From NCBI RefSeq assembly GCF_000016165.1, contig NC_009253.1:3235484-3299483 (forward strand): a DNA stretch of 64,000 bases, in the 5' to 3' direction. This document shows positions 1-64,000 of the stretch, piece after piece (within the stretch, counting starts at the first letter, position 1; every line of letters starts with the position of its first letter). This DNA is from Desulforamulus reducens MI-1. Lineage in GTDB: Bacteria > Bacillota > Desulfotomaculia > Desulfotomaculales > Desulfotomaculaceae. The position numbers and the translations under genes were made by a program. The notes under the pieces were generated by a model. The model was not told the origin of the DNA, searched no databases, and was given only the letters and a program-made list of their open reading frames with translations.

Positions 1-365
1 ATGGGGATAATTGCTTGAGCATTGAAGTCGTTCATTACTACAGAGTAGATGTCTTTACTGTCATAGCCCATATCCATGGTATAGTATTTAGGTTTTTTTG
101 AGTCTTCCAAGGCCTTGTTTACTAATTCGATTAAAGGTATTGCCATCTTAGCATCATGGGTATTAGCAGGTGTAACCATAATAGCAATTGGTAGTTCACT
201 ATGGCAATCAACTGCAACGTGAGCTTTATATCCAAACCAGGATATTTGGTTACCATGAGTATCCCTTTTAGCACCCCAGTTTGCAGTTTTGTCACCCTGC
301 AAATCCTTTTTAGGCTTGGATTTTTCATACGCATCTATTTTGCTAAAATAATAAAATAACCTTAT
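1..365 (-). pseudogene. DDE transposase fragment (IS4/IS5-like), open at left edge
   Basis: The minus strand reads without a stop from about position 365 to the window edge and gives a typical DDE transposase core: FGYKAHVAVDCHSELP, then VTPANTHDAKMAIPL and a downstream MDMGYDSKD block. The Asp in AVDCH and the Asp in MDMGYDS fit conserved catalytic-domain positions of DDE_Tnp_1 transposases. The N-terminal part is missing: in-frame sequence stops at a TGA near 366, where unrelated plus-strand sequence (the response-regulator relic) begins. It is therefore a truncated insertion-sequence remnant, unless its other half lies elsewhere. The exact IS family is not certain. Confidence 0.75.
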
Positions 366-420
366 TCAAGGTCTTGAAATGGGTGCAGACGATTGTGTTG
401 GTAAACCTGTTCCCCACCTA
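361..420 (+). pseudogene. relic of a response-regulator receiver domain
   Basis: Plus-strand translation from 361 gives LIQGLEMGADDCVGKPVPHL, which matches the conserved beta5/alpha5 segment of OmpR-type receivers (GLExGADDYxxKPFSPREL), including the invariant Lys-Pro. The intact regulator at 1891-2580 has GLEFGADDYMGKPFSPREL in the same place but lies on the opposite strand, so this is a separate remnant. Only about 20 codons survive between the transposase fragment and the kinase gene. Confidence 0.55.
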
Positions 421-430
421 TCCTTTACTC

Positions 431-1894
431 TTATGCTACACTGCACTGATTCACCGGCAGCACGATGTTAAAAGAAGTCCCTTCGTTTAACTTACTTTCA
501 ACATAAATCTGCCCCCCGTGGGCCTCCACTATTTTTTTGACAATGGCCAACCCCAGACCGGTCCCCCCCTGTGTTCTGCTACGGGACTTATCCGCTTTAT
601 AAAATCTTTCCCAAATCATGGGTAAATCCTCCGGGGATATGCCTACTCCGGTATCACGGATACGGATGTGTACCTGATTAGCTTTGCTGGTGACATAAAT
701 GAATATTTTACCCCCCTCAGGTGTATGGCGTACTGCATTGTCAATTAGGTTAATCAACACCCGTTCCATCCGGTCACTGTTGCAGGTAACCGGGAGTAAT
801 CTTTTCTCCAGGTTTAGCTTGAGGTTAACACCCTTTTGTTCAACCAACTGGTTTAATTTGCCTAACACCCGGTAGATGAGAACTTTTAAATCACAGGGTT
901 CTTTATCAAAATCAAAGTGCCCCTCTTCCATACGTTTCAAGTCCAGAATTTCATTAACCAGCCGTTTCAAACGATTTATTTCATCCAGGATATTGCCCAG
1001 GTATGTCTCCCTTTCCTTTTCATCCTTTACCAGACCATCCAACATGGTTTCTGTAAAACCCTGCATGATGGCCAGGGGAGTTTTGATTTCATGGGCCACA
1101 TTGCTAACGAACTCCCGGCGGATCTGTTCCTGGGCCTCCAGTTGAGTGATTTTTTCTTGCAGCCGGGAGGACAGGGTATTGAGAGAGTCAGACAACAGTC
1201 CAATCTCATCTTTAGACCGGATATCCACCCGGTGCTGGTAGTTACCGCTGGCCATCTCCAGGGCCACCTTGTTCATCTTTACCAAAGGCCGGGAGATGAT
1301 CCGAGAGAAGACCAGACTTAACAGGGCGGCTAGAATAATCCCCCCAACGGCAGTGTAAATAATCAGCATTTGCAGGTGTTTAAGTTCACTTGCCAGGGGT
1401 TCTAAAGGTGCGTGGATAATGACCGCCCTGTTCACATTGTCATGATCCTTGAAGGGGATACCCACCGATAACACATCGGTTTTAAAGAAAGGGTTATTGC
1501 CCTTGTGTACCACCGCTTGGCCCTGGTACAGTCTTTCTATATCTTCCATGCTCATAGGGCCGTGGTGGGGATTATTCATATCCATCGGCATATTCTTTGT
1601 GCTCATTCCCATTCCCTGGCACTGCATAACAATGCCCTTTTTGTTTAAAATCATTACATTAGCATTATAGAGTTCGGCAATCAGGGCTGCCTTGTTGTCC
1701 AGGGCAACGGGATCCTGCTCCAAACGAGCTATTTCTGCTACCTTATTACCTAGGGCTTTAAACTGCCTGGCCTGCTGCTCATAGTACAGACCCTCCATAA
1801 AGCTGGTCTGGACTGCACCAGCAATCCCAATAACTACCAGCACCAAAATGGTCATGATGACCCAGAGTTTGGTGACAATGTTGTTTAGCTTCAT
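431..1894 (-). CDS. sensor histidine kinase with Met/His-rich extracellular loop
   Basis: A 487-residue membrane histidine kinase. TM1 is near residues 12-30 and TM2 near 176-198, followed by HAMP (about 199-251), the dimerisation box with the phospho-accepting His268 in NVAHEIKTP, the N box NLIDNAVRHTPEGG, and ATP-lid motifs DTGVGI and GGTGLGLAIV. The extracytoplasmic loop has a striking Met/His-rich stretch at about residues 90-116 (eight Met, plus HHGPM), reminiscent of copper or silver sensors such as CusS. Its start overlaps the response-regulator stop by 4 bases (ATGA), so the pair is translationally coupled. With copA just upstream on the same strand, copper sensing is the best guess for the ligand. 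That is inference; kinase identity is certain. Confidence 0.95.
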   Translation of the reverse strand: MKLNNIVTKLWVIMTILVLVVIGIAGAVQTSFMEGLYYEQQARQFKALGNKVAEIARLEQDPVALDNKAALIAELYNANVMILNKKGIVMQCQGMGMSTKNMPMDMNNPHHGPMSMEDIERLYQGQAVVHKGNNPFFKTDVLSVGIPFKDHDNVNRAVIIHAPLEPLASELKHLQMLIIYTAVGGIILAALLSLVFSRIISRPLVKMNKVALEMASGNYQHRVDIRSKDEIGLLSDSLNTLSSRLQEKITQLEAQEQIRREFVSNVAHEIKTPLAIMQGFTETMLDGLVKDEKERETYLGNILDEINRLKRLVNEILDLKRMEEGHFDFDKEPCDLKVLIYRVLGKLNQLVEQKGVNLKLNLEKRLLPVTCNSDRMERVLINLIDNAVRHTPEGGKIFIYVTSKANQVHIRIRDTGVGISPEDLPMIWERFYKADKSRSRTQGGTGLGLAIVKKIVEAHGGQIYVESKLNEGTSFNIVLPVNQCSVA

Positions 1895-2580
1895 GCTTCC
1901 ACCTCAAATTTATATCCAACGCCCCAGACGGTTTTAATGAAGTTCCCGGCACCGGCGGCCCTAAGTTTGTCCCTCAGCCGGTTGACGTGGGTGTCAACGG
2001 TCCTCACATCACCGTAATAGTCAAAGCCCCAGACCTCCTCCAAAAGCTGCTCACGGCTGTAGGATCGCCCGGTAGACTTGGCCAACAGTGCCAGGAGTTC
2101 GAACTCTTTGGGAGTCAGGGTGATAGGCTTATCCTTGACCAGTACTTCCCGACTGATTAAATCCATACACATACCAGGGAATTTTAATAGATGCCCCTCT
2201 TTTTTCTCTTCGGTACCCACACGGCGCAGAACCGCCTTAATCCTAGCCACTAATTCCCGGGGACTAAAGGGCTTGCCCATATAGTCATCAGCTCCAAACT
2301 CTAAGCCCAAAATACGATCCACCTCGTCATTTTTGGCCGTCAGCATAATGATGGGAACCTTGGAAACCTTGCGTATTTCCTGGCATACCGTTATGCCGTC
2401 CATCTTTGGCATCATGACATCCAGCACGATTAAATCCCAGGACTCGGCTTTAAACTTCCGCAGAGCTTCCTCGCCGTCCAACGCTTCCTCCACATAGTAT
2501 CCTTCATTGGTTAAATAAATGCCAATAACCTGGCGAATTTTATCTTCATCATCCACAACCAGAACTCTTAACCGGCTCAT
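1891..2580 (-). CDS. OmpR/PhoB-family response regulator
   Basis: A 229-residue two-domain regulator. The receiver has the acidic pair DDED at residues 10-13, the phospho-accepting Asp54 in IVLDVMMPKMDG and the conserved Lys in GKPFSPREL. The C-terminal winged helix carries the usual LTPKEFELL and VDTHVNRLRDKL signatures and ends GVGYKFE. The start ATG follows a strong AAAGGAGG site. It is the first gene of a two-gene operon with the kinase, and likely acts on copper-resistance genes including copA (inferred from location and the kinase loop). Confidence 0.95.
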   Translation of the reverse strand: MSRLRVLVVDDEDKIRQVIGIYLTNEGYYVEEALDGEEALRKFKAESWDLIVLDVMMPKMDGITVCQEIRKVSKVPIIMLTAKNDEVDRILGLEFGADDYMGKPFSPRELVARIKAVLRRVGTEEKKEGHLLKFPGMCMDLISREVLVKDKPITLTPKEFELLALLAKSTGRSYSREQLLEEVWGFDYYGDVRTVDTHVNRLRDKLRAAGAGNFIKTVWGVGYKFEVEA

Positions 2581-2638
2581 GACAATACCTCCTTTAATAC
2601 ATGCCCTCCAGCAGAAATAGGGGTTGGTTACTGTGTCT

Positions 2639-2668
2639 ATAGTAAAGCTAAAAACAAACCCTTGTCAA
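2639..2668 (-). promoter_or_regulatory. sigma-A-type promoter for the two-component operon
   Basis: On the minus strand, TTGACA (2668-2663) is separated by 18 bases from TACTAT (2644-2639), about 60 bases upstream of the regulator start. Confidence 0.6.
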
Positions 2669-2811
2669 AGCATTCAAATGATTATCACAAAAATTTTAAA
2701 TTTATGAGAATGATTTGTAACAATTTTCAGGTAACACTTGAAGACAGTCTTTCCACTGAAATGGACCATATGCAATAAAAGGTAATGTTAAGGCTTTTTT
2801 TAAAGCAAAAA

Positions 2812-2838
2812 CCAGGGAGCGTTAAGAATGCTCTCTGG
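2812..2838 (-). terminator. intrinsic terminator downstream of copA and the 33-residue peptide
   Basis: CCAGGGAGC and GCTCTCTGG form a 9-bp stem with one G-U pair around a 9-base loop. On the minus strand the stem is followed by TTTTTGCTTT. It ends the copA transcript 119 bases past the small peptide. Apart from this and the promoter at 2639-2668, the stretch 2581-2956 shows no gene that I can support. Confidence 0.6.
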
Positions 2839-2956
2839 CTTTGTATTTTCAAATTTAAATATCACAAAAATATTATTTTTTCGTAACAATCAAAACATAT
2901 TAATATACTCCGAAAGCAAGTTAAGCCAAGAAACATCACGGGGGATGTTTCCAGGG

Positions 2957-3058
2957 TTATTCCTTTATTCTGTTTTTCCTTCTTGCAAAATACCACCCGG
3001 TAAAGGAAACTCCTGCCAGCAATGCGATGGCTAAGAGCGAATCTTCCAGGAATTCCAT
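2957..3058 (-). CDS. 33-residue single-span membrane peptide downstream of copA
   Basis: A short reading frame that begins 33 bases after the copA stop. It has a good ribosome site (GAGGAG, 9 bases before ATG). The product starts MEFLEDSLLAIALLAG, continues through one hydrophobic segment of about 17 residues, and ends with a basic tail RRKNRIKE, as expected for a small inner-membrane protein with its C-terminus inside. I do not recognise a family. Its position in the copA transcript, ahead of the terminator, suggests an accessory peptide for the copper pump, but this is inference. The evidence is the ribosome site, the sensible topology and the operon position. Confidence 0.55.
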   Translation of the reverse strand: MEFLEDSLLAIALLAGVSFTGWYFARRKNRIKE

Positions 3059-3091
3059 ATCATTTCACTCCTCATTCTCATATAAATGTTA

Positions 3092-5557
3092 TTATTCCGG
3101 ACGTCGCGCCGGTTCGGGTATCAGACGGTGAGGAACCTTTTTTTCTTCTCTACGAAAGTCTCTGTAAGGATCAAATCGTTTTAATCTTAAGGCATTGGTA
3201 ACCACTGAAACCGAACTAAAGGCCATTGCACCTCCCGCCAATACAGGAGAGAGGAAGCCCAGGGCAGCTACCGGAATGCCCAGTGTATTATAAATTAAGG
3301 CCCAGAACAGGTTTTGTTTGATGTTGCACATAGTCGCCCGGCTTAACTTGATACTGGCCGCGACTCCCCTCAGATCCCCTCGCATCAGGGTAATGTCAGC
3401 AGCTTCCATCGCCACATCGGTACCGGTACCGATGGCAAAACCTACATCGGCAGTAGCCAGGGCCGGGGCATCGTTAATGCCGTCACCAACCATTCCCACC
3501 ACTTCTCCACTTTCCTTTAGCTGGCTTACTTCCTTTGCCTTGTCTTGGGGCAGTACCTCGGCCAACACATCTTCCGGTGGTATTCCCACCTGCTTGGCAA
3601 TGGCCTCGGCAGTACGACGGTTATCTCCCGTAATCATCAAAGTTTTTATCCCCATGTCTCTTAGGGCACGGATGGCTTCTGCAGAAGTCTCTTTTACCGT
3701 GTCTGCCACTGCCACTATACCTGTAGCCCTGCCACCCACGGCCACCAGCATAGCAGTCTTCCCTTCCTCTTCCAGAGCATCCACCTGTTTTGCCAGTCTG
3801 GATATATCGATATTTTGTGAATACATCAGCCTTCTATTACCAATGAGTACTATGTTCTCCCCAATGCGTGAAGCAATACCGTGTCCTGGAATGGCTTCAA
3901 ATTCCTGTGGTTCGGCTAACTCTATACCTCTTTCCCTGGCCCCCTTAACAATGGCTTCACCCAGAGGGTGTTCCGAGCCCCTTTCAGCAGAGGCAACTAA
4001 ACGAATTAATTCGTCTTCGCTGATTCCCTTATCGATGGTTATGACATCTGTCAGTGAGGGCTCTCCTTTGGTGATGGTGCCTGTCTTGTCCAAAACAATT
4101 GCATTTAATGCATGGGCTTTTTCCAGGTGTTCGCCTCCCTTAATGAGAATACCGTTTTCCGCACCTTTTCCGGTACCTACCATAATCGAGGTAGGTGTAG
4201 CAAGACCTAGGGCACAGGGGCAGGCAATAACCAGCACGGCCGTAAAGTTAATTAAGGCCCTTGCCAGGTTGCCGGGGTCGGCAAAGAAATACCACACCGC
4301 AAAGGTGACGACAGCTATACCCACCACCGCAGGCACAAAATAGGCGGAAATTATATCTGCCAATCGCTGGATAGGAGCCTTGGATCCCTGGGCCTCTTCC
4401 ACAATTTTAATGATTTGCGCCAGAGCAGTATCCGAACCCACTTTGGTAGCTTCAAACTTGAAACTGCCATGCTTGTTGATGGTGCCGCCGATCACCTCGT
4501 CGCCTATCTTTTTATCCACTGGTATGCTCTCGCCGGTTAGCATGGATTCGTCCACAGTGGAAAACCCTTCTTTCATAACGCCGTCCACTGGTACCTTTTC
4601 ACCCGGACGTACCAGCACCAGGTCTCCTACCTGGACTTCTTCAACAGGGATGTCCATCTCTTGCCCGTTCCGGACCACCCGAGCAGTCTTAGCCTGGAGC
4701 CCCATCAGCTTTTTGATAGCTTCAGAGGTACGGCCCTTGGCAATGGACTCCAGCATTTTACCAAGGATAATTAATGTGATGATGATAGTTCCTGTTTCGT
4801 AATAAACATGGCCGGGGTAAAAGAATGTGGCACCTGCGCTGTAAAGGTAAGCAGCGCTTGTTCCCAGAGCAATTAGCACATCCATATTGGCACTGCCATG
4901 TCTCAGTGAACGATAGGCCCCCCGGTAAAATTGGAATCCGGCAATAAATTGTACTGGCGTGGCCAGGGCAAATTGGAATATCTTATTGTGTAACAGCATG
5001 GGTAGTGGGAAATTAAATAATTCAGCAAACATAACCGCCAGAAGGGGCAGGGACAACACAGCTGACATAATCAAAAGGCGAATCTGCTTGCGGGTTTCCC
5101 GTTCCCGTTTCTCATGATCCCCGTCAAAGCACTTGGCTCCCTCCTCCGCCTGATAGCCTGCATCAGCCACGGTTCTTTTTAATTCGGTAACAGTAACCAC
5201 CGTCGAGTCAAACTCTACCGCCGCCCGTTCCATCGCAAAGTTTACATTGGCCCTGAGAACACCCTCCCTTTTCCCCAGAGCCCTTTCCACCCTGGCCGCA
5301 CAGGCGGCACAGGTCATGCCGCTTATTTTGAGATCAACTTTCTCCGTAGGAACCTGGTAGCCCAGATCAACAATGGTTTTTATGATCTGGTCAATGCCAA
5401 CACGGTTGGGCTGGAAATTAACGGTTACCTTTTCCACCGCCAGGTTCACTGATACCTCTGTAACCCCATCCAATTTTTTGAGTGTGCGTTCTACTTTGGC
5501 TGCACAAGCAGCACACTCCATACCCAGTATTTTTAAGGATACTTTATGAATGTCCAC
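3092..5557 (-). CDS. copA: copper-exporting P1B-type ATPase CopA
   Basis: A Cu(I) efflux P-type ATPase of 821 residues. Two N-terminal heavy-metal-binding domains carry CxxC motifs ([10 protein letters not shown] and [10 protein letters not shown]). The phosphatase motif TGES, the membrane CPC motif in [14 protein letters not shown], the phosphorylated Asp in DKTGTIT, the nucleotide-binding HP in SEHPLGEA and the hinge [10 protein letters not shown] follow in order. A longer frame opens at a GTG at 5590, but GGGGAGGAAGG stands 5 bases before the GTG at 5557 and gives the usual N-terminus ([10 protein letters not shown]), so that start is chosen. The CPC motif and two HMA domains indicate Cu(I)/Ag(I) rather than Zn or Cd. 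The neighbouring kinase with a Met-rich loop fits. Confidence 0.96.
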
Positions 5558-5705
5558 GGTTCCTTCCTCCCCTTTGTTGCCTAAAGACACCTAACCTGTA
5601 TTTAGTTAGTTTAGCCCAAACTTATGATAATATCGCCACATCTGTTACTAAAAACACTACCTCCAGGGAAAAATAATTCAAATTAACTGAAAGAGGGAAT
5701 GTCTT

Positions 5706-6005
5706 ATGCCAATGATGTATGGTTATGGAATGGGTTGGTTTAGTATGATTATTATGATGCTGATTCCCCTGGCACTCCTGGGTTTGGTGGTTTACTTGGC
5801 AGTCAACTCCGGTGTAAAAAACGCCCTTAGGAACAGTGCCGAATTTACACCTCAGATATTAAAACTTAGAAAAACTTGGCTTCGCCAAGTCTTTAGACGT
5901 CGGCGGAGCCTTAGTTTGCCCTTATGCATATCGGAAAGTTTTATACTTTCTGATATGCCAAGAAATTCCAATAACTTGGCTAATTCTGAGGATAAAAAAG
6001 ATTAG
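5706..6005 (+). CDS. small Met-rich membrane protein, SHOCT-like, tail replaced by a palindromic insert
   Basis: A 99-residue frame transcribed away from copA, with GAGGGA before the ATG. The N-terminus MPMMYGYGMGWFSM and one hydrophobic helix (about 14-35) are typical of small SHOCT-domain membrane proteins. The expected C-terminal helix starts (FTPQILKLR), but the usual YAxGEI continuation is missing. Instead the frame runs through two hairpins (5874-5958) that keep it open and then ends NSNNLANSEDKKD. The simplest reading is that a palindromic element inserted in frame and changed the C-terminus. Whether the product still works is unknown. Confidence 0.55.
   Translation: MPMMYGYGMGWFSMIIMMLIPLALLGLVVYLAVNSGVKNALRNSAEFTPQILKLRKTWLRQVFRRRRSLSLPLCISESFILSDMPRNSNNLANSEDKKD
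5874..5958. repeat. double-palindrome element inside the SHOCT-like gene
   Basis: Two hairpins lie back to back: ACTTGGC-ttc-GCCAAGT (5874-5890), and GCATATCgGAAAGT with ACTTTCtGATATGC (5926-5958) around a 5-base loop. The 35 bases between them (TTTAGACGTCGGCGGAGCC and on) are GC-richer than the host gene. The element adds codons without a stop. Confidence 0.6.
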
Positions 6006-6057
6006 GTTTTTTTCTTCAATGAAGGCTATGCCTATGTCCCCCACCCTAAGGTAGAAG

Positions 6058-6255
6058 CTAAATTTTATACCTACTTAGACACTGGCTTTGGTTATGACTG
6101 TCCTTTTCATTTATATAGGAGATAATCTTGTCATAGGTTTCAGCCATATACTCCACCATTTCTTCGCTTATATCACCGAATTGGTTAATAAACTCTACTC
6201 CCATTTCAAGAGAGATGATCATAATGTCGAGTGCAAGGCCCTTATGATTTTTCAT
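6058..6255 (-). CDS. hypothetical 65-residue protein
   Basis: An acidic small frame (MKNHKGLALDIMIISLEM, then GVEFINQFGDISEEMVEYMAE) with plausible helical composition. The segment resembles the end of longer Firmicute hypothetical proteins that contain a 'FxNxFGDIxE' stretch, so it may be a small gene or the tail of a decayed one. The ribosome site is weak (AAAG directly before ATG). There is no operon partner; it lies downstream of the tmRNA terminator. Confidence 0.35.
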   Translation of the reverse strand: MKNHKGLALDIMIISLEMGVEFINQFGDISEEMVEYMAETYDKIISYINEKDSHNQSQCLSRYKI

Positions 6256-6341
6256 CTTTAAATAGTCACTAAATAAATGTATTTGAATTTATAATGTCAT
6301 AATTGTGTTATTAATACTTATAACTGTATATAAAATAAAAA

Positions 6342-6371
6342 ATGGTATCAGCATTTGTCTGCCAATACCAT
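6342..6371 (-). terminator. intrinsic terminator of tmRNA
   Basis: On the minus strand ATGGTATTGGC and GCTGATACCAT form an imperfect stem around an 8-base loop, followed by TTTTTTATTTT. It lies 14 bases past the CCA end of ssrA. Confidence 0.8.
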
Positions 6372-6384
6372 AATTTACAAATTT

Positions 6385-6734
6385 TGGTGGAGGCGGGGGG
6401 AGTTGAACCCACCGTCCGAAAGAGCAACCACAACAGGCTCTACGAGCGTAGACTATGCTTTAGATTTCGCTTCCTTGGCGGCCATAGACAGCCTCCTCGG
6501 TTGCTAGTCCGGTAGTCTTAGCTATAGCCCTCCGAACATCAGGCTATAGAGCGTCCCGCTAAGTTGACCCCCTATCCTTCACCGCGGGCGCAGAAGGTAG
6601 GAGGTTAGACAGCAATTAAGCTGCTAAAGCGTATTCTTCGTTAGCAATTATTAGTGTTCACCGTTTAACGGGCTGGTGAGATCCCGGCTCGCTCCTCTTG
6701 CCATCGCATCCCCCGTCGAAGCCATTTCGCCCCC
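6385..6734 (-). ncRNA. ssrA: transfer-messenger RNA
   Basis: tmRNA rescues ribosomes stalled on broken mRNAs. The 5' end GGGGGCGAAAUGGCUUCGAC pairs over 7 bp with the 3' CGCCUCC that precedes an encoded A and CCA, forming the tRNA-like acceptor stem. The T-loop segment GGUUCAACUCCC is near the 3' end. The internal tag frame (6645-6616) starts at a GCU resume codon and encodes ANEEYALAA followed by UAA, a normal C-terminal proteolysis tag ending in LAA. Its partner gene smpB lies directly upstream. Length about 350 nt is normal. Confidence 0.97.
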
Positions 6735-6736
6735 TT

Positions 6737-6765
6737 GTTATAAAAGAGAATGCTTTTGCTAACAA
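6737..6765 (-). promoter_or_regulatory. ssrA promoter
   Basis: On the minus strand TTGTTA (6765-6760) and TATAAC (6742-6737) are 17 bases apart. The tmRNA 5' end begins 3 bases after the -10 element, so the primary transcript may start a few bases into or near the mature end. ssrA therefore need not depend on smpB transcription. Confidence 0.6.
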
Positions 6766-6783
6766 AAAGCTATTCAGTTTGTC

Positions 6784-7269
6784 TTACATCTTCTGCCGCT
6801 CCCGCATGGCGCGGTCCATATCACGCTTGGCATCCCTTGCGGCAATATCATGACGTTTATCATAGGATTTTTTACCTTGGGCCAAGGCTAGCTGAACTTT
6901 TACTTTACCCCTAGGGTTAAAGTACACCTTCAGCGGAATTAATGCAAGTCCCTTTTCACGAACCTTACCATAGAGACGCAAAATTTCTTGTTTATGCATT
7001 AGTAGTCTACGGGTTCTTTTGGGTTCGTGGTTAAAACGATTGCCCTGTTCATAGGGGCTGATGTGTAAATTATAAAGCATCATCTCGCCGTTTTCAACTC
7101 GGGCAAAGGCATCCTGCAAATTGGCCTTTCCCGCCCGAAGTGATTTCACCTCTGTACCTGATAAAGCAATACCAGCTTCATAGGTTTCGATGACGTGATA
7201 CTCATGCCGGGCTCGGCGGTTGTCGGTAATAGTTTTAAAACCTTTTTCGGAGGTTGCTTTGGCAGCCAT
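6784..7269 (-). CDS. smpB: SsrA-binding protein SmpB
   Basis: SmpB (161 residues) binds tmRNA and delivers it to stalled ribosomes. Conserved blocks are seen: NRRARHEYHVIETYEAGIAL, GTEVKSLRAGKANL, and the basic C-terminal tail KKSYDKRHDIAARDAKRD that enters the mRNA channel. GAGGTG lies 6 bases before the ATG at 7269, so this start is preferred to an upstream in-frame GTG. ssrA follows within 50 bases on the same strand. Confidence 0.96.
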   Translation of the reverse strand: MAAKATSEKGFKTITDNRRARHEYHVIETYEAGIALSGTEVKSLRAGKANLQDAFARVENGEMMLYNLHISPYEQGNRFNHEPKRTRRLLMHKQEILRLYGKVREKGLALIPLKVYFNPRGKVKVQLALAQGKKSYDKRHDIAARDAKRDMDRAMRERQKM

Positions 7270-7410
7270 AAGATACACCTCGGATAAACAAAGCCCAAGT
7301 ACTCAGCTGAGACACGGGCTTTTTACAAACAATGTTATAAGCAATTATTTATATTATACCAAACTAAACATTTATGTCAAGCCAGGTTCTTTTTATATGC
7401 GCAAATAATT

Positions 7411-7440
7411 AAAATGCCGGCCTTATATGGCCGACATTTT
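7411..7440 (-). terminator. terminator after hppA
   Basis: AAAATG(t)CGGCC and GGCCG(g)CATTTT form a near-perfect stem around a short loop on the minus strand, 19 bases past the hppA stop. Confidence 0.75.
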
Positions 7441-7458
7441 ATCATTTCATTATTATTC

Positions 7459-9561
7459 TTACAGTCTGGTAAGAAGGGGACCAAGGATCAGGGAGATAGT
7501 ACCAGCAACCTTGATCAGGGGGTTCATAGCAGGACCGGAGGTATCTTTGCAGGGGTCACCTACAGTGTCACCAACAACGGCTGCTTTGTGTGGATCAGAC
7601 TTCTTACCACCCAAGTTGCCTTGCTCGATCCATTTCTTAGCGTTGTCCCAAGCACCACCAGCGTTAGACAGGAACAGAGCCATCAGAACACCAGTAACGG
7701 TTAAGCCACCTAAGAAACCAGCCAGAGCTTTTGCACCAAGGATGAAACCAACCAGTATGGGAGCAGATACAGCTACCATACCAGGGGCAACCATCTTGGA
7801 GATAGCAGAAGAAGTAGCAATGTCTACGCAACGAGCATAGTCAGCTTTTACACCAGGCTTGCCTTCCAGCAGACCAGGGATTTCACGGAACTGACGGCGA
7901 ACTTCTTCAACCATTCCGTAAGCAGCCTCACCAACGGCACGCATGGTTTGAGCACCTACTAAGAAAGGAATGGAACCACCGATAAACACACCAACCAGAA
8001 CCATGGGTTCAGTCAAGTTAACGATGAACTTGCCACCGGGCAGTACAGCAGCAAACTTGTGAGTTACTGCTTCAACGTATGCACTGAACAGAGCCAGAGC
8101 GGTCAGAGCAGCGGAACCAATGGCGAAACCTTTAGCGATAGCAGCGGTTGTGTTACCAACTGCATCCAGTTTGTCAGTCTTAGCACGAACTTCGGGAGGA
8201 AGTTCAGCCATTTCAGCGATACCACCAGCGTTGTCAGCAACAGGACCGAAGGAGTCCATAGCAACAACGAAACCAGCGGAGGAAAGCATACCCATAGCAG
8301 CCATAGCAATACCATAGATAGCCCATATTTCAGCTTTGTCAGCAGGAGCAGCGGATCCTACTGCCCAGAAGGAGAAGTAAATAGCACCAGCAAAGGTCAG
8401 CATGGGCAGGAAGGTAGATTCCATACCAACAGCCAGACCGTGGATAACGTTGGTAGCAGGGCCAGACTTGGATGCTTCAGCAATACGGTTAACGGAAGCC
8501 TTGCCAGTACCAGTGTACACTTCAGTTAAGTAACCAACGGCTACGTTAACAATCAAACCGGCTACAACAGCCATGAAAATACCAGTAGCAACAGAAGCAG
8601 CTTCACCAACGAAGGTAGCTTTTGCTACAAAGAAAACGCCAATAGCGGTTAAGATGTTGGTTACCCAGAGACCTACGTTCAAAGCAGCCTGGGGGTTACC
8701 ATCTTCGGAGGTACGTACACAGAAGGTACCGATAATAGCAGCGACAATACCAACAGCACCTACTAACATTGGGAAGATAATGCCAGCAAAACCAAACAGG
8801 GTGTTACCAATCAGCATAGCAGCGATGGTGGTAGCAGCATAGGATTCGAATAAGTCAGCACCCATACCAGCGGTATCACCAACGTTGTCACCTACGTTAT
8901 CAGCGATAACGGCAGGGTTACGTGGATCATCTTCAGGAATACCAGCTTCTACTTTACCTACAAGGTCAGCACCTACGTCAGCAGCTTTGGTGTAGATACC
9001 GCCACCAATACGAGCAAAGAACGCGATGGCAGAAGCACCAAATGCAAAGGAGTTAATAATGGTAGGTTGACCAAAGATGATGTACAGTACGGAAACGCCC
9101 AGCAGACCAAGACCAGCAACGGACAAACCCATAACAGCACCAGCACGGAAGGATACGTTTAGAGCTTTAGACAGACCGTGGCTGCGAGCAGCTTCAGCGG
9201 TACGAGCGTTAGATTTGGTGGTGGAGGTCATACCGATGTAACCAGCTACAGCAGACAAAGCCGCACCAACTAAGAAGGAGATCGCAGAAGCGGGGCCTAC
9301 AGGCATGTGTGCACTGCCGCCACCTTCTACAAAATACTGAGCAGCCCATAGAAGAACGAAAATGATAAGAGCAAAAGGAATCAATGTTTTGTACTGACGA
9401 TTTAGGAAAGCCATTGCACCTTCGTGAATAGCTTCGGAAATCTCACGCATTTTGGGTGTACCCATATCTTCTTTGAGGATGCTGGACAGAGTAAATAAGG
9501 CAAATAATAGAGCCAGCGCACCTGCACCCGCAGCGTAATAAGCAAGTGTCATATTTTCCAC
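7459..9561 (-). CDS. hppA: K+-stimulated membrane-bound pyrophosphatase
   Basis: A 700-residue ion-translocating pyrophosphatase with about 16 membrane helices. It couples hydrolysis of pyrophosphate to export of H+ or Na+. The substrate-binding signature [18 protein letters not shown] and the Asp-rich [17 protein letters not shown] are intact. The position that separates subclasses reads GNTTAA rather than GNTTKA; Ala there is the mark of K+-dependent enzymes, many of which pump Na+. Which ion is moved cannot be decided by eye. AAGGAGGG lies 10 bases before the GTG start (an ATG lies three codons in). It sits between secG and smpB, where RNase R is found in many Firmicutes. Confidence 0.96.
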
Positions 9562-9602
9562 TTTGAAGTTACCCTCCTTGTCCCGATTTTAATTAATAGG
9601 AC

Positions 9603-9833
9603 CTACTTCCATACCACAAGAACCATTGAAGTAATTGCAAAGGCAATAGCGATGAAGGCTGTGAGCCTGCCGAGTTTTTCATCTAGACCTTTCTTCTTTC
9701 CCCCGAACAGTGTTTCAGCCCCGCCGGCAATGGCACCAGATAACCCGGCACTCTTACCCGACTGCAGTAAAACAGTTGCTATTAATGATAGTGCAATTAG
9801 TACGTGAATGGCAGTCACTAGACCTTTTAACAA
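9603..9833 (-). CDS. secG: preprotein translocase subunit SecG
   Basis: A 76-residue SecYEG subunit with two membrane helices (about 4-22 and 54-74). The conserved loop VLLQSGKSAGLSGAIAGGAE and the FGGKKKGLDEKL segment are diagnostic. AGGAGGT lies 6 bases before a TTG start. hppA follows by about 40 bases on the same strand. Confidence 0.93.
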   Translation of the reverse strand: MLKGLVTAIHVLIALSLIATVLLQSGKSAGLSGAIAGGAETLFGGKKKGLDEKLGRLTAFIAIAFAITSMVLVVWK

Positions 9834-9938
9834 AACTCCACCTCCTTTTATTGTTCTATGTAAAAAAAGGACTTGTATACTTCTGTATTATAGCATAACG
9901 TGAAATATGTGACAATCTTTATCCATGTGAAAATAGGC

Positions 9939-9968
9939 AGCCAAGGCTCCCCCTAACAAGCCCTGGCT
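9939..9968. terminator. terminator between eno and secG
   Basis: AGCCAAGGCT and AGCCCTGGCT form a stem around a 10-base loop. The plus strand continues CCTTTTTT and the minus strand GCCTATTTT. It probably ends the glycolytic transcript after eno. Confidence 0.55.
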
Positions 9969-10006
9969 CCTTTTTTCACCACTTTTGTGATTGTTTTAAC
10001 AAACCC

Positions 10007-11311
<1,305 letters not shown>

Positions 11312-11372
11312 TTAGTTCTTATTATCCATAAGCTATCTATAACTATAGGTTTTGCATTGGCCTTAAGCCCTG

Positions 11373-11441
11373 GGCTGTGGGCCGTGAGTCTTGAAGCAAA
11401 ATTATACTAACCCCAAAGCTCATGGCTCACGGCCCATGGCC
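11373..11441. repeat. inverted repeat between gpmI and eno
   Basis: GGCTGTGGGCCGTGAG (11373-11388) and CTCACGGCCCATGGCC (11426-11441) are near-perfect inverted arms around about 37 bases. The GC-rich palindromic style differs from the flanking AT-rich spacer and suggests a dispersed intergenic element or an mRNA-stabilising hairpin. Confidence 0.5.
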
Positions 11442-11472
11442 TGACCCCATAGACCATCCCTTAAGCCTCAGC

Positions 11473-13023
11473 CTATCCCTTAAGCAACAGACTCTTTCCT
11501 GTCATCTCTGCCGGTTTGGCTAAACCAAGAATATCCAGCATGGTGGGAGCAATATCCGACAAGCTGCCATCCTCCCGCAGTTTGGCACCTTTGTACTGAT
11601 TCCCTATGAGCACAAAGGGTACTGGGTCAGTGGTGTGGGCAGTAAAGGGGCCACCCTTTTCATCCAGCATTTTCTCTGCATTACCATGGTCAGCGGTGAC
11701 CAACACAGTGCCACCCTTCTCCAGCACAGCAGCAACCACCTTACCCAGACACTGATCCACCGTTTCAATGGCAACTTGTGTTGCTGCCAAGTCGCCGGTA
11801 TGTCCTACCATATCCGGGTTGGCAAAGTTGGTAATAATCACATCAAAGGTTTCTTTATTGATTTGCTCCACAAAGGCATCCGCTACCTCATAGGCCGACA
11901 TATCTGGTTTTAAATCATAAGTCGCTACCTTAGGAGAAGGAATTAGCACCCTTTCTTCATTGGGGTTCGGAGCCTCCACCCCGCCATTGAAGAAAAAGGT
12001 GACATGGGCATACTTTTCCGTTTCAGCCAACCTTAATTGCTTAAGGCCCTGTTTACTTAACCATTCCCCCAGGGTATTCACCAGTTTGTGGGTCGGAAAG
12101 GCCACCGGTGCCTCAATGGTTTTATCATATACCGTCATGCAAACAAAATACACCTGGGGGTGTTTGGTGCCCCGATCAAACCCTGCAAAGTCATCATCCA
12201 CAAAGGCCCGGGTAATTTGTCTAGCCCGGTCAGGGCGAAAATTAATAAAAATTACTGAATCCCCCTGGGAAATTTTGGCCAGCGGTTGTTTTTTGTCATC
12301 GGTGACAATGGTGGGTTTGACAAATTCATCGGTTTCGCCACGCTCATAGGCCACATCAATGGCCTCCAAGGGCGAGTTGGCCTGCAAGCCCTCAGAATAA
12401 ACCAGTGCCCTATAGGCCAATTCTGTGCGTTCCCAGCGGCAGTCTCGATCCATGGCATAATAACGGCCACTGACTGTGGCCACCTGTCCCACTTGCTCTT
12501 CCTTCATCTTTGCTAAAAGTGCCCTCATGTAGAGTTTGGCGCTGGAGGGTGGTACATCACGGCCATCTAAAAAGGCATGATAATACACCTTAGACAATCC
12601 TTGCTGGGCCGCCAATTTTAAAACAGCAAAAATATGTTTAATATGACTGTGGACACCGCCGTCGGAAAGCAAGCCCATAATATGTAGTGCGGAGTCCTTT
12701 TCCTTGACGTTTTGGACCGCCCTTAATAACTCCGGGTTTTCAAAAAAATCCCCGTCTTTAATGGACTTGGTGATCCGAGTCAACTCCTGGTAAACCACCC
12801 GACCGGCGCCCATGTTTAAGTGCCCCACTTCAGAGTTCCCCATTTGCCCCTCCGGGAGACCCACCGCCTCCCCGGAGCAAGCCAAGGTTGTATGGGAGGA
12901 ATTGGCTAAGATTTGATTCATATTAGGTGTTGACGCCTGGGCTATGGCATTGCCGTTTTTATCCTGACTTAACCCCCAACCATCCAGGATAACCAAAGCC
13001 AGGGGCTTTCGTTCTTGGCTCAA
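11473..13023 (-). CDS. gpmI: 2,3-bisphosphoglycerate-independent phosphoglycerate mutase
   Basis: The 516-residue Mn-dependent mutase that interconverts 3- and 2-phosphoglycerate. It has the alkaline-phosphatase fold: metal-binding ILDGWG, the catalytic Ser in GNSEVGHLNMGAGR, the substrate region FLDGRDVPPSSA and the C-terminal metal site VTADHGNAEKM and AHTTDPVPF. GGAGG lies before a TTG start at 13023. Part of the glycolytic operon. Confidence 0.97.
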   Translation of the reverse strand: MSQERKPLALVILDGWGLSQDKNGNAIAQASTPNMNQILANSSHTTLACSGEAVGLPEGQMGNSEVGHLNMGAGRVVYQELTRITKSIKDGDFFENPELLRAVQNVKEKDSALHIMGLLSDGGVHSHIKHIFAVLKLAAQQGLSKVYYHAFLDGRDVPPSSAKLYMRALLAKMKEEQVGQVATVSGRYYAMDRDCRWERTELAYRALVYSEGLQANSPLEAIDVAYERGETDEFVKPTIVTDDKKQPLAKISQGDSVIFINFRPDRARQITRAFVDDDFAGFDRGTKHPQVYFVCMTVYDKTIEAPVAFPTHKLVNTLGEWLSKQGLKQLRLAETEKYAHVTFFFNGGVEAPNPNEERVLIPSPKVATYDLKPDMSAYEVADAFVEQINKETFDVIITNFANPDMVGHTGDLAATQVAIETVDQCLGKVVAAVLEKGGTVLVTADHGNAEKMLDEKGGPFTAHTTDPVPFVLIGNQYKGAKLREDGSLSDIAPTMLDILGLAKPAEMTGKSLLLKG

Positions 13024-13061
13024 TATGGAACCTCCTCATCCCAAGGTTCGAGATTAAAATT

Positions 13062-13100
13062 CGAGGTTCACAGCAAAAACCTCGAGGTATCCAAACCTCG
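13062..13100. repeat. short CGAGGTT palindromic cluster between tpiA and gpmI
   Basis: CGAGGTT (13062-13068) and AACCTCG (13078-13084) form a hairpin. Another CCTCGAGG palindrome overlaps it and a further AAACCTCG follows. It is a small repeat cluster of unknown role in the operon spacer. Confidence 0.4.
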
Positions 13101-13117
13101 TCATATCTTTAAGGCTT

Positions 13118-13870
13118 CTACAAACAATTCTTTATAATACCTGCAAAGTCTTCTACCTTCAGGCTGGCGCCGCCCACCAGTCCGCCATCAATATCCGGCT
13201 GGGCCATTAACCCCCGGGCATTACCAGGCTTAACACTGCCGCCGTATTGAATGCGTACAGCCTCTGCAGCAGCACCGCCAAACTGACCATCAATGACCTG
13301 CCGAATGATCTGATTGACCTGCTGGGCGTCCTCGTCGGAGGCCGTTTGGCCCGTACCAATGGCCCAAATAGGTTCATAGGCAATAACCAGTCCTGCCACT
13401 TGCTCCGGCCTTAACCCAGCCAAAGCACCTGTGGTCTGCTGGGTAACAATCTGCTCGGTGCTGCCGGCTTCCCGTTGCTCCAGGGTTTCCCCCACACAGA
13501 CAATGGGAACCAGCCCAACCTCCAAAGCTGCCTTTACCTTCTGGTTAACATTCTGGTCCGTTTCTCCAAAGTACTGTCGTCTCTCGGAATGACCTAAAAT
13601 AACATATTTTACCCCCAGCTCCTGCAGCATGGCGGGTGCTATTTCCCCGGTAAAAGCCCCCTGGGCTTCCCAGTGCATATTTTGTGCTCCCAAAGCAATA
13701 TTACTTCCCTTGAGGGCCTCCGCCACCGGAGCCAGGGCAGTAAAGGTGGGACACACAACAACTTCAACACCATTGCCAAGATCCTTTTGTTTTAGTTCCT
13801 GCACAAAGCTTACCGCTTCGGCCACAGTTTTATGCATTTTCCAATTTCCAGCAATAATTAATTTCCTCAT
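13118..13870 (-). CDS. tpiA: triose-phosphate isomerase
   Basis: A 250-residue TIM barrel interconverting dihydroxyacetone phosphate and glyceraldehyde 3-phosphate. Catalytic residues are in place: Lys in GNWKMHKT, His in ILGHSERR and Glu in AYEPIWAIGTG; the phosphate loop IQYGGSVKPGN is present. GAGGGGG precedes the ATG. Part of the glycolytic operon between pgk and gpmI. Confidence 0.98.
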   Translation of the reverse strand: MRKLIIAGNWKMHKTVAEAVSFVQELKQKDLGNGVEVVVCPTFTALAPVAEALKGSNIALGAQNMHWEAQGAFTGEIAPAMLQELGVKYVILGHSERRQYFGETDQNVNQKVKAALEVGLVPIVCVGETLEQREAGSTEQIVTQQTTGALAGLRPEQVAGLVIAYEPIWAIGTGQTASDEDAQQVNQIIRQVIDGQFGGAAAEAVRIQYGGSVKPGNARGLMAQPDIDGGLVGGASLKVEDFAGIIKNCL

Positions 13871-13897
13871 AATGACGACACCCCCTCTAACGTACGA

Positions 13898-13929
13898 AGA
13901 AGTGAGAAGTTATGTCCCTTCTCACTTCT
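13898..13929. repeat. perfect 12-bp hairpin between pgk and tpiA
   Basis: AGAAGTGAGAAG and CTTCTCACTTCT pair perfectly around an 8-base loop. There is no T-run on the minus strand, so it is more likely an RNA-processing or stability hairpin than a terminator. Confidence 0.5.
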
Positions 13930-13971
13930 ACAGTATACCGTTATTTTTTATTTAAATCTGCAAATTTATTC

Positions 13972-15153
13972 CTATTTATCCTGCAGGGCAGCCACACCTG
14001 GCAGTACTTTGCCTTCTAAGAATTCCAGCGAAGCACCACCGCCGGTGGAAATATGACTGATCCGATCCGCCACACCCACCTTGTTCACCGCCGCTACGGA
14101 GTCGCCACCGCCCACAATGGTGATGGCATTGGACTCTGCCAAGGCCTTGGCCACAGCCTCGGTACCTTTGGCAAAGGCATCCATTTCAAAGACACCCATG
14201 GGTCCGTTCCAAACCACGGTGGCAGCTTTTTTAGCAGCGGCTGCATAACACTCTGCAGTGTCCGGTCCAATGTCCAAAATCATCCAATCAGCCGGCACCC
14301 CGCTAACTGGAACCACCCCTTGTTGGGCATTTGGTTCCATGGCCAGGGCCACCACAGCATCATTGGGTAGTAACAATTCCACCTTCTGAGCCTTAGACCG
14401 TTCCAGCAATTCCTTGGCCAGCTCAACCTTATCCGGTTCAATGAGGGATTTGCCAATATCGTAACCTTGGGCCTTGAGGAAGGTATTAGCCATACCGCCG
14501 CCAATGATCAAGGTGTCCACCTTGCTTAACAGGTTCTCAATGACCCCAATCTTATCGGAAACCTTAGCTCCACCAATGATGGCCACAAAGGGACGTTCAG
14601 GATTGGTAACCGCCTTGCCGAGATTTTCTAATTCCTTTTCCATCAGAAAGCCAGCCACAGCAGGCAGGTACTCAGCAATACCTGCGGTGGAAGCATGGGC
14701 CCTGTGGGCAGCACCAAAGGCATCATTGACAAAAAGATCTGCCAGTTGAGCCAATTGTCTGGCATACTTCTCATCATTTTTAGTCTCTTCTCCGTGGAAA
14801 CGAACATTCTCCAGCAGCAGTACATCGCCGTCCTTCATCTGGGCAATGGCCTGTTGGGGTTCGGTTCCTACAGATTCATTAACCTTGACAACTTCCTGGC
14901 CCAGAAGTTCAGAAAGCCGTTTGGCAACGGGATTCAGGCGGTATTTCTCCACCACTTCTCCCTTGGGTCGACCCAGGTGGGAGGCCAAAATTACCCTGGC
15001 TCCCTGACCCATTAAATATTGGATGGTGGGTAAAGCCTTTTGAATACGAGTATCGTCGGTAATTTTCTCTCTGTCCAAGGGTACATTAAAGTCCACCCGG
15101 ACAAAGACCCTTTTACCCTTTACGTCGACGTCCCTAACGGACTTCTTTTGCAT
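13972..15153 (-). CDS. pgk: phosphoglycerate kinase
   Basis: A 393-residue two-domain kinase making ATP from 1,3-bisphosphoglycerate. RVDFNVPLD and SHLGRPKG (substrate side), the hinge region [13 protein letters not shown] and the nucleotide-binding [11 protein letters not shown] are all intact. The start ATG lies 3 bases after the gap stop, so gap and pgk are translated as one unit. Confidence 0.98.
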
Positions 15154-15156
15154 GGT

Positions 15157-16227
<1,071 letters not shown>

Positions 16228-16236
16228 TTAATATGT

Positions 16237-16250
16237 CACAATACATTGTG
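16237..16250. promoter_or_regulatory. candidate operator upstream of gap
   Basis: CACAAT-AC-ATTGTG is a perfect 6-bp inverted repeat with a 2-base centre, 33 bases upstream of the gap ATG. A possible promoter lies just upstream on the minus strand (TTGAAA, then TACAAT, spacing about 19). The half-site orientation is the reverse of Rex boxes, so the regulator is unknown. Confidence 0.4.
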
Positions 16251-16328
16251 CTCCTATTAAATTGTATGTCTTATTTAGAAAATGTTTTCAACATTCATAG
16301 CAAATTCCCTGCCATTTACAAGAAATTT

Positions 16329-17741
16329 TTAATATCTTTTTCTCCTGGTTGTGGCAGGGATACCTAATTCATCGCGGTATTTTGTAACTGTCCTACGAGA
16401 TATCTTAACCCCTCGTTTAGCAAACAATTCAGCAATCTTTTGATCACTGAGGGGACTGGAAGTATCCTCTTGTTGAATAATCTCCTGCAAAATCTTTTTT
16501 AGACTCTCCGCAGATACCTGGGAGCCACTGGCATCATCAAGTCCCGAGGAAAAGAAATACCTCATTTCAAAGACACCCTGGGGGGTTTGTATGTACTTAT
16601 TAGAGGTGGCCCGACTAACGGTGGACTCGTGAACGCCAACAATCTCGGCAACTTTTTTCAGGTTTAGGGGCTTCAAAAATTTTACCCCGTAATCCAGAAA
16701 GTCATGTTGCAATTCCACCAGGCAATTGGCCACTTTGTACAACGTTAACCGACGCTGTTCAATGCTGCGTATTAACCAGGCCGCTGCATTTAGCTTTTCC
16801 TCCACAAACTGTTTCGTATTCTGATCGGCAGAACTATTTTTCGCTAAAACCCTGCGGTAGGTATTGTTAATGGAAAGACGTGGAATAGCCACATCATTAA
16901 CCAAAATAACATACTTTCCCTCTACCTTTTCCACCACCACATCCGGGGTGATATAGCGCAAGTCATCGTTTTGGCTGAAATTTCTACCGGGCTTTGGTTC
17001 CAGCTTTTTAATAATATCGGCTGCCCGTTGAATTTCCTGGGGAGATACATTTAATTTGGCGGCAATCTTAGCCACTTTTCCTGTGGCCAGATCTGGTAAA
17101 TATTGATCGATCAATGCATTTACCAGGGGATCATCAATTTTTAAAAACTCCAACTGAATTCTTAGGCATTCTTTTAAATCCCTGGCCCCTACACCGTGGG
17201 GGTCAAAACCTTGCAAAATCCGCAGGGCCCTTTCCAACTGATCCAACCCCACTGCCAGCTGTTGCCCTGCTTCTTCCAGACCAATACCCAGATAACCCCT
17301 GGGGTCAATATTACCAATGAAATATTGAACAATTCTTTTTAAATCTTCATCGGCCCGGCTGAGGCTCAGTTGAAAGGTTAGGTGTTCGATTAGGGTGGGT
17401 GTATGGGTCACAAACTGCTCAAAACTAGGTTGTTCAGTAGTCTCCCTCTGATTTCTGCCCGGGGAAAACCCCAGGTCGCTGCGGTCTTGAAAATACTCTT
17501 CCCAGTCCATGTCAAATTCTTTCTTATCTATTTTCTCTGAATGGGCTTCTCGGGTGGTATTTGGGTCCTCCTGACGCTCCTGGTCGTACTCCTTAACTTC
17601 CAACATAGGGTTTTCCAACACCTGTTGTTCTACGTATTCCACCAACTCCAGGGAAGATAACTGCAATACCGTGATGGCCTGACGAAGCTCAGGTGTCATA
17701 ATAAGTTTTTGGGTCTGCTCTAAATTAAGTCCGAAGTCCAT
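16329..17741 (-). CDS. rpoN: RNA polymerase sigma-54 factor
   Basis: Sigma-54 (470 residues) directs RNA polymerase to -24/-12 promoters that need an AAA+ activator. The N-terminal Gln/Leu-rich activator-interacting region (LNLEQTQKLIMTPELRQAI), the core-binding region, the helix-turn-helix around VGVHESTVSRATSNK and the RpoN box (RRTVTKYRDELGIP) near the C-terminus are present. GGAG lies 7 bases before the ATG at 17741, so I prefer it over the in-frame TTG two codons upstream. Confidence 0.96.
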   Translation of the reverse strand: MDFGLNLEQTQKLIMTPELRQAITVLQLSSLELVEYVEQQVLENPMLEVKEYDQERQEDPNTTREAHSEKIDKKEFDMDWEEYFQDRSDLGFSPGRNQRETTEQPSFEQFVTHTPTLIEHLTFQLSLSRADEDLKRIVQYFIGNIDPRGYLGIGLEEAGQQLAVGLDQLERALRILQGFDPHGVGARDLKECLRIQLEFLKIDDPLVNALIDQYLPDLATGKVAKIAAKLNVSPQEIQRAADIIKKLEPKPGRNFSQNDDLRYITPDVVVEKVEGKYVILVNDVAIPRLSINNTYRRVLAKNSSADQNTKQFVEEKLNAAAWLIRSIEQRRLTLYKVANCLVELQHDFLDYGVKFLKPLNLKKVAEIVGVHESTVSRATSNKYIQTPQGVFEMRYFFSSGLDDASGSQVSAESLKKILQEIIQQEDTSSPLSDQKIAELFAKRGVKISRRTVTKYRDELGIPATTRRKRY

Positions 17742-17788
17742 TCGCAAGCTCCATCACCCCCGTTGTTTAAACCAAATTTCGAAAAATA

Positions 17789-17817
17789 TAAATATACTAT
17801 TTAGAATTATCGTACAA
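17789..17817 (-). promoter_or_regulatory. promoter for rpoN
   Basis: Minus strand TTGTAC (17817-17812), 17-base spacer, TATTTA (17794-17789), in the AT-rich gap between the MBL-fold gene and rpoN. Confidence 0.45.
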
Positions 17818-17861
17818 TAAAAACCTAGTAATCATTTCTATTTCTCTGCTGTAATATCCTT

Positions 17862-18848
17862 TTAGCGCCTGAGTATTTCCGCAATATTGTAGTTTCCCCC
17901 ATCCACCGCATAGAGGGTGCGTACGCCGCTGGTCTGCTCTACATAGGTTGCCATGGGGGGCCGGAGGTCGTCGGGGCTCAGGCAGCAATGGTTAAAATGC
18001 GTCATGATGCACAGTTTTACTTTGCTGCCCCGGAGTAAATGAGCTAGCCCCAATGTGGTTATATGCCGATGCGCATAGACATTATGACTGGTGACATTGG
18101 CAATTAGAACATCCACCTGGCTAAAGGCTTCCTTTATATCGGTACGGTAATCAACAATATCAATTAAATCCATGATCGGTCCCCGGTAGGATAAATCCTT
18201 CGACCCTTCGGGGGTGGTATATCCCTGGATATAATTGGTATCACTGGTGTAACCAAGGGTTAAACTTTCTGTCTGTAAAATAAAGCCATAGTTTTCCTCC
18301 CCGTGATAAGCCGGTATCGGTGTCAGGGCAACCTTTCCTATGGGCATCGGTTGGTGGGCCTCCAGAATTCTTACCGTCGGCCCCCCTTTATAGCCAGAAA
18401 GTCGATCCTTACCTTGGTGGTAGATGCTTAATAGTCTGTCTCGCTCCAATACCTGCCTAGGTGCCAGTACAACCCCCCGACGGACAAACATACCCCAGCA
18501 CATGGCCTCAATGACGGCCTCGGCCCCGGCATAGTGGTCCAGATGTCCATGGGAGATAAAAATCCCATCCAGAGAACCCAGATCAAGACCTGCCTCCCGG
18601 GCCCGCACCACAGCCCCGGGTCCCGGATCCACATAAAGACGTAGTCCATCCACCACTAAGATAAAGCCAGCTGTTCTCGGCACCTGGCTAAAAACTGCCT
18701 CGGGATTCCCACCGGTACCCAAAAAAAGGACACTGGCACCCGGAGCTGCCGGGGCGGGTTCCTGCCGATGGCGATATTTAGTATAGGACTCTATGGCGGC
18801 GGTTCCGGTTTTCTCTCTTAATTCTTGGTCAATCTTCTTTATATCCAT
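17862..18848 (-). CDS. MBL-fold metallo-hydrolase
   Basis: A 328-residue metallo-beta-lactamase-fold protein. The metal signature [13 protein letters not shown] and upstream [18 protein letters not shown] are clear; later His/Asp ligands include YTSDTN and MTHFNH. This arrangement resembles RNase Z/AhpC-type phosphodiesterase-like hydrolases, but the substrate is unknown. The ATG at 18848 has GGAAGG before it and overlaps the end of whiA by 20 bases, so the two are probably co-expressed. A longer open frame upstream lies inside whiA and is not used. Confidence 0.85.
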
Positions 18849-19797
18849 GGTATTCCTTCCCTGACCGCAGTTTTTCCGCCAAACGTTCAATTTTTCGGAT
18901 GCGATGGTTTACCCCGGATTTACCCACCGGGGGCGTCCAAAGTTCCCCCAATTCTTTTAAACTGGCATCGGGATATTGTAATCGGTATTCTGCAGTTTCC
19001 TTCAGGGGCTTTGGCAGCTTTTCCAAACCAATTCTATCAGCCAGAAACTTAATATTTTCCAATTGCCTTACAGCAGCATTGACCGTTTTATTTAAATTGG
19101 CTGTTTCACAGTTCACCAGCCGGTTGACCTGGTTGCGTACCCCTTTATAAATACGAGCATTCTCAAAATCCAACAGGGCTGAATGGGCCTCCATTAAGTT
19201 AAGACAGTCAATGATTTGCTCACTGCCCTTCAGATACACCACATACCAGTTTTTACGGGGGCTAACCTTGGCGGGCAACTGAAAGTACTGCATCAACTCC
19301 ACTAGATCCTGGGCATGTTTCTGATTATCCGTAATAATTTCCAAATGATAGGTCCCTTCGGGATTGTTAACGGAGCCACCGCCCAAAAAGGCCCCCCTTA
19401 AGTAAGCCTTACGACAGCAGTCCCGGGCAATTAAATCTTTGACAATTCCTTCTTCTGTAAAACTAAAACTCCCGGCCTGAAAACCCAGGGCCTTAAATAT
19501 CTCTTCAATGCCCGGTTGGGCAGGAATCCGAACGATATAAACATTATTTTTACGCAGTCGCACCTTGCGTCGCACCATAATCTCTGTGGACAGACCAAAT
19601 AAATTTTTCAATAGCGTAAAAATTTTTCTAGCAACGGCTGCGTTTTCCGTGACAATATTAAGGGAAAATTTCTTTTGGCCACTGATCTGGACACTGCCAT
19701 CCATCTTAATCAGGGCAGCCAATTCTGCCATTCGGCAACATTTTTTACTTCCCACAACCCGTGCCAGTTCATTTTTTGTTACTGCCGAGAAGGACAT
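18829..19797 (-). CDS. whiA: DNA-binding protein WhiA
   Basis: A 322-residue DUF199 protein. It has the N-terminal degenerate LAGLIDADG homing-endonuclease-like domain ([30 protein letters not shown]) and a C-terminal helix-turn-helix ([20 protein letters not shown]). It acts in division and sporulation-linked regulation in Gram-positives. GGAGGGG precedes the ATG at 19797. The usual neighbours rapZ and yvcK are not upstream here. Confidence 0.95.
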
Positions 19798-19975
19798 GGG
19801 CACCCCTCCACTTCACAAAAGATATTATACCACAGTTAAAATGGCACAATATGGTCTGATGCAAATTTTATACCATTATATCAATATGTTAATAGATTGC
19901 CCCAGTTTATAAAAAATTGCTGGCCTAATAACTTCCATAAATTGTAAAAAATTTATAATTTTTACTTCTAACTAG

Positions 19976-20004
19976 TTCACATGGAATAAATTTCCCTCTA
20001 TAAT
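19976..20004 (+). promoter_or_regulatory. promoter of the SGNH-like gene
   Basis: TTCACA (19976-19981), exactly 17 bases, then TATAAT (19999-20004), 21 bases before the TTG start. Confidence 0.65.
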
Positions 20005-20025
20005 GATTTGGGAGAGTGATGACAA

Positions 20026-21135
20026 TTGCAAAAAAATTTTGAACAAATTCAAAAGATTATTATTGCCTCGGCTTTATCCCTGGGACTTCTGGTATCAATG
20101 GGGGGTATTGGCTACAAGTATTTATTTGCCAAGGAGCAAACCTTTACTCAATCAGGAAAAGCAGTTCAGGTAACTCAGCCTGCTTCATTCCAACCAGAAA
20201 CAATATACAGTAAATTTCAATTAAAACAGCCGGTCAATGTGCTGGTCCTAGGTGATCAGGGGATACTCTCCGGGGATTATCTCAATAAAGAAATAAACAA
20301 GGTAGAAGAAACATTTAAGAGCCAAGTAAAACTTACTACACTAACCAATAACAGTGGCACCCCCTGGAGCACCCTCATGATCTTCAATAAATTCCAGGCC
20401 AGCCAGTCTGAACAACCGGATCTTATTTTGCTTTATCCCGGCACAGAAAACCAGCAGGAGGTTAAGGAATCACCGTCCGAGGGTCTTTACGAGGCAATCC
20501 TACAAACCGCCGGCAAAGCCTTACCAAAAGCAGAAATTATCATGCTGCAAGGGACCAATCTCCAGCCGGCAATAAAGCAAATTCAAACGGCACTGGCAAA
20601 GCACTACAACCTGCCCCTATGGGAACCTGATTCTAGCAAATCAACGCTGCTAGAGCTTTTAAAACAGCGGTCAACCGCAGAATTTACCGGAAATAAGATT
20701 ACAGCGGTAAATCCAGTGGCAGACATTGACCAGTACCTATCCTGGCAGCAAATTCAAAAACCTTCATCAGCCTATTTAATGGATAAGCCCAATGTAAAAG
20801 AGAACTTACCAGTATTAGTTGGTTCACAGAGCGGCGCCTATGTGGAAAGTAACTTTACAGGAAAGGCCGTTGGGGTACTGGTGAAGTGTGTACCGGACGG
20901 CGGTATGGCCAGGATCTATGTGGATAATACAAAATATAACATCATTGACACCTACTCACCGGAGCCTTGCATGAAATATTTTCTGGTGGCAGATAACCTC
21001 CCACCGGGTGAGCACCGGGTAAGACTCATTGTCCTTGGCCAGAGCAAATACCCTTCCAACGGCAAACGCATCATTTGGTATGGATTTGATGCCACCGGAA
21101 GCAAAGATTCAGCTAATAAAAAACCCGGGGAATAA
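20026..21135 (+). CDS. membrane-anchored SGNH/GDSL-like protein
   Basis: A 369-residue exported protein. One hydrophobic segment near residues 10-30 serves as signal or anchor. From about residue 68 the pattern VNVLVLGDQG, then PDLILLYPGTEN and a later helix-strand order resemble the SGNH-hydrolase fold used for acyl-chain or carbohydrate-ester chemistry. The catalytic Ser position appears as Asp-Gln (GDQG), so it may be inactive or a distant relative. TTG start with GGGAGAG upstream. It stands alone on the plus strand, with its own promoter and terminator, facing the riboswitch operon. Confidence 0.6.
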   Translation: MQKNFEQIQKIIIASALSLGLLVSMGGIGYKYLFAKEQTFTQSGKAVQVTQPASFQPETIYSKFQLKQPVNVLVLGDQGILSGDYLNKEINKVEETFKSQVKLTTLTNNSGTPWSTLMIFNKFQASQSEQPDLILLYPGTENQQEVKESPSEGLYEAILQTAGKALPKAEIIMLQGTNLQPAIKQIQTALAKHYNLPLWEPDSSKSTLLELLKQRSTAEFTGNKITAVNPVADIDQYLSWQQIQKPSSAYLMDKPNVKENLPVLVGSQSGAYVESNFTGKAVGVLVKCVPDGGMARIYVDNTKYNIIDTYSPEPCMKYFLVADNLPPGEHRVRLIVLGQSKYPSNGKRIIWYGFDATGSKDSANKKPGE

Positions 21136-21149
21136 CCCCGGTTTTTTTA
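21121..21149 (+). terminator. terminator overlapping the stop of the SGNH-like gene
   Basis: AAACCCGGGG and CCCCGGTTT pair (one bulged C) and are followed by TTTTTAT. The stem includes the stop codon region. Confidence 0.85.
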
Positions 21150-21151
21150 TG

Positions 21152-21409
21152 CTAAAACATGCTTTTGCATTTTTGGGCAATGGTAATTTGTGCCTCAAGC
21201 CTTTCGATAACCTTATCTAATTCCTGGTTATCTAGATTTTCGATTTTGCGTGAACCTGCGGCCATTTTTAAAAAGTGCTCAGCCTCGGAGGGCTGATACC
21301 CCTCGCCAACTATTTTTTGTTTTAACTCTTCTATCTTCTGTAATCTAGTACGTTGCTCACCTTTGTCGGATACTAATGTGCCTTTAAGGGCCTTTTGATA
21401 ATAAGTCAT
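21152..21409 (-). CDS. 85-residue orphan controlled by a c-di-GMP riboswitch
   Basis: A soluble, charged, mostly helical small protein (MTYYQKALKGTLVSDKGEQR, KIEELKQKIVGEGYQPSEAE, LDKVIERLEAQITIAQKC). GGGAGG lies 8 bases before the ATG. It is the first gene after a cyclic-di-GMP-I aptamer (21528-21452). No family is certain; the KIEELKQKIVxGxY stretch is loosely like the C-terminal helices of the anti-sigma factor FlgM, which would suit a motility-to-sessile switch, but the match is too short to rely on. Confidence 0.7.
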   Translation of the reverse strand: MTYYQKALKGTLVSDKGEQRTRLQKIEELKQKIVGEGYQPSEAEHFLKMAAGSRKIENLDNQELDKVIERLEAQITIAQKCKSMF

Positions 21410-21451
21410 TCCTTAAACCTCCCGAAAGCCCCGACTATTAAAATTTTTTCT

Positions 21452-21528
21452 CGGCAACCCGGCTACCCTAGCTACACCTTAGGCCCGTGGTTTTGCGCCC
21501 CACCCTTTCGGAGGGTTTGCCTTTGTCG
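21452..21528 (-). promoter_or_regulatory. cyclic di-GMP-I (GEMM-I) riboswitch aptamer
   Basis: Minus-strand RNA from 21528 reads CCGACAAAGGCAAACC, a stem capped by GAAA, then GGGGCGCAAAACCACGGGCC, UAAGGUGUAGCUAGGGUAGC and CGGGUUGCCG. The AGGCAAACC block, tetraloop, CGCAAAxCCACGGGCC tract and GGUxGCCG closing helix are the GEMM-I consensus. It precedes the 85-residue gene by about 43 bases; an A/U-rich segment and a TCGG that could pair with CCGA lie between, so the switch could act on the ribosome site. ON or OFF cannot be assigned by eye. Confidence 0.9.
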
Positions 21529-21535
21529 GAACATA

Positions 21536-21561
21536 AATATTATTCGACAATATTATTCGAC
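21536..21561. repeat. 13-bp tandem direct repeat upstream of the riboswitch
   Basis: AATATTATTCGAC occurs twice head to tail just before the aptamer on the minus-strand transcript. It overlaps where the promoter is expected and could bind a regulator. Confidence 0.5.
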
Positions 21562-21680
21562 AACCTTATACAGTATCCTCTTTATTTTGATAATTGTCAT
21601 AAATATTTCATTTTTTACTAATGATATCCAATAGTTTCTTAGGTTAGTAATGAACTCCCCCTAGGGGGGCCTTAATGTTC

Positions 21681-22304
21681 TTATATCTTACTGAGCAATT
21701 GCTTTCTTCGTTCTTTCTTTTGCTGCTGATAGGCCTCTCTGGCCTGCTCCGTAAAATCACTTTGATAACCATATTCCAACAGTTCATTCTCTGCAAAGGC
21801 AATGGCTGCATAGACCCTGGCATCACACTGGGCCTCCAGACCCTTGGCTAAACCTATATATTTTTCTGCCAGATCGCTTTTGGAACCTTTTTTTTGCCCG
21901 GAAGTAATTTGGCGATACTCCTGCTTGGCAGAGGCTATTAAACCACCTAACTTACCATTATACTCACCTTGTAAGGCAGTCAGCTTGCCCTTTAGCCTGT
22001 TTTCAATGTCCGCCTGTGAGGGGGCATTTTTATTAATCTCAGTGATCCCCTTTGTGGGGCCTTCTGCCTGCGTAGAATCGTTTCCCGCAACCCCTTGCTG
22101 TTTTAATTCTGCTTCCTGTTTTTTTAGAGCAATGACTTCGGGTAAATCATTGTATTCTTCATTGTTAATAAGCTCTGTCTTTTGTTCCTGCAGGTTTTTT
22201 TCATCTAAATCCGATTGACCATTTAGTACCTGTTTATCAAAGTAAAAATATCCAGAGCCTAGAATAAGACCTACTATAATAAAAACAATCCATAATTTTT
22301 TAAT
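21681..22304 (-). CDS. membrane-anchored coiled-coil protein with an apparent ATT start
   Basis: A 207-residue frame that ordinary start rules miss. From ATT at 22304 it reads (M)KKLWIVFIIVGLILGSGYF, a signal-anchor helix, then a charged largely helical exported part (DEKNLQEQKTELINNEEYND ... ending QKKERRKQLLSKI). A very strong ribosome site GGAGGGGAGG stands 7 bases before that ATT. No ATG, GTG or TTG occurs in frame near it, and an in-frame start further down would remove the membrane helix. The gene lies just after the CpsB-type phosphatase on the same strand. Function unknown. Confidence 0.7.
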   Translation of the reverse strand: MKKLWIVFIIVGLILGSGYFYFDKQVLNGQSDLDEKNLQEQKTELINNEEYNDLPEVIALKKQEAELKQQGVAGNDSTQAEGPTKGITEINKNAPSQADIENRLKGKLTALQGEYNGKLGGLIASAKQEYRQITSGQKKGSKSDLAEKYIGLAKGLEAQCDARVYAAIAFAENELLEYGYQSDFTEQAREAYQQQKKERRKQLLSKI

Positions 22305-22330
22305 AAATAAACCTCCCCTCCGAAATCACT

Positions 22331-23143
22331 TTATTTTCTAAAGAAGGATTGTAGCCCGTACCAAAGGCCTTTCTTTTTTCTTTTTTCGCCTCTGGTTAGT
22401 TGATAAGGTAGAACTTCGCCCTTGCCAATGGCTTCTCCCTTTGTCACTTTTTCAGGATTGCCCAGGACCAGTTGTAGTGCTCTTTCTCGGCCCACTAATT
22501 CTTCCACCACAAGACGGGCTTCCCTTAATAGAAAGGGTCGCTTGATGGGATCATGGGCATCCGAGGCAATAAAATCCACCCACCCCAGACGAACAAAATC
22601 CTGGGTCAACTGCTGTATTTTTGAGCCAAAACGACCAGTCAGACTACCAGCAGTAACCTGCACAAGGCACCCCTTTTCCTGTAACTGATATAGGACCTGA
22701 GGACTTTCTATTATTTCCCTGTTTCGTTCCGGATGGGCGAGGATCGGCTTAATTCCCTTCAGCATAATTTCAAAGATTACCTGCCCTGAGTAGGCCGGCA
22801 CATGATTCATGGGAAATTCCAACAACACATACTTCCCTGTATCATTCAGTGTCAGGGCACTGCCTTGGGCCAACCTCTGGGCTGCATCCAGGGTCAGATG
22901 CACCTCCATACCGGGTAATATCTTTAGTGGTAGGCCTGCCCCATCTAGTAATTTTTGTAACTCCGCCACTGCTGACAGAATAGCTTGTCTCTCAGTAAAA
23001 TAGACCTCTGGGATACAGTGGGGCGTGGCAATAATCGTCGTAATTCCTTCCTGTACAGCCTTTGCAGCCATTTCTAAGCTTATAGCTTGGTCTTTGGCAC
23101 CATCGTCGATGTTGGGTAAGATATGGCAATGTAAATCGATCAA
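22331..23143 (-). CDS. PHP-domain tyrosine-protein phosphatase (CpsB/YwqE type)
   Basis: A 270-residue Mn-dependent phosphatase that removes phosphate from the Tyr-rich tail of polysaccharide co-polymerase kinases. PHP metal motifs are clear: MIDLHCHILPNIDDGA, ATPHCIPEVY, LPGMEVHL, LAHPERNR and ASDAHD. GGAGG lies before a TTG start. Its substrate is probably the kinase at 27734-28462, 4.6 kb away; the SLH-protein genes lie between. Confidence 0.92.
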   Translation of the reverse strand: MIDLHCHILPNIDDGAKDQAISLEMAAKAVQEGITTIIATPHCIPEVYFTERQAILSAVAELQKLLDGAGLPLKILPGMEVHLTLDAAQRLAQGSALTLNDTGKYVLLEFPMNHVPAYSGQVIFEIMLKGIKPILAHPERNREIIESPQVLYQLQEKGCLVQVTAGSLTGRFGSKIQQLTQDFVRLGWVDFIASDAHDPIKRPFLLREARLVVEELVGRERALQLVLGNPEKVTKGEAIGKGEVLPYQLTRGEKRKKKGLWYGLQSFFRK

Positions 23144-23192
23144 ACCTTTTCCTCCAAATGTTTGTTACAAATTTCCTTGAGCCATTTGTAAA

Positions 23193-23220
23193 AGATGACC
23201 CTGTTTAAACAGGGTCATCT
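23193..23220 (-). terminator. perfect palindromic terminator after the large SLH gene
   Basis: A perfect 28-base palindrome, half-site AGATGACCCTGTTT with its reverse complement, followed on the minus strand by TTTTAC. It lies 15 bases past the SLH gene stop. Confidence 0.8.
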
Positions 23221-23234
23221 AGTCGTTATGGTGT

Positions 23235-26015
23235 TTAATTTAGTGGCATAAAGGTCTTACTTAGGTTGACCATGAAGTCTAAAGTTTCTATGAGGCTGTC
23301 ATAGGCACTATCGTTCCTGCTCTCTAACTCTTTCTTTGCCAACATTATTACAGTGGCATCTACTTCAACATCTCCGGGCTGTGAGTTTTCATCTTTCTCA
23401 AAGACAATTCCTTTAAGAATTCCACTTAAGGCAGAATCCTGAGAGTGATATGTTTTTAGGCGATCAAAGGTTAATTTAGCCACTGTTTTTAACTCTGGGT
23501 GTTGGCGATCACGCAATACGTATAGTGCAGCATTGTAAAGGTCTTTTTCATAGTTATCGGCAGTAACCTTGCAATCGCCCTGCAAGATGCAGGTATATAA
23601 ATCTATGCCATATTTATATACAACCTCTTGATTAATGTTATATTGCCGAAGCTTAGTAACAACTTCACTAAACTCCGTTTTCAGCTTCTCAATCTCTCCG
23701 CTGATCAACTGAACACTATCGCCTACATTATCCCGTCCCAGGTGAGCCAACCCGCGGATGGTTGCTAAGGCAAAGCGTGCTTCTTCAATGGTAATATTCG
23801 TGTTGGTTATATTTTCGAAGCCAGACTTTCTTAAGGCTTCAAAAATCTCTTCTTCTGTTAGGTTATTAACCAGTTGATCCCTTTGTGCCTTCAGGTTATT
23901 CCATTCGTCTTGGGTAAGACTATTAAGGCCCGTTTGAATAGCAGTTAGTAATGCTTCCAGAGTTGGTTCTGCCGGCACAAGATTGACGCCTTTTACCGTT
24001 ACAGTAAAGGTTTTTATTACGGTTGCTTTCCCTTTCTTAATGGTAGCAGTTAATATAACTGTTTTATCTCCACCCACTCTGGGCCGTTTTACAGTACCGT
24101 CATTGGTGATTACATCGGTATTACTTGAGGCCCATGTTATAGTGACATTGGGATCAGCATTTACCGTTGGTAAAGTAACATTCTGTGTCACATTTGTCAC
24201 AGTGTCGCCATTGGCAAAAGTTATATTTAAGTTAGCTTTAACATTTCGTACAGTATCCAAGTCGGCAGCTATTTCATTTAGAGCGGGAGGAAGGGTTGCA
24301 TCATCTGCCACTACCACATTGGAAATTCCTGAAACATTGCCTGCCAGGTTTGCCAAGGTTGTTCCTGACCCCAAATTTAGTGTCAAACCCTGCACTCCCT
24401 GAGCCACAGTTACAGTTCCGTTAAAAGTTCCTCTAAGTTCAATTTGCTGACCAGCAGCAGCTGCTTCTACGGCAACATCACCAAAGGAACCTCCCTGAGC
24501 TGCTTCCAGAATAACTTTAGACTCTACCTTGGTAACGGTAATCGACGAATCCTCTGTGACAATACGAACACTATTAGCTTGATTACCGGTGTTAACAGTT
24601 AATTTTTGCTTAACTTTTACTTTCTTAAATTTTATTGAATTAGATGCCCCAGAACTTACTGTTACGTTGTCAACATCTATGTTCTGGATGGTAACTTCGC
24701 CACTTGCCCCAGGGTTGATGGTTAAGGAACCCACGATGGTTGATGTTCCGCTAGCAGGACCATAGGTACCGCTGGTAGTGATCGTATAATTACCAGTATG
24801 GGTACCAGGTTGATTAATTACATCAATAGCAGGAGTGCTTGATCCACCGCCACCACCACCGCCGCCGCTACTACTTTTAACGGCAAAGTGGGCTTTTAGA
24901 GTAGCAAGCTGTTGCTTTCCTGCCGCAGCAACTTTTAGTCCTTCAATTACAACATCCGGTGCCTTGTCCTTTTCATCAGGGTTGTAGGCCCTTACGGTAT
25001 AATCACGATTGGCCAGCACAGCTACCTTAAACTTACCATCCTTATCTGTGGTGGTAACAAAGGTAGGGTTGGTGGTAAATGCAATGGTGGCATTTTTAAC
25101 TGTTCTTTTATCTTTGTCCTCCAGGTCACCGCTCAATATGGCTGCCTTTTCCAAGGTCAAAGCCTGTGAGGTTAACTGGTTATCCGCTACCTTGACATCA
25201 CTTTTGTAGCCTACTTCACTGTCAGTAGAAGCAGTGAGGTCATACTTGCCCTTGGGTAGGTTGAATTTATAATTACCGTTGCTATCTGTCTTGGCTTCTT
25301 CCATTACCTTGAAGCTATCAGCCTGAAATACTCTCACAACAGCATTGGCTATGGCTTTGCCATTCAGAGTAACTTTACCCTCAATACCACTCTGAACGGT
25401 TACCTCTTTTCCATTGGCCTTTAAAGCCCGATCCAAAGATACAACTGCTTCAGCTCGGGTAATGCTCTTCAGCGGACGGAAGGTGTTATCCGGGAATCCA
25501 TGCATCAAACCGCTATTAACCACTGCACCTATGCCACCCTGGGCCCAGGCTTGTATTTGGGAAGCATCTGCAAAGGCATCAATACCTGCTGTGGTTGTTT
25601 GAAGCTTTAACAATCTAGTCAGGATATTAGCAGCCTCTTGCCGGGATATGGCCTGATTGGGCCGGAAGGTACCATCACTGTACCCACCAATATAACCGGC
25701 AGCTTTGGCAACGGCTACCTCGCCATAATACCATTGACCTTCTTTAACATCTGTAAAACTATTTGCTGCACCACCATTGTTTAGTGCAAAGGCCCGGTTT
25801 ACCAGAGCAACAAATTCTGCCCTGGAAACTTCATTGTTGGGCTTAAAGGTACCGTCTGCGTATCCCCCAGCAAGCCCCTTGGCGGACCATTCATTAATTT
25901 GCCCCTCTGCCCAATGGCCTTGTAAATCTGTAAATGTGGCAGCAAAGGCTACTGTGGTTAAGGATAAAACTAAACACAGACTAAGCAATATTGCTAGATA
26001 CTTTCTTTCTTTCAC
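23235..26015 (-). CDS. large S-layer-anchored protein with N-terminal SLH domains
   Basis: A 926-residue secreted protein. Signal peptide at residues 1-26 (cleavage after AFA). Three SLH domains follow (about 27-70, 88-140, 146-195; e.g. GLAGGYADGTFKPNNEVSRA), which bind pyruvylated wall polymer. Next come two carboxypeptidase-regulatory-like beta domains (about 205-375), a Ser/Gly linker SSSGGGGGGGGSS, a beta-rich region with repeated Val/Thr strands (about 395-580), a bacterial Ig-like domain (about 595-680, WASSNTDVITNDGTV) and a helical C-terminal domain. GAGGAGG precedes a GTG start. Likely a surface structural or adhesive protein; no catalytic motif is seen. Confidence 0.92.
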   Translation of the reverse strand: MKERKYLAILLSLCLVLSLTTVAFAATFTDLQGHWAEGQINEWSAKGLAGGYADGTFKPNNEVSRAEFVALVNRAFALNNGGAANSFTDVKEGQWYYGEVAVAKAAGYIGGYSDGTFRPNQAISRQEAANILTRLLKLQTTTAGIDAFADASQIQAWAQGGIGAVVNSGLMHGFPDNTFRPLKSITRAEAVVSLDRALKANGKEVTVQSGIEGKVTLNGKAIANAVVRVFQADSFKVMEEAKTDSNGNYKFNLPKGKYDLTASTDSEVGYKSDVKVADNQLTSQALTLEKAAILSGDLEDKDKRTVKNATIAFTTNPTFVTTTDKDGKFKVAVLANRDYTVRAYNPDEKDKAPDVVIEGLKVAAAGKQQLATLKAHFAVKSSSGGGGGGGGSSTPAIDVINQPGTHTGNYTITTSGTYGPASGTSTIVGSLTINPGASGEVTIQNIDVDNVTVSSGASNSIKFKKVKVKQKLTVNTGNQANSVRIVTEDSSITVTKVESKVILEAAQGGSFGDVAVEAAAAGQQIELRGTFNGTVTVAQGVQGLTLNLGSGTTLANLAGNVSGISNVVVADDATLPPALNEIAADLDTVRNVKANLNITFANGDTVTNVTQNVTLPTVNADPNVTITWASSNTDVITNDGTVKRPRVGGDKTVILTATIKKGKATVIKTFTVTVKGVNLVPAEPTLEALLTAIQTGLNSLTQDEWNNLKAQRDQLVNNLTEEEIFEALRKSGFENITNTNITIEEARFALATIRGLAHLGRDNVGDSVQLISGEIEKLKTEFSEVVTKLRQYNINQEVVYKYGIDLYTCILQGDCKVTADNYEKDLYNAALYVLRDRQHPELKTVAKLTFDRLKTYHSQDSALSGILKGIVFEKDENSQPGDVEVDATVIMLAKKELESRNDSAYDSLIETLDFMVNLSKTFMPLN

Positions 26016-26135
26016 CGATTATTTGCCTCCTCTCGCAATTCAAAGGTAATATATAAAATACTTTCGTATACACCTCCCATTTATCATCAAATTAAAACCT
26101 AAACTAACATAAATTTTGGAAGCATTTCTCTAATG

Positions 26136-27710
26136 CTATTTTTTAGTTAGTAAAAAATTCTTCAACATTACCACAGCCTCTGCCCTGGTGGTGTTATCCG
26201 TTGGTCCAAAACATAAGCCCTTTTGCCCGGGTTTCCCTTTGATAATTTGGGCAGCATAGGCAGCCGCAGCCGATGGCTTGGCCCAATCTGCTACTTGGGC
26301 TTGATCCGCAAAGGCAGCTAATACCGCTGTGTCGGCTTGTACCGCCATTCCTTTATAACTCATGGCATTTACAAGCATAGCCGCCATCTCTTGCCGGGTA
26401 ATGGGCGCTCCGGGAGCAAAGGTATCCGCACCCTTCCCCTTAGCCAGCCCAGCCTTGCAAGCCAATGCTACACTGGGGTAGTACCAAGCCCCTTTATTTA
26501 CATCCTTAAAGACAACCTCCCCTTGACCTTGTAACCCCAATACGTTGACCAGCATAGTGGCAAATTCCGCCCTGGTAACTAGGTCCTGGGGATGGAACTT
26601 GTCCGCCTCTACACCATTGACATAGCCCTGGGATGCCATGTATAGAATATCGCTGGCAGCCCAATGCCCTTCGATGTCTTTGAATTCCTTTAAAACAGGT
26701 GCAGCAGGTTTTGCTTGGGGTATTGTTTCCGTGGCAGTTACTTGCTCTAATAAAGCATATTGACTGAAATGCTTTGTGTCAAAGTTCATTACATTGGCAC
26801 TACTATTAAACACCCCACCAACCAAATCCCAATTCTTCGTTTTTTCATTATAGGTATAAACCTTTAGTGTCCCAGTGGATGCACTGTTTCTATATTCCGA
26901 GGGTACAGGGAGAGAAACAGTAATAGAACCACTAAATGAAGAAAGGGCTTCAGTATTACTTGATTTATCAACTGCTTCGGATGTTATGTTGTAAATGTAA
27001 CCTGCAACTTTATATACCCCACCATTTTTGGCGCCCGACATAAGATTATTCATTTCTGAACTAGCCAGTTGCTTGACACGGACCTTAAACTCAGCCTTTT
27101 CTTCTCCCATTACTGAGCCAATATTCAGTGCCTCTGTGGAGAAGGCTAACTTAACATCACCAAACCTCATCTCCAATGACTTTCTGGCATCTTTCACTTC
27201 TTTTATTTGCAGTCCGTTCAGATAAATATAGGCTTTACTATTAGAATCAACAATTGCCCGGGAACCTGAAGTCTGAATTTTAAATTCTTCTGAGCCTACT
27301 GCTCCCCCGCCAGCAACACCGGGAACCGCCGGGTCCTTAAGCAGTTCATTTCTCAGGGTATTGCCTAACTCTTTAACAGCATTCTTAGCATCTGCATATT
27401 CCGATGCCGGTAAGGATACTACAGCCTCTTTGAGGGCCTCGTTTGTAAGAAACTTTCCTGTCACAACCTCTTTTATATGGCTATCGTCATTTAACTTGTC
27501 TTTGTCAATGCTGTTTACCACATCCCGTACAAAATCTTCTACAACTTTTGAGTCAACATTCAACTGGTCAACTACTTTTGAGTAACTGGGATCCTTTGTA
27601 ATATTGCTTATAGCATCATCCACTGATCCTGCATTTGCCATGGGGGCAATTAAAAACTGACAGGATAATGCCAGGGACAGGGTAACTGCACATGCTTTTT
27701 TTCTTAGCAT
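26136..27710 (-). CDS. S-layer protein with C-terminal SLH domains
   Basis: A 524-residue secreted protein. Signal peptide at 1-27 (PMANAG). An N-terminal helical part and a beta-rich middle (about 140-330) are followed by three SLH domains (about 342-390, 398-450, 458-524; FKDIEGHWAASDILYMASQG, GAPITRQEMAAMLV). The SLH block is C-terminal here and N-terminal in the neighbouring SLH protein. AAGGAG precedes the ATG. The middle region has the general shape of surface proteins with Tyr/Leu 'HFSQYALLE' endings. It is downstream of the CapA/CapB pair on the same strand. Confidence 0.9.
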   Translation of the reverse strand: MLRKKACAVTLSLALSCQFLIAPMANAGSVDDAISNITKDPSYSKVVDQLNVDSKVVEDFVRDVVNSIDKDKLNDDSHIKEVVTGKFLTNEALKEAVVSLPASEYADAKNAVKELGNTLRNELLKDPAVPGVAGGGAVGSEEFKIQTSGSRAIVDSNSKAYIYLNGLQIKEVKDARKSLEMRFGDVKLAFSTEALNIGSVMGEEKAEFKVRVKQLASSEMNNLMSGAKNGGVYKVAGYIYNITSEAVDKSSNTEALSSFSGSITVSLPVPSEYRNSASTGTLKVYTYNEKTKNWDLVGGVFNSSANVMNFDTKHFSQYALLEQVTATETIPQAKPAAPVLKEFKDIEGHWAASDILYMASQGYVNGVEADKFHPQDLVTRAEFATMLVNVLGLQGQGEVVFKDVNKGAWYYPSVALACKAGLAKGKGADTFAPGAPITRQEMAAMLVNAMSYKGMAVQADTAVLAAFADQAQVADWAKPSAAAAYAAQIIKGKPGQKGLCFGPTDNTTRAEAVVMLKNFLLTKK

Positions 27711-27733
27711 CTTCTATCTCCTTTTTAGAAAAA

Positions 27734-28462
27734 TTATAAACAAGCTGCCTTATGGCCTCTTTTTTTTCCTTTCTTTTTATCACCGCTGCCTTCACCATAG
27801 TAATAATAATAGTAGTAATCCTGACTGTCCTCTTCCACCATATTTAAGATGGTTCCCAGGATCTTCGCTTTACCATTTAAAAGCATTTGCTTTGCCTTCT
27901 GGGCTGTTTCAATTTTGGCCTGTCCCGATGCAACAACCAAAACAACCCCATCCGCCTGGGGTGCCAGCAAAGCCGCATCGGTAACAGCAATAATGGGCGG
28001 GGAATCAATGATAATAATATCTGCATGTTCACGGAAGGATGTCAGTAAAGCAGTCATTCTTTGGGACCCGAGCAATTCGGCTGGGTTAGGAGGAATGGGC
28101 CCGGTGGTTACGATATGTAAATTCTTCATGGGGGAAGGTTGTAAGGCTGTGGCTATCTCAGTGTCCCCCAGCAGTATGTTGGTAAGGCCAATAATATTAT
28201 CAATTTCCCATACCTTATGCTGGGTTGGCTTGCGTAAATCAGCATCAACAATAATGACGCTTTTACCAGATTGGGCAAAGGCAATGCCTAGATTCGCAGC
28301 AGTGGTGGATTTCCCTTCGGCTGGACCGGAACTGGTTATTAATAATGTTTTAAGCTCTTTATCAACAGCTGCAAATTGAATATTGGTTCGGGCTATGCGA
28401 TAGGCCTCTGCTACCGGTGATTTAGGGTTCTCCAAAACCACGAGTCTGTTATTTAACATCAT
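27734..28462 (-). CDS. bacterial tyrosine kinase (CapB/CpsD/YwqD type)
   Basis: A BY-kinase that drives and is regulated by exopolysaccharide export. Walker A GPAEGKSTTAANL, Walker A' IIVDADLRKPTQH and Walker B IIIDSPPIIAVTDA are in order. The C-terminal tail holds seven consecutive Tyr (QDYYYYYYYGEG), the autophosphorylation cluster, then a Lys-rich end. A longer frame starts at TTG 28480, but AAGGAG lies just before ATG-ATG at 28462/28459. It works with the CapA activator encoded immediately upstream and should be dephosphorylated by the PHP phosphatase at 22331-23143. Confidence 0.94.
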   Translation of the reverse strand: MMLNNRLVVLENPKSPVAEAYRIARTNIQFAAVDKELKTLLITSSGPAEGKSTTAANLGIAFAQSGKSVIIVDADLRKPTQHKVWEIDNIIGLTNILLGDTEIATALQPSPMKNLHIVTTGPIPPNPAELLGSQRMTALLTSFREHADIIIIDSPPIIAVTDAALLAPQADGVVLVVASGQAKIETAQKAKQMLLNGKAKILGTILNMVEEDSQDYYYYYYYGEGSGDKKKGKKRGHKAACL

Positions 28463-28472
28463 TCTGCTCCTT

Positions 28473-29177
28473 TTATTCAATCTTAGGAATAACCCCCAGC
28501 ACGGGAAGCTCTAAGTAACGTTCCACGTCATCTCCGGTCTTAATGGTTCGATCCAGGAACTCCAGTAAAAAGACAATCCCTAAGGCAACCATCAAGCCAA
28601 CGACTCCAGCAATGATGATGTTCAACTTTTTATTTGGCTTCACCGGTAAAGTGGGTACCACTGCGTGATCTATAATGTTAACGTTATCAACCTTCATGAT
28701 TTCTGTAACTTTACGAATAAAAACAACTGCGGTAAAATTGGCCAGCCTCGCTGCCCGCTCCGGGTCGATATCTTCCACCGTTATTTGGATTAATTGCGTA
28801 TCCTTTACCGGTTTAACATCGATACTCTGACTTAATTGCTCATAGGTCGTATTTATTTTTTCAGACTGCATTACCTTCTCCACCACTGTACGGCTCTTGG
28901 CAATTTGGCTATAGGTCTTAACTAGTTGGTTAGCCGTTAAAATATCATTATATTGCAACATCATGGCGTCTTGACCGGAATAGGTTTTGCCCACCATTAA
29001 AGTGGTAGATGCCTCATAGCGGGGGGTAAGTACAAAAAAACTGATAATTCCACTGGTCAGCATGGCAATTAAGGGGAGACTTATTAAAATCCATTTACCC
29101 TTTTTGATAATGCGCCAGATATCTCTTAGATCGATCACCTCAAAGTCATCTCTCGACTCTATTTTGTCGTCATTCAA
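28473..29177 (-). CDS. Wzz/CapA-type chain-length regulator and kinase activator
   Basis: A polysaccharide co-polymerase with two membrane helices: one after the N-terminal DLRDIWRIIKKGKWILISLP and one near the C-terminus (LNIIIAGVVGLMVALGIVFL), separated by an extracellular helical part. The cytoplasmic tail GVIPKIE activates the kinase. The frame is open to ATG 29201, but AAAGGAG lies 8 bases before a TTG at 29177, giving 234 residues starting at NDDKIESRDD. It is 10 bases from capB, so they form one unit. Confidence 0.92.
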   Translation of the reverse strand: MNDDKIESRDDFEVIDLRDIWRIIKKGKWILISLPLIAMLTSGIISFFVLTPRYEASTTLMVGKTYSGQDAMMLQYNDILTANQLVKTYSQIAKSRTVVEKVMQSEKINTTYEQLSQSIDVKPVKDTQLIQITVEDIDPERAARLANFTAVVFIRKVTEIMKVDNVNIIDHAVVPTLPVKPNKKLNIIIAGVVGLMVALGIVFLLEFLDRTIKTGDDVERYLELPVLGVIPKIE

Positions 29178-29482
29178 GTCAAAGTCTCCTTTACTATGCA
29201 TAATTATTTGAATAATACGACATTAAACATGCTATTCCTTCATAACGGAAATAATATTTTATCTTTATTTTTCAATTAAATATATCTGTATAAAGATTAC
29301 TATGTAACCACCAGGTACTTCGACTAATTACTTCGAAATACGACATTATATTTTCTCAAAGGCTGAAAAATCATAAAATAACAAAAAAATAAACCCTCCG
29401 TCGGTGTGTGACCTTGGAAGGTTCGGATCTCGCTTTACATGCCAGGGTACTACTTTAAACCTCTTGTTGTAACAGCAGCCAA
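29178..29482. other. intergenic region between galE and the capAB operon
   Basis: No coding sequence is evident. It is AT-rich, as expected for the capAB promoter. A 12-base direct repeat AATACGACATTA occurs at 29214-29225 and 29337-29348. The end near 29390-29480 is GC-richer and has a small ACCTTccAAGGT palindrome that may belong to the 3' end of galE transcription. No clear terminator is seen. Confidence 0.4.
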
Positions 29483-30496
29483 CTACTCCGCATAACCCTT
29501 TGGGTTATTTGACTGCCAATTCCAGGTATCCGTACACATTTCCTCAATACCTCTTTCAGCAACCCAATGGAGTTCTATTCTGGCCCTTTCAGGATTTGCG
29601 TAGCACATGGCTACATCGCCAGGTCGTCGGTCCACAACAGTATAGGGAACCTTCCTGCCAGAAGCTTTTTCAAAAGCTTTGATCATCTCGAGAACACTGT
29701 AGCCTCTTCCTGTACCAAGATTATAGGCATCCAAACCCGTTGTCGGTAAGATCTTCTCCAGAGCTCTCAAGTGCCCTATGGCTAGATCCACAACATGGAT
29801 ATAATCCCTAACTCCAGTGCCATCGGGTGTTGGATAGTCATTACCAAAGACCCTGAGTTCTTTCAGTTTGCCAACTGCAACTTGAGAAATATAAGGCATG
29901 AGATTGTTGGGAATTCCCTGGGGATCTTCACCAATAAGGCCACTCTGGTGTGCACCTATGGGATTAAAATAGCGCAGCAGGGCAATACTCCAGTCATTGT
30001 CTGACAGATAAAGGTCCCCCAGTATTTCCTCAATCATTAACTTTGTACGACCATAGGGGTTAGTGGCACTGAGCGGAAAGTCCTCGGAGATGGGTACACT
30101 TTTGGGGTCACCATAAACCGTAGCCGAGGAGCTAAAGACTAGCTTCTTCACACCATGCTTTTGCATGGTCTCACAAAGAATAAGTGTACCGGTAATATTG
30201 TTGTGATAATAACGAAGGGGTATTGCCACAGACTCTCCCACTGCCTTAAGCCCGGCAAAATGGATGACAGCCTCTATCTGGTTTTCTAAGAATACCTTTG
30301 CAAGCTCTGCTTGCTCTAAAACATCAACCTTGTAAAATTTTAATTCTCGACCAGTAATTTCTCTGATACGCCTTAAAACCTCTGGCTTACTATTCGAAAG
30401 GTTATCCACCACTACTACCTCATACCCCGCCTTGAGCAGTTCCACACAGGTATGGCTACCGATATATCCTACTCCTCCTGTAACCAATATAGACAT
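29483..30496 (-). CDS. galE: UDP-glucose 4-epimerase
   Basis: Interconverts UDP-glucose and UDP-galactose, feeding surface polysaccharide synthesis. An extended SDR of 337 residues: NAD-binding [11 protein letters not shown], catalytic [10 protein letters not shown] with Tyr-Lys in NPYGRTK, and the C-terminal [19 protein letters not shown] lies before the ATG at 30496; upstream in-frame codons lack a ribosome site. Single gene, minus strand. Confidence 0.95.
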
Positions 30497-30645
30497 TTTA
30501 ATTCCCTCCATTAATATAAAAACCTTTAGCAACAACCCAAAGGGATATATTGGCTGCTAGTTCTCTTGCAATATTATATCTTACCGATTGATGCCAATCA
30601 TAGTCCCTATGGGCAAAAATCCCTACCAATGCCCGGTACACAAAT

Positions 30646-30694
30646 AAAAAAGACAATAACCGTGCAGCAACACTACAGGGTCATTGTCTTTTTT
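30646..30694. repeat. hairpin between divergent galE and SDR genes
   Basis: AAAAAAGACAATAACC and GGTCATTGTCTTTTTT pair (one mismatch) around GTGCAGCAACACTACAG. It looks like a bidirectional terminator, but both flanking genes point away from it, so it ends no visible transcript. The loop resembles the hairpin at 34968-34998, so both may be relics of one dispersed element. Confidence 0.5.
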
Positions 30695-30806
30695 AATTAT
30701 AGATACTACCAATTATGTTTCGGTATGCGAAAGTTAAATATCTTTTATGAACTGTTCTATTAATTGTATTAAAATATAAAGTATAAAGGGAAAGGAGGAG
30801 AATAGG

Positions 30807-31580
30807 ATGAATTTGTTTGATTTATCAGGTAAAGTTGCGGTTATTACCGGAGCATCCAGCGGTTTAGGAGCCGATGCGGCAAGGGCCTACGCTGCACAAG
30901 GTGCTGATGTGGCCCTTTTAGCCAGAAGGAAAACAAAACTCGATCAGGTTGTGAAGGAAATTGAAGCCACCGGCAAAAAAGCCATTGCCGTACAGTGTGA
31001 CGTTTCTAACGAGGAAAACGTTAAACAAGCCGTTGAAGAAATATTGTCTCATTACGGTAAAATTGACATTCTGCTTAATAATGCCGGCATTGCAATTAAA
31101 GGTTCTGTGGAAAACATGACGGTAGAACAATGGGATACTGCGATGGATATTAATGTAAAAGGTATTTTTTTGATGTGTAAATATATCGTTCCTCAGATGA
31201 AGCAGCGTAAGTATGGAAAGATTATCAACGTTGCTTCTGTCAATGCGATTATAGCAGATAAGGCCGAACCACTGGTTCGCCACTCTTATAATACATCGAA
31301 AAGTGCAGTGCTTGGCTTAACCACTGGTATGGCAGTTTCTCTGGCCCAGTATGGGATTACTGTTAACGCAGTGGGCCCAGGCCTTTTTGAATCGGAGATG
31401 ACTGCGGATACTTTATTTAAGGAAGAAAGCTTCCTGCAGATGTACAACTCACTTTGCCCGGCTTCCAGACCGGGGCGTAAAGGCGAGCTTAATGGACCAA
31501 TTTTATTCTTTTCTTCTGATGCATCCAGTTATACCACTGGACAGTTTATTACAGTGGATGGCGGATTGACTGCGGTTTAG
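30807..31580 (+). CDS. short-chain dehydrogenase/reductase (FabG-like)
   Basis: A 257-residue classical SDR. TGASSGLGADAARAYA binds NAD(P); NNAG is present as LLNNAGIAIKG; catalytic Ser in NVASVNA and Tyr-Lys in SYNTSKSAVLG; the end TGQFITVDGG is standard. Gluconate 5-dehydrogenase or glucose dehydrogenase-like members look most similar, but the substrate is not decided by sequence. AAAGGAGG precedes the ATG. Single gene with its own terminator. Confidence 0.88.
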   Translation: MNLFDLSGKVAVITGASSGLGADAARAYAAQGADVALLARRKTKLDQVVKEIEATGKKAIAVQCDVSNEENVKQAVEEILSHYGKIDILLNNAGIAIKGSVENMTVEQWDTAMDINVKGIFLMCKYIVPQMKQRKYGKIINVASVNAIIADKAEPLVRHSYNTSKSAVLGLTTGMAVSLAQYGITVNAVGPGLFESEMTADTLFKEESFLQMYNSLCPASRPGRKGELNGPILFFSSDASSYTTGQFITVDGGLTAV

Positions 31581-31597
31581 TAGCCCCTATGAAAGAA

Positions 31598-31636
31598 ACA
31601 TCCCCTACCAAGGTCGCCTTGGTAGGGGATGTTTTT
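31598..31636 (+). terminator. strong terminator after the SDR gene
   Basis: ACATCCCCTACCAAGG and CCTTGGTAGGGGATGT pair perfectly over 16 bp around TCG, followed by TTTTT. Confidence 0.92.
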
Positions 31637-31673
31637 AAACCTTTTAAAATATTGGCATCAAAGTAATATTAAT

Positions 31674-32300
31674 TTACCCATTTAAATATTTTTCTGTTTC
31701 ATTACGAAGGTCTATTATTAATTTAAAAACGCTGTCATCTGGTTCTTTTTTTGCTTCGTTCTCCAGATACTCAAAATCAATTTCTTCATATTGAGCATTC
31801 ATAAGTAATAAGGACCATTCTCTATCCCCGGATGAATTCCAGTAAACGGCTGCTCTGGCCCGGTCTAAAATAAGGTCTTCGATACCGATTACATAGACAT
31901 GAAAACCTTCTTCTATGGTTACCTGTATAATTCGATCCATAGAACCGGCTAGTATATCATCTGGGATCTCAATGGGTAGACCTAGTTCTTCGTGGTACCA
32001 GTGTCGGAAACCTTGTCCTTTTGCAAAACTAAGCTCCTCAAAAATTTCCCTTGCTAACTCACGTCCGCTTAATACAATATCTACGTCAACTGTAGTATAT
32101 TGACCTAATGTGTAGATCTCCACAGCATGACCGCCAACTATAATCGGTTTTATTCCTACTTTTTCAAGGAGGTATGTGAGATAACTTATAGCTTTGATAT
32201 TTTTATGAAATGTCTCTAGGGGTAGTTCCTGTAAAGTACTAATTTTATTTTTGATAAGCTGTATGTCAGTCTTAGAGATATAGTCTCCAATTCCGGCCAT
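31674..32300 (-). CDS. nucleotidyltransferase-like protein (AbiEii/DUF6036 style)
   Basis: A 208-residue protein. The segment IIVGGHAVEIYT, then TTVDVDIVLSG, fits the minimal nucleotidyltransferase fold (a GG-H variant of GS followed by DxD) found in AbiEii-type toxins and DUF6036 proteins. Downstream DLILDRARAAVYWNSSGDRE matches the helix region of that family, which usually ends with a Lys/Arg-Asp pair. It overlaps a 76-residue gene by 29 bases. The pair looks like a toxin-antitoxin or abortive-infection unit; which member is toxic is unknown. Confidence 0.65.
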   Translation of the reverse strand: MAGIGDYISKTDIQLIKNKISTLQELPLETFHKNIKAISYLTYLLEKVGIKPIIVGGHAVEIYTLGQYTTVDVDIVLSGRELAREIFEELSFAKGQGFRHWYHEELGLPIEIPDDILAGSMDRIIQVTIEEGFHVYVIGIEDLILDRARAAVYWNSSGDREWSLLLMNAQYEEIDFEYLENEAKKEPDDSVFKLIIDLRNETEKYLNG

Positions 32301-32502
32301 TTTTCACTAAAATCCTTTCATTTTTTAAACGTTGTATATGCTTTCTTAATGACTTTACTAATAATATAGTTTCTTCCGGATTTCTTAAACCTCTTTTTGC
32401 ACGATCTTCTTTTGATACACTGGTAATAGTGGTTAGTTGTAACTTTCTAGTTTTTTTTCTTGTCTTATCATTGACCAGCTGATCAAAGGTAAAACGCTTC
32501 AT
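32272..32502 (-). CDS. 76-residue partner of the nucleotidyltransferase
   Basis: A small basic protein (MKRFTFDQLVNDKTRKKTRK ... LRKHIQRLKNERILVKNGRN). The middle SKEDRAKRGLRNPEETILLV could fold as a short helix-turn-helix. AAGGTG lies 6 bases before ATG 32502; the longer open frame upstream has no ribosome site. It precedes and overlaps the nucleotidyltransferase, the usual antitoxin-first order. Family not recognised. Confidence 0.55.
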   Translation of the reverse strand: MKRFTFDQLVNDKTRKKTRKLQLTTITSVSKEDRAKRGLRNPEETILLVKSLRKHIQRLKNERILVKNGRNWRLYL

Positions 32503-32572
32503 AATCATCACCTTACCATACATTATAGCATCACAAGGTATAAACAACCAATTTACATAGTAAATATTTCTA

Positions 32573-32885
32573 TTAAACATAGCTAAGGAAGTAAGTTTTT
32601 ATCTTTGTAAGTTCCGATACAAGGATTTTGTTCTCATCATCAGTGATAATTCCTAGAATTGTTTCATTTACTATATCATATTTTTTCGCCCTACAGATAG
32701 AGTATTCTGAAGCAAAGAAAATAAGATAATCTTGGCTTATCCACCAATCCAATATCTTATTTTAAAAAGACCTTGATAATTCGATTTCTTTCAGAAGTTT
32801 CATACCTTTTTAGTTTCTTTCGATACCTTGTTAAATCCGGAATAAAATCTTGCCCATTTTCATAATAGATTGTGCTGCATAGCGG
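32573..32885 (-). pseudogene. degraded coding remnant, unidentified
   Basis: Two adjacent minus-strand pieces look coding but are in different frames. The upstream piece (to a stop at 32757) reads IYYENGQDFIPDLTRYRKKL then KRYETSERNRIIKV; the downstream piece (from about 32752 to 32573) reads DWWISQDYLIFFASEYSICR then AKKYDIVNETILG and ends FLSYV. A frameshift in one former gene would explain this. No family is recognised. It fills most of the gap between the NTase pair and phd/doc. Confidence 0.3.
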
Positions 32886-32898
32886 CATGAAGGTTTTA

Positions 32899-32936
32899 GG
32901 AGGAATTGGAAGTCAATGAGGGCTTCTGGTTCCTCC
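32899..32936 (+). repeat. REP-like hairpin, type A, copy 1 (flankless)
   Basis: GGAGGAATTGGAAG and CTTCTGGTTCCTCC form the type A stem. The conserved 5' flank (GTGGGGACTGTCCCC) is absent, so only the hairpin survives. Same orientation as all other copies. Confidence 0.7.
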
Positions 32937-32950
32937 CCGGGAGATATTTA

Positions 32951-32983
32951 TTTAGGATGAATTCATCCTAAATAGTATATAAT
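32951..32983 (+). promoter_or_regulatory. phd/doc promoter with palindromic operator
   Basis: A perfect 22-base palindrome (half TTTAGGATGAA, 32951-32972) directly precedes TATAAT (32978-32983). It covers the -35 area, as expected for autorepression by the Phd antitoxin, which binds such palindromes and is modulated by the Doc ratio. Confidence 0.8.
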
Positions 32984-33015
32984 AGACCTAAGATATAATA
33001 AGGCAGGTGTTTCTT

Positions 33016-33255
33016 ATGGATATTAGCACGGATTGTATTGTAAGCATATCAGATGCCAATCAAAATTTTTCTAAGGTTGCTCGCCTAGTTGATGAAAAGA
33101 AAAAAGTAATTGTGATGAAAAATAATAAACCCCGTTATCTAATTATTGATTTTGATGACTACGAGGCCCAGGTATTAGAGGAACAGAGGCTTAATAAGAT
33201 CGCGAATGATATTTTAGAAAAGAACTTTAATGCGTTTAAGAGGTTAGCTGAATGA
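33016..33255 (+). CDS. phd: Phd/YefM-family antitoxin
   Basis: A 79-residue antitoxin. The N-terminal DNA-binding half (ISDANQNFSKVARLVDEKKK) and VIVMKNNKPRYLIIDFDDYE are typical of Phd; the acidic/helical C-terminus wraps the toxin. AAGGCAGG lies before ATG 33016. Its stop overlaps the doc start by 4 bases (ATGA), and a perfect palindromic operator covers the promoter. Confidence 0.9.
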   Translation: MDISTDCIVSISDANQNFSKVARLVDEKKKVIVMKNNKPRYLIIDFDDYEAQVLEEQRLNKIANDILEKNFNAFKRLAE

Positions 33256-33641
33256 AATGGTTGCCAATTGATTATATTCTAAAATTGCATGAAAAAATGA
33301 TCCTAAAAACGGGTGGATCCCCAGGCGTACGAGATATTAACTTGCTCCTATCGGCCGTTTTTAATGCCCATGCTTCCTTTGGTGGACAGGATCTTTACCC
33401 TAACATAGAAAGTAAAGTCGCTGCTGTTTGCCATGGGATTATTAATAATCACCCATTCGTAGATGGAAATAAGAGAATGGGGATTTACTTAATGCTGATC
33501 TTGTTAGAGTATAACGATTATCACATATCGTACTACGAAGATGAGCTGGTAGACCTGGGCCTTGCCATTGCAGAGAGTATTTTGTCCAAGGAGTACATCG
33601 CTCGATGGATTAAAGAACATAACACTACAAAAATGGGATAA
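33252..33641 (+). CDS. doc: Doc-family Fic-fold toxin
   Basis: A 129-residue toxin. The Fic-like motif HPFVDGNKR (about 66-74) matches the Doc consensus HxFx(D/N)(G/A)NKR, the active site that phosphorylates elongation factor Tu. The N-terminal part LHEKMILKTGGSPGVRDINL is also typical. It is coupled to phd. The module lies between REP-like copies A1 and A2. Confidence 0.92.
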   Translation: MKWLPIDYILKLHEKMILKTGGSPGVRDINLLLSAVFNAHASFGGQDLYPNIESKVAAVCHGIINNHPFVDGNKRMGIYLMLILLEYNDYHISYYEDELVDLGLAIAESILSKEYIARWIKEHNTTKMG

Positions 33642-33752
33642 CAAAATCCTAACTACGTCCTGTGCAGCAACGCTTAATATGGCCTTGTTCTTGGAATGGA
33701 TTTTAGTAGAAGACCTCCTACCTCTACCAAATCCATTAGAGGTTCCTGGTTC

Positions 33753-33848
33753 TACTTTAGTTCGTTAAGTTATTAACGTAAGTGGGGACTGTCCCCTTTT
33801 GGGAGGAATTGGAAGTCCCGGAAGGGCTTCCGGTTCCTCCCTCGAGCA
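33753..33848 (+). repeat. REP-like element, type A, copy 2 (cuts comM)
   Basis: Complete copy: TACTTTAGTTCGTTAAGTT, AACGTAAGTGGGGACTGTCC, CCTTTT, hairpin GGAGGAATTGGAAG/CTTCCGGTTCCTCC, end CTCGAGCA. It lies inside the comM frame and supplies its last 28 or so codons. Confidence 0.9.
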
Positions 33849-34596
33849 CTTCAAGCGCTTCTTCCTCAGTCATATCAGGAAGAATGGTATCCATTCTTTT
33901 AGCGATCATAGACTTGCCACAGCCTGGGGATCCGCTCATCAGTATGTTATGCCCTCCGGCCGCAGCAACAACGATATGCTGGATCAACACATCTTGCCCC
34001 TGTACATCCTGAAAATCAATCACTCTTTTTTTTACCTGGGTTTGGTCACTTATTTTCAAGGCCGGCACCTCATAAGCTTTTCTGCCTTCGAGATACTCAA
34101 CCACTGACTTTAGATCATTAAAACCCAATACTTCAATACCTTGCACGAGGGATGCTTCCCTTATATTTTCCTCAGGAACAATTAGTTTCGTTATACCTGC
34201 ATCCCTGGCCGCAATAGCCATCGGCAATACTCCACCACAGGGACGCAAAAAAGCATTAAAAGACAATTCTCCAATAAAGCCATAGCCAGTTAACATCTCC
34301 CTGCCAACCATCGCCTGGTTGGTACCAACCAAAAGTCCAATCGCCATGCTAAGATCAAAATGAGAGCCACTTTTTTTAATATCCCCGGGGGCTAGATTAA
34401 TAGCTATTTTCATTTTAGGAAATTCATAACCAGCATAATTAATAGCTGCTTCCAAGCGCTGACGGGATTCCTTAATAGCCGTATCACCAAGCCCTACAAT
34501 GGTTATGGAGGGGTGCCCATACATGGTTACCGTTTCTACCTCTACCTGATAACCGTCAATTCCGGCAATGGCAAAGGAGTTAATTACTGTCGCCAT
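33757..34596 (-). pseudogene. comM: truncated ComM/YifB AAA+ helicase
   Basis: ComM-family Mg-chelatase-like AAA+ helicase acting in natural transformation. The first ~250 of about 510 residues are good: the N-terminal domain (AIAGIDGYQVEVETV, INLAPGDIKKSGSHFDL) and Walker A GSPGCGKSMIAKRM. At EEALEVL the reading frame runs into a type A REP-like element, which supplies a foreign tail (EGGTGSPSGTSNSSQKGTVP) and a stop. Walker B, sensor and C-terminal domains are missing and are not found nearby, so the gene should be inactive. Confidence 0.85.
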
Positions 34597-34873
34597 CTAC
34601 TTCATCCCCTTTAGGCGTGAAATTAATAAACTTTAAAGGCTGTTCTACAAATTGCCGATAATTTTTGACCCGTGGGGGAGAAAAACAACCCAATATTTTT
34701 TCGGTGGTGGTAAGTTGATCCTGATGGTCGCCCATATATACGTTATAACTACTCCACTTGTATAAATCAGGGCGGGGTTCAATATTTGCCCTTACGGGGT
34801 TTAGACGATGATTCCCCCGACACATGATATGATAAACGGCACCCGGATACCAAATACGGTTCTTACGTGGCAC
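34580..34873 (-). pseudogene. REP-associated tyrosine transposase (RAYT) with catalytic core deleted
   Basis: The N-terminus VPRKNRIWYPGAVYHIMCRG NHR is the start of a Y1/IS200-like transposase of the REP-associated class. It joins directly (about 34804/34805) to LNPVRANIEPRPDLYKWSSY, which belongs well past the active site. The intervening part, with the HUH pair (usually MxNHxH) and catalytic Tyr, is missing. The C-terminus runs 17 bases into the comM start. Such enzymes move REP palindromes; this dead copy sits among palindromic elements and is a plausible former mover of them. Confidence 0.8.
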
Positions 34874-34967
34874 AATTACCACCACCTAATTCATTAATTG
34901 TTTAATAATTCTTTTAATAACAGCAATTTTCCTTTATTTTACATGGATTATTTAGATATATAACAAA

Positions 34968-34998
34968 AATGACCGTTGCAGCGCTACATGATCATTCT
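34968..34998. repeat. small hairpin resembling the one at 30646
   Basis: AATGACC and GATCATT arms enclose GTTGCAGCGCTACAT; the loop core GCAGC-CTACA is shared with the element at 30646-30694. The rest of 34874-35126 shows no gene. Confidence 0.4.
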
Positions 34999-35126
34999 TC
35001 TAGGGAACCCTTTGGATGGCGAATATCCCTATCAAAAATGAGAAATTATCTTTGATAGCAAAACATTCCTTTTATATATAGGACATCCTCAACTTGATCC
35101 AGTATGCGGATGAGAAGAGGATGTTG

Positions 35127-35162
35127 CAACACCTCCGCAGAAGCAACCCAGCGGAGGTGTTG
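35127..35162. repeat. perfect 12-bp hairpin just before REP copy A3
   Basis: CAACACCTCCGC and GCGGAGGTGTTG pair perfectly around AGAAGCAACCCA. A longer, weaker stem (CATCCTC ... GAGGATG) lies to its left. It ends 7 bases before the start of REP copy A3. Confidence 0.6.
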
Positions 35163-35168
35163 ATCGAA

Positions 35169-35264
35169 TACTTTAGTTCGTTAAGTTGGTAACGCAAGTG
35201 GGGACTGTCCCCTTTTAGGAGGAATTGGAAGTCCCGGGAGGGCTTCCGGTTCCTCCCTCGAGCA
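35169..35264 (+). repeat. REP-like element, type A, copy 3
   Basis: Complete: TACTTTAGTTCGTTAAGTTG, GTAACGCAAGTGGGGACTGT, CCCCTTTT, the GGAGGAATTGGAAG hairpin, CTCGAGCA. It abuts type B copy 1. Confidence 0.92.
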
Positions 35265-35354
35265 GTGCCTGGTTCCGTCCGCTGGCAACTTTTCATGCCC
35301 GTTTAACAATCTCATGCGAAGACGGTACCTGGCACCGTCTAGCTAGCCTTTCAT
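35265..35354 (+). repeat. dispersed repeat, type B, copy 1
   Basis: Begins GTGCCTGGTTCCGTCCGCTG, continues CATGCCCGTTTAACAATCTC and GAAGACGGTACCTGGCACCG, and ends TCTAGCTAGCCTTTCAT. It matches the copy at 36515-36605 with few differences. The two copies flank the Rpn nuclease gene in the same orientation. Confidence 0.9.
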
Positions 35355-35476
35355 AGCTCGGCCGCACTGCCAAGCGTAATGGTAACTGGGAGGTTACCAC
35401 TTTTATCTTCATTAATAAAATGCATCCTGATATAATAATGGAAACGGTAACAAAAGCAGAGAAACGGGGTGACAGC

Positions 35477-36400
35477 TTGACCCAACAGATGGAGATCAAC
35501 CGTACCAACGATTATGCCTTTAAAAGAATTATGGGATCAGAAGAAGGTAAAGAAGCACTTATTGGTTTTCTAAATGCTGTGCTAAAACCTTTAAAGGGGC
35601 AAGAACTAACATCTGTGGAACTGCTGGATCGAGAGATTGATCCAAAATACTTATTGGACAGAGCTGCCCGGTTAGACATATTAGCCAGAACTACAAACGG
35701 TATGTTAATCAATATTGAAGTCCAAATTAACAATCGTTACAACATTGATAAGCGTACACTCTTTTATTGGGCCGGTCTCTACCACGGGCAATTAACCAGC
35801 GGACAGAACTTTATCTACCTAAGAAAAACCATTACCATTAACATATTAGGATTTGACTGGTTCAGTGACAGAAACAAATACCACCATACCTTCCACATTC
35901 GTGAAGATTCCACCGGAGAGTTGCTGATCGACGACCTGGAAATTCATTTTCTTGAATTACCCAAGATAAAAAGAATCAAGAGAAAGCCCCAAAATAATTT
36001 AGAAGAGTGGCTGATGTATTTCAACAACCTTCAGGGTGAAGAAATGGAGGAGATTGCCATGACAAATCCGGGAATTCGCAGAGCAATAACCATAGAGCAA
36101 ATCTTCTATAAAAACCAGAAAGAACGTAGACTTTACGAGCTAAGAGAAAAGGCTGTTAGGGATGAAGTTTCTATGGTAGCAGGTGCGAGAGCTGAGGGGT
36201 TAGCTGAAGGAGAGGCTAAAGGCCAAAGAGAGGCTATTTGTAAGTACCTGAGCGCCAGATTTTCCGACTTATCTCTTAACCTTCAAGCCCAGGTGAGAAA
36301 TATCAACAACCTATCTGCTCTAGATAAAATCATCAATCAAATATACACCGTTAACAGCCTGGAAGAAGCCGAGGCTATTGTGCAAGAAGCAATGAATTAA
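35477..36400 (+). CDS. Rpn-type PD-(D/E)XK nuclease (recombination-promoting, transposase_31-like)
   Basis: A 307-residue protein. The start INRTNDYAFKRIMGSEEGKE, the catalytic RLDILARTTNGMLINIEVQ (Asp ... Glu-x-Gln of the PD-(D/E)XK fold) and the C-terminal EGLAEGEAKGQREA are diagnostic of Rpn/PD-(D/E)XK 'transposase' family nucleases, which promote recA-independent recombination. TTG 35477 has GGGGTGA upstream; ATG 35489 is an alternative, and an open frame extends to ATG 35420 without a ribosome site. It stands between two direct type B repeats. Confidence 0.85.
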   Translation: MTQQMEINRTNDYAFKRIMGSEEGKEALIGFLNAVLKPLKGQELTSVELLDREIDPKYLLDRAARLDILARTTNGMLINIEVQINNRYNIDKRTLFYWAGLYHGQLTSGQNFIYLRKTITINILGFDWFSDRNKYHHTFHIREDSTGELLIDDLEIHFLELPKIKRIKRKPQNNLEEWLMYFNNLQGEEMEEIAMTNPGIRRAITIEQIFYKNQKERRLYELREKAVRDEVSMVAGARAEGLAEGEAKGQREAICKYLSARFSDLSLNLQAQVRNINNLSALDKIINQIYTVNSLEEAEAIVQEAMN

Positions 36401-36514
36401 GAAAATAGAATCCCTATTTTTATCTAGTACTTAGTTGGCCAGAAAGCCAGAAGCAATTCGCCCCTGATTTTACGGCCCTTTACCTTGCTCCCTTTTTTAT
36501 CCAGCGACAGGGGC

Positions 36515-36605
36515 GGTGCCTGGTTCCGTCCGCTGGCAGCCTTTCATGCCCGTTTAACAATCTCATGCGAAGACGGTACCTGGCACCGCCTAGCTAGCCT
36601 TTCAT
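36515..36605 (+). repeat. dispersed repeat, type B, copy 2
   Basis: Same unit as 35265-35354. Here the ends are a perfect inverted pair: GGCGGTGCC at the left and GGCACCGCC near the right. The apparent reading frames across it are artefacts. Confidence 0.9.
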
Positions 36606-36674
36606 TGAAACCACCAGACCCCAAAGGAAAACATACAAACAAGAAACCACCCGGCGCTTTAGTTAAGTGAAGTA

Positions 36675-36812
36675 CCAGGCACCTTTTGGTAACTTCTGGC
36701 AGGCTTGTCCTGCCAGGGGTTACCCCCTGCATCTCAAGACTCGCTATAAGTGGTTGGCTAGACCTTTCTTAGTGGGGTTCCCACCCACTATACGATGCGC
36801 CCTTTCTCGGCG
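36675..36812. repeat. cluster of unrelated hairpins before REP copy C1
   Basis: GGTAACTTCTGGCAGG pairs with CCTGCCAG and GGTTACC; TAGTGGG pairs with CCCACTA further right; and GTGCGCC-type sequence precedes the element. A related GGTAGG/CCTGCC stem recurs near 37997-38030. With type B copy 2 and C1 this fills the whole 36401-36880 gap; no gene is seen. Confidence 0.5.
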
Positions 36813-36879
36813 CACGGACTGTCCCCTTTTGGTAAGTTTTGGGAATGGCGCCAAGCCAGGCCCAAAACTTACCCGAGCA
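36813..36879 (+). repeat. REP-like element, type C, copy 1 (different stem, same flanks)
   Basis: Right part of the shared flank (CACGGACTGTCCCCTTTT), then stem GGTAAGTTTTGGG / CCCAAAACTTACC, then CGAGCA. It ends one base before the stop codon of the MNT-domain gene. Confidence 0.85.
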
Positions 36880-36880
36880 A

Positions 36881-37204
36881 TTATATGTTGATAGATTTAC
36901 CCTTACTAATTATTTCATCATAGAGAAATTGACCCCGACGCCCTTTTTTGAATTCATCCAAAGAATAGGGTCTAGGCGAAATGTCTAGATCTATATCTTC
37001 GCTAATTTCTTTGAGCATAACAGCTTCTTCCAAGTAGTCCTGGCCAAAATCAGGGGAGATAATGGCGACATCTATATCACTGTCTTCAGTTGCTTTTCCT
37101 TTTGCATAGGAACCGTACAGGATGGCTTTTTCTACACGAACATTTTTTCCTTTTAATGCCTTTATGAAATCTTGCACGATTATTTCAACATGCTTCTTAG
37201 CCAT
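36881..37204 (-). CDS. MNT-domain nucleotidyltransferase (antitoxin-type)
   Basis: A 107-residue minimal nucleotidyltransferase. The signature ILYGSYAKGKATEDSDIDVAI has GS and DxD. Partners of this kind (MntA) silence HEPN toxins by AMP-transfer to the toxin. GGGGGG lies 6 bases before the ATG. It overlaps the HEPN gene end by 25 bases, so the pair is coupled. Confidence 0.9.
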   Translation of the reverse strand: MAKKHVEIIVQDFIKALKGKNVRVEKAILYGSYAKGKATEDSDIDVAIISPDFGQDYLEEAVMLKEISEDIDLDISPRPYSLDEFKKGRRGQFLYDEIISKGKSINI

Positions 37205-37569
37205 GCCACTCCCCCCTTTGTACGCTGTAGAATTTCTTTGGTATTCTCATATGTACATTTCGCTTCTAATTCGGCCCGCTTATCTGGGTATCTAGCTTCT
37301 ATATAGTATAATGAGAGACGGCGCAACAGATCCCGTGTATCCTTGCTGCACTGGGCTAAAATGTCAGCACCACCAGCTAATGAAATAAGGTCATGTTTTT
37401 TAGGTGGAGTTAAGCCAGTTTTATTAAAGAAGACCGCTTTAATAGCCTTCTCTACTGCCTGCTGACACATAAACATTGACCAAAGGTATTGCTTTCCATG
37501 CATACAGTGTTCAGCTGCTTCTAGATCATCCTCAGCTATACCTATCCAAACAGATGATTGTGCCCTCAC
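37180..37569 (-). CDS. HEPN-domain protein (toxin-type RNase)
   Basis: A 129-residue all-helical HEPN protein of the PF05168 type. Typical points: AEDDLEAAEHCM, MFMCQQAVEKAIKAVFF, HDLISLAGG and YIEARYPDKR. HEPN toxins cleave RNA through an RxxxxH-type site; here the RYPD region marks the same helix. GTG start with GGGGAA upstream. First gene of the HEPN-MNT pair. Confidence 0.88.
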   Translation of the reverse strand: MRAQSSVWIGIAEDDLEAAEHCMHGKQYLWSMFMCQQAVEKAIKAVFFNKTGLTPPKKHDLISLAGGADILAQCSKDTRDLLRRLSLYYIEARYPDKRAELEAKCTYENTKEILQRTKGGVAWLRSMLK

Positions 37570-37647
37570 CTGTTTATTCCCCTTTCACTCTATTTCTATA
37601 CTTAGATTATACCATCTCCCCAGAGCAAAATCATTTTACTTAAATAA

Positions 37648-37731
37648 TTATACTTTTATTGCAGCTACCCCCAACGGTGTTAGTAAGTCGGTTAAAGGAA
37701 TTTCACTTTTAGCCTCTCTCAGAAACATACG
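37648..37731 (-). pseudogene. short coding remnant, C-terminal end of an unknown gene
   Basis: One frame reads MFLREAKSEIPLTDLLTPLG VAAIKV and a stop, protein-like but with no upstream continuation. The rest of 37570-37852 shows no other gene; CCGATAATAGTTCTTATG at about 37784 resembles part of the toxin leader repeat at 38338. Confidence 0.25.
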
Positions 37732-37852
37732 TAATACTCTCGCGTTAAACTGCCTCTATTATTCAGCTTTACCATCCCCCTTCCGATAATAGTTCTTATG
37801 TATGAAAACATCCCCGCCTGGGCAACCCACGGGGCAATCAATTAATCAAACG

Positions 37853-37946
37853 CTTTAGTTCATTAAGTTGGTAACGCAAGTGGGGACCGTCCCCTTTTGG
37901 GAGGAATTGGAAGTACCGGATGGGCTTCCGGTTCCTCCCTCGAGCA
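37853..37946 (+). repeat. REP-like element, type A, copy 4
   Basis: CTTTAGTTCATTAAGTTGGT, AACGCAAGTGGGGACCGTCC, CCTTTT, the GGAGGAATTGGAAG hairpin, CTCGAGCA. The stem partner keeps pairing despite loop changes. The minus-strand 67-codon frame over it is repeat-derived and repeats the same tail seen in broken comM. Confidence 0.92.
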
Positions 37947-38138
37947 TTTCCAGGGATTCAGCGTTTTTTTGGCTTTTATCTCCTAAAGTCAGGAGCACTG
38001 GTAGGCTTGCCCTGCCAGGGTTTACCTCGGAGCAAGTTGATATTAAATCTAGAATCATATATAATACAAATATAAAAGTGGGAATACTTATAATTAACTA
38101 AACGGCGTTGTGGCCTCGACCTACCGAGGTTTTCACAT

Positions 38139-38176
38139 AAAACCCTTAAACTGTTCGCACCAGTTTAAGGGTTTTT
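38139..38176. terminator. terminator of the small toxin mRNA (bidirectional)
   Basis: AAAACCCTTAAACT and AGTTTAAGGGTTTT form a 14-bp stem around GTTCGCACC. The T-run is part of the stem in either direction. It lies just past the toxin stop. Confidence 0.75.
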
Positions 38177-38181
38177 AATTA

Positions 38182-38268
38182 CTAACTTCGTCTAGTCAAT
38201 TGAACAACGAGGGTAATCAGGAGTATTACCGCTATAACTATCTGTATTGCATCACTTATGGTAATCAT
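38182..38268 (-). CDS. 28-residue holin-like type I toxin
   Basis: A tiny membrane peptide: MITISDAIQIVIAVILLITL followed by VVQLTRRS. It has one membrane helix and a short basic tail, the form of putative holin-like (TxpA/Fst-like) type I toxins. A strong GGGGGTGAGGTGGG sits before the ATG. The mRNA ends in a tight hairpin (38139-38176). A matching antisense RNA is expected on the plus strand but cannot be located by eye. Confidence 0.7.
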   Translation of the reverse strand: MITISDAIQIVIAVILLITLVVQLTRRS

Positions 38269-38337
38269 CCCACCTCACCCCCTTTCTTGGATGTTTCCAT
38301 CCCCGGCAGGTGAGGCCCGTTTGTTTAATTATGTATT

Positions 38338-38413
38338 CCCGTTTTTATTTTACCATATTTTATCATTATATGACATTATCAACGTTAGTCCCAATAATAG
38401 TCCTTATGCTACC
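38338..38413. repeat. 76-bp toxin promoter/leader segment (copy 1)
   Basis: AT-rich segment upstream of the small toxin. On the minus strand it holds TTGGGA, 18 bases, TATAAT (38370-38365), likely the toxin promoter. An orphan copy with two mismatches lies at 39963-40038. Confidence 0.7.
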
Positions 38414-38502
38414 AACATCCCCCTCCGATTTCGATTTGGTGGGAATGTTTTGTATTGGGTTATACTTAACAGTTTTTTCCGTTAATGAAAGGAACTGTGC
38501 TG

Positions 38503-38601
38503 TACTTTAGTTTATTAAATTGGTAACGTAAGTGGGGACTGTCCCCTTTTGGTAAGTTTTGGGAATGGCGCTAAGCCAGGCCTACGAAACTTACCCGAGC
38601 A
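38503..38601 (+). repeat. REP-like element, type C, copy 2
   Basis: Full 5' flank (TACTTTAGTTTATTAAATTG, GTAACGTAAGTGGGGACTGT, CCCCTTTT), then GGTAAGTTTTGGG with a partly decayed right arm (CCTACGAAACTTACC), then CGAGCA. It ends 18 bases before the gdx stop. Confidence 0.9.
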
Positions 38602-38619
38602 CTCCCAAACTTAATATTT

Positions 38620-38940
38620 TTAATGACCAGAAGTTATCTTTAAGCCAATCATGCCGCCAACAATCTGTAGAATAAAGATAACTCTCACTATATCTCGAGG
38701 CTCTCCTAAAAAGAGCATCCCTACAAGTACAGTTCCCAGTGCCCCGATTCCTGTCCATACTGCATAGCCAGTTCCGATTGGCAGGGTCTTCAAAGCCCAG
38801 GACAAGAAACCAAAACTTATGGCCATCCCTGCCAGGGTAATTAAGCTCGGTAACAATTTAGTAAAACCATTGGTGTATTTTAGTCCTATAGCCCAAATAA
38901 CCTCAAAAAGTCCAGCGATTACAAGATATACCCAAGCCAT
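38620..38940 (-). CDS. gdx: SMR-family guanidinium exporter (Gdx/SugE)
   Basis: A 106-residue four-helix transporter of the small multidrug resistance family. The essential Glu is in the first helix (GLFEVIWAIGLKYTNGF), and LPIGTGYAVWTGIGALGT is the Gdx/SugE signature rather than EmrE, so guanidinium export in exchange for protons is likely. It lies 16 bases downstream of a tetR gene and shares its promoter. No guanidine riboswitch is seen. Confidence 0.88.
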   Translation of the reverse strand: MAWVYLVIAGLFEVIWAIGLKYTNGFTKLLPSLITLAGMAISFGFLSWALKTLPIGTGYAVWTGIGALGTVLVGMLFLGEPRDIVRVIFILQIVGGMIGLKITSGH

Positions 38941-38956
38941 TATGCTTCTTCCTTTC

Positions 38957-39544
38957 TTATTCTGTAATATTATTTTTAATGCCGGCCCAGAAGGTATGCC
39001 ACACAGCCTCTAACCTTACTTGGTAATGTTGACGGGTATAATAATGAGATTCCATAAACATGCCATCTATTAAGCATATAAAAGTACCTAACAGATCCTC
39101 AACGTTTCTTGGCTGAATTTCTCCGTTAATGATACCTTTATTGAAAATGGCAGTTACCATTTCTGACATGGTCTTCTCATAAAATATAATTTTTTCTTGT
39201 AGTTTTTCTTTTAGAAATTCTGGTGGAAATAAAATGTTTCGTTTCCAAAATACTACTTCAACATTGTTATTTTCATACATTTCACCATAGTATTTAAAAA
39301 TTGAGTACAATTTACCTTTAGCGCTATCATCCTTAATATCTTGGCAAAAATTTATAAAGGCCTCTAATTCTTCTTTTTGAACATCTTCAAAGACAGATAA
39401 AAATAAATGCTCCTTTCCTTCAAAATGTGAGTAAATTGAGGATTTTCTAATCCCTACCCCTTGGGCAATATTAGCTAAAGATGTTCCTTCGTAGCCTTTT
39501 TGAGCAAATAACGATAAAGATACCGATTTAATTTTATTAATCAA
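38957..39544 (-). CDS. TetR-family transcriptional repressor
   Basis: A 195-residue repressor. The N-terminal helix-turn-helix (LFAQKGYEGTSLANIAQGVG, IRKSSIYSHFEGKEHLF) is standard; the C-terminal ligand/dimer domain ends with helices typical of efflux regulators. It is the first gene of the tetR-gdx operon, whose promoter carries a perfect palindrome (39558-39575). The likely inducer is a gdx substrate, but this is not shown. Confidence 0.9.
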   Translation of the reverse strand: MINKIKSVSLSLFAQKGYEGTSLANIAQGVGIRKSSIYSHFEGKEHLFLSVFEDVQKEELEAFINFCQDIKDDSAKGKLYSIFKYYGEMYENNNVEVVFWKRNILFPPEFLKEKLQEKIIFYEKTMSEMVTAIFNKGIINGEIQPRNVEDLLGTFICLIDGMFMESHYYTRQHYQVRLEAVWHTFWAGIKNNITE

Positions 39545-39557
39545 CGCTACCGCCTCC

Positions 39558-39609
39558 CTACCGAACGTTCGGTAGTTAAATTATAATGTGTACTCTATTC
39601 TTATGTCAA
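39558..39609 (-). promoter_or_regulatory. tetR-gdx promoter and operator
   Basis: Minus strand TTGACA (39609-39604), 18 bases, TATAAT (39585-39580), followed by the perfect 18-base palindrome CTACCGAACGTTCGGTAG (39575-39558) over the start region. The position predicts direct repression by the TetR product. Confidence 0.85.
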
Positions 39610-39652
39610 TCTAATAAAACAATTAAATCTCAAACTTAGCGAATCAAAACAC

Positions 39653-39685
39653 TAACCCATTGGCTTAGTATGAGCCAATGGGTTA
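39653..39685. terminator. terminator-like hairpin, no clear owner
   Basis: TAACCCATTGGCT and AGCCAATGGGTTA pair perfectly around TAGTATG. No gene ends next to it on either strand. Confidence 0.4.
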
Positions 39686-39724
39686 CATAAAAACTTAGGA
39701 TATGGAGAATATATTTTAAAATTT

Positions 39725-39815
39725 AACTTTAGGGAGGGTAATAACGCAAGTGGGGACTGCCCCCTTTTGGGAGGAATTGGAAGTCCCGGGAGGGCTTCCG
39801 GTTCCTCCCCGAGCA
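39725..39815 (+). repeat. REP-like element, type A, copy 5
   Basis: AACGCAAGTGGGGACTGCCC, CCTTTT, the GGAGGAATTGGAAG hairpin and a CGAGCA end; left flank partly decayed. The only larger coding-like piece between it and IS21 is an unidentified plus-strand remnant around 39826-39960 (e.g. KPVGIIHRQKDIYVTGNN). Confidence 0.88.
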
Positions 39816-39962
39816 CAACTTCAGCAGACACGAAAAAGCCCGTAGGTATTATCCACAGGCAGAAAGACATTTATGTAACTGGAAATAATCGTCCAAAATT
39901 ATTGGCCGTTTTTTTTGCCAAAAGTATTGACCGCTTACAACATGCTGTTTCGCAGCTCGCAC

Positions 39963-40038
39963 CCCGTTTTTATTTTACTATATTTTATCATTATATGACA
40001 TTATCAACGTTGGTCCCAATAATAGTCCTTATGCTACC
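39963..40038. repeat. orphan copy of the toxin promoter/leader segment
   Basis: Same 76 bases as 38338-38413, with two substitutions. No toxin gene follows it. It lies 7 bases from the left end of the IS21 element, so the second toxin copy may have been removed by IS insertion or deletion. Confidence 0.85.
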
Positions 40039-40154
40039 TGAATATTGCCATAGGAAAGAGCCAACTATGCCATATTTTTGAGCCACTTATGACATCAAAT
40101 TGAACCACCGATGACATTAATAGGGCCACCACCTTTAGTAGTGACCCCAGATGG

Positions 40155-40913
40155 TTATTTTTCTAAACCATGTCGTTCTCTCATAGATATCTCCCCATCA
40201 ATCAGAATAGTATAGGAATCATGGACAATACGGTCTAAAATGGAATCTGCCAAGGTTACCTCACCTATTTTTTCATGCCACCCTCTAGGATCAAACTGGG
40301 AACAAAAAATGGTTGAACCTGTCTGATGTCTTGACTCCACTATTTCCAGAAGGTCCCGTGCCTCGCTCCCCTTTAAAGGTGTTAGAAGCCATTCATCTAG
40401 TATAAGGAGATTAACTTTCTTGTATTGCTTGATAACCTTTTGGAATATGCCCTCACCTCTGGCGATTGTTAATTCATCAAGTAGATCAGGTAGCCGTACA
40501 TACCTAACTTTGTAGAATTGCCGGCATGCAGCAACTCCAAAGGCGCAAGCTAGATAGGTTTTGCCGTTACCTGAAGCGCCCATAATAATGATATTGTGGT
40601 GATCTTGAATATACTGACCTGAAGCCAACCGGAGAATTTGAGCTTTATCAAGCTTTCTATCTGGATGATATTCTATATCCTCAATACATGCTTGGTTGTA
40701 CCGGAATTGTGATCCTTTAATCAGGAGGTTCAGCTTATTATTCTTTCTCCGTGACCATTCCACATCCACAAGAAGGCTGAAGCGATCTTCAAAGGATAGT
40801 TCCCGGTAATCGGTATCATGCAACTGTTTCCTGTAGGTTTCGGCCATTGCAGTTAAACGCATATCATTTAATTTTGATATTGTATTTTCGTTAGTCATTG
40901 TTTTTACCTCCAT
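40155..40913 (-). CDS. istB: IS21 helper ATPase IstB
   Basis: A 252-residue DnaC-like AAA+ ATPase that picks target DNA and stimulates IstA. Walker A MGASGNGKTYLACAFG and Walker B NLLILDEW are intact; the end is of normal length. It overlaps the istA stop by 23 bases. Confidence 0.93.
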   Translation of the reverse strand: MEVKTMTNENTISKLNDMRLTAMAETYRKQLHDTDYRELSFEDRFSLLVDVEWSRRKNNKLNLLIKGSQFRYNQACIEDIEYHPDRKLDKAQILRLASGQYIQDHHNIIIMGASGNGKTYLACAFGVAACRQFYKVRYVRLPDLLDELTIARGEGIFQKVIKQYKKVNLLILDEWLLTPLKGSEARDLLEIVESRHQTGSTIFCSQFDPRGWHEKIGEVTLADSILDRIVHDSYTILIDGEISMRERHGLEK

Positions 40914-42450
40914 AGTAAGCGGCTCCCCTAGTGAATCCGTAAGAGCTGGCTGTCTTTTTAGTTGTGTTATCCACAGTTGGATTCACCTCAGATAATTTAT
41001 CTTGGCCCGTCTTTAGGATGGTTTGAATACTCTTTAGGGTGGGTCTGGGGGTATAGTCTAGAGCCCTTTTACATGCGGCTTCGATGCGTTCAACCGAATG
41101 TTTATCAGCTAGCTTCATTAGTGCTAAGCAAGATTTAAGTCCTTGCTTTTCTGTCTTGTAAGAGGCTAAAATGCTTTTAACAGTGGTTAATGTGTGTGAT
41201 CCAACTTTACTTGCCCATTCAAGAATTGAATCTTGGTTGAACTCAATGTATTTTTTATGATTATCAGGCATGTGTTCTGGAATTGTGGATGCTTGTCCTA
41301 CTTTCCCAGAAAGCCTTTTATGGGAGGCAATACGGAAATGTTTGAAGAAAATTTCCACCACATTCTTCGTAATCCGGACATCAACTAGTTGTTTGATATA
41401 TTCATAAGGAACTGAGTAATATATTTTATCCACAGATATATGATAATCATATTGTACGGTGGCTTTTTTCCAAGTAGCTAGCTCGTATGGGGAAGCAGGC
41501 AGTGGAATTAGCGCAAATTTCTCCTCTTCCGTGAAAGCGGAAAGCCTGTTTCCTGGCTTTTTTTGAAAAGATTTGGTGTTGTATTCCGTTAATTTTTTGT
41601 GGATGGCTTCATTGAGTTCTTTAATTGAGAAAAACTGCTGATTGCGGAGAGAGGCAATAATCCAAGTGGAGATGATACCTACAGTACCTTCTGCACTAGG
41701 TTTATCTTTAGGGTGACGTACTCTGGCTGGCATAATAGAGGTGTTGTAATGTTCAGCCATTTCCTGATACGTGCGGTTAATAATGGGATCAGTCTGGGAG
41801 GACTTTTCCACACCAGTTTTTAAGTTGTCCGGTACAATCATTCTGGTCACACCACCGAAGAACTTGAAGGCATGAATGTGAGCCGTGATCCAACTCTCGG
41901 TTTCCATCGAGAGAAAAGCTTCTACATAAGCATATTGACTGCAGGGTAACGCTGCAACAAATACGTAAGCGGTGATATCTTCTCCTGTGATGTTATCTTT
42001 AATGGACATAGTCTGGCCTGCCCAGTCTACTTCCATTAATTCACCGGGCTTTCTTTTTATTCTCATAGTGGCTTTTGTAGTATTGGCATAATCATGATAA
42101 AACCGGCAAAATTGTCGATAACTATAAGGTATCTTATGATTCTGCCTGCAGTTCTGGCAATATTCATCCCACAAAAGCGAAAGTGTTACCCCACTTTTAG
42201 CCATTTCCTTGTGGATATACTCGCAGTCAGGCCTTCTCCTGAAGGTAAGAGAAACATTCTTTTCAGGAAACAAAACATCCTGGAGCTGACCATCTGACAT
42301 ATCCTTCTCAAATGGCCAAGAAATACCCTGACTTTCAGCTCGTTTGAGAACTTCGCTCACAGTGTTCCTTGAGTTGGAGCAACTTGCGGCAATGCCTCTC
42401 ATACTAAGACCCTGGGCATGAAGCCTCAGGATTTCCCGGTACTTGATCAT
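40891..42450 (-). CDS. istA: IS21 transposase IstA
   Basis: A 519-residue DDE transposase. An N-terminal helix-turn-helix (LHAQGLSMRGIAASCSNSRN) is followed by the catalytic core: Asp in MEVDWAGQTM, Asp in IVPDNLKTGV and Glu in DKPSAEGTVG, and a C-terminal beta domain. Full length, so the element may still be active. Confidence 0.93.
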   Translation of the reverse strand: MIKYREILRLHAQGLSMRGIAASCSNSRNTVSEVLKRAESQGISWPFEKDMSDGQLQDVLFPEKNVSLTFRRRPDCEYIHKEMAKSGVTLSLLWDEYCQNCRQNHKIPYSYRQFCRFYHDYANTTKATMRIKRKPGELMEVDWAGQTMSIKDNITGEDITAYVFVAALPCSQYAYVEAFLSMETESWITAHIHAFKFFGGVTRMIVPDNLKTGVEKSSQTDPIINRTYQEMAEHYNTSIMPARVRHPKDKPSAEGTVGIISTWIIASLRNQQFFSIKELNEAIHKKLTEYNTKSFQKKPGNRLSAFTEEEKFALIPLPASPYELATWKKATVQYDYHISVDKIYYSVPYEYIKQLVDVRITKNVVEIFFKHFRIASHKRLSGKVGQASTIPEHMPDNHKKYIEFNQDSILEWASKVGSHTLTTVKSILASYKTEKQGLKSCLALMKLADKHSVERIEAACKRALDYTPRPTLKSIQTILKTGQDKLSEVNPTVDNTTKKTASSYGFTRGAAYYGGKNND

Positions 42451-42669
42451 AAAAAAACCTCCTGTAATCAGAATTGTACTTTTATGTACAGTGTTGATTA
42501 TACAAGAGGTGGCTCTTTCGATGGCAGAACTGGCTTAAAATCATGTCATACGTGGCTCAGAAACATGGCACGAGTGGTATATTTTGTTGTCTTTATTCAA
42601 TATGGGGGAATAGGATAACTGAGTCTGCTTTGATAATCAGTTTATCTTCGGAAGGATTTGAGGGCTACG

Positions 42670-43197
42670 ATGAGTATTGATGTTATAAGTAACGAAGTCA
42701 GAAAAATAAAAAGGAAGTACTCTGAAGCGGATCCCGTTAAGCTATGCCAAAAGATGAAAATCTCTTTGCTATATCAGCCTATGGGTTTATTTGAAGGGGC
42801 CTGTAAAGGATTCTATTTACAACAGTCACGTAAACAAGCTATCGTCATTAACAGTGACCTGGATGAACTGTTACAACGGATAATTTTAATCCATGAGATA
42901 GGACATGCGGTTTTACATAGGAAAGTACCCGGTATTAAAAGTTTCCATGATTTTACGCTATTTGACGAAACTTCTTTTTATGAGTATGAAGCCAATATTT
43001 TTGCTGCTGATTTTATATTAGCTGATAAAGACGTATTAAGAATTTTAAATGAAGATATTTCATTTTTTTCTGCTGCCAGTACTTTGTGCGTCCCGGCGGA
43101 GCTTCTTGATTTTAAATTTCGCATCTTAAAGAGAAAGGGTTATCAAGTAATAGATCCTCCATTAAATGCAAAGGCTAATTTTTTAAAGAATTACTGA
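42670..43197 (+). CDS. ImmA/IrrE-family metallopeptidase
   Basis: A 175-residue protease with the zinc motif ILIHEIGHAVLH and a third ligand region (YEYEANIFAADFILAD). ImmA enzymes cleave a neighbouring XRE-type repressor to induce mobile elements or stress genes. The partner repressor usually precedes it, but IS21 ends 100 bases upstream, so the repressor may have been lost to the insertion. GAGGG precedes ATG 42670; a TTG start at 42658 is possible. Confidence 0.85.
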   Translation: MSIDVISNEVRKIKRKYSEADPVKLCQKMKISLLYQPMGLFEGACKGFYLQQSRKQAIVINSDLDELLQRIILIHEIGHAVLHRKVPGIKSFHDFTLFDETSFYEYEANIFAADFILADKDVLRILNEDISFFSAASTLCVPAELLDFKFRILKRKGYQVIDPPLNAKANFLKNY

Positions 43198-43202
43198 TTG
43201 GA

Positions 43203-43284
43203 CTTTAGTGCTTATATGAGTAATAAAATACCAGACAAACCAAACTGCATCAAGTAATTCATTTAATACATTAACGCACTAAAG
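43203..43284. repeat. 9-bp inverted repeat after the ImmA-like gene
   Basis: CTTTAGTGC (43203-43211) and GCACTAAAG (43276-43284) are perfect inverted arms around 64 bases. The CTTTAG arm resembles the start of the REP-like elements, but the rest does not. Confidence 0.35.
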
Positions 43285-43301
43285 CATGGACACTAAAAAA
43301 C

Positions 43302-43335
43302 ACCCCCTAAGCCGAATCTGTAGCTCAACGGGGTA
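43302..43335 (-). terminator. terminator after vanZ-like gene
   Basis: Minus strand ACCCC, inner AGC/GCT pair, GGGGT, then GTTTTTTAG, 9 bases past the VanZ-like stop. Confidence 0.6.
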
Positions 43336-43343
43336 TCTATTCT

Positions 43344-43814
43344 CTATCTTCCCTTAACCAACCTATCAACTACCCAATACACCCCAACTCCTACACTGGC
43401 CCCGGCACTATCAATGATAACATCCTTCACCTGTCCCCCTCTGCCGGGGACAAATAGCTGATGGACTTCATCTGACATCGCATAAAGAATGCAAATCCCC
43501 AGAGCTAAAGCAATGCTCGGGTACCCAGTTACCCCACATGTTTTTAAAGCATTTAACACCAGTATTCCGAGCACTAAATAAGCAAAGAAATGAGCATTCT
43601 TCCTTAATATATGATTAAAGTCATCTATATCAAACTCCGCCTTGGGAGCAACTTTTTCTACCGTTTTTACAATAACCTCTTTTATTCCTGTACTTAACTG
43701 ATTGGACTGCTCCGCCACCTGGGATGACAGATTAAAAATGAGTGCCATCCAAAGAAGCACAGCTGCCCAGGAAAGAAATTTTATGTATGGACATGTATAG
43801 TTCCTTTTATTCAT
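43344..43814 (-). CDS. VanZ-family membrane protein
   Basis: A 156-residue protein with about four membrane helices. VanZ markers: LSWAAVLLWMALIFNLSSQV near the N-terminus, LRKNAHFFAYLVLGIL and SDEVHQLFVPGRGGQVKDVI near the end. VanZ proteins give low-level teicoplanin resistance in some settings; the usual role is unknown. It overlaps the pRiA4b-like gene by 4 bases (ATGA). Confidence 0.88.
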   Translation of the reverse strand: MNKRNYTCPYIKFLSWAAVLLWMALIFNLSSQVAEQSNQLSTGIKEVIVKTVEKVAPKAEFDIDDFNHILRKNAHFFAYLVLGILVLNALKTCGVTGYPSIALALGICILYAMSDEVHQLFVPGRGGQVKDVIIDSAGASVGVGVYWVVDRLVKGR

Positions 43815-44503
43815 CTCAGCTTATCCCACTCTGTTTTCTTATACTTAATCGCTTTTAACCTTTCATTAATCAACTCTGCATCATATTCTCTAAAATATTG
43901 TTCTTTAGCCCAAGCCCTAACTTCTTCATACTCAGGATGATTCGGATTATGATAAACCTTTAAAAACTGATAATACCCAGGAAGGCCACCCACATCTTCT
44001 GGTGGAGCGGTCTCTGCACCATCTATAAGTGTTGGGTATCCATAATGGTAATCCTCAACGATTTCCTCTAAAATAACCAGAATCCGCCAATCATCACCGT
44101 AATTGTAAATGTATTTGATCTCACCATATTTTTCTATGTACTCATCAATCTTTATGCCGGTAGGCTTACGAATAACTGTGCTTAGATTTTCTAAATGCGC
44201 CTGATTAAACTTAGCAAATTCCGGAGGTGTATTTTTCATTTTTTCTTCTATCTCTTTACGGTTTTTCTTATAATACTGGTGCTGTTGGTATGCTTCCTCA
44301 TCATTGATCACTCGGATGTTGTCAGCTGATAAATCAAACTCAAATAGATGATACGGTTCATAAGGATACCCACTCTTAAAGTTAAACACATTTTGAATAA
44401 CATCATGAAGCCTGTTAAAAGTAGCTCCAGCAGGCATGATGACTCTTCGCCAAATTAGTGGATCTGAGTTTTGTAGTTCAATTTTTATTTGATAGGCTTT
44501 CAA
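43811..44503 (-). CDS. plasmid pRiA4b ORF-3-like protein
   Basis: A 230-residue protein of the PRiA4_ORF3 family. Signatures: YQIKIELQNSDPLIWRRVIM at the start and YIYNYGDDWRILVILEEIVE, followed by DGAETAPPEDVGGLPGYYQF, where the acidic and GG motifs are strongly conserved. The biochemical role of the family is unknown; it occurs on plasmids and in genomic islands. First of two genes overlapping VanZ. Confidence 0.85.
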   Translation of the reverse strand: MKAYQIKIELQNSDPLIWRRVIMPAGATFNRLHDVIQNVFNFKSGYPYEPYHLFEFDLSADNIRVINDEEAYQQHQYYKKNRKEIEEKMKNTPPEFAKFNQAHLENLSTVIRKPTGIKIDEYIEKYGEIKYIYNYGDDWRILVILEEIVEDYHYGYPTLIDGAETAPPEDVGGLPGYYQFLKVYHNPNHPEYEEVRAWAKEQYFREYDAELINERLKAIKYKKTEWDKLR

Positions 44504-44548
44504 TTATAATCACCTTCTATATCTTATCAACAAACCTTACCTAAACGC

Positions 44549-45490
44549 TCATTTTTTCGCATACTTCATCATTGTTATTAACGAATAAATTGCATTAAAT
44601 AATCTGAGGCAATCTGCATCACCTAATTCTTTATCAGTTCTCCCGTGCAAAATCCAATGCCTATTCAGTTTATCTGGTTCATCCTTATCAAATTCAGATT
44701 TCTTATATAATTCACTAATAAAATTTAAAAATGATACCCAAACCAAATGGTTAATTATCTTCTTATCATTTTTAGTTTCATCCATATGATATCTACATAT
44801 TCTAATCATCATAATATCATTTTCACTATCTCCAAACTTACTTAAAACCCCTTCAAGAATTGTGATTAATGCTGTTGCGCTGATTGAAAATCTCCCTTCA
44901 TTAAATGTATCTACGCATTCAAAAAACAACTTCTTTTGAGTGTTACTTAAATTACTTCGCTTAACATGTTTAGTTAATGTTGCAAATTTCCTTGGGTCAT
45001 AATACTTCTTGAAAAAAGAATCTAGCACTTCTATATCAACTTTTTTACCAATCAATGAGTCCAGTTTACTTAAACCCATACTCATCGGTATAGTCCAACC
45101 GTTCTTTCCGATTAATATAGCAACATTTGAATACTCTTCATAAATTGTATCTAATCCTGATTTGATATCTTCCGTTGCAGGACCTTCAATATCTCCAAAA
45201 GGTAAGTCCCCATTATTTTTCAAAATGTTGGCAAAAATTTCTTCGCGTCTTTTTTGACGTTCTTTTTTAGGTAATCTGCTAAGCCTTAACTCAAGTTTTT
45301 TGGCTACTAATTGACTAAAACTATTATAAGTTTTTTCTGCTTGACCTTCTGTAATATTGAATTCCTTTGCCGCACTCGCAAAAACAAGCTTGTCATGTTT
45401 AGATGGATAATACTTTCCATCCTTCGCCTTCATATCATCATACAGGTTTTCTATGTACTCATATATTCGACCATTTTCAATCTTAGACAT
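44549..45490 (-). CDS. hypothetical protein with HEPN-like C-terminal helix
   Basis: A 313-residue helical protein. The C-terminal part (from about 205: FNEGRFSISATALITILEGV) and NRHWILHGRTDK near residue 285 match the pattern Rx4-6H of HEPN superfamily RNases (here R-HWIL-HG). Similar 'RHxxxHG' proteins occur near phage-defence genes. The N-terminal half (DKLVFASAAKEFNITEGQAE) is unrecognised. AGGGGGG precedes the ATG. Gene is on the minus strand between the pRiA4b-like gene and further unknowns. Confidence 0.55.
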   Translation of the reverse strand: MSKIENGRIYEYIENLYDDMKAKDGKYYPSKHDKLVFASAAKEFNITEGQAEKTYNSFSQLVAKKLELRLSRLPKKERQKRREEIFANILKNNGDLPFGDIEGPATEDIKSGLDTIYEEYSNVAILIGKNGWTIPMSMGLSKLDSLIGKKVDIEVLDSFFKKYYDPRKFATLTKHVKRSNLSNTQKKLFFECVDTFNEGRFSISATALITILEGVLSKFGDSENDIMMIRICRYHMDETKNDKKIINHLVWVSFLNFISELYKKSEFDKDEPDKLNRHWILHGRTDKELGDADCLRLFNAIYSLITMMKYAKK

Positions 45491-45525
45491 ATTACCCCCC
45501 TAAAGCGACACAAATTAGATTACCA

Positions 45526-46437
45526 TCATCTATAGAACCGTTTTTGCTCTACCTTTTTGATTTCTCTTTCGAGCTTTCCCTGCATCTTATTAAATCTGTA
45601 TTCCCATTTTCTTTTCTCTTCCGATGACATGGTATCCCGCCGCAAGTCTTCCTTGTAGGCCGGGAACATTTCAACCTTCCCCTGCTCGTTCTCATAACCA
45701 ATTTGCGACAGGCCAAGAAGCGCATCAGCAAATTCATTCTCAATAAAGGTAACTTTGATTTTTCCTTCAATCAACTCAGGATTATTGTATAGATTTACGT
45801 AAAATTTCATATTGTTATTGACTGCAAAGTCATCTAAAGGCCTTCGCTTTTCTCCATCAGACGGCAAGAAATTCTCATATTTTTGTACGCCAGTAATCAT
45901 ATTGTTTGTTGCATAAAACTCAAATGAATTTGCCAACAGCCTTAAACTTAGTACAGGCCATTTTTCCATAAACCCTTCATAATTAAAATCGATATGGGCT
46001 AGATAAAATTCCGCTACATTGGAAGCCTCCATATCGAATGCAACATGTTCTTTGGGCTTTGGTTTGTAGTTCTTTGCTACAGAATTTGGTGGTATTTCTA
46101 CCCTCATAAATGGAATGGGAAATACTTTATATATCGACGGATCTACTAACCGATACAGTGGAAGAGGCTTGTACTTCGGATGATTTTTCTTTTCTTTTAG
46201 ATGGATAACTGTAGGCTTAAATGCAGTACTTCTATGATATGAGATTTCCCAACTCGTCATATCCTCTAACTCAAGCTTAACCGGCGCTTTTGAAAGAAAC
46301 GGATACATATTCACTTCGTAGTCATTCTTAGAAAAACTAATCTTAAAGTCATAGTCTCCTGAAGCATCCATATTGAAGGGGATAATCCTTCCAATATCTT
46401 TACCGTTTTTGATAATCGCTACTTTTTCTAATTGCAT
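45526..46437 (-). CDS. hypothetical 303-residue protein
   Basis: No family recognised. It is soluble, with beta-rich N-terminal half (VAIIKNGKDIGRIIPFNMDA, GDYDFKISFSKNDYEVNMYP) and a charged helical C-terminus (SSEEKRKWEYRFNKMQGKLE). GGGGTGA lies upstream of the ATG. The sequence is well formed, with no signs of decay. It lies between the HEPN-like gene and the zinc-motif protein, all on the minus strand. Confidence 0.6.
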   Translation of the reverse strand: MQLEKVAIIKNGKDIGRIIPFNMDASGDYDFKISFSKNDYEVNMYPFLSKAPVKLELEDMTSWEISYHRSTAFKPTVIHLKEKKNHPKYKPLPLYRLVDPSIYKVFPIPFMRVEIPPNSVAKNYKPKPKEHVAFDMEASNVAEFYLAHIDFNYEGFMEKWPVLSLRLLANSFEFYATNNMITGVQKYENFLPSDGEKRRPLDDFAVNNNMKFYVNLYNNPELIEGKIKVTFIENEFADALLGLSQIGYENEQGKVEMFPAYKEDLRRDTMSSEEKRKWEYRFNKMQGKLEREIKKVEQKRFYR

Positions 46438-46480
46438 TTAAAGATTCACCCCACCGCTACCAACACTCGAACCAATTGCC

Positions 46481-47113
46481 TCACTCATCCATATCCCTAT
46501 GTCCGGTCATCTCCTCATCAACCCAGTCTTCCTCTTCATACACCATACCGTTTCTGCCTGGAACTTTTCTCACCGGCCCTGCCTTATAAAGTTTGCAAGA
46601 CAAAGGACCGTAACAGAAAGTCTCAAACCGGTACTTACGCTTTCCAGGATTCCAGTGATCAACAATAATTTCTACAGGCATCCGGCATCCCCATATGCAT
46701 GTGGTGCATTTACTGGCATAAGTCCTGGCAGCTAACCGCCGGTGGCCCCTCTCTCTGTAGACTTCGAGATCAGGTGGTATGGTTTCCCAAGGTGGAGGAC
46801 TTGAATTATCATTATCTACATGGCCAATTTTCTTCAACTTGGATGCTTTATAAAACTCAACCGGCTCCAGCCTTTCATCTGCAACAGGAAGGCACTCGCC
46901 GGTGATTTCATCTCCAACCTTAAACTGATGCTTCTGCTGGGCGGCTTTACCGATGCCTACTGAGAAATCTCGTTCAGTACCGTCAATCCAACCTTTAATA
47001 AAAAGAGAATAACCGAGATAGTTATGTGACCGCTCATCAAATGAACGTATCAGCCTGATTCTCGGTTGAATTGATATGATTATTCCTTTGAAAGATATCT
47101 TTGAATTGGTCAT
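46481..47113 (-). CDS. hypothetical protein with OB-like N-terminus and Cys cluster
   Basis: A 210-residue protein. The N-terminal half has an OB-fold look (SFKGIIISIQPRIRLIRSFD, QFKVGDEITGECLPV). A probable zinc site follows (SKCTTCIWGCRMPVE, then FCYGPLSC). Charged tail with many Glu. It resembles conserved hypothetical proteins of bacterial islands, but no function is known to me. Confidence 0.6.
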   Translation of the reverse strand: MTNSKISFKGIIISIQPRIRLIRSFDERSHNYLGYSLFIKGWIDGTERDFSVGIGKAAQQKHQFKVGDEITGECLPVADERLEPVEFYKASKLKKIGHVDNDNSSPPPWETIPPDLEVYRERGHRRLAARTYASKCTTCIWGCRMPVEIIVDHWNPGKRKYRFETFCYGPLSCKLYKAGPVRKVPGRNGMVYEEEDWVDEEMTGHRDMDE

Positions 47114-47140
47114 TATATAGTACCTCGGTTTTCAGATAGC

Positions 47141-47383
47141 TTACTCAGAAACTTCATAATCCTCGGAATGATCACTTTCCCCCGTAATACAAGTAAAACA
47201 ACCATCAAATCCAACAATAGCACTTCCTGCTGCCCATATCGGTTGACCACAATCTCCACAGACAGCTCCGGCCTTTTTTCTACTTAGTGCTGTCTTTAAA
47301 TTTGATTTTATCTCGTTAAACTTTTCTCCAGGGTTGTTCTCAACATACATCTTTGCAAATTTTTCAACTGTAATTTTAATCAT
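47141..47383 (-). CDS. small zinc-ribbon-like protein
   Basis: An 80-residue protein. ATG 47383 has GAGGAG 7 bases upstream; the open frame extends further but lacks a ribosome site. Two Cys pairs, CGDC and CFTC, about 20 residues apart, form a likely zinc ribbon (AGAVCGDCGQPIW, GFDGCFTCITG). N-terminal half is helical. Unknown role. Confidence 0.55.
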   Translation of the reverse strand: MIKITVEKFAKMYVENNPGEKFNEIKSNLKTALSRKKAGAVCGDCGQPIWAAGSAIVGFDGCFTCITGESDHSEDYEVSE

Positions 47384-47469
47384 TCTATTTCTCCTCTGTC
47401 GCAGTAACTTCTTTATAATACCTCTGTTTCCTTCGTCGCAATTAATGGCCAAAAAACTTCCCTTTTATT

Positions 47470-48063
47470 TTACCGCTTACCCACATCTAACTCATTGGGA
47501 GTATATCCATTATTTTGCCAAATCCGGGTGTTATTAGCTAAATTTCTTATCAGTCTCATCAGTTCATCCGCTTGCTTAGCATTCTTAAATCTAATCTTTT
47601 TCTCCTCAAAAAGCAGATGTAAATTCTCCATGGCTCTAAAAGACTCACAGTGCATTTGAATCTCTCTAGCTACATCCTCTGCTTTCGATTTGCGCCAAAA
47701 CATCTTTTTTAGGAATTGTAATAGCTCCTCATACTCTTTATTAACTTCAAAGTAATTTACATCTTTGTACTTTAAAAGTTCTTCTTTTTCTGGTATGTAA
47801 TAGGGCTTTCCCTCTTTTGCACGTAATTCTTCATCAAAGTAAGAACCTGCAACCATAATGCTTAGGTAAACAAAATAATCCTTATGTACGGTGATTTGTC
47901 GATGATTGATTAAGTAATCCTTTTTTTCTTTGATAATATATTCCATGCTCTTATCATCAATCTTATCATCATTTTGCTGGTTGTAAATCTCTTGAACTTT
48001 GTCTTTATGCACTACACCATATAAATTTGTCAGTGCCTGAATATAATCCATTACTTTATCCAT
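47470..48063 (-). CDS. hypothetical 197-residue protein
   Basis: A helical protein starting MDKVMDYIQALTNLYGVVHK. The C-terminal RIWQNNGYTPNEL resembles the end of the domain that precedes SEC-C motifs in long hypothetical proteins of Firmicutes; the SEC-C zinc part is absent, so the gene may be shortened. AAAGGA precedes ATG 48063. Last upstream gene of the minus-strand unknown cluster. Confidence 0.55.
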   Translation of the reverse strand: MDKVMDYIQALTNLYGVVHKDKVQEIYNQQNDDKIDDKSMEYIIKEKKDYLINHRQITVHKDYFVYLSIMVAGSYFDEELRAKEGKPYYIPEKEELLKYKDVNYFEVNKEYEELLQFLKKMFWRKSKAEDVAREIQMHCESFRAMENLHLLFEEKKIRFKNAKQADELMRLIRNLANNTRIWQNNGYTPNELDVGKR

Positions 48064-48166
48064 GAAAAACGTCCTTTCAAACAAAGCAAAAAATATTGTC
48101 ATTGAACTCCTTTATAGCCCCTTATATAATTAGAATTAAACCATTGGGGGGGGGAGGCTAGTCTCT

Positions 48167-49261
48167 ATGAATATTAAATCTGTGTTTTCCTTTTTTAAAG
48201 AATGGATTGTCATCAGTATTCAATTCATCAGCACCTTTTTTATGACATCCACTGCTAAAAACTTTGAAATTATAGCCCTCAGAAGCCAGCTTTCATTGTT
48301 TCAGCAGCAAGTAGAAAATAAAAAGATATCAAAACCCAGATGTACACCTGTATTTCGGCAGCTGTGGGTTTTACTATCTAAAGTTTTTATAAACTGGAAA
48401 TCCAACTTGATCTTAGTAAAACCAGAAACTGTCATTCGCTGGCATGAAACAGCATTTAAGTTTCATTGGAAATCTAAATCAAAGAAAACCGGGCGGCCTA
48501 CAATACCTACTGAAACAATCAAACTTATTAAAAAGATTCATAAGGAGAATCCATTACTTTCCCCTGAGAAAATACGAGAAGTCCTCATTTCAATGAACGT
48601 TATAAATCCACCTGCCCCAAACACAATAGCCAAATACATCTCATACACTCGTAAACCGCCGTCCGAGCGCCAGGTCCAATCGTGGAAAACCTTTCTTAAA
48701 AATCATAGCAAAGAAATATGGGCAATGGACTTTTTTACTGTTCCTACCTTATTATTCAAAGTATTATATGTTTTAATAATTATTAATCACGGCACCCGGA
48801 AAATTGAGCATTTTGCAGTTACCTGTAATCCAAATTTAAAGTGGCTTAAACAACAAATCCGAAATGCTACCCCTTACGACCATAAACCCCAATACCTCAT
48901 TCACGATAACAATCCGGTATTTGTTTCAAAAGATTTTAAAACCTTCTTAGCTTCGTCTGGAATTAGGTCTAAAAGAATATCTAAACGCTCTCCCTGGCAA
49001 AATGGTATAGCAGAGCGGTCTATTGGAATTATAAGGCAAGAACTGTTAAACTACATCATTCCATTTAATGAAAAACATCTACACAGACTGCTTAGAGAAT
49101 ACATACACGAGTACTATAATACACATCGCACTCATCAAGGCATAAATGGTAAAACACCAATACCGCTTCCTACATATCTACCTACAAAAGCTAGTAAGAC
49201 CAAACTTAAAGCAACTCCTGTTCTCGGCGGTCTATATCACACTTACAAGAAAGTTGCTTAA
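48167..49261 (+). CDS. DDE integrase/transposase (rve fold)
   Basis: A 364-residue integrase-core transposase. N-terminal helix-turn-helix region, then LVKPETVIRWHETAFKFHWK and the catalytic triad: Asp in EIWAMDFFTVPT, Asp in YLIHDNNPVF and Glu in NGIAERSIGIIRQE. A Gly/Arg linker (KSKKTGRPTIP) is typical of this transposase group. GGGAGG precedes the ATG. Terminal repeats could not be identified. Confidence 0.85.
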   Translation: MNIKSVFSFFKEWIVISIQFISTFFMTSTAKNFEIIALRSQLSLFQQQVENKKISKPRCTPVFRQLWVLLSKVFINWKSNLILVKPETVIRWHETAFKFHWKSKSKKTGRPTIPTETIKLIKKIHKENPLLSPEKIREVLISMNVINPPAPNTIAKYISYTRKPPSERQVQSWKTFLKNHSKEIWAMDFFTVPTLLFKVLYVLIIINHGTRKIEHFAVTCNPNLKWLKQQIRNATPYDHKPQYLIHDNNPVFVSKDFKTFLASSGIRSKRISKRSPWQNGIAERSIGIIRQELLNYIIPFNEKHLHRLLREYIHEYYNTHRTHQGINGKTPIPLPTYLPTKASKTKLKATPVLGGLYHTYKKVA

Positions 49262-49352
49262 TTAAAATTACCAAAGTCTTGTTCCTCTAATAAAAGGCTT
49301 ATTATTATCCTAATGATAGGCTTATTTTCTACTGTCTACATTTTTCTCAAAT

Positions 49353-49396
49353 AAAGCAAAATGCAACCTTTTATCGGTTGATTTGCTTTTTTTATT
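49353..49396 (+). terminator. terminator after the transposase gene
   Basis: AAAGCAAA-ATGCAACC and GGTTGA-TTTGCTTT form a stem with a short loop, followed by TTTTTATTT. Confidence 0.65.
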
Positions 49397-49482
49397 TATC
49401 TTAAATTGTAATTTACTTCTATTTTTGTGGCATTATTTGTCAATCAATCTACCCCGATGGACTTTTTGAAGGCGACAGCCTT

Positions 49483-50514
49483 TTACTTCACCTTATAATA
49501 CTCAACATACCAGTCCGCAAACCTCTGCAGCCCTTCTTCTATTGAAGTTTCAGGCTTAAATCCTACTGCTTCCTGCAATAAATCAGTTGAGGCATAAGTA
49601 GCAGGCACATCACCCGCCTTTATAGGTTCAAAAATCTTGTCAAATACTACCTCCCTGCCGATTGTTTTGCTTAAAGCTTTCTCCAACGTTTCTATAAATA
49701 CCATCAGCTTTTCAGGGCTGTTGTTTCCAATATTAAAAACTCGATGGGGAATAGCATCAGTAGGTGCATTACTCAGCAGCCGTTCTACACCCTCTACAAT
49801 ATCATCAATATATGTAAAGTCTCGATAAAGGTCATTCTCAAAATCACCATTGTTAAATATTCTAATAGGCTCGCCTTTAAAGTACTTGTCAGTAAATCCG
49901 AAATATGCCATATCCGGCCTGCCCATAGGGCCATAAACAGTGAAAAATCTAAGTCCCGTTGCCGGTATTTTATAAAGATGACTATATGTGTGGGCCATCA
50001 ATTCATTGGACTTTTTGGTAGCAGCATAGAGTGATACAGGATGATCAACAAAGTCAGTTTCCTCAAATGGCACCTTTTTATTAGCCCCGTAAACAGAACT
50101 GGATGATGCATACACAAGATGGTTAACCGGATTATATCTGCAGGCTTCAAGGATATTATAAAAGCCAATAGTATTGCTTTGAATATATGCATCCGGATTC
50201 TCTAAGGAATAGCGCACCCCGGCTTGGGCAGCTAGATTAACCACAATATTAGGCTTATACTCTTCAAAGATCTTCATAATCATAGCTTTATCTGAGATGT
50301 CGCCCTTGATGGAGATAAACTTCTCAAAGGGTTTGAGCAACTTTAAACGAGCATACTTTAAGTTAACATCATAATAATCATTGATATTGTCAACACCAAT
50401 TACTCGACAGCCCTGCTCTAGCAGTAGTTTGGATAGAAAATACCCGATAAAACCTGCCGCCCCGGTGATTAGATAAGTCTTTGTTTTGTCTATTTCTTTA
50501 TAATCCAGTCTCAT
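49483..50514 (-). CDS. UDP-glucuronate 4-epimerase-like enzyme
   Basis: A 343-residue extended SDR. NAD-binding [36 protein letters not shown] and ASSSSVYGANKKVPF are typical of UDP-glucuronate 4-epimerases (UDP-galacturonate formation). Catalytic Tyr-Lys in YAATKKSNELMAH; RFFTVYGPMGRPDMA is diagnostic. Substrate comes from Ugd, encoded just upstream. A second, decayed gene of the same kind lies at 58311-59380. Confidence 0.9.
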   Translation of the reverse strand: MRLDYKEIDKTKTYLITGAAGFIGYFLSKLLLEQGCRVIGVDNINDYYDVNLKYARLKLLKPFEKFISIKGDISDKAMIMKIFEEYKPNIVVNLAAQAGVRYSLENPDAYIQSNTIGFYNILEACRYNPVNHLVYASSSSVYGANKKVPFEETDFVDHPVSLYAATKKSNELMAHTYSHLYKIPATGLRFFTVYGPMGRPDMAYFGFTDKYFKGEPIRIFNNGDFENDLYRDFTYIDDIVEGVERLLSNAPTDAIPHRVFNIGNNSPEKLMVFIETLEKALSKTIGREVVFDKIFEPIKAGDVPATYASTDLLQEAVGFKPETSIEEGLQRFADWYVEYYKVK

Positions 50515-50537
50515 GTAAATTGTTTTCTCCTTTATAA

Positions 50538-51911
50538 TTAAGCGCTATATAGGCAGTGGGTTGTGTTATGTGTATTACTTAACTTTATATTTTTATTTTC
50601 CACAGCCTGTCTACCAATAGAATAATACTCCACTCCCGCATCCTTCATCTCTTGGATTTCATATATATTTCTGCCGTCATATACCAGCGGCGTACGCATC
50701 ATACTTTGATAGACTTCCGGCTTAACTGCTTTAATCTCGTCCCATTCGGTGAAGATGAAGCAGACATTAGCACCTGAAAGCGCCTCCTCCGGTTTCTTTA
50801 CATACTTAATTTTATACTCATTCTCCGGAAACTTCTGCCTAAAGTTATCGCTACCCACGGGGTCATAAGCATATACTTGTGCCCCTCGCTCCAACAAAAG
50901 CGGAATATTCTCAAGGGACGGCGCTTCCCGCAAATCATCTGTTCCGGGCTTAAAGGTTAACCCTAACACTGCCACTTTCAGACCATCAAAAGTAATCAAC
51001 CTGTTCGAAGCCTTCCTATATAATATTGTCTTCTGGTCATCATTCACCGTAATAGCAGCCTTTACCGTCCTCAGCTCATAGCCGTTTTGTCTAGCCAGAT
51101 AATCTAGTGCCTTGGTATCCTTGGGGAAGCAGCTTCCACCGTAGCCGATACCGGCATTTAAGAACTTACTGCCAATACGCTCATCGAATGACATTCCTCG
51201 TGCTACGTCCTGTATATCTGCGCCTACCAGCTCACAAAGATTAGCGATGTCGTTCATGTATGATATTTTCAATGCCAGGAAGTCGTTGGCAGCATATTTG
51301 ATCATCTCCGCCGACCTCCTGCTAACCGATACAATTGGTAGATTAAATGGTTCATATATTTTCATGAGCATTTCTTCAGCCCATTTACTGTCGGTACCGA
51401 TAATGATTCTCGCCGCCTCCAGAGTATCGCGTACCGCTGTGCCCTGGGCTAGAAATTCAGGGTTGCTAGCTACTTCTACCCTAACATCATTAATTAGGAA
51501 ATCATTTATAAACTGCTCCACTTTGTCATTTGTACCAACAGGAACTGTTGATTTAACCACCACCAGGCAATCCTTTTCTATGGTTTCCGCTATTTGCCTT
51601 GCCACGGTAGCTATGTAGGAAAGGTTGGCGGAACCGTCCGGCTGTTCAGGAGTACCTACACCGATGAATATGGCGTCTGCGTCTTTGTAGGCTTGGATAT
51701 AGTCTGTGGTGAAATTGAGCCTACCAGCAGCATAATTCTTTTGCATTAACTCCTCCAACCCTGCTTCATAAATAGGAGAGATGCCTTGCTTAAGTATATT
51801 AACTTTTTGTTCATCGATATCGACACAGGTGACTTGATGGCCAACTTCGGCGAAACATACTCCGGCTACTAGTCCAACGTAGCCTGTTCCGACTACTGAG
51901 ATTTTATACAT
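50538..51911 (-). CDS. ugd: UDP-glucose 6-dehydrogenase
   Basis: Oxidises UDP-glucose to UDP-glucuronate. A 457-residue enzyme: N-terminal GTGYVGLVAGVCFAEVGHQV, catalytic Cys in GIGYGGSCFPKDTKAL, and FIFTEWDEIK near the C-terminus. The extra C-terminal tail after VEYYSIGR is longer than usual (ENKNIKLSNTHNTTHCLYSA). Operon with the epimerase (24-base gap). Confidence 0.95.
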   Translation of the reverse strand: MYKISVVGTGYVGLVAGVCFAEVGHQVTCVDIDEQKVNILKQGISPIYEAGLEELMQKNYAAGRLNFTTDYIQAYKDADAIFIGVGTPEQPDGSANLSYIATVARQIAETIEKDCLVVVKSTVPVGTNDKVEQFINDFLINDVRVEVASNPEFLAQGTAVRDTLEAARIIIGTDSKWAEEMLMKIYEPFNLPIVSVSRRSAEMIKYAANDFLALKISYMNDIANLCELVGADIQDVARGMSFDERIGSKFLNAGIGYGGSCFPKDTKALDYLARQNGYELRTVKAAITVNDDQKTILYRKASNRLITFDGLKVAVLGLTFKPGTDDLREAPSLENIPLLLERGAQVYAYDPVGSDNFRQKFPENEYKIKYVKKPEEALSGANVCFIFTEWDEIKAVKPEVYQSMMRTPLVYDGRNIYEIQEMKDAGVEYYSIGRQAVENKNIKLSNTHNTTHCLYSA

Positions 51912-52029
51912 AGTGCTATAAACCTTCCTTTACTTTATATATTTAAATGTTAAAATCTGTTTATATCATTCAACATACAGTTGAGAATATGCTTGATTTA
52001 TCGATTGAAATGGGAAGACTTGATTATAA

Positions 52030-52123
52030 TGATTTATTAATTAAACTGTTAACGTAGTGAGGGTTTATCTCCTTTTGGTAGTTTTTGGTACGGCTCAGGC
52101 TAGGCCCAAAAACTACTCGAGCA
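52030..52123 (+). repeat. REP-like element, type C, copy 3 (covaried stem)
   Basis: Decayed left flank, CTCCTTTT, stem GGTAGTTTTTGG with CCAAAAACTACT, CGAGCA end. The stem differs from type C copy 1 (GGTAAGTTTTGGG) on both arms, keeping the pairing. It ends 28 bases before the stop of the 155-residue gene. Confidence 0.75.
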
Positions 52124-52151
52124 TGCCAATACCTAAAACCTTGTCGAGAAT

Positions 52152-52619
52152 TTACTGTGTTTCATTTTTTGCCCGGAGAGTTGCGCACCATGCATTTAGC
52201 CCAATTCTTGCTATTGTAAATAATATTAATGCAATAATTGGAGCAATAAACGCAGAAGAAGTCCCTACTATAGGAGAGATTTTTACAGAAATTAGTCCAA
52301 TTATATATGTATGTCCAGCATTAAATTGCTCCAGTAGTTTTTTCCTATCCTCTTCGTATTTAGCTTGTTCACAAAAAAAAGCTTCTACTTCTTCTTTAAG
52401 TTTTTCATAGAAAAGACTACTACCTTGCTCTTTTCCTGCTGCTCCAAATGGGAAAGTATTTGCAGGGCCACTTGCAGAGAGCCATTGAATTGAAATTTCT
52501 TCTGGACTTTTACCACTATCTAATAAGGTATTTATTATATTCTTCTGATAAGGTTGAAGAGCACTAATCCATTCATCTGGATTTCCACTAAATAGTTCCT
52601 CAAGCTTACAGGTAGACAT
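52152..52619 (-). CDS. hypothetical protein with C-terminal membrane hairpin
   Basis: A 155-residue protein. The N-terminal soluble part (ELFSGNPDEWISALQPYQKN, SPEEISIQWLSASGPANTFP) is followed by a charged helix and two hydrophobic stretches (about 104-140; HTYIIGLISV, FIAPIIALILFTIARIG). It begins 4 bases after the trypsin-like protease stop, so the two are surely one unit. Not recognised; the protease is expected to act on it or near it. Confidence 0.6.
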   Translation of the reverse strand: MSTCKLEELFSGNPDEWISALQPYQKNIINTLLDSGKSPEEISIQWLSASGPANTFPFGAAGKEQGSSLFYEKLKEEVEAFFCEQAKYEEDRKKLLEQFNAGHTYIIGLISVKISPIVGTSSAFIAPIIALILFTIARIGLNAWCATLRAKNETQ

Positions 52620-52623
52620 ATAT

Positions 52624-53283
52624 TTATAACATCTCCTTAATATACTCTACGGAAATAGCATGAGTTGTTTGGTGTAACGTATGAGGGTCGACTCCGCCTA
52701 AAGAAATACCCCCACCGCCGCCGGGAGCGTATGATCCAATAAGCATAGCTACAACTGACATGTTTGTAGGGTTAAATATTGGGCTTCCAGATTGTCCGGG
52801 TCTGGCCTGAGTGTTTAATACAATATGTTTACTTTTTATACCACCTGATTCAATCAGCACCCTTGCACCAATTCTTGAATATTGCTCTGTAAAAACCAGC
52901 CTTCCATGATCGGCATGAGGAAATCCATATGTGACAACTGGAGAACCCGTAAATACTGTATCTGTTCCAGATAAGTTATAAGGAGGGGCAACATTACTAT
53001 CCACTGTTAATATGCTAATATCTTTAAAAGGATCAATTTCAGCTATCTTAACACCAAAATAACTTACACTCGTATCAGATGTGTCTTGATAATCATTTGT
53101 TGTTGAGGTTTTTGGTAATATCAAAACTAAGTTATTATCATCTACTCCGGTGATGTGTTTAGTTGTTACAAATTTACCCTTTGAAACGGCAAAAGATGTA
53201 CCTAGTAATGATAGGCCAGTTGTGGTAACTTTACCTACTGCAAGTATAAATTGATTTAATATCTGATTTAAAGAAACCGACAT
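52624..53283 (-). CDS. trypsin-like serine protease
   Basis: A 219-residue trypsin-fold protease. Catalytic triad: His in FVTTKHITGV, Asp in DPFKDISILTV and Ser in RPGQSGSPIFNP. No signal peptide, so probably cytoplasmic. GAGGAGAGG lies before ATG 53283; the open frame upstream (72 codons) is ignored. Standalone cytoplasmic trypsin-like proteases paired with a membrane or adaptor protein are often found in bacterial conflict systems; this role is inference. Confidence 0.82.
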   Translation of the reverse strand: MSVSLNQILNQFILAVGKVTTTGLSLLGTSFAVSKGKFVTTKHITGVDDNNLVLILPKTSTTNDYQDTSDTSVSYFGVKIAEIDPFKDISILTVDSNVAPPYNLSGTDTVFTGSPVVTYGFPHADHGRLVFTEQYSRIGARVLIESGGIKSKHIVLNTQARPGQSGSPIFNPTNMSVVAMLIGSYAPGGGGGISLGGVDPHTLHQTTHAISVEYIKEML

Positions 53284-53651
53284 TGTATTCCTCTCCTCAA
53301 TAAAGCAAAAATGATACTTACTCATTCTTTTCAATTTTGCACTTAACAATTGGACATAATGGAATGTATTAGACATCTTGTATTTGCATAAATATACAAG
53401 AAGTAAAATAAAATCACAAAATAAGTCGCCACAATGGATCTCCACATAAACCCTCGTGATTAACCCCCATGTCGCACTTGATCCGATTAACGGACCCACA
53501 TTCTTTCCTACCTAACAAAGGGGTGAAGACCAGGCAAGCTTGTAGACTGAATCATACCTATATATTGTGATGGTTTCCTTGTTACTGTTGTCAAGTGCCT
53601 TTACATAATAATGCTTACCGGAAATAAAAAAAATCCCCTGCTGGCTAATAC

Positions 53652-53661
53652 CTACCCGAGC
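53652..53661 (+). repeat. end fragment of a REP-like element
   Basis: TACCCGAGCA is the right end of type C elements. It lies one base from the HNH gene stop, as C1 does for the MNT gene. Between 53284 and 53651 I see only the protease leader and no supported gene. Confidence 0.45.
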
Positions 53662-53662
53662 A

Positions 53663-54775
53663 CTATTCCTTCCCAAATTTATGAACAAACCATGGTGTGA
53701 GTTCGTCCATAGTAGCTTCTATAAGTTCATCTACCATCTCCTGGGTTATTAGAACACCTTCTGGATATTTCGCTAACGAGTTTCCTATAGCTCTTTCAAG
53801 CATGCCATTTATATGGTCAGATTCTTGTTTCTTGATAATTAGTGGTATTAGCTTATTGAGTTCCTTAGAAAGTTCTTTATCTGGGCGCTCAAGACCCTCT
53901 ATCATGTGTTTAACCGACATTTTGTTCAAATTAAGTAAGGTTATCGCCTTTACTTCCTGTCTCTTTACTACATCAAAAATATAAGCCTTTTCGAAATCTT
54001 CACCAACATAATTGGGGTTAAGAAGAATGATAAACCGATATGCATTAAAGAATTCTACATATGAATATAATACATTCTCTTGTTCAATAGCCTTAATTAT
54101 AATTGCATGAATAATTTGCCCATCGTCTTTTTGTACCACATCTGGACCAGAATAAAACCAAACGCACCCGCCACCTTGACCATTTTTAATATAGGGAACT
54201 AGATGCCTTATGTTATCGGGGTTTCCCCCATTGAGAATATAGAAGTTCACTGCTGTTTTACAAATGGACCGGAAAGCTTTATCACCACCTATTTGAAACT
54301 GAAAGCTGAATATATTATCTAGATATTCTCTTTTTGGGCAGGCCTTTTTTAACGCTTTATCAATATCTAGCTGAGGATATTTTTTCTTTAACCCCTTCAT
54401 TATATGTCTGGCTTCTTTTATGCTTCGTGCAACAACCTGAATATGTTTTTCTCCGTCTTCTTCTTTTTCTAGAATACTAGGTTTGGACATAACTGGTTGA
54501 CCACCAGGATCCAGTGTCCATTCTTCACCCGACTCTTTATCTTGAACATTAATTGACTGAGGATTACCTCTATCACGTTCAATGTTAAGAAGGTTGGAAA
54601 TAGGATTTAGTTGTTTGGAAAGTTCAGCATCTACATCAGCTCCAAATTCCGAATTACACTCTACACATATCAATTGTGTCGATTTTAACCTACCACCAAT
54701 TGAGTTGAGAAGTATATGTTCATTCGTAATGTTTGTACTATCTATGTCCTTATTGCAAACATAACACTTAGCCAT
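53663..54775 (-). CDS. HNH endonuclease
   Basis: A 370-residue protein with an N-terminal HNH_5-type nuclease module: KCYVCNKDI, NEHILLNSIGGRL (His-His position) and LICVECNSEFG (CxxC ... H ... CxxCN). The rest (about 60-370) is unrecognised, with a helical C-terminal region (VDELIEATMDELTPWFVHKF). GGAGGAAG precedes the ATG. It lies next to the protease pair and may be a DNA-targeting defence gene or a homing-type nuclease. Confidence 0.75.
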   Translation of the reverse strand: MAKCYVCNKDIDSTNITNEHILLNSIGGRLKSTQLICVECNSEFGADVDAELSKQLNPISNLLNIERDRGNPQSINVQDKESGEEWTLDPGGQPVMSKPSILEKEEDGEKHIQVVARSIKEARHIMKGLKKKYPQLDIDKALKKACPKREYLDNIFSFQFQIGGDKAFRSICKTAVNFYILNGGNPDNIRHLVPYIKNGQGGGCVWFYSGPDVVQKDDGQIIHAIIIKAIEQENVLYSYVEFFNAYRFIILLNPNYVGEDFEKAYIFDVVKRQEVKAITLLNLNKMSVKHMIEGLERPDKELSKELNKLIPLIIKKQESDHINGMLERAIGNSLAKYPEGVLITQEMVDELIEATMDELTPWFVHKFGKE

Positions 54776-54828
54776 ATTCTTCTTCCTCCAACAAAAACAT
54801 TTTTCTCAGCTTCCCGCTCGTTATCAGA

Positions 54829-55968
54829 TCACTTCCTCCAAACCATCCTATTAACAATCCCCGTATAACTCTGAATAATCTTGACTACCTTCACGCTTAC
54901 ATTTTCATCCGCATAGTCAGGTGTTGTGACGCCTAGGTCACCATTTTTATACATTGCAACAGCTAGGTCAACTGCCTGCAGTACCTGCTCTGTACTGATA
55001 CTTCCAATGATGAAATTACCTTTATCCATAGATTCCGGCCGCTCGGTGCTGGTTCGCACAGATACAGCCGGGAATTTGAAATAGGATGCTTCTTCCGGTA
55101 TAGTGCCGCTATCTGATACTACACAGAATGCGTTTAACTGCAAATTGTTATAATCCGAGAAACCAAAAGGTTTTAAACTGCGCACATAGGGGTGAAATTT
55201 AAAGCCCCTCTGTTCAATAAACTTGGCGCTGCGGGGATGTGTACTGTATATAATAGGCATATCATAATGCTCAGCCATAGCATTGACCGCGTTCATCAAG
55301 GCCAAGAAGTTCTCCTCAATGTCAATATTTTCCTCACGATGGGCAGAAAGCAAAATATATTTCCCCTTCTCCAAGCCCAAATGCTCAACTACCTTGCTGT
55401 GCTTAATTTTTTGAATATTGGCGGTGAGCACTTCTGCCATAGGGGACCCTGTTACATACGTGCGCTCTTTGGCTACGCCTTCATAGTTCAAATAGCGCCT
55501 GGCGTGTTCGCTGTAGCACAGATTCACGTCCGCGATATGGTCAACAATTCTGCGATTGGTTTCTTCGGGTAGATTCTCATCAAAACAGCGGTTGCCGGCT
55601 TCCATATGAAAGATAGGCACTTTCAGTCTTTTGGCTGATATGGCTGACAGAGCTGAGTTTGTATCGCCCAGGATCAAGAGTGCATCCGGTTTTACTTCTG
55701 AGAGCACCTTATAACTTTTCGCTATAATATTGCCAATGGTTTCACCCAAATCTCCACCGACTGCCTCCAGATAGTAATCAGGCTCCCTTAAACCCAAATC
55801 CTCAAAGAAAATCTGGTTAAGCGTGTAATCCCAATTCTGGCCGGTATGCACCAGAATATGGTCAAAATAAATATCGCATTTTTTGATAACTTCGGACAGC
55901 CGTATTATCTCCGGTCTGGTGCCGAGGATGGTCATTAGTTTTAGTTTTTTTATTGCTGTATCAGCCAC
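54829..55968 (-). CDS. UDP-N-acetylglucosamine 2-epimerase-like (CapG/FnlC)
   Basis: A 379-residue non-hydrolysing 2-epimerase: TILGTRPEIIRLSEVIKKCD, HTGQNWDYTLNQIFFEDLGL, and the C-terminal SDSGTIPEEASYFKFPAVSV, RTSTERPESM. In the CapE-CapF-CapG set it carries out the last step to UDP-N-acetyl-L-fucosamine. GGAGGTG lies 5 bases before GTG 55968, one base after the CapF stop, so the longer open frame is not used. Confidence 0.93.
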   Translation of the reverse strand: MADTAIKKLKLMTILGTRPEIIRLSEVIKKCDIYFDHILVHTGQNWDYTLNQIFFEDLGLREPDYYLEAVGGDLGETIGNIIAKSYKVLSEVKPDALLILGDTNSALSAISAKRLKVPIFHMEAGNRCFDENLPEETNRRIVDHIADVNLCYSEHARRYLNYEGVAKERTYVTGSPMAEVLTANIQKIKHSKVVEHLGLEKGKYILLSAHREENIDIEENFLALMNAVNAMAEHYDMPIIYSTHPRSAKFIEQRGFKFHPYVRSLKPFGFSDYNNLQLNAFCVVSDSGTIPEEASYFKFPAVSVRTSTERPESMDKGNFIIGSISTEQVLQAVDLAVAMYKNGDLGVTTPDYADENVSVKVVKIIQSYTGIVNRMVWRK

Positions 55969-55969
55969 G

Positions 55970-57079
55970 TTACACCTCCAAATAATACGTGTCCGGCTTC
56001 TCCGGGTCAAAGCATTCATTGGCCCACATAATTGTTACCATGTCTGTATCACCAAGGTTTTCAATGTTATGGGTATAGCCGGGGGGTATATCAACGACTT
56101 CCAACTTATCACCACTAACGTAATATTCTATGACTTCACCGGAGCCAACTTTCCGGAAGCGGATGACGCCGGTTCCACTGACCACCAGGAACTTTTCATT
56201 CTTACTGTGGTGCCAGTGGTTGCCCTTTGTAATGCCAGGCTTGGAAATGTTGACGGATACTTGTCCCCTATCCGGGGTCTTGATAAACTCTGTAAAAGAT
56301 CCCCTGTCATCCACGTTCATTTTCAATGGATAGCCGAATTTATCTTTCGGCAGATAGCTTAAATATGTACTATATAATTTCCTGGTAAACTCGTCAGACA
56401 TATTGGGAACAGAACGCTCCTCACGACTTCTTTTGAATGAATAGATTAAATCAACTATTTCACCAAGGGTAATGGTGTGCACCACCGGAACGGCGCAAAA
56501 AACTCCATCCGAGTTTTCTCTACCCAGTAGAGCATTGATTAGTTCCTCTACCACATCATCTATATAGACTAAATGCATAACCACACTGGGGTCATTTACA
56601 GTAATAGGCAAATCACGGGCAATATTGTAACAAAACGTTGCAACTGCACTATTGTAATTAGGCCGGCACCATTTGCCGAACACATTGGGGAAACGATAAA
56701 TGAGCACCCTAGCCCCTGTTTCTTGCCCATAGGCAATCATCAAATCTTCCCCGGCTTTTTTGCTCTTTCCATAGGGATTATCAAGAGCCGCCTGGGTTGA
56801 TGAGGCAATCAGCACGGGGCAGGTGTTGCCGTGTTTTTTCAAGCTATCCAGTAATGTTTTTGTAAAGCCAAAATTCCCATCCATAAATTCCGACTGTTCT
56901 TGGGGACGGTTTACACCAGCCAGGTGAAAGACGAAGTCTACTTCTTGACAATAAGCATCAAGCAGTGCTGGGTCAGTATCTCTGGTATACTCAATGATAT
57001 TGGTATATTTTTGATTATTTAGCTCAGCGATAAGATTTTTTCCAATAAAACCTCTCGCTCCAGTTACAAGTATTTTCAT
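55970..57079 (-). CDS. CapF-like bifunctional UDP-sugar reductase/epimerase
   Basis: A 369-residue two-domain enzyme. The N-terminal SDR (TGARGFIGKNLIAELNNQKY) reduces the 4-keto sugar and the C-terminal cupin (GNHWHHSKNEKFLVVSGTG) epimerises C3, as in CapF/FnlB. It overlaps the CapE end by 4 bases (ATGA). Second step of UDP-FucNAc synthesis. Confidence 0.93.
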   Translation of the reverse strand: MKILVTGARGFIGKNLIAELNNQKYTNIIEYTRDTDPALLDAYCQEVDFVFHLAGVNRPQEQSEFMDGNFGFTKTLLDSLKKHGNTCPVLIASSTQAALDNPYGKSKKAGEDLMIAYGQETGARVLIYRFPNVFGKWCRPNYNSAVATFCYNIARDLPITVNDPSVVMHLVYIDDVVEELINALLGRENSDGVFCAVPVVHTITLGEIVDLIYSFKRSREERSVPNMSDEFTRKLYSTYLSYLPKDKFGYPLKMNVDDRGSFTEFIKTPDRGQVSVNISKPGITKGNHWHHSKNEKFLVVSGTGVIRFRKVGSGEVIEYYVSGDKLEVVDIPPGYTHNIENLGDTDMVTIMWANECFDPEKPDTYYLEV

Positions 57080-58098
57080 GGTTTACTCCAGCTTTCTAAC
57101 TCGTTATTTACATAATCAAGGGACAATAATTTATCTTTAATCTGCTCTATATTAAGCCTATATGTATTATGAGAGTTATACTCTTCTTCTGAAGATAGCT
57201 TCTGGTTTCCTTCTACGAAATATTTATCATAATTAAGATCTCTTTTGTCAGCGGGTACTCTAAAAAATCCACCTAAATCCTGAGCTACTATATATTCCTC
57301 TTTGGTAAGCAGTGTTTCATAAAGCTTTTCTCCGTGGCGAGTACCTATTATTTTAATCTCGTTATTCACGTTAAATAACTCTTTAATTGCTTGAGCTAAG
57401 TCACCAATGGTGGAGGCCGGTGATTTCTGCACTAAAATATCACCTGCTTGGGCATTTTGAAATGCAAAAACTACAAGTTCCACTGCTTCTTCAAGGCTCA
57501 TTAAAAACCTGGTCATACTTGGATCTGTTACCGTTAAAGGTTGTCCACTCTTTACTTGATCAATAAATAGGGGGATTACAGAACCTCTGGATGCCATAAC
57601 GTTTCCGTATCGTGTGCAACAGATAAGGGTTTTAGCCGGGTCTACAGTTTTTGATTTGGCTACTAAGACTTTTTCCATCATGGCTTTTGATATACCCATT
57701 GCATTAATAGGATATGCAGCTTTGTCAGTAGATAAGCAAATTACTTTTTTAACCCCATACTCGATAGCGGCTGTAAGTACGTTGTCGGTTCCTAACACGT
57801 TAGTTTTCACTGCTTCCAATGGGAAAAATTCACAGGATGGCACTTGTTTAAGGGCTGCCGCATGAAAGATATAGTTCACACCATGCATGGCGTTTTTTAC
57901 ACTGGCAATGTCTCTAACATCACCAATGTAAAATTTAATTTTATCGTTTTTATAGAGTTTACGCATATCATCTTGCTTCTTCTCGTCCCGAGAGAAGATG
58001 CGAATCTCAGAGATATCAGTAGTTAAAAATCGGTTTAATACAGCATTACCAAAACTTCCTGTACCACCGGTTATTAATAGTGTACTGTTTTTAAACAT
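57076..58098 (-). CDS. CapE-like UDP-GlcNAc 4,6-dehydratase/5-epimerase
   Basis: A 340-residue SDR that starts UDP-N-acetyl-L-fucosamine synthesis from UDP-GlcNAc. GGTGSFGNAVLNRFL binds the cofactor; SRDEKKQDDMRKLY and STDKAAYPINAMGISKAMME (with the catalytic Lys in ISKAMME and Met instead of Tyr) are the FlaA1/CapE-type inverting dehydratase signature. First gene of the capE-capF-capG unit. Confidence 0.94.
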   Translation of the reverse strand: MFKNSTLLITGGTGSFGNAVLNRFLTTDISEIRIFSRDEKKQDDMRKLYKNDKIKFYIGDVRDIASVKNAMHGVNYIFHAAALKQVPSCEFFPLEAVKTNVLGTDNVLTAAIEYGVKKVICLSTDKAAYPINAMGISKAMMEKVLVAKSKTVDPAKTLICCTRYGNVMASRGSVIPLFIDQVKSGQPLTVTDPSMTRFLMSLEEAVELVVFAFQNAQAGDILVQKSPASTIGDLAQAIKELFNVNNEIKIIGTRHGEKLYETLLTKEEYIVAQDLGGFFRVPADKRDLNYDKYFVEGNQKLSSEEEYNSHNTYRLNIEQIKDKLLSLDYVNNELESWSKP

Positions 58099-58310
58099 TA
58101 TTATTTTCCTTTCAATTAATAAAGTTTTATAACAAAAACATGTTTAAATTTGCTTATCCTAGAGGTAGTTCAGGTTTGTTGATTATCAACTTTTGATTTT
58201 ACTTTTTCTCTTCCTTGACTACAATTAGCTTTTCTCCTGTACCATTAACACCTATTTTGTTCATTTTAAGTCCCTTTTTTTATTTCCGCTCAAAACGACG
58301 TGAAGAATTT

Positions 58311-59380
58311 CTACTTGCTAACCTTATAATATTCAACGAACCAATCAGCAAATTTCTGTAACCCTTCCTCCATACTGGTGCTAGGCTTGAATTCAAAGGC
58401 ATCCTTCAGAGGCTTTACATCCGCATACGTGGCCTTAACATCGCCCAGTTGCATGGGAAGGAATTCCTTCTTGGCAACAACCTCTCTACCTACAGCATTA
58501 CTCAGTGCTTTTTCCAGTGCAGCAATATAATCCATCAATTGCTCAGGTTGATTGTTACCGATATTATAGACTGCGTATTGAATGCCGTTTAGGATACTGT
58601 GTTGATCAACTTTCTTAGCTGGTGGATTACTTAGAATCCTAGCCACAGCTTCCACAATATCATCGATATAAGTAAAGTCTCGATAGCAATCTCCATGGTT
58701 AAACACATTGATGGTCTCGCCATTAAATATCTTCTGAGTGAAATTGAAATACGCCGTATCTGACCTACCCATTGGACCGTAAACAGTAAAGAATCTCAAT
58801 CCTGTAGAAGGGATACCGTATAGTTAACTATAGGTATGGGCCATTAATTCATTGGATTTCTTGGTGGCAGCATACAGTGAAACAGGGTTGTCCACCTTAT
58901 CATCTGTTGAGAATGGAACTTTTGTATTTGCACCATAGACTGAACTGGATGATGCATAAACAAGATGCTCGACACCCTGGTAGCTATCATAGGAATGTCG
59001 GCAAGACTCTAAGATATTATAGAAACCGATGATATTGCTCTTAATATATGAATCGGGATTCTCAATACTGTAACGTACACCGGCCTGAGCAGCCAAATTT
59101 ACTACGAAGTTTGGCTTGTACTCTTCAAAGACCTTAGTAATGACATCTCTGTCTGAGATGTCGCCTTTGATAAATGTGTAACTGTCATAACCTTCCAACT
59201 GTTTCAATCTAGTATACTTTAAATTTATTTTATATCATAGTAGTCATTAATATTATCAATGCCTACAACTTTACAGCCTTTCTCTAACAATTTTTTAGAC
59301 AGATAAAAGCCAATAAAACCTGCACTACCTGTTATTAGGTAATTCTTAGTAGTGTCTAATTCTTTATGTTTTTGCACCAC
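58311..59380 (-). pseudogene. decayed UDP-glucuronate 4-epimerase-like gene
   Basis: A paralogue of the enzyme at 49483-50514. GTG start (59380) with AAGGAG. It reads [20 protein letters not shown] through [10 protein letters not shown] and then hits a stop: five extra bases at about 59224-59235 shift the frame relative to the expected NLKYTRLKQ. The next piece (59207-58824) runs to MAHTYS and a TAA; the paralogue has His there (HTYSHLYKIP), and the same frame continues as LYGIPSTGLRFFTVYG to 58311. Two independent lesions mean it is dead or an assembly error. Confidence 0.9.
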
Positions 59381-59419
59381 AATATTTGTCTCCTTTATAT
59401 CAAGGGTAAATGGTTCGGG

Positions 59420-60508
59420 TTAATCCTCCTTTTCACCAGCAACTTCATCAATTATTCTAGAATACATCTTATCAAAAAAATTGACATAATCTCCCGATAC
59501 AATATTCTTTATCCAATCTGTATTTTTCAAGTACCATTCTATAGTTTCTTTCATACCCTGCTCAAAGGAATAAGTTGGTTTCCATCCCAATTGACTAGTT
59601 ATTTTAGTACTATCAATAGCATATCTTCTATCATGTCCTGGTCGGTCCTTAACATATTTAATCAAGTCCTCGGATTTGCCCAAAGTTTTAATAATTAGTT
59701 TAACTATTTCTATGTTAGCTTTCTCATTGTTTCCACCTACATTATAAACCTCACCGTCTACACCTTTATGTAATACAGCATCAATTGCAGAACAGTGATC
59801 AGATACGTGTAACCAATCCCTAATCTGCATACCATCACCATATACAGGTAGTTCTTTACCTTTTAAACAATTATTTATTATAAGTGGTATTAATTTTTCC
59901 GGGAATTGATATGGACCGTAGTTATTACTACAACGAGTAATATTAATTGGCAAACTATAGGTTTTATGATACGCTCTTACAATCATATCTGCGCTGGCTT
60001 TTGATGCCGAGTATGGGCTATTAGGCATTAACGGCATTGTTTCTACAAACATACCCTCAGCACCTAAGGAGCCATATACCTCATCCGTAGAAACTTGAAT
60101 AAATTTAACTCCATGTTTATATTCTTTACAATATTTATCATTCGGATTAATTTTCCAATATTTTTTAGCAGTATCAAGTAAAACCTGAGTACCTATTACA
60201 TTAGTTGTTAAAAACACTTCCGGTTCTTCAATGCTCCTATCAACATGGGACTCAGCAGCAAAATTAACTACTGAATCTATATATCTACTAAATATATGAT
60301 CTATTATTTCTCTATCTCTAATATCCGCTTTAATAAAAGTATAGTTTGGCTTATTACACACTTCTTTTAAATTCTCCAAATTGCCTGCATACGTCAAGAG
60401 ATCAACATTTATAATTTTGTATTCTGGGTACTTATTTAATATTAGCTTAACAAAATTACTGCCAATAAACCCTGCACCGCCAGTAACAAGAATTTTTTTA
60501 CTAGCCAC
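59420..60508 (-). CDS. rmlB: dTDP-glucose 4,6-dehydratase
   Basis: Second step of dTDP-L-rhamnose synthesis. A 362-residue SDR: TGGAGFIGSNFVKLILNKYP, DLLTYAGNLENL, STDEVYGSLGAEGMF, catalytic Tyr-Lys in PYSASKASADM, and NNYGPYQFPEKLIPL. GTG start lies directly after the rmlD stop with AGAGGTG upstream. Last gene of the rmlACDB run. Confidence 0.97.
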   Translation of the reverse strand: MASKKILVTGGAGFIGSNFVKLILNKYPEYKIINVDLLTYAGNLENLKEVCNKPNYTFIKADIRDREIIDHIFSRYIDSVVNFAAESHVDRSIEEPEVFLTTNVIGTQVLLDTAKKYWKINPNDKYCKEYKHGVKFIQVSTDEVYGSLGAEGMFVETMPLMPNSPYSASKASADMIVRAYHKTYSLPINITRCSNNYGPYQFPEKLIPLIINNCLKGKELPVYGDGMQIRDWLHVSDHCSAIDAVLHKGVDGEVYNVGGNNEKANIEIVKLIIKTLGKSEDLIKYVKDRPGHDRRYAIDSTKITSQLGWKPTYSFEQGMKETIEWYLKNTDWIKNIVSGDYVNFFDKMYSRIIDEVAGEKED

Positions 60509-61360
60509 CTATTTCACCTCTTGCAATTCATTTAAATATCTTTCAACAGCATTCTGCCAAGTTGGTAATAAAGAAAATCCGTTGTCTCTTAACTTTTGCT
60601 TTGACATACGTGAATTCTTAGGACGTATTGCTCGAGTTGGATATTCTTCTGTGGAGATAGAATTTACTTTTACGTCTTTATTTGCTTGTCTATATATTTC
60701 TTTTGCAAATTCTGCCCAACTACAAAAACCTTCATTAGAGGCATGATATATACCATATTTATCAGTTTGAATCATATCAATTAACAATTTAGCTAAATCA
60801 AATGTATAAGTTGGAGAACCTAACTGATCCCCGACAACATTTATTTCTTTGCGCGTTTCTGCCAATCGAAGGATTGTCTTTACAAAATTATTTCCGTTAA
60901 TACCAAAAACCCATGAAACTCGAACGATAAACCACCTTTCCAACAGTTGCTTTACTATTTCTTCACCTTGGTATTTAGTAACCCCATAATATCCAATTGG
61001 CCTTGTTTCATCTGTTTCTTTAAATGGAGAGTCTCCTTCTCCATTAAATACATAGTCTGTGCTAATATACATAAACTTTGCATCAATGTCTTTTGCAGCT
61101 TTAGCTAGGTTCTTTGTTCCTTCAACATTTACATTCCAACACGTACTCTTATCATCTTCTGCCTTATCAACTGCCGTATATGCAGCACAGTGTATAATTG
61201 CATCAGGATTCAATTCTTTAACATAATGGGACACTGTCTCTCCGTTTATAATATTTAAATTTTCTGATCCTAATCCCACCAAGCTTAGGCCTACTTTTAA
61301 ACCACGTTGTACTACATCATAGCCAAGCTGACCGGTATAACCTGTTACTAATATCTTCAT
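60509..61360 (-). CDS. rmlD: dTDP-4-dehydrorhamnose reductase
   Basis: Final NAD(P)H-dependent step to dTDP-L-rhamnose. A 283-residue SDR: MKILVTGYTGQLGYDVV, VDKAEDDKSTCWNVNVEGTK, STDYVFNGEGDSPFKETDE and catalytic Tyr-Lys in YGVTKYQGEE. GGGGAG precedes ATG 61360, 4 bases after the rmlC stop. Confidence 0.96.
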   Translation of the reverse strand: MKILVTGYTGQLGYDVVQRGLKVGLSLVGLGSENLNIINGETVSHYVKELNPDAIIHCAAYTAVDKAEDDKSTCWNVNVEGTKNLAKAAKDIDAKFMYISTDYVFNGEGDSPFKETDETRPIGYYGVTKYQGEEIVKQLLERWFIVRVSWVFGINGNNFVKTILRLAETRKEINVVGDQLGSPTYTFDLAKLLIDMIQTDKYGIYHASNEGFCSWAEFAKEIYRQANKDVKVNSISTEEYPTRAIRPKNSRMSKQKLRDNGFSLLPTWQNAVERYLNELQEVK

Positions 61361-61364
61361 AAGA

Positions 61365-61925
61365 CTACTCCCCATAGCTGAAGTTATTCTCGGCATCCTC
61401 TAGTAATGGTGCCTTTTCATCTTTTGTTGATAATAGAGGCGTAATATCCATAGGCCATTTAATTCCAATAACAGGGTCACTCCATAGGATACTCCGATCC
61501 AATTCTGGGGCATATAGCTCGTCCACTTTATATTGAACCTCCACATCTTCAGTTAAAGTCATGAAACCATGTGCAAATCCCCTTGGGATTAATAATTGCT
61601 TTTTATTTTCCGCCGTCAATTTAATTCCAATCCATTTACCAAAATTCGGACTCCCTTTTCGAATATCTACAGCAATATCAAAAATAGCCCCCCTTATGCA
61701 ACGTACCAATTTTGCCTGGGCCTTAGGATTGAGTTGATAATGTATTCCCCTTAACGTTCCTTTTACTGCAGAAAATGATTGATTATCTTGAACAAACTTA
61801 TAAGTTAACCCTGCTTCTAAGAATTTAGATTCATTATATGTTTCCATAAACCAGCCACGATGATCACCAAATACAGCTGGTTCGACAATAATTACACCAT
61901 CTAAATTAGTATCGGTGAATTTCAT
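61365..61925 (-). CDS. rmlC: dTDP-4-dehydrorhamnose 3,5-epimerase
   Basis: A 186-residue cupin-fold epimerase. Typical parts: FGDHRGWFMETYNESKF, VQDNQSFSAVKGTLRGIHYQ, catalytic region HFAHG-like PRGFAHGFMTLTEDVEVQYK and DPVIGIKWP. It sits between rmlA and rmlD. Confidence 0.96.
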   Translation of the reverse strand: MKFTDTNLDGVIIVEPAVFGDHRGWFMETYNESKFLEAGLTYKFVQDNQSFSAVKGTLRGIHYQLNPKAQAKLVRCIRGAIFDIAVDIRKGSPNFGKWIGIKLTAENKKQLLIPRGFAHGFMTLTEDVEVQYKVDELYAPELDRSILWSDPVIGIKWPMDITPLLSTKDEKAPLLEDAENNFSYGE

Positions 61926-61945
61926 TTCTATTTCACTTCTTTCAA

Positions 61946-62824
61946 TTAATATTGAATTTGCCCATTTGCTACTCTCATTAAATATTGTCCGTATACAGTT
62001 TTGCTAAGTTTTTCACCGCAATCCAATAATTGCTCCCTAGTAATCCAACCATTTATATATGCAATCTCTTCAGGTGCAGCAATCTTTATTCCTTGATGCT
62101 CTTCAATGGTCTTAACAAAATTTGTTGCTTCAACTAAACTTTGATGAGTACCAGTATCCAACCATGTAAAACCGCGCCCCAATAACTCTACTTCTAATTC
62201 ACCTATTTTTAAAAACGCTTCATTTATAGAAGTAATTTCCAGTTCACCGCGTAAAGAAGGCTTAACGGATTTAGCTATATCAACCACCCTATTATCATAA
62301 AAGTACAATCCAGTAATTGCATAATTAGATTTCGGAACCTCTGGTTTTTCCTCAACACTAATAACCTTGCCGTTATTATCGAATTCAACTACACCAAACC
62401 TTTGTGGATCCTGAACATGATAGCCAAATACGGTAGCCCCACTTTCTTTATTCGCTGCACGTTGAAGTATTTTTCGCATACCATTTCCGTAATAGATGTT
62501 ATCTCCTAAAATCATAGCAACAGAGTCTTCACCAATAAACTTTTCTCCAATTAAAAAAGCCTGAGCTAATCCATCCGGGCTCGGCTGAATTTTAAATTCA
62601 AGGTTTATCCCAAACTGAGAGCCATTTCCTAACAATGACTTAAAGCGCGGAGTGTCTTCTGGAGTTGAAATAATTAATATATCTTGAATTCCTGCAAGCA
62701 TCAAAGTGGAGAGGGGATAATAGATCATAGGTTTATCATAAACTGGAAGTAATTGTTTACTTGTTACCATTGTCAATGGATATAGTCGGGTACCGCTACC
62801 ACCAGCTAAAATTATTCCCTTCAT
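61946..62824 (-). CDS. rmlA: glucose-1-phosphate thymidylyltransferase
   Basis: Makes dTDP-glucose, the first step to dTDP-rhamnose. A 292-residue enzyme starting [18 protein letters not shown]; the sugar-phosphate site [18 protein letters not shown] and [11 protein letters not shown] are present. GGAAGGAG lies before ATG 62824. First gene of rmlACDB. Confidence 0.97.
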
Positions 62825-63154
62825 CAAATCAGTACTCCTTCCCAATTTCCAATAATATTATTACACACATACAACAACTAGTCTTCCTGTTATTATTAAT
62901 TGTTTTACAATAACGAAGAGCAAAGCAAGTCAGTATGTAAGCAATAACTAGCTTGCCGGCAAAACCGTGGCACCTTAATCTTTAAAATACATTTGTATCT
63001 GTAATGACTCTTTACAATAATATAGCTAATTAATTACTAAATATTATTCTAAGCAAATACATGAGAACATAATAGATACTAACCCAAAGAGGCCATTAGA
63101 AATAACTGGATTCATCATCGAGGAAAGGAAACGGCTTGTATAACTTGCATAAGA
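62825..63154. other. intergenic region between rmlA and the glycosyltransferase
   Basis: No reading frame of interest. It is AT-rich; minus-strand promoter-like stretches occur near 62850-62890 but none is convincing. A small GCTTGCCGGCAA palindrome-like string is near 62952-62963. Nothing else is seen. Confidence 0.3.
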
Positions 63155-64000
63155 TTAATAATGATTCAAAAGAATTCTACCTTTGACACAGATAGTCTTC
63201 ACAAACTCTTCCGCACATGTTCTCTGACTAAATAGAAGTATAAATTTTGATTTTATATTGTGTCTATAACGGCTAACATGTGTCAAAAATATCTTGTCGC
63301 TTTCTTTTAGCTTATCACTATACAAATTCAATATTTGAATTGCTATTTCTTCAAATTGATGTCCCTGTCCTTTTATATGGAACAGTTTGTATAACCTATA
63401 TTTGAATAGGCTAACGCCTTTCTTTATTTCTCCTGAAACATTATTGCTATGTTGCCTATAGAGAATATATGATGATTGGTCAAATACTGTATTTCCTAAG
63501 AAAGCGCAAACCTCAAATAACCAATTATCATGATATATCTTGTTTTCTCCACCTGCCAAGCTAATCGTTTTTAAAGCTTCTTGATTAAAAACACATGTAC
63601 ATCCATATGTAAAAACTCTCGCGAAAGCTTTTTTCTGTGGTTCAAAATTACACGGCACATCAAATGCAAGTTCATTTCGTATGGTTTTCCCATCATATAA
63701 AATTAAGTTTGAAAAATACATATTGGGAAGATCTTCTGATAGCGCTCGTAATTTATCTACTGCTACATTCAGTTTATCAGGGTTCCAAATATCATCCTGA
63801 TCACAGTATGCGTAAAAAGGTGTTTTCTCTTTTTGACCATATACATATTGTGTTAGTAAATGAAAGCTGCGAGTAGCACCGACATTACTTTCTTTTAGTA
63901 AAGTAATATCATATCCATTTGATATATATTCTTCTATTATATCAACAGTATTATCTGAAGAACCGTCATCTCTGATAACAATACTAGCTATCACATTTTT
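63155..64000 (-). CDS. family 2 glycosyltransferase, N-terminus beyond the right edge
   Basis: About 280 residues visible; the N-terminus continues past 64000. GT-A fold: IRDDGSSDNTVDIIEEY (nucleotide-sugar site), AYCDQDDIWNPDKL (metal-binding DxD as DQDD) and an acceptor region with FTYGCTCVFN and YHDNWLFEVCAFLGN. This pattern is common in rhamnosyltransferase-like GT2 enzymes of O-antigen and capsule loci, which suits the adjacent rml genes. The acceptor is unknown. Confidence 0.88.
   Translation of the reverse strand, partial: KNVIASIVIRDDGSSDNTVDIIEEYISNGYDITLLKESNVGATRSFHLLTQYVYGQKEKTPFYAYCDQDDIWNPDKLNVAVDKLRALSEDLPNMYFSNLILYDGKTIRNELAFDVPCNFEPQKKAFARVFTYGCTCVFNQEALKTISLAGGENKIYHDNWLFEVCAFLGNTVFDQSSYILYRQHSNNVSGEIKKGVSLFKYRLYKLFHIKGQGHQFEEIAIQILNLYSDKLKESDKIFLTHVSRYRHNIKSKFILLFSQRTCAEEFVKTICVKGRILLNHY

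Follow-up and report, generated by a model that had tools for sequence, protein, structure and literature searches.

The DNA analysed here, called the window throughout, is a stretch of 64,000 nucleotides from Desulforamulus reducens MI-1 (contig NC_009253.1, positions 3,235,484 to 3,299,483), and its features are collected in Table 1. A class I c-di-GMP riboswitch aptamer is followed on the same strand by an open reading frame of 85 codons, and the span 21152-21535 that an earlier note had marked from the letters alone covers both. Downstream of the small protein lie whiA, a gene for a metallo-beta-lactamase-fold protein and a sigma-54 gene. The same note had named S-layer proteins and a polysaccharide kinase and phosphatase as neighbours, and profile searches bear this out with SLH, CpsB/CapC, TIGR01007 BY-kinase and Wzz matches. 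Its description of the convergent gene product as SGNH-like is weakly supported, the relevant match being CE2_N (carbohydrate esterase 2 N-terminal) at E 1.4e-5, below the Pfam cut-off. The membrane-anchored-looking neighbour, named geneX here, has no ATG, GTG or TTG at the head of its frame. The proposed start is ATT AAA AAA behind GGGGAGG, and the relative in the congeneric genome G006 (locus L019; G and L denote genomes and loci) has the same ATT AAA AAA and no usual start upstream. An ATT start, if conserved, would be unusual. In L016 and L017 a homologue of geneX comes after the small protein; in L018 and L019 it comes before.

Table 1. Features of the window and further class I switches of the same genome.
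Feature	Position	Strand	Evidence or remark
c-di-GMP-I (GEMM-I, Rfam GGC variant) riboswitch aptamer	21449..21530	-	RF03167 and RF01051 scores, invariant core
Expression platform (proposed): anti-P1 GTCGG, then Shine-Dalgarno GGGAGG	21410..21448	-	P1 pairing against shuffles
85-residue three-helix protein, undescribed family (GYxPxEx...QxxxAxKC)	21152..21409	-	ORF, profiles, AlphaFold2
Terminator-like hairpin with T-run, shared with convergent gene	21125..21141	both	Pattern scan
geneX, membrane-anchored-looking ORF, recurrent neighbour	21681..22304	-	BLAST at other family loci
CpsB/CapC-type polysaccharide phosphatase	22331..23143	-	PF19567, E 1.1e-57
S-layer homology protein	23235..26015	-	SLH, E 1.3e-41
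S-layer homology protein	26136..27710	-	SLH, E 6.3e-35
CpsD-type BY-kinase (polysaccharide tyrosine autokinase, tyrosine-rich tail)	27734..28480	-	TIGR01007, 216.5 bits (cut-off 108)
Wzz/CpsC chain-length determinant	28473..29201	-	PF02706, E 2e-17, over cut-off
Convergent secreted-looking protein	20026-21135	+	CE2_N, sub-threshold
Sigma-54 gene	16329-17747	-	About 3.4 kb beyond small protein
tmRNA gene	6734-6385	-	201 bits
Five other class I switches of the genome	L001, L003, L004, L005, L006

The aptamer had been called a complete GEMM-I element, and a covariance-model scan (cmscan) confirms it. The site scores 71.3 bits with RF03167 (c-di-GMP-I-GGC; gathering score 59; E 6.6e-15), matching that model over its full length (1-80 of 80), and 75.1 bits with RF01051 (cut-off 35). 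It lies on the sense strand of the small ORF, 39 nucleotides from the ATG. The 12 aptamers found linked to the small-protein family, the window's included, share an invariant core. All 12 keep the J1/3 C and the G that precedes the P2 cytosine, and G11, C77 and A37 of the window aptamer show no variation among them. These three ligand-contacting positions, whose bases are those of c-di-GMP and not of cGAMP switches, we take, partly from the Vc2 numbering, to be G20, C92 and A47 of Vc2. The mapping of the conserved G and the J1/3 C to G20 and C92 draws in part on passages of two papers (PMC6274999; PMC9262584). Because the equivalents of G20 and C92 are kept, c-di-GMP is the expected ligand of the window switch, a binding predicted from these positions with the reservation that a G20A mutant can bind cGAMP (a passage of PMC7288161) and that G20 is described as a selectivity factor and not a hard filter (a passage of PMC9262584). 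The genome, a single contig of 3,608,104 bases, holds six class I switches at E <= 1e-3. The five others precede, by naming of the genes by eye, one PilB-like ATPase, three chemoreceptor-like proteins and one response-regulator-like protein. No class II switch was found in this genome in a search whose control genomes were also without a match and in which other genomes do match. Locus L004 also bears a purine riboswitch. A direct repeat (TTGTCGAATAATAT/TGTCGAATAATAT) lies just upstream of the window aptamer (21530-21570, reverse strand) and could pair with the P1 5' strand if transcribed.

The small protein had been read as the only gene directly behind the switch, and it is the only plausible one. 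Aptamer and ORF seem to form a separate unit because the terminator-like hairpin and the convergent gene come next, and the hairpin probably closes the transcription unit of the small protein. No promoter stood out near this unit, with three promoter-like sites against 2.6 expected. The ATG is preceded by GGGAGGTTTAAGGA, a good Shine-Dalgarno sequence. Just before the Shine-Dalgarno in the window and in L009, L010 and L011 lies a segment, termed anti-P1, that pairs with the 5' strand of P1. The window strand (TTCCGAC) pairs with AGTCGGGG at -13.4 kcal/mol, and in L010 GGGTTCCGATA pairs with TATTGGAACCC. Of 1000 dinucleotide shuffles, 10 equal pairing of this strength in the window, 33 in L009, 3 in L010 and 12 in L011, and the window pair CCGAC/GTCGG becomes CCGAT/ATCGG in L009, a compensatory change. 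The corresponding count is 37 of 1000 for L045, and the pairing is unremarkable in L012, L013, L032 and L034 (336, 100, 374 and 177 of 1000). The combined p over all nine leaders tested is 1e-5. An anti-Shine-Dalgarno segment, CTCC, is visible by eye downstream of the aptamer in L013, L032 and L034, and it also appears in the ensembles of L034 and L013; if the flanks are lengthened, the Shine-Dalgarno of L034 finds another partner in the best fold. The layout of anti-P1 and Shine-Dalgarno points to control by strand exchange at P1, which would act on translation. Openness of the window Shine-Dalgarno is 0.30 in the unconstrained fold and 0.57 with the aptamer helices enforced, a modelled rise that would lean weakly towards an ON switch. 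Shorter flanks, however, give 0.52 unconstrained and the sequestering pairing does not exceed shuffles, so the switch may be ON or OFF. An arm of the window's P2 complementary to the Shine-Dalgarno had looked switch-like and was rejected; 180 of 1000 shuffles reach the same strength.

The product of the ORF had been described as a helical orphan of no recognised family. AlphaFold2 predicts three helices (residues 15-35, 40-51 and 61-84 in the first model) with mean pLDDT of 79.6 from 14 alignment rows and 79.3 from 28, and neither Pfam nor NCBIfam yields an above-cut-off match for the window protein. GemA, RuvA_C and DUF5333 of Pfam score under the gathering cut-off both here and in the relatives that were scanned. 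Over 28 members of the family, the lowest E-values were 6.7e-4 in Pfam (RuvA_C) and 1.9e-3 in NCBIfam. As far as searched, the family is undescribed; the protein is not an orphan in the sense of lacking relatives. A single-sequence search gave homologues in 8/60 genomes, its own included. Such a search of GTDB contigs confirmed no relative, and profiles were therefore used. These place the family in 28/113 genomes of the window's class, its own included, of which 14 hold the close clade A. Two phylum-wide profile searches of 398 genomes found it in 19 and 23, the window's genome among them, and not all of the weakest matches are secure.

Foldseek found no PDB chain matching the model at E <= 0.001, and the best VIA-align score (Z 7.9, epsilon antitoxin) is within the chance range for helical bundles; both methods gave common helical-bundle likenesses only, none of them informative about the fold. 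A match to BurrH repeats from a mixed alignment (E 2.5e-10) was not recovered with either of the alignments A3 and A2 at E <= 0.1, no stretch passed alone, and we read it as an artefact of repeats matching a short helix-turn-helix. A phage or plasmid origin was rejected, with no tblastn match in phage or plasmid collections at E <= 1; PHROGs gave four weak matches, one member each.

Three groups make up the family, namely clade A (the window's type, 14 genes in the class), clade C and the shorter subfamily B. The count of 14 results from 31 profile matches less 16 of subfamily B and less L014 of G023, which is B-like and has no switch. G37, L71 and C81 are invariant in 28/28 rows of clades A and C, and L33, Y38 and A78 are nearly so. 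The short relatives of subfamily B (GYHPDEVEYALVEVLQYK) occur at 16 loci of the class (L035-L044, L046-L051). None of the 16 has a switch directly upstream, and L046 has one more than 1 kb off. A maximum-likelihood tree of 32 members, from which the broken gene of G410 was excluded, divides into two halves of 16 (support 99/97), with 7/29 inner branches starred. Among the 16 that include the window gene, 11 are preceded by class I and 5 by no switch. The remaining 16 comprise 6 preceded by class II, a single gene preceded by class I, which sits on a very long branch, and 9 preceded by none. In the protein tree the members with class II do not group as a single clade (AU p 5e-4), and no single origin of class II linkage is therefore claimed.

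The neighbourhood seen in the window recurs at other loci. In clade A, 13/14 genes lie within 9 kb of CpsB, CpsD, Wzz, SLH or CapD homologues, the exception being G055, where CpsD is about 18 kb away. These clusters comprise a CpsB phosphatase, Wzz and the CpsD BY-kinase, often in the order aptamer, small protein and directly a CapD-like gene, with SLH proteins near in several. Neighbour families were confirmed on representatives (CpsB_CapC, TIGR01007, Wzz, Polysacc_synt_2), and the rest are named by BLAST to these. CpsD at E <= 1e-35 is present in all 14 clade A genomes versus 52/113 overall (p 6e-6). Outside the class, polysaccharide or SLH neighbours were found by BLAST to the window's set at 9/19 genes and none of these reference genes at 10/19. 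This recurring neighbourhood, together with c-di-GMP control, points to a role in surface polysaccharide.

A c-di-GMP riboswitch lies upstream of 19/33 family genes checked, the window's included (class I 12, class II 7). In clade A of the window's class, a class I aptamer stands directly upstream of 10/14 genes (the window, L009-L013, L032, L034, L045 and L087), or 9/13 without the window gene. The other four (L008, L030, L031 and L033, in genomes G006, G066, G071 and G073) show no switch even at a relaxed threshold. With 86 class I switches in the 14 genomes, chance would give about 0.03 linked genes against the 10 seen; for class II outside the class it would give about 0.004 against 7, these expectations being only a guide, as the genomes are related and the counts not independent. 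The 19 family genes outside the class divide into 2 with class I (L092, L102), 7 with class II or its GAG variant (L094-L098, L100 and L104, the ORF of L104 being broken) and 10 with none. Left out of the 19 were the fragments L118 and L142, G455:C10, L105, L160 of G005 (weak, no switch), L106 (subfamily B) and doubtful matches in long frames of G201, G280, G314, G350 and G407.

The kinase offers a comparison. Thirty CpsD loci of the class (of 62 CpsD matches) were examined for 1.5 kb on each side with a model derived from the 12 family-linked aptamers, and it matched only at four CpsD loci with an adjoining small protein. A class I switch was found within 1.5 kb of 0/26 CpsD loci without an adjoining small protein, and the switch therefore tracks the small protein and not the kinase. 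When four further same-strand cases are added to the four matched loci, a small protein directly behind CpsD on the same strand goes with a switch in 5/8 versus 0/26 (Fisher 2e-4); counting the convergent case of G039, the figures are 6/9 versus 0/26 (Fisher 5e-5). The regulatory linkage of switch and small protein is well supported. The earlier suggestion of a new c-di-GMP output is upheld by the 19/33 genes behind switches of either class and by their ties to surface-polymer genes, and the small protein looks like a dedicated, uncharacterised output of this kind. In G051, a second class I aptamer (L045 1157-1073, reverse strand; also L186 645-729) lies behind the small protein and before the next polysaccharide gene.

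In 5/7 genomes with class II linkage, the switch before the family member is the sole class II switch found at E <= 1e-4, and those five genomes also hold 4-7 class I switches. The family-linked switch is 1 of 3 and 1 of 2 in the two remaining genomes, giving 7/10 for all seven together. That class II might be dedicated to the small protein phylum-wide was rejected; a family member stands behind 3 of the best-scoring 30 class II-GAG loci. Across the phylum other genes are mostly the users of class II switches, and exclusivity for the small protein applies within the five genomes only. Two further class II aptamers have no link to the small protein: L083 16516-16600 (forward strand), which precedes a 921-residue secreted-looking protein, and L155 1452-1535 (reverse strand).

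Taken together, these observations suggest, at a probability we put near 0.55, that a class I switch controls a one-gene unit whose three-helix product adjusts polysaccharide assembly through the Wzz/CpsD complex. The class I switch would govern an apparent one-gene unit that ends the exopolysaccharide/S-layer cluster. c-di-GMP would shift the partner of the P1 5' strand between the aptamer's own P1 and the anti-P1 before the ribosome-binding site, and the choice of partner would set translation of the small protein. Once made, the protein would modulate how the polysaccharide is assembled, its most likely contact being the Wzz/CpsD kinase complex of the neighbouring genes, a target proposed by analogy. 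A broader proposal, to which we give slightly less than even odds, is that the new family is a dedicated link from the c-di-GMP pool to the Wzz/BY-kinase machine in the phylum, and that selection installed two unrelated switch classes before it, class I predominating in one clade and class II in the other, with the family-linked switch the sole class II switch found in some genomes. To our knowledge, the route from c-di-GMP to exopolysaccharide assembly in bacteria with split CpsB/CpsC/CpsD phospho-control has been little described. The helices, the cysteine, the frequent place in the cluster and the c-di-GMP control make the small protein a concrete and testable candidate for such a route. 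Two unrelated switch classes before one family also form a natural experiment on what makes a class II sensor preferable to one of class I for a particular output.

The strongest competing explanation, though an unlikely one, is that the protein is a small helical DNA- or RNA-binding regulator of the polysaccharide genes and not a partner of the kinase complex. Its GYxx..I..II..G helix-turn-helix core has a sub-threshold likeness to RuvA_C (E 6.7e-4; 4/28 members at E <= 0.05), further sub-threshold likenesses are to RecX_HTH1 (1/28 members) and ribosomal S15, and the polysaccharide gene context would fit such a regulator equally well. However, the best family matches lie below the cut-off wherever a cut-off is shown, and the Foldseek search at E <= 0.001 returned no PDB chain.

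Somewhat less probable still is that the polysaccharide operon is the real target of the switch, with the small ORF as a mere leader or translation-coupling cistron before it. The order of genes favours this at several loci. The small ORF is succeeded on its own strand by geneX or a CapD-like gene in L016, L017, L081-L084, L086 and L087, the CapD-like gene of L016 being confirmed as Polysacc_synt_2, and the second class I switch of L045 sits between small ORF and polysaccharide gene. In the window itself, however, only the terminator-like hairpin and the convergent gene come after the small ORF. The protein sequence is conserved, with its three invariant residues across 28 rows, and 26/26 examined CpsD loci that lack the adjoining small protein also lack the switch.

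The earlier note had ventured that the protein could be an anti-sigma factor or adaptor with a weakly FlgM-like stretch, and we regard this as very improbable. Its size and helical content are suited to such a role, motility is commonly under c-di-GMP control, the genes behind the genome's other five class I switches look, by eye, like those of chemoreceptors, a type IV pilus ATPase and a response regulator, and the sigma-54 gene is not far off. Against it, Pfam yields no FlgM match, either for the window protein (E <= 1) or among 28 family members (E <= 0.05), and the recurring neighbours, among those assigned to families, are polysaccharide and S-layer genes. FlgM acts on sigma-28. A sigma-54 homologue recurs at only 1/14 other family loci blasted, that of the congener G006; this is therefore shared genus synteny and gives little support to the anti-sigma idea. 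Least probable of all is that riboswitch and an unimportant small ORF came together by chance or passive hitch-hiking, for although 4/14 clade A genes and 10/19 outside genes have no switch, members of one family are preceded by two unrelated switch classes, at counts far above the expectations of about 0.03 and 0.004.

Regulation of this kind is already known; new, as far as searched, are the target family and the two riboswitch classes before it. In the open literature on c-di-GMP riboswitches and BY-kinases, taken by titles and abstract openings among the matches listed and with most subscription papers outside this scope, there is no description of the small protein or of the pairing. The window switch resembles other c-di-GMP-I switches (RF01051/RF03167) in aptamer sequence and fold, in the ligand-contacting positions and in lying in the leader of a gene that belongs to a surface-related cluster. 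It differs from them in a target gene for which no described family was found and in a proposed platform with anti-P1 next to the ribosome-binding site. The c-di-GMP-II switches (RF01786/RF03169) share with it the small protein, standing before seven homologues. They belong to a separate Rfam clan (CL00126 and CL00127 for the two classes), none was found in the window's genome, and their RNA fold is unrelated to that of class I. FlgM is small and helical, as is the window protein, which differs in having no match to its profile. The closest parallel in way of working may be RmpD of Klebsiella, also a small protein, which binds Wzc and makes capsule chain length more even (PMC10294653). The abstract of that paper makes no mention of a riboswitch (PMC10294653), and the partner in the window is split into Wzz and CpsD. 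In both cases a small protein would act on the Wzc/BY-kinase polysaccharide machinery, and the likeness proposed here is one of working by analogy and not of homology.
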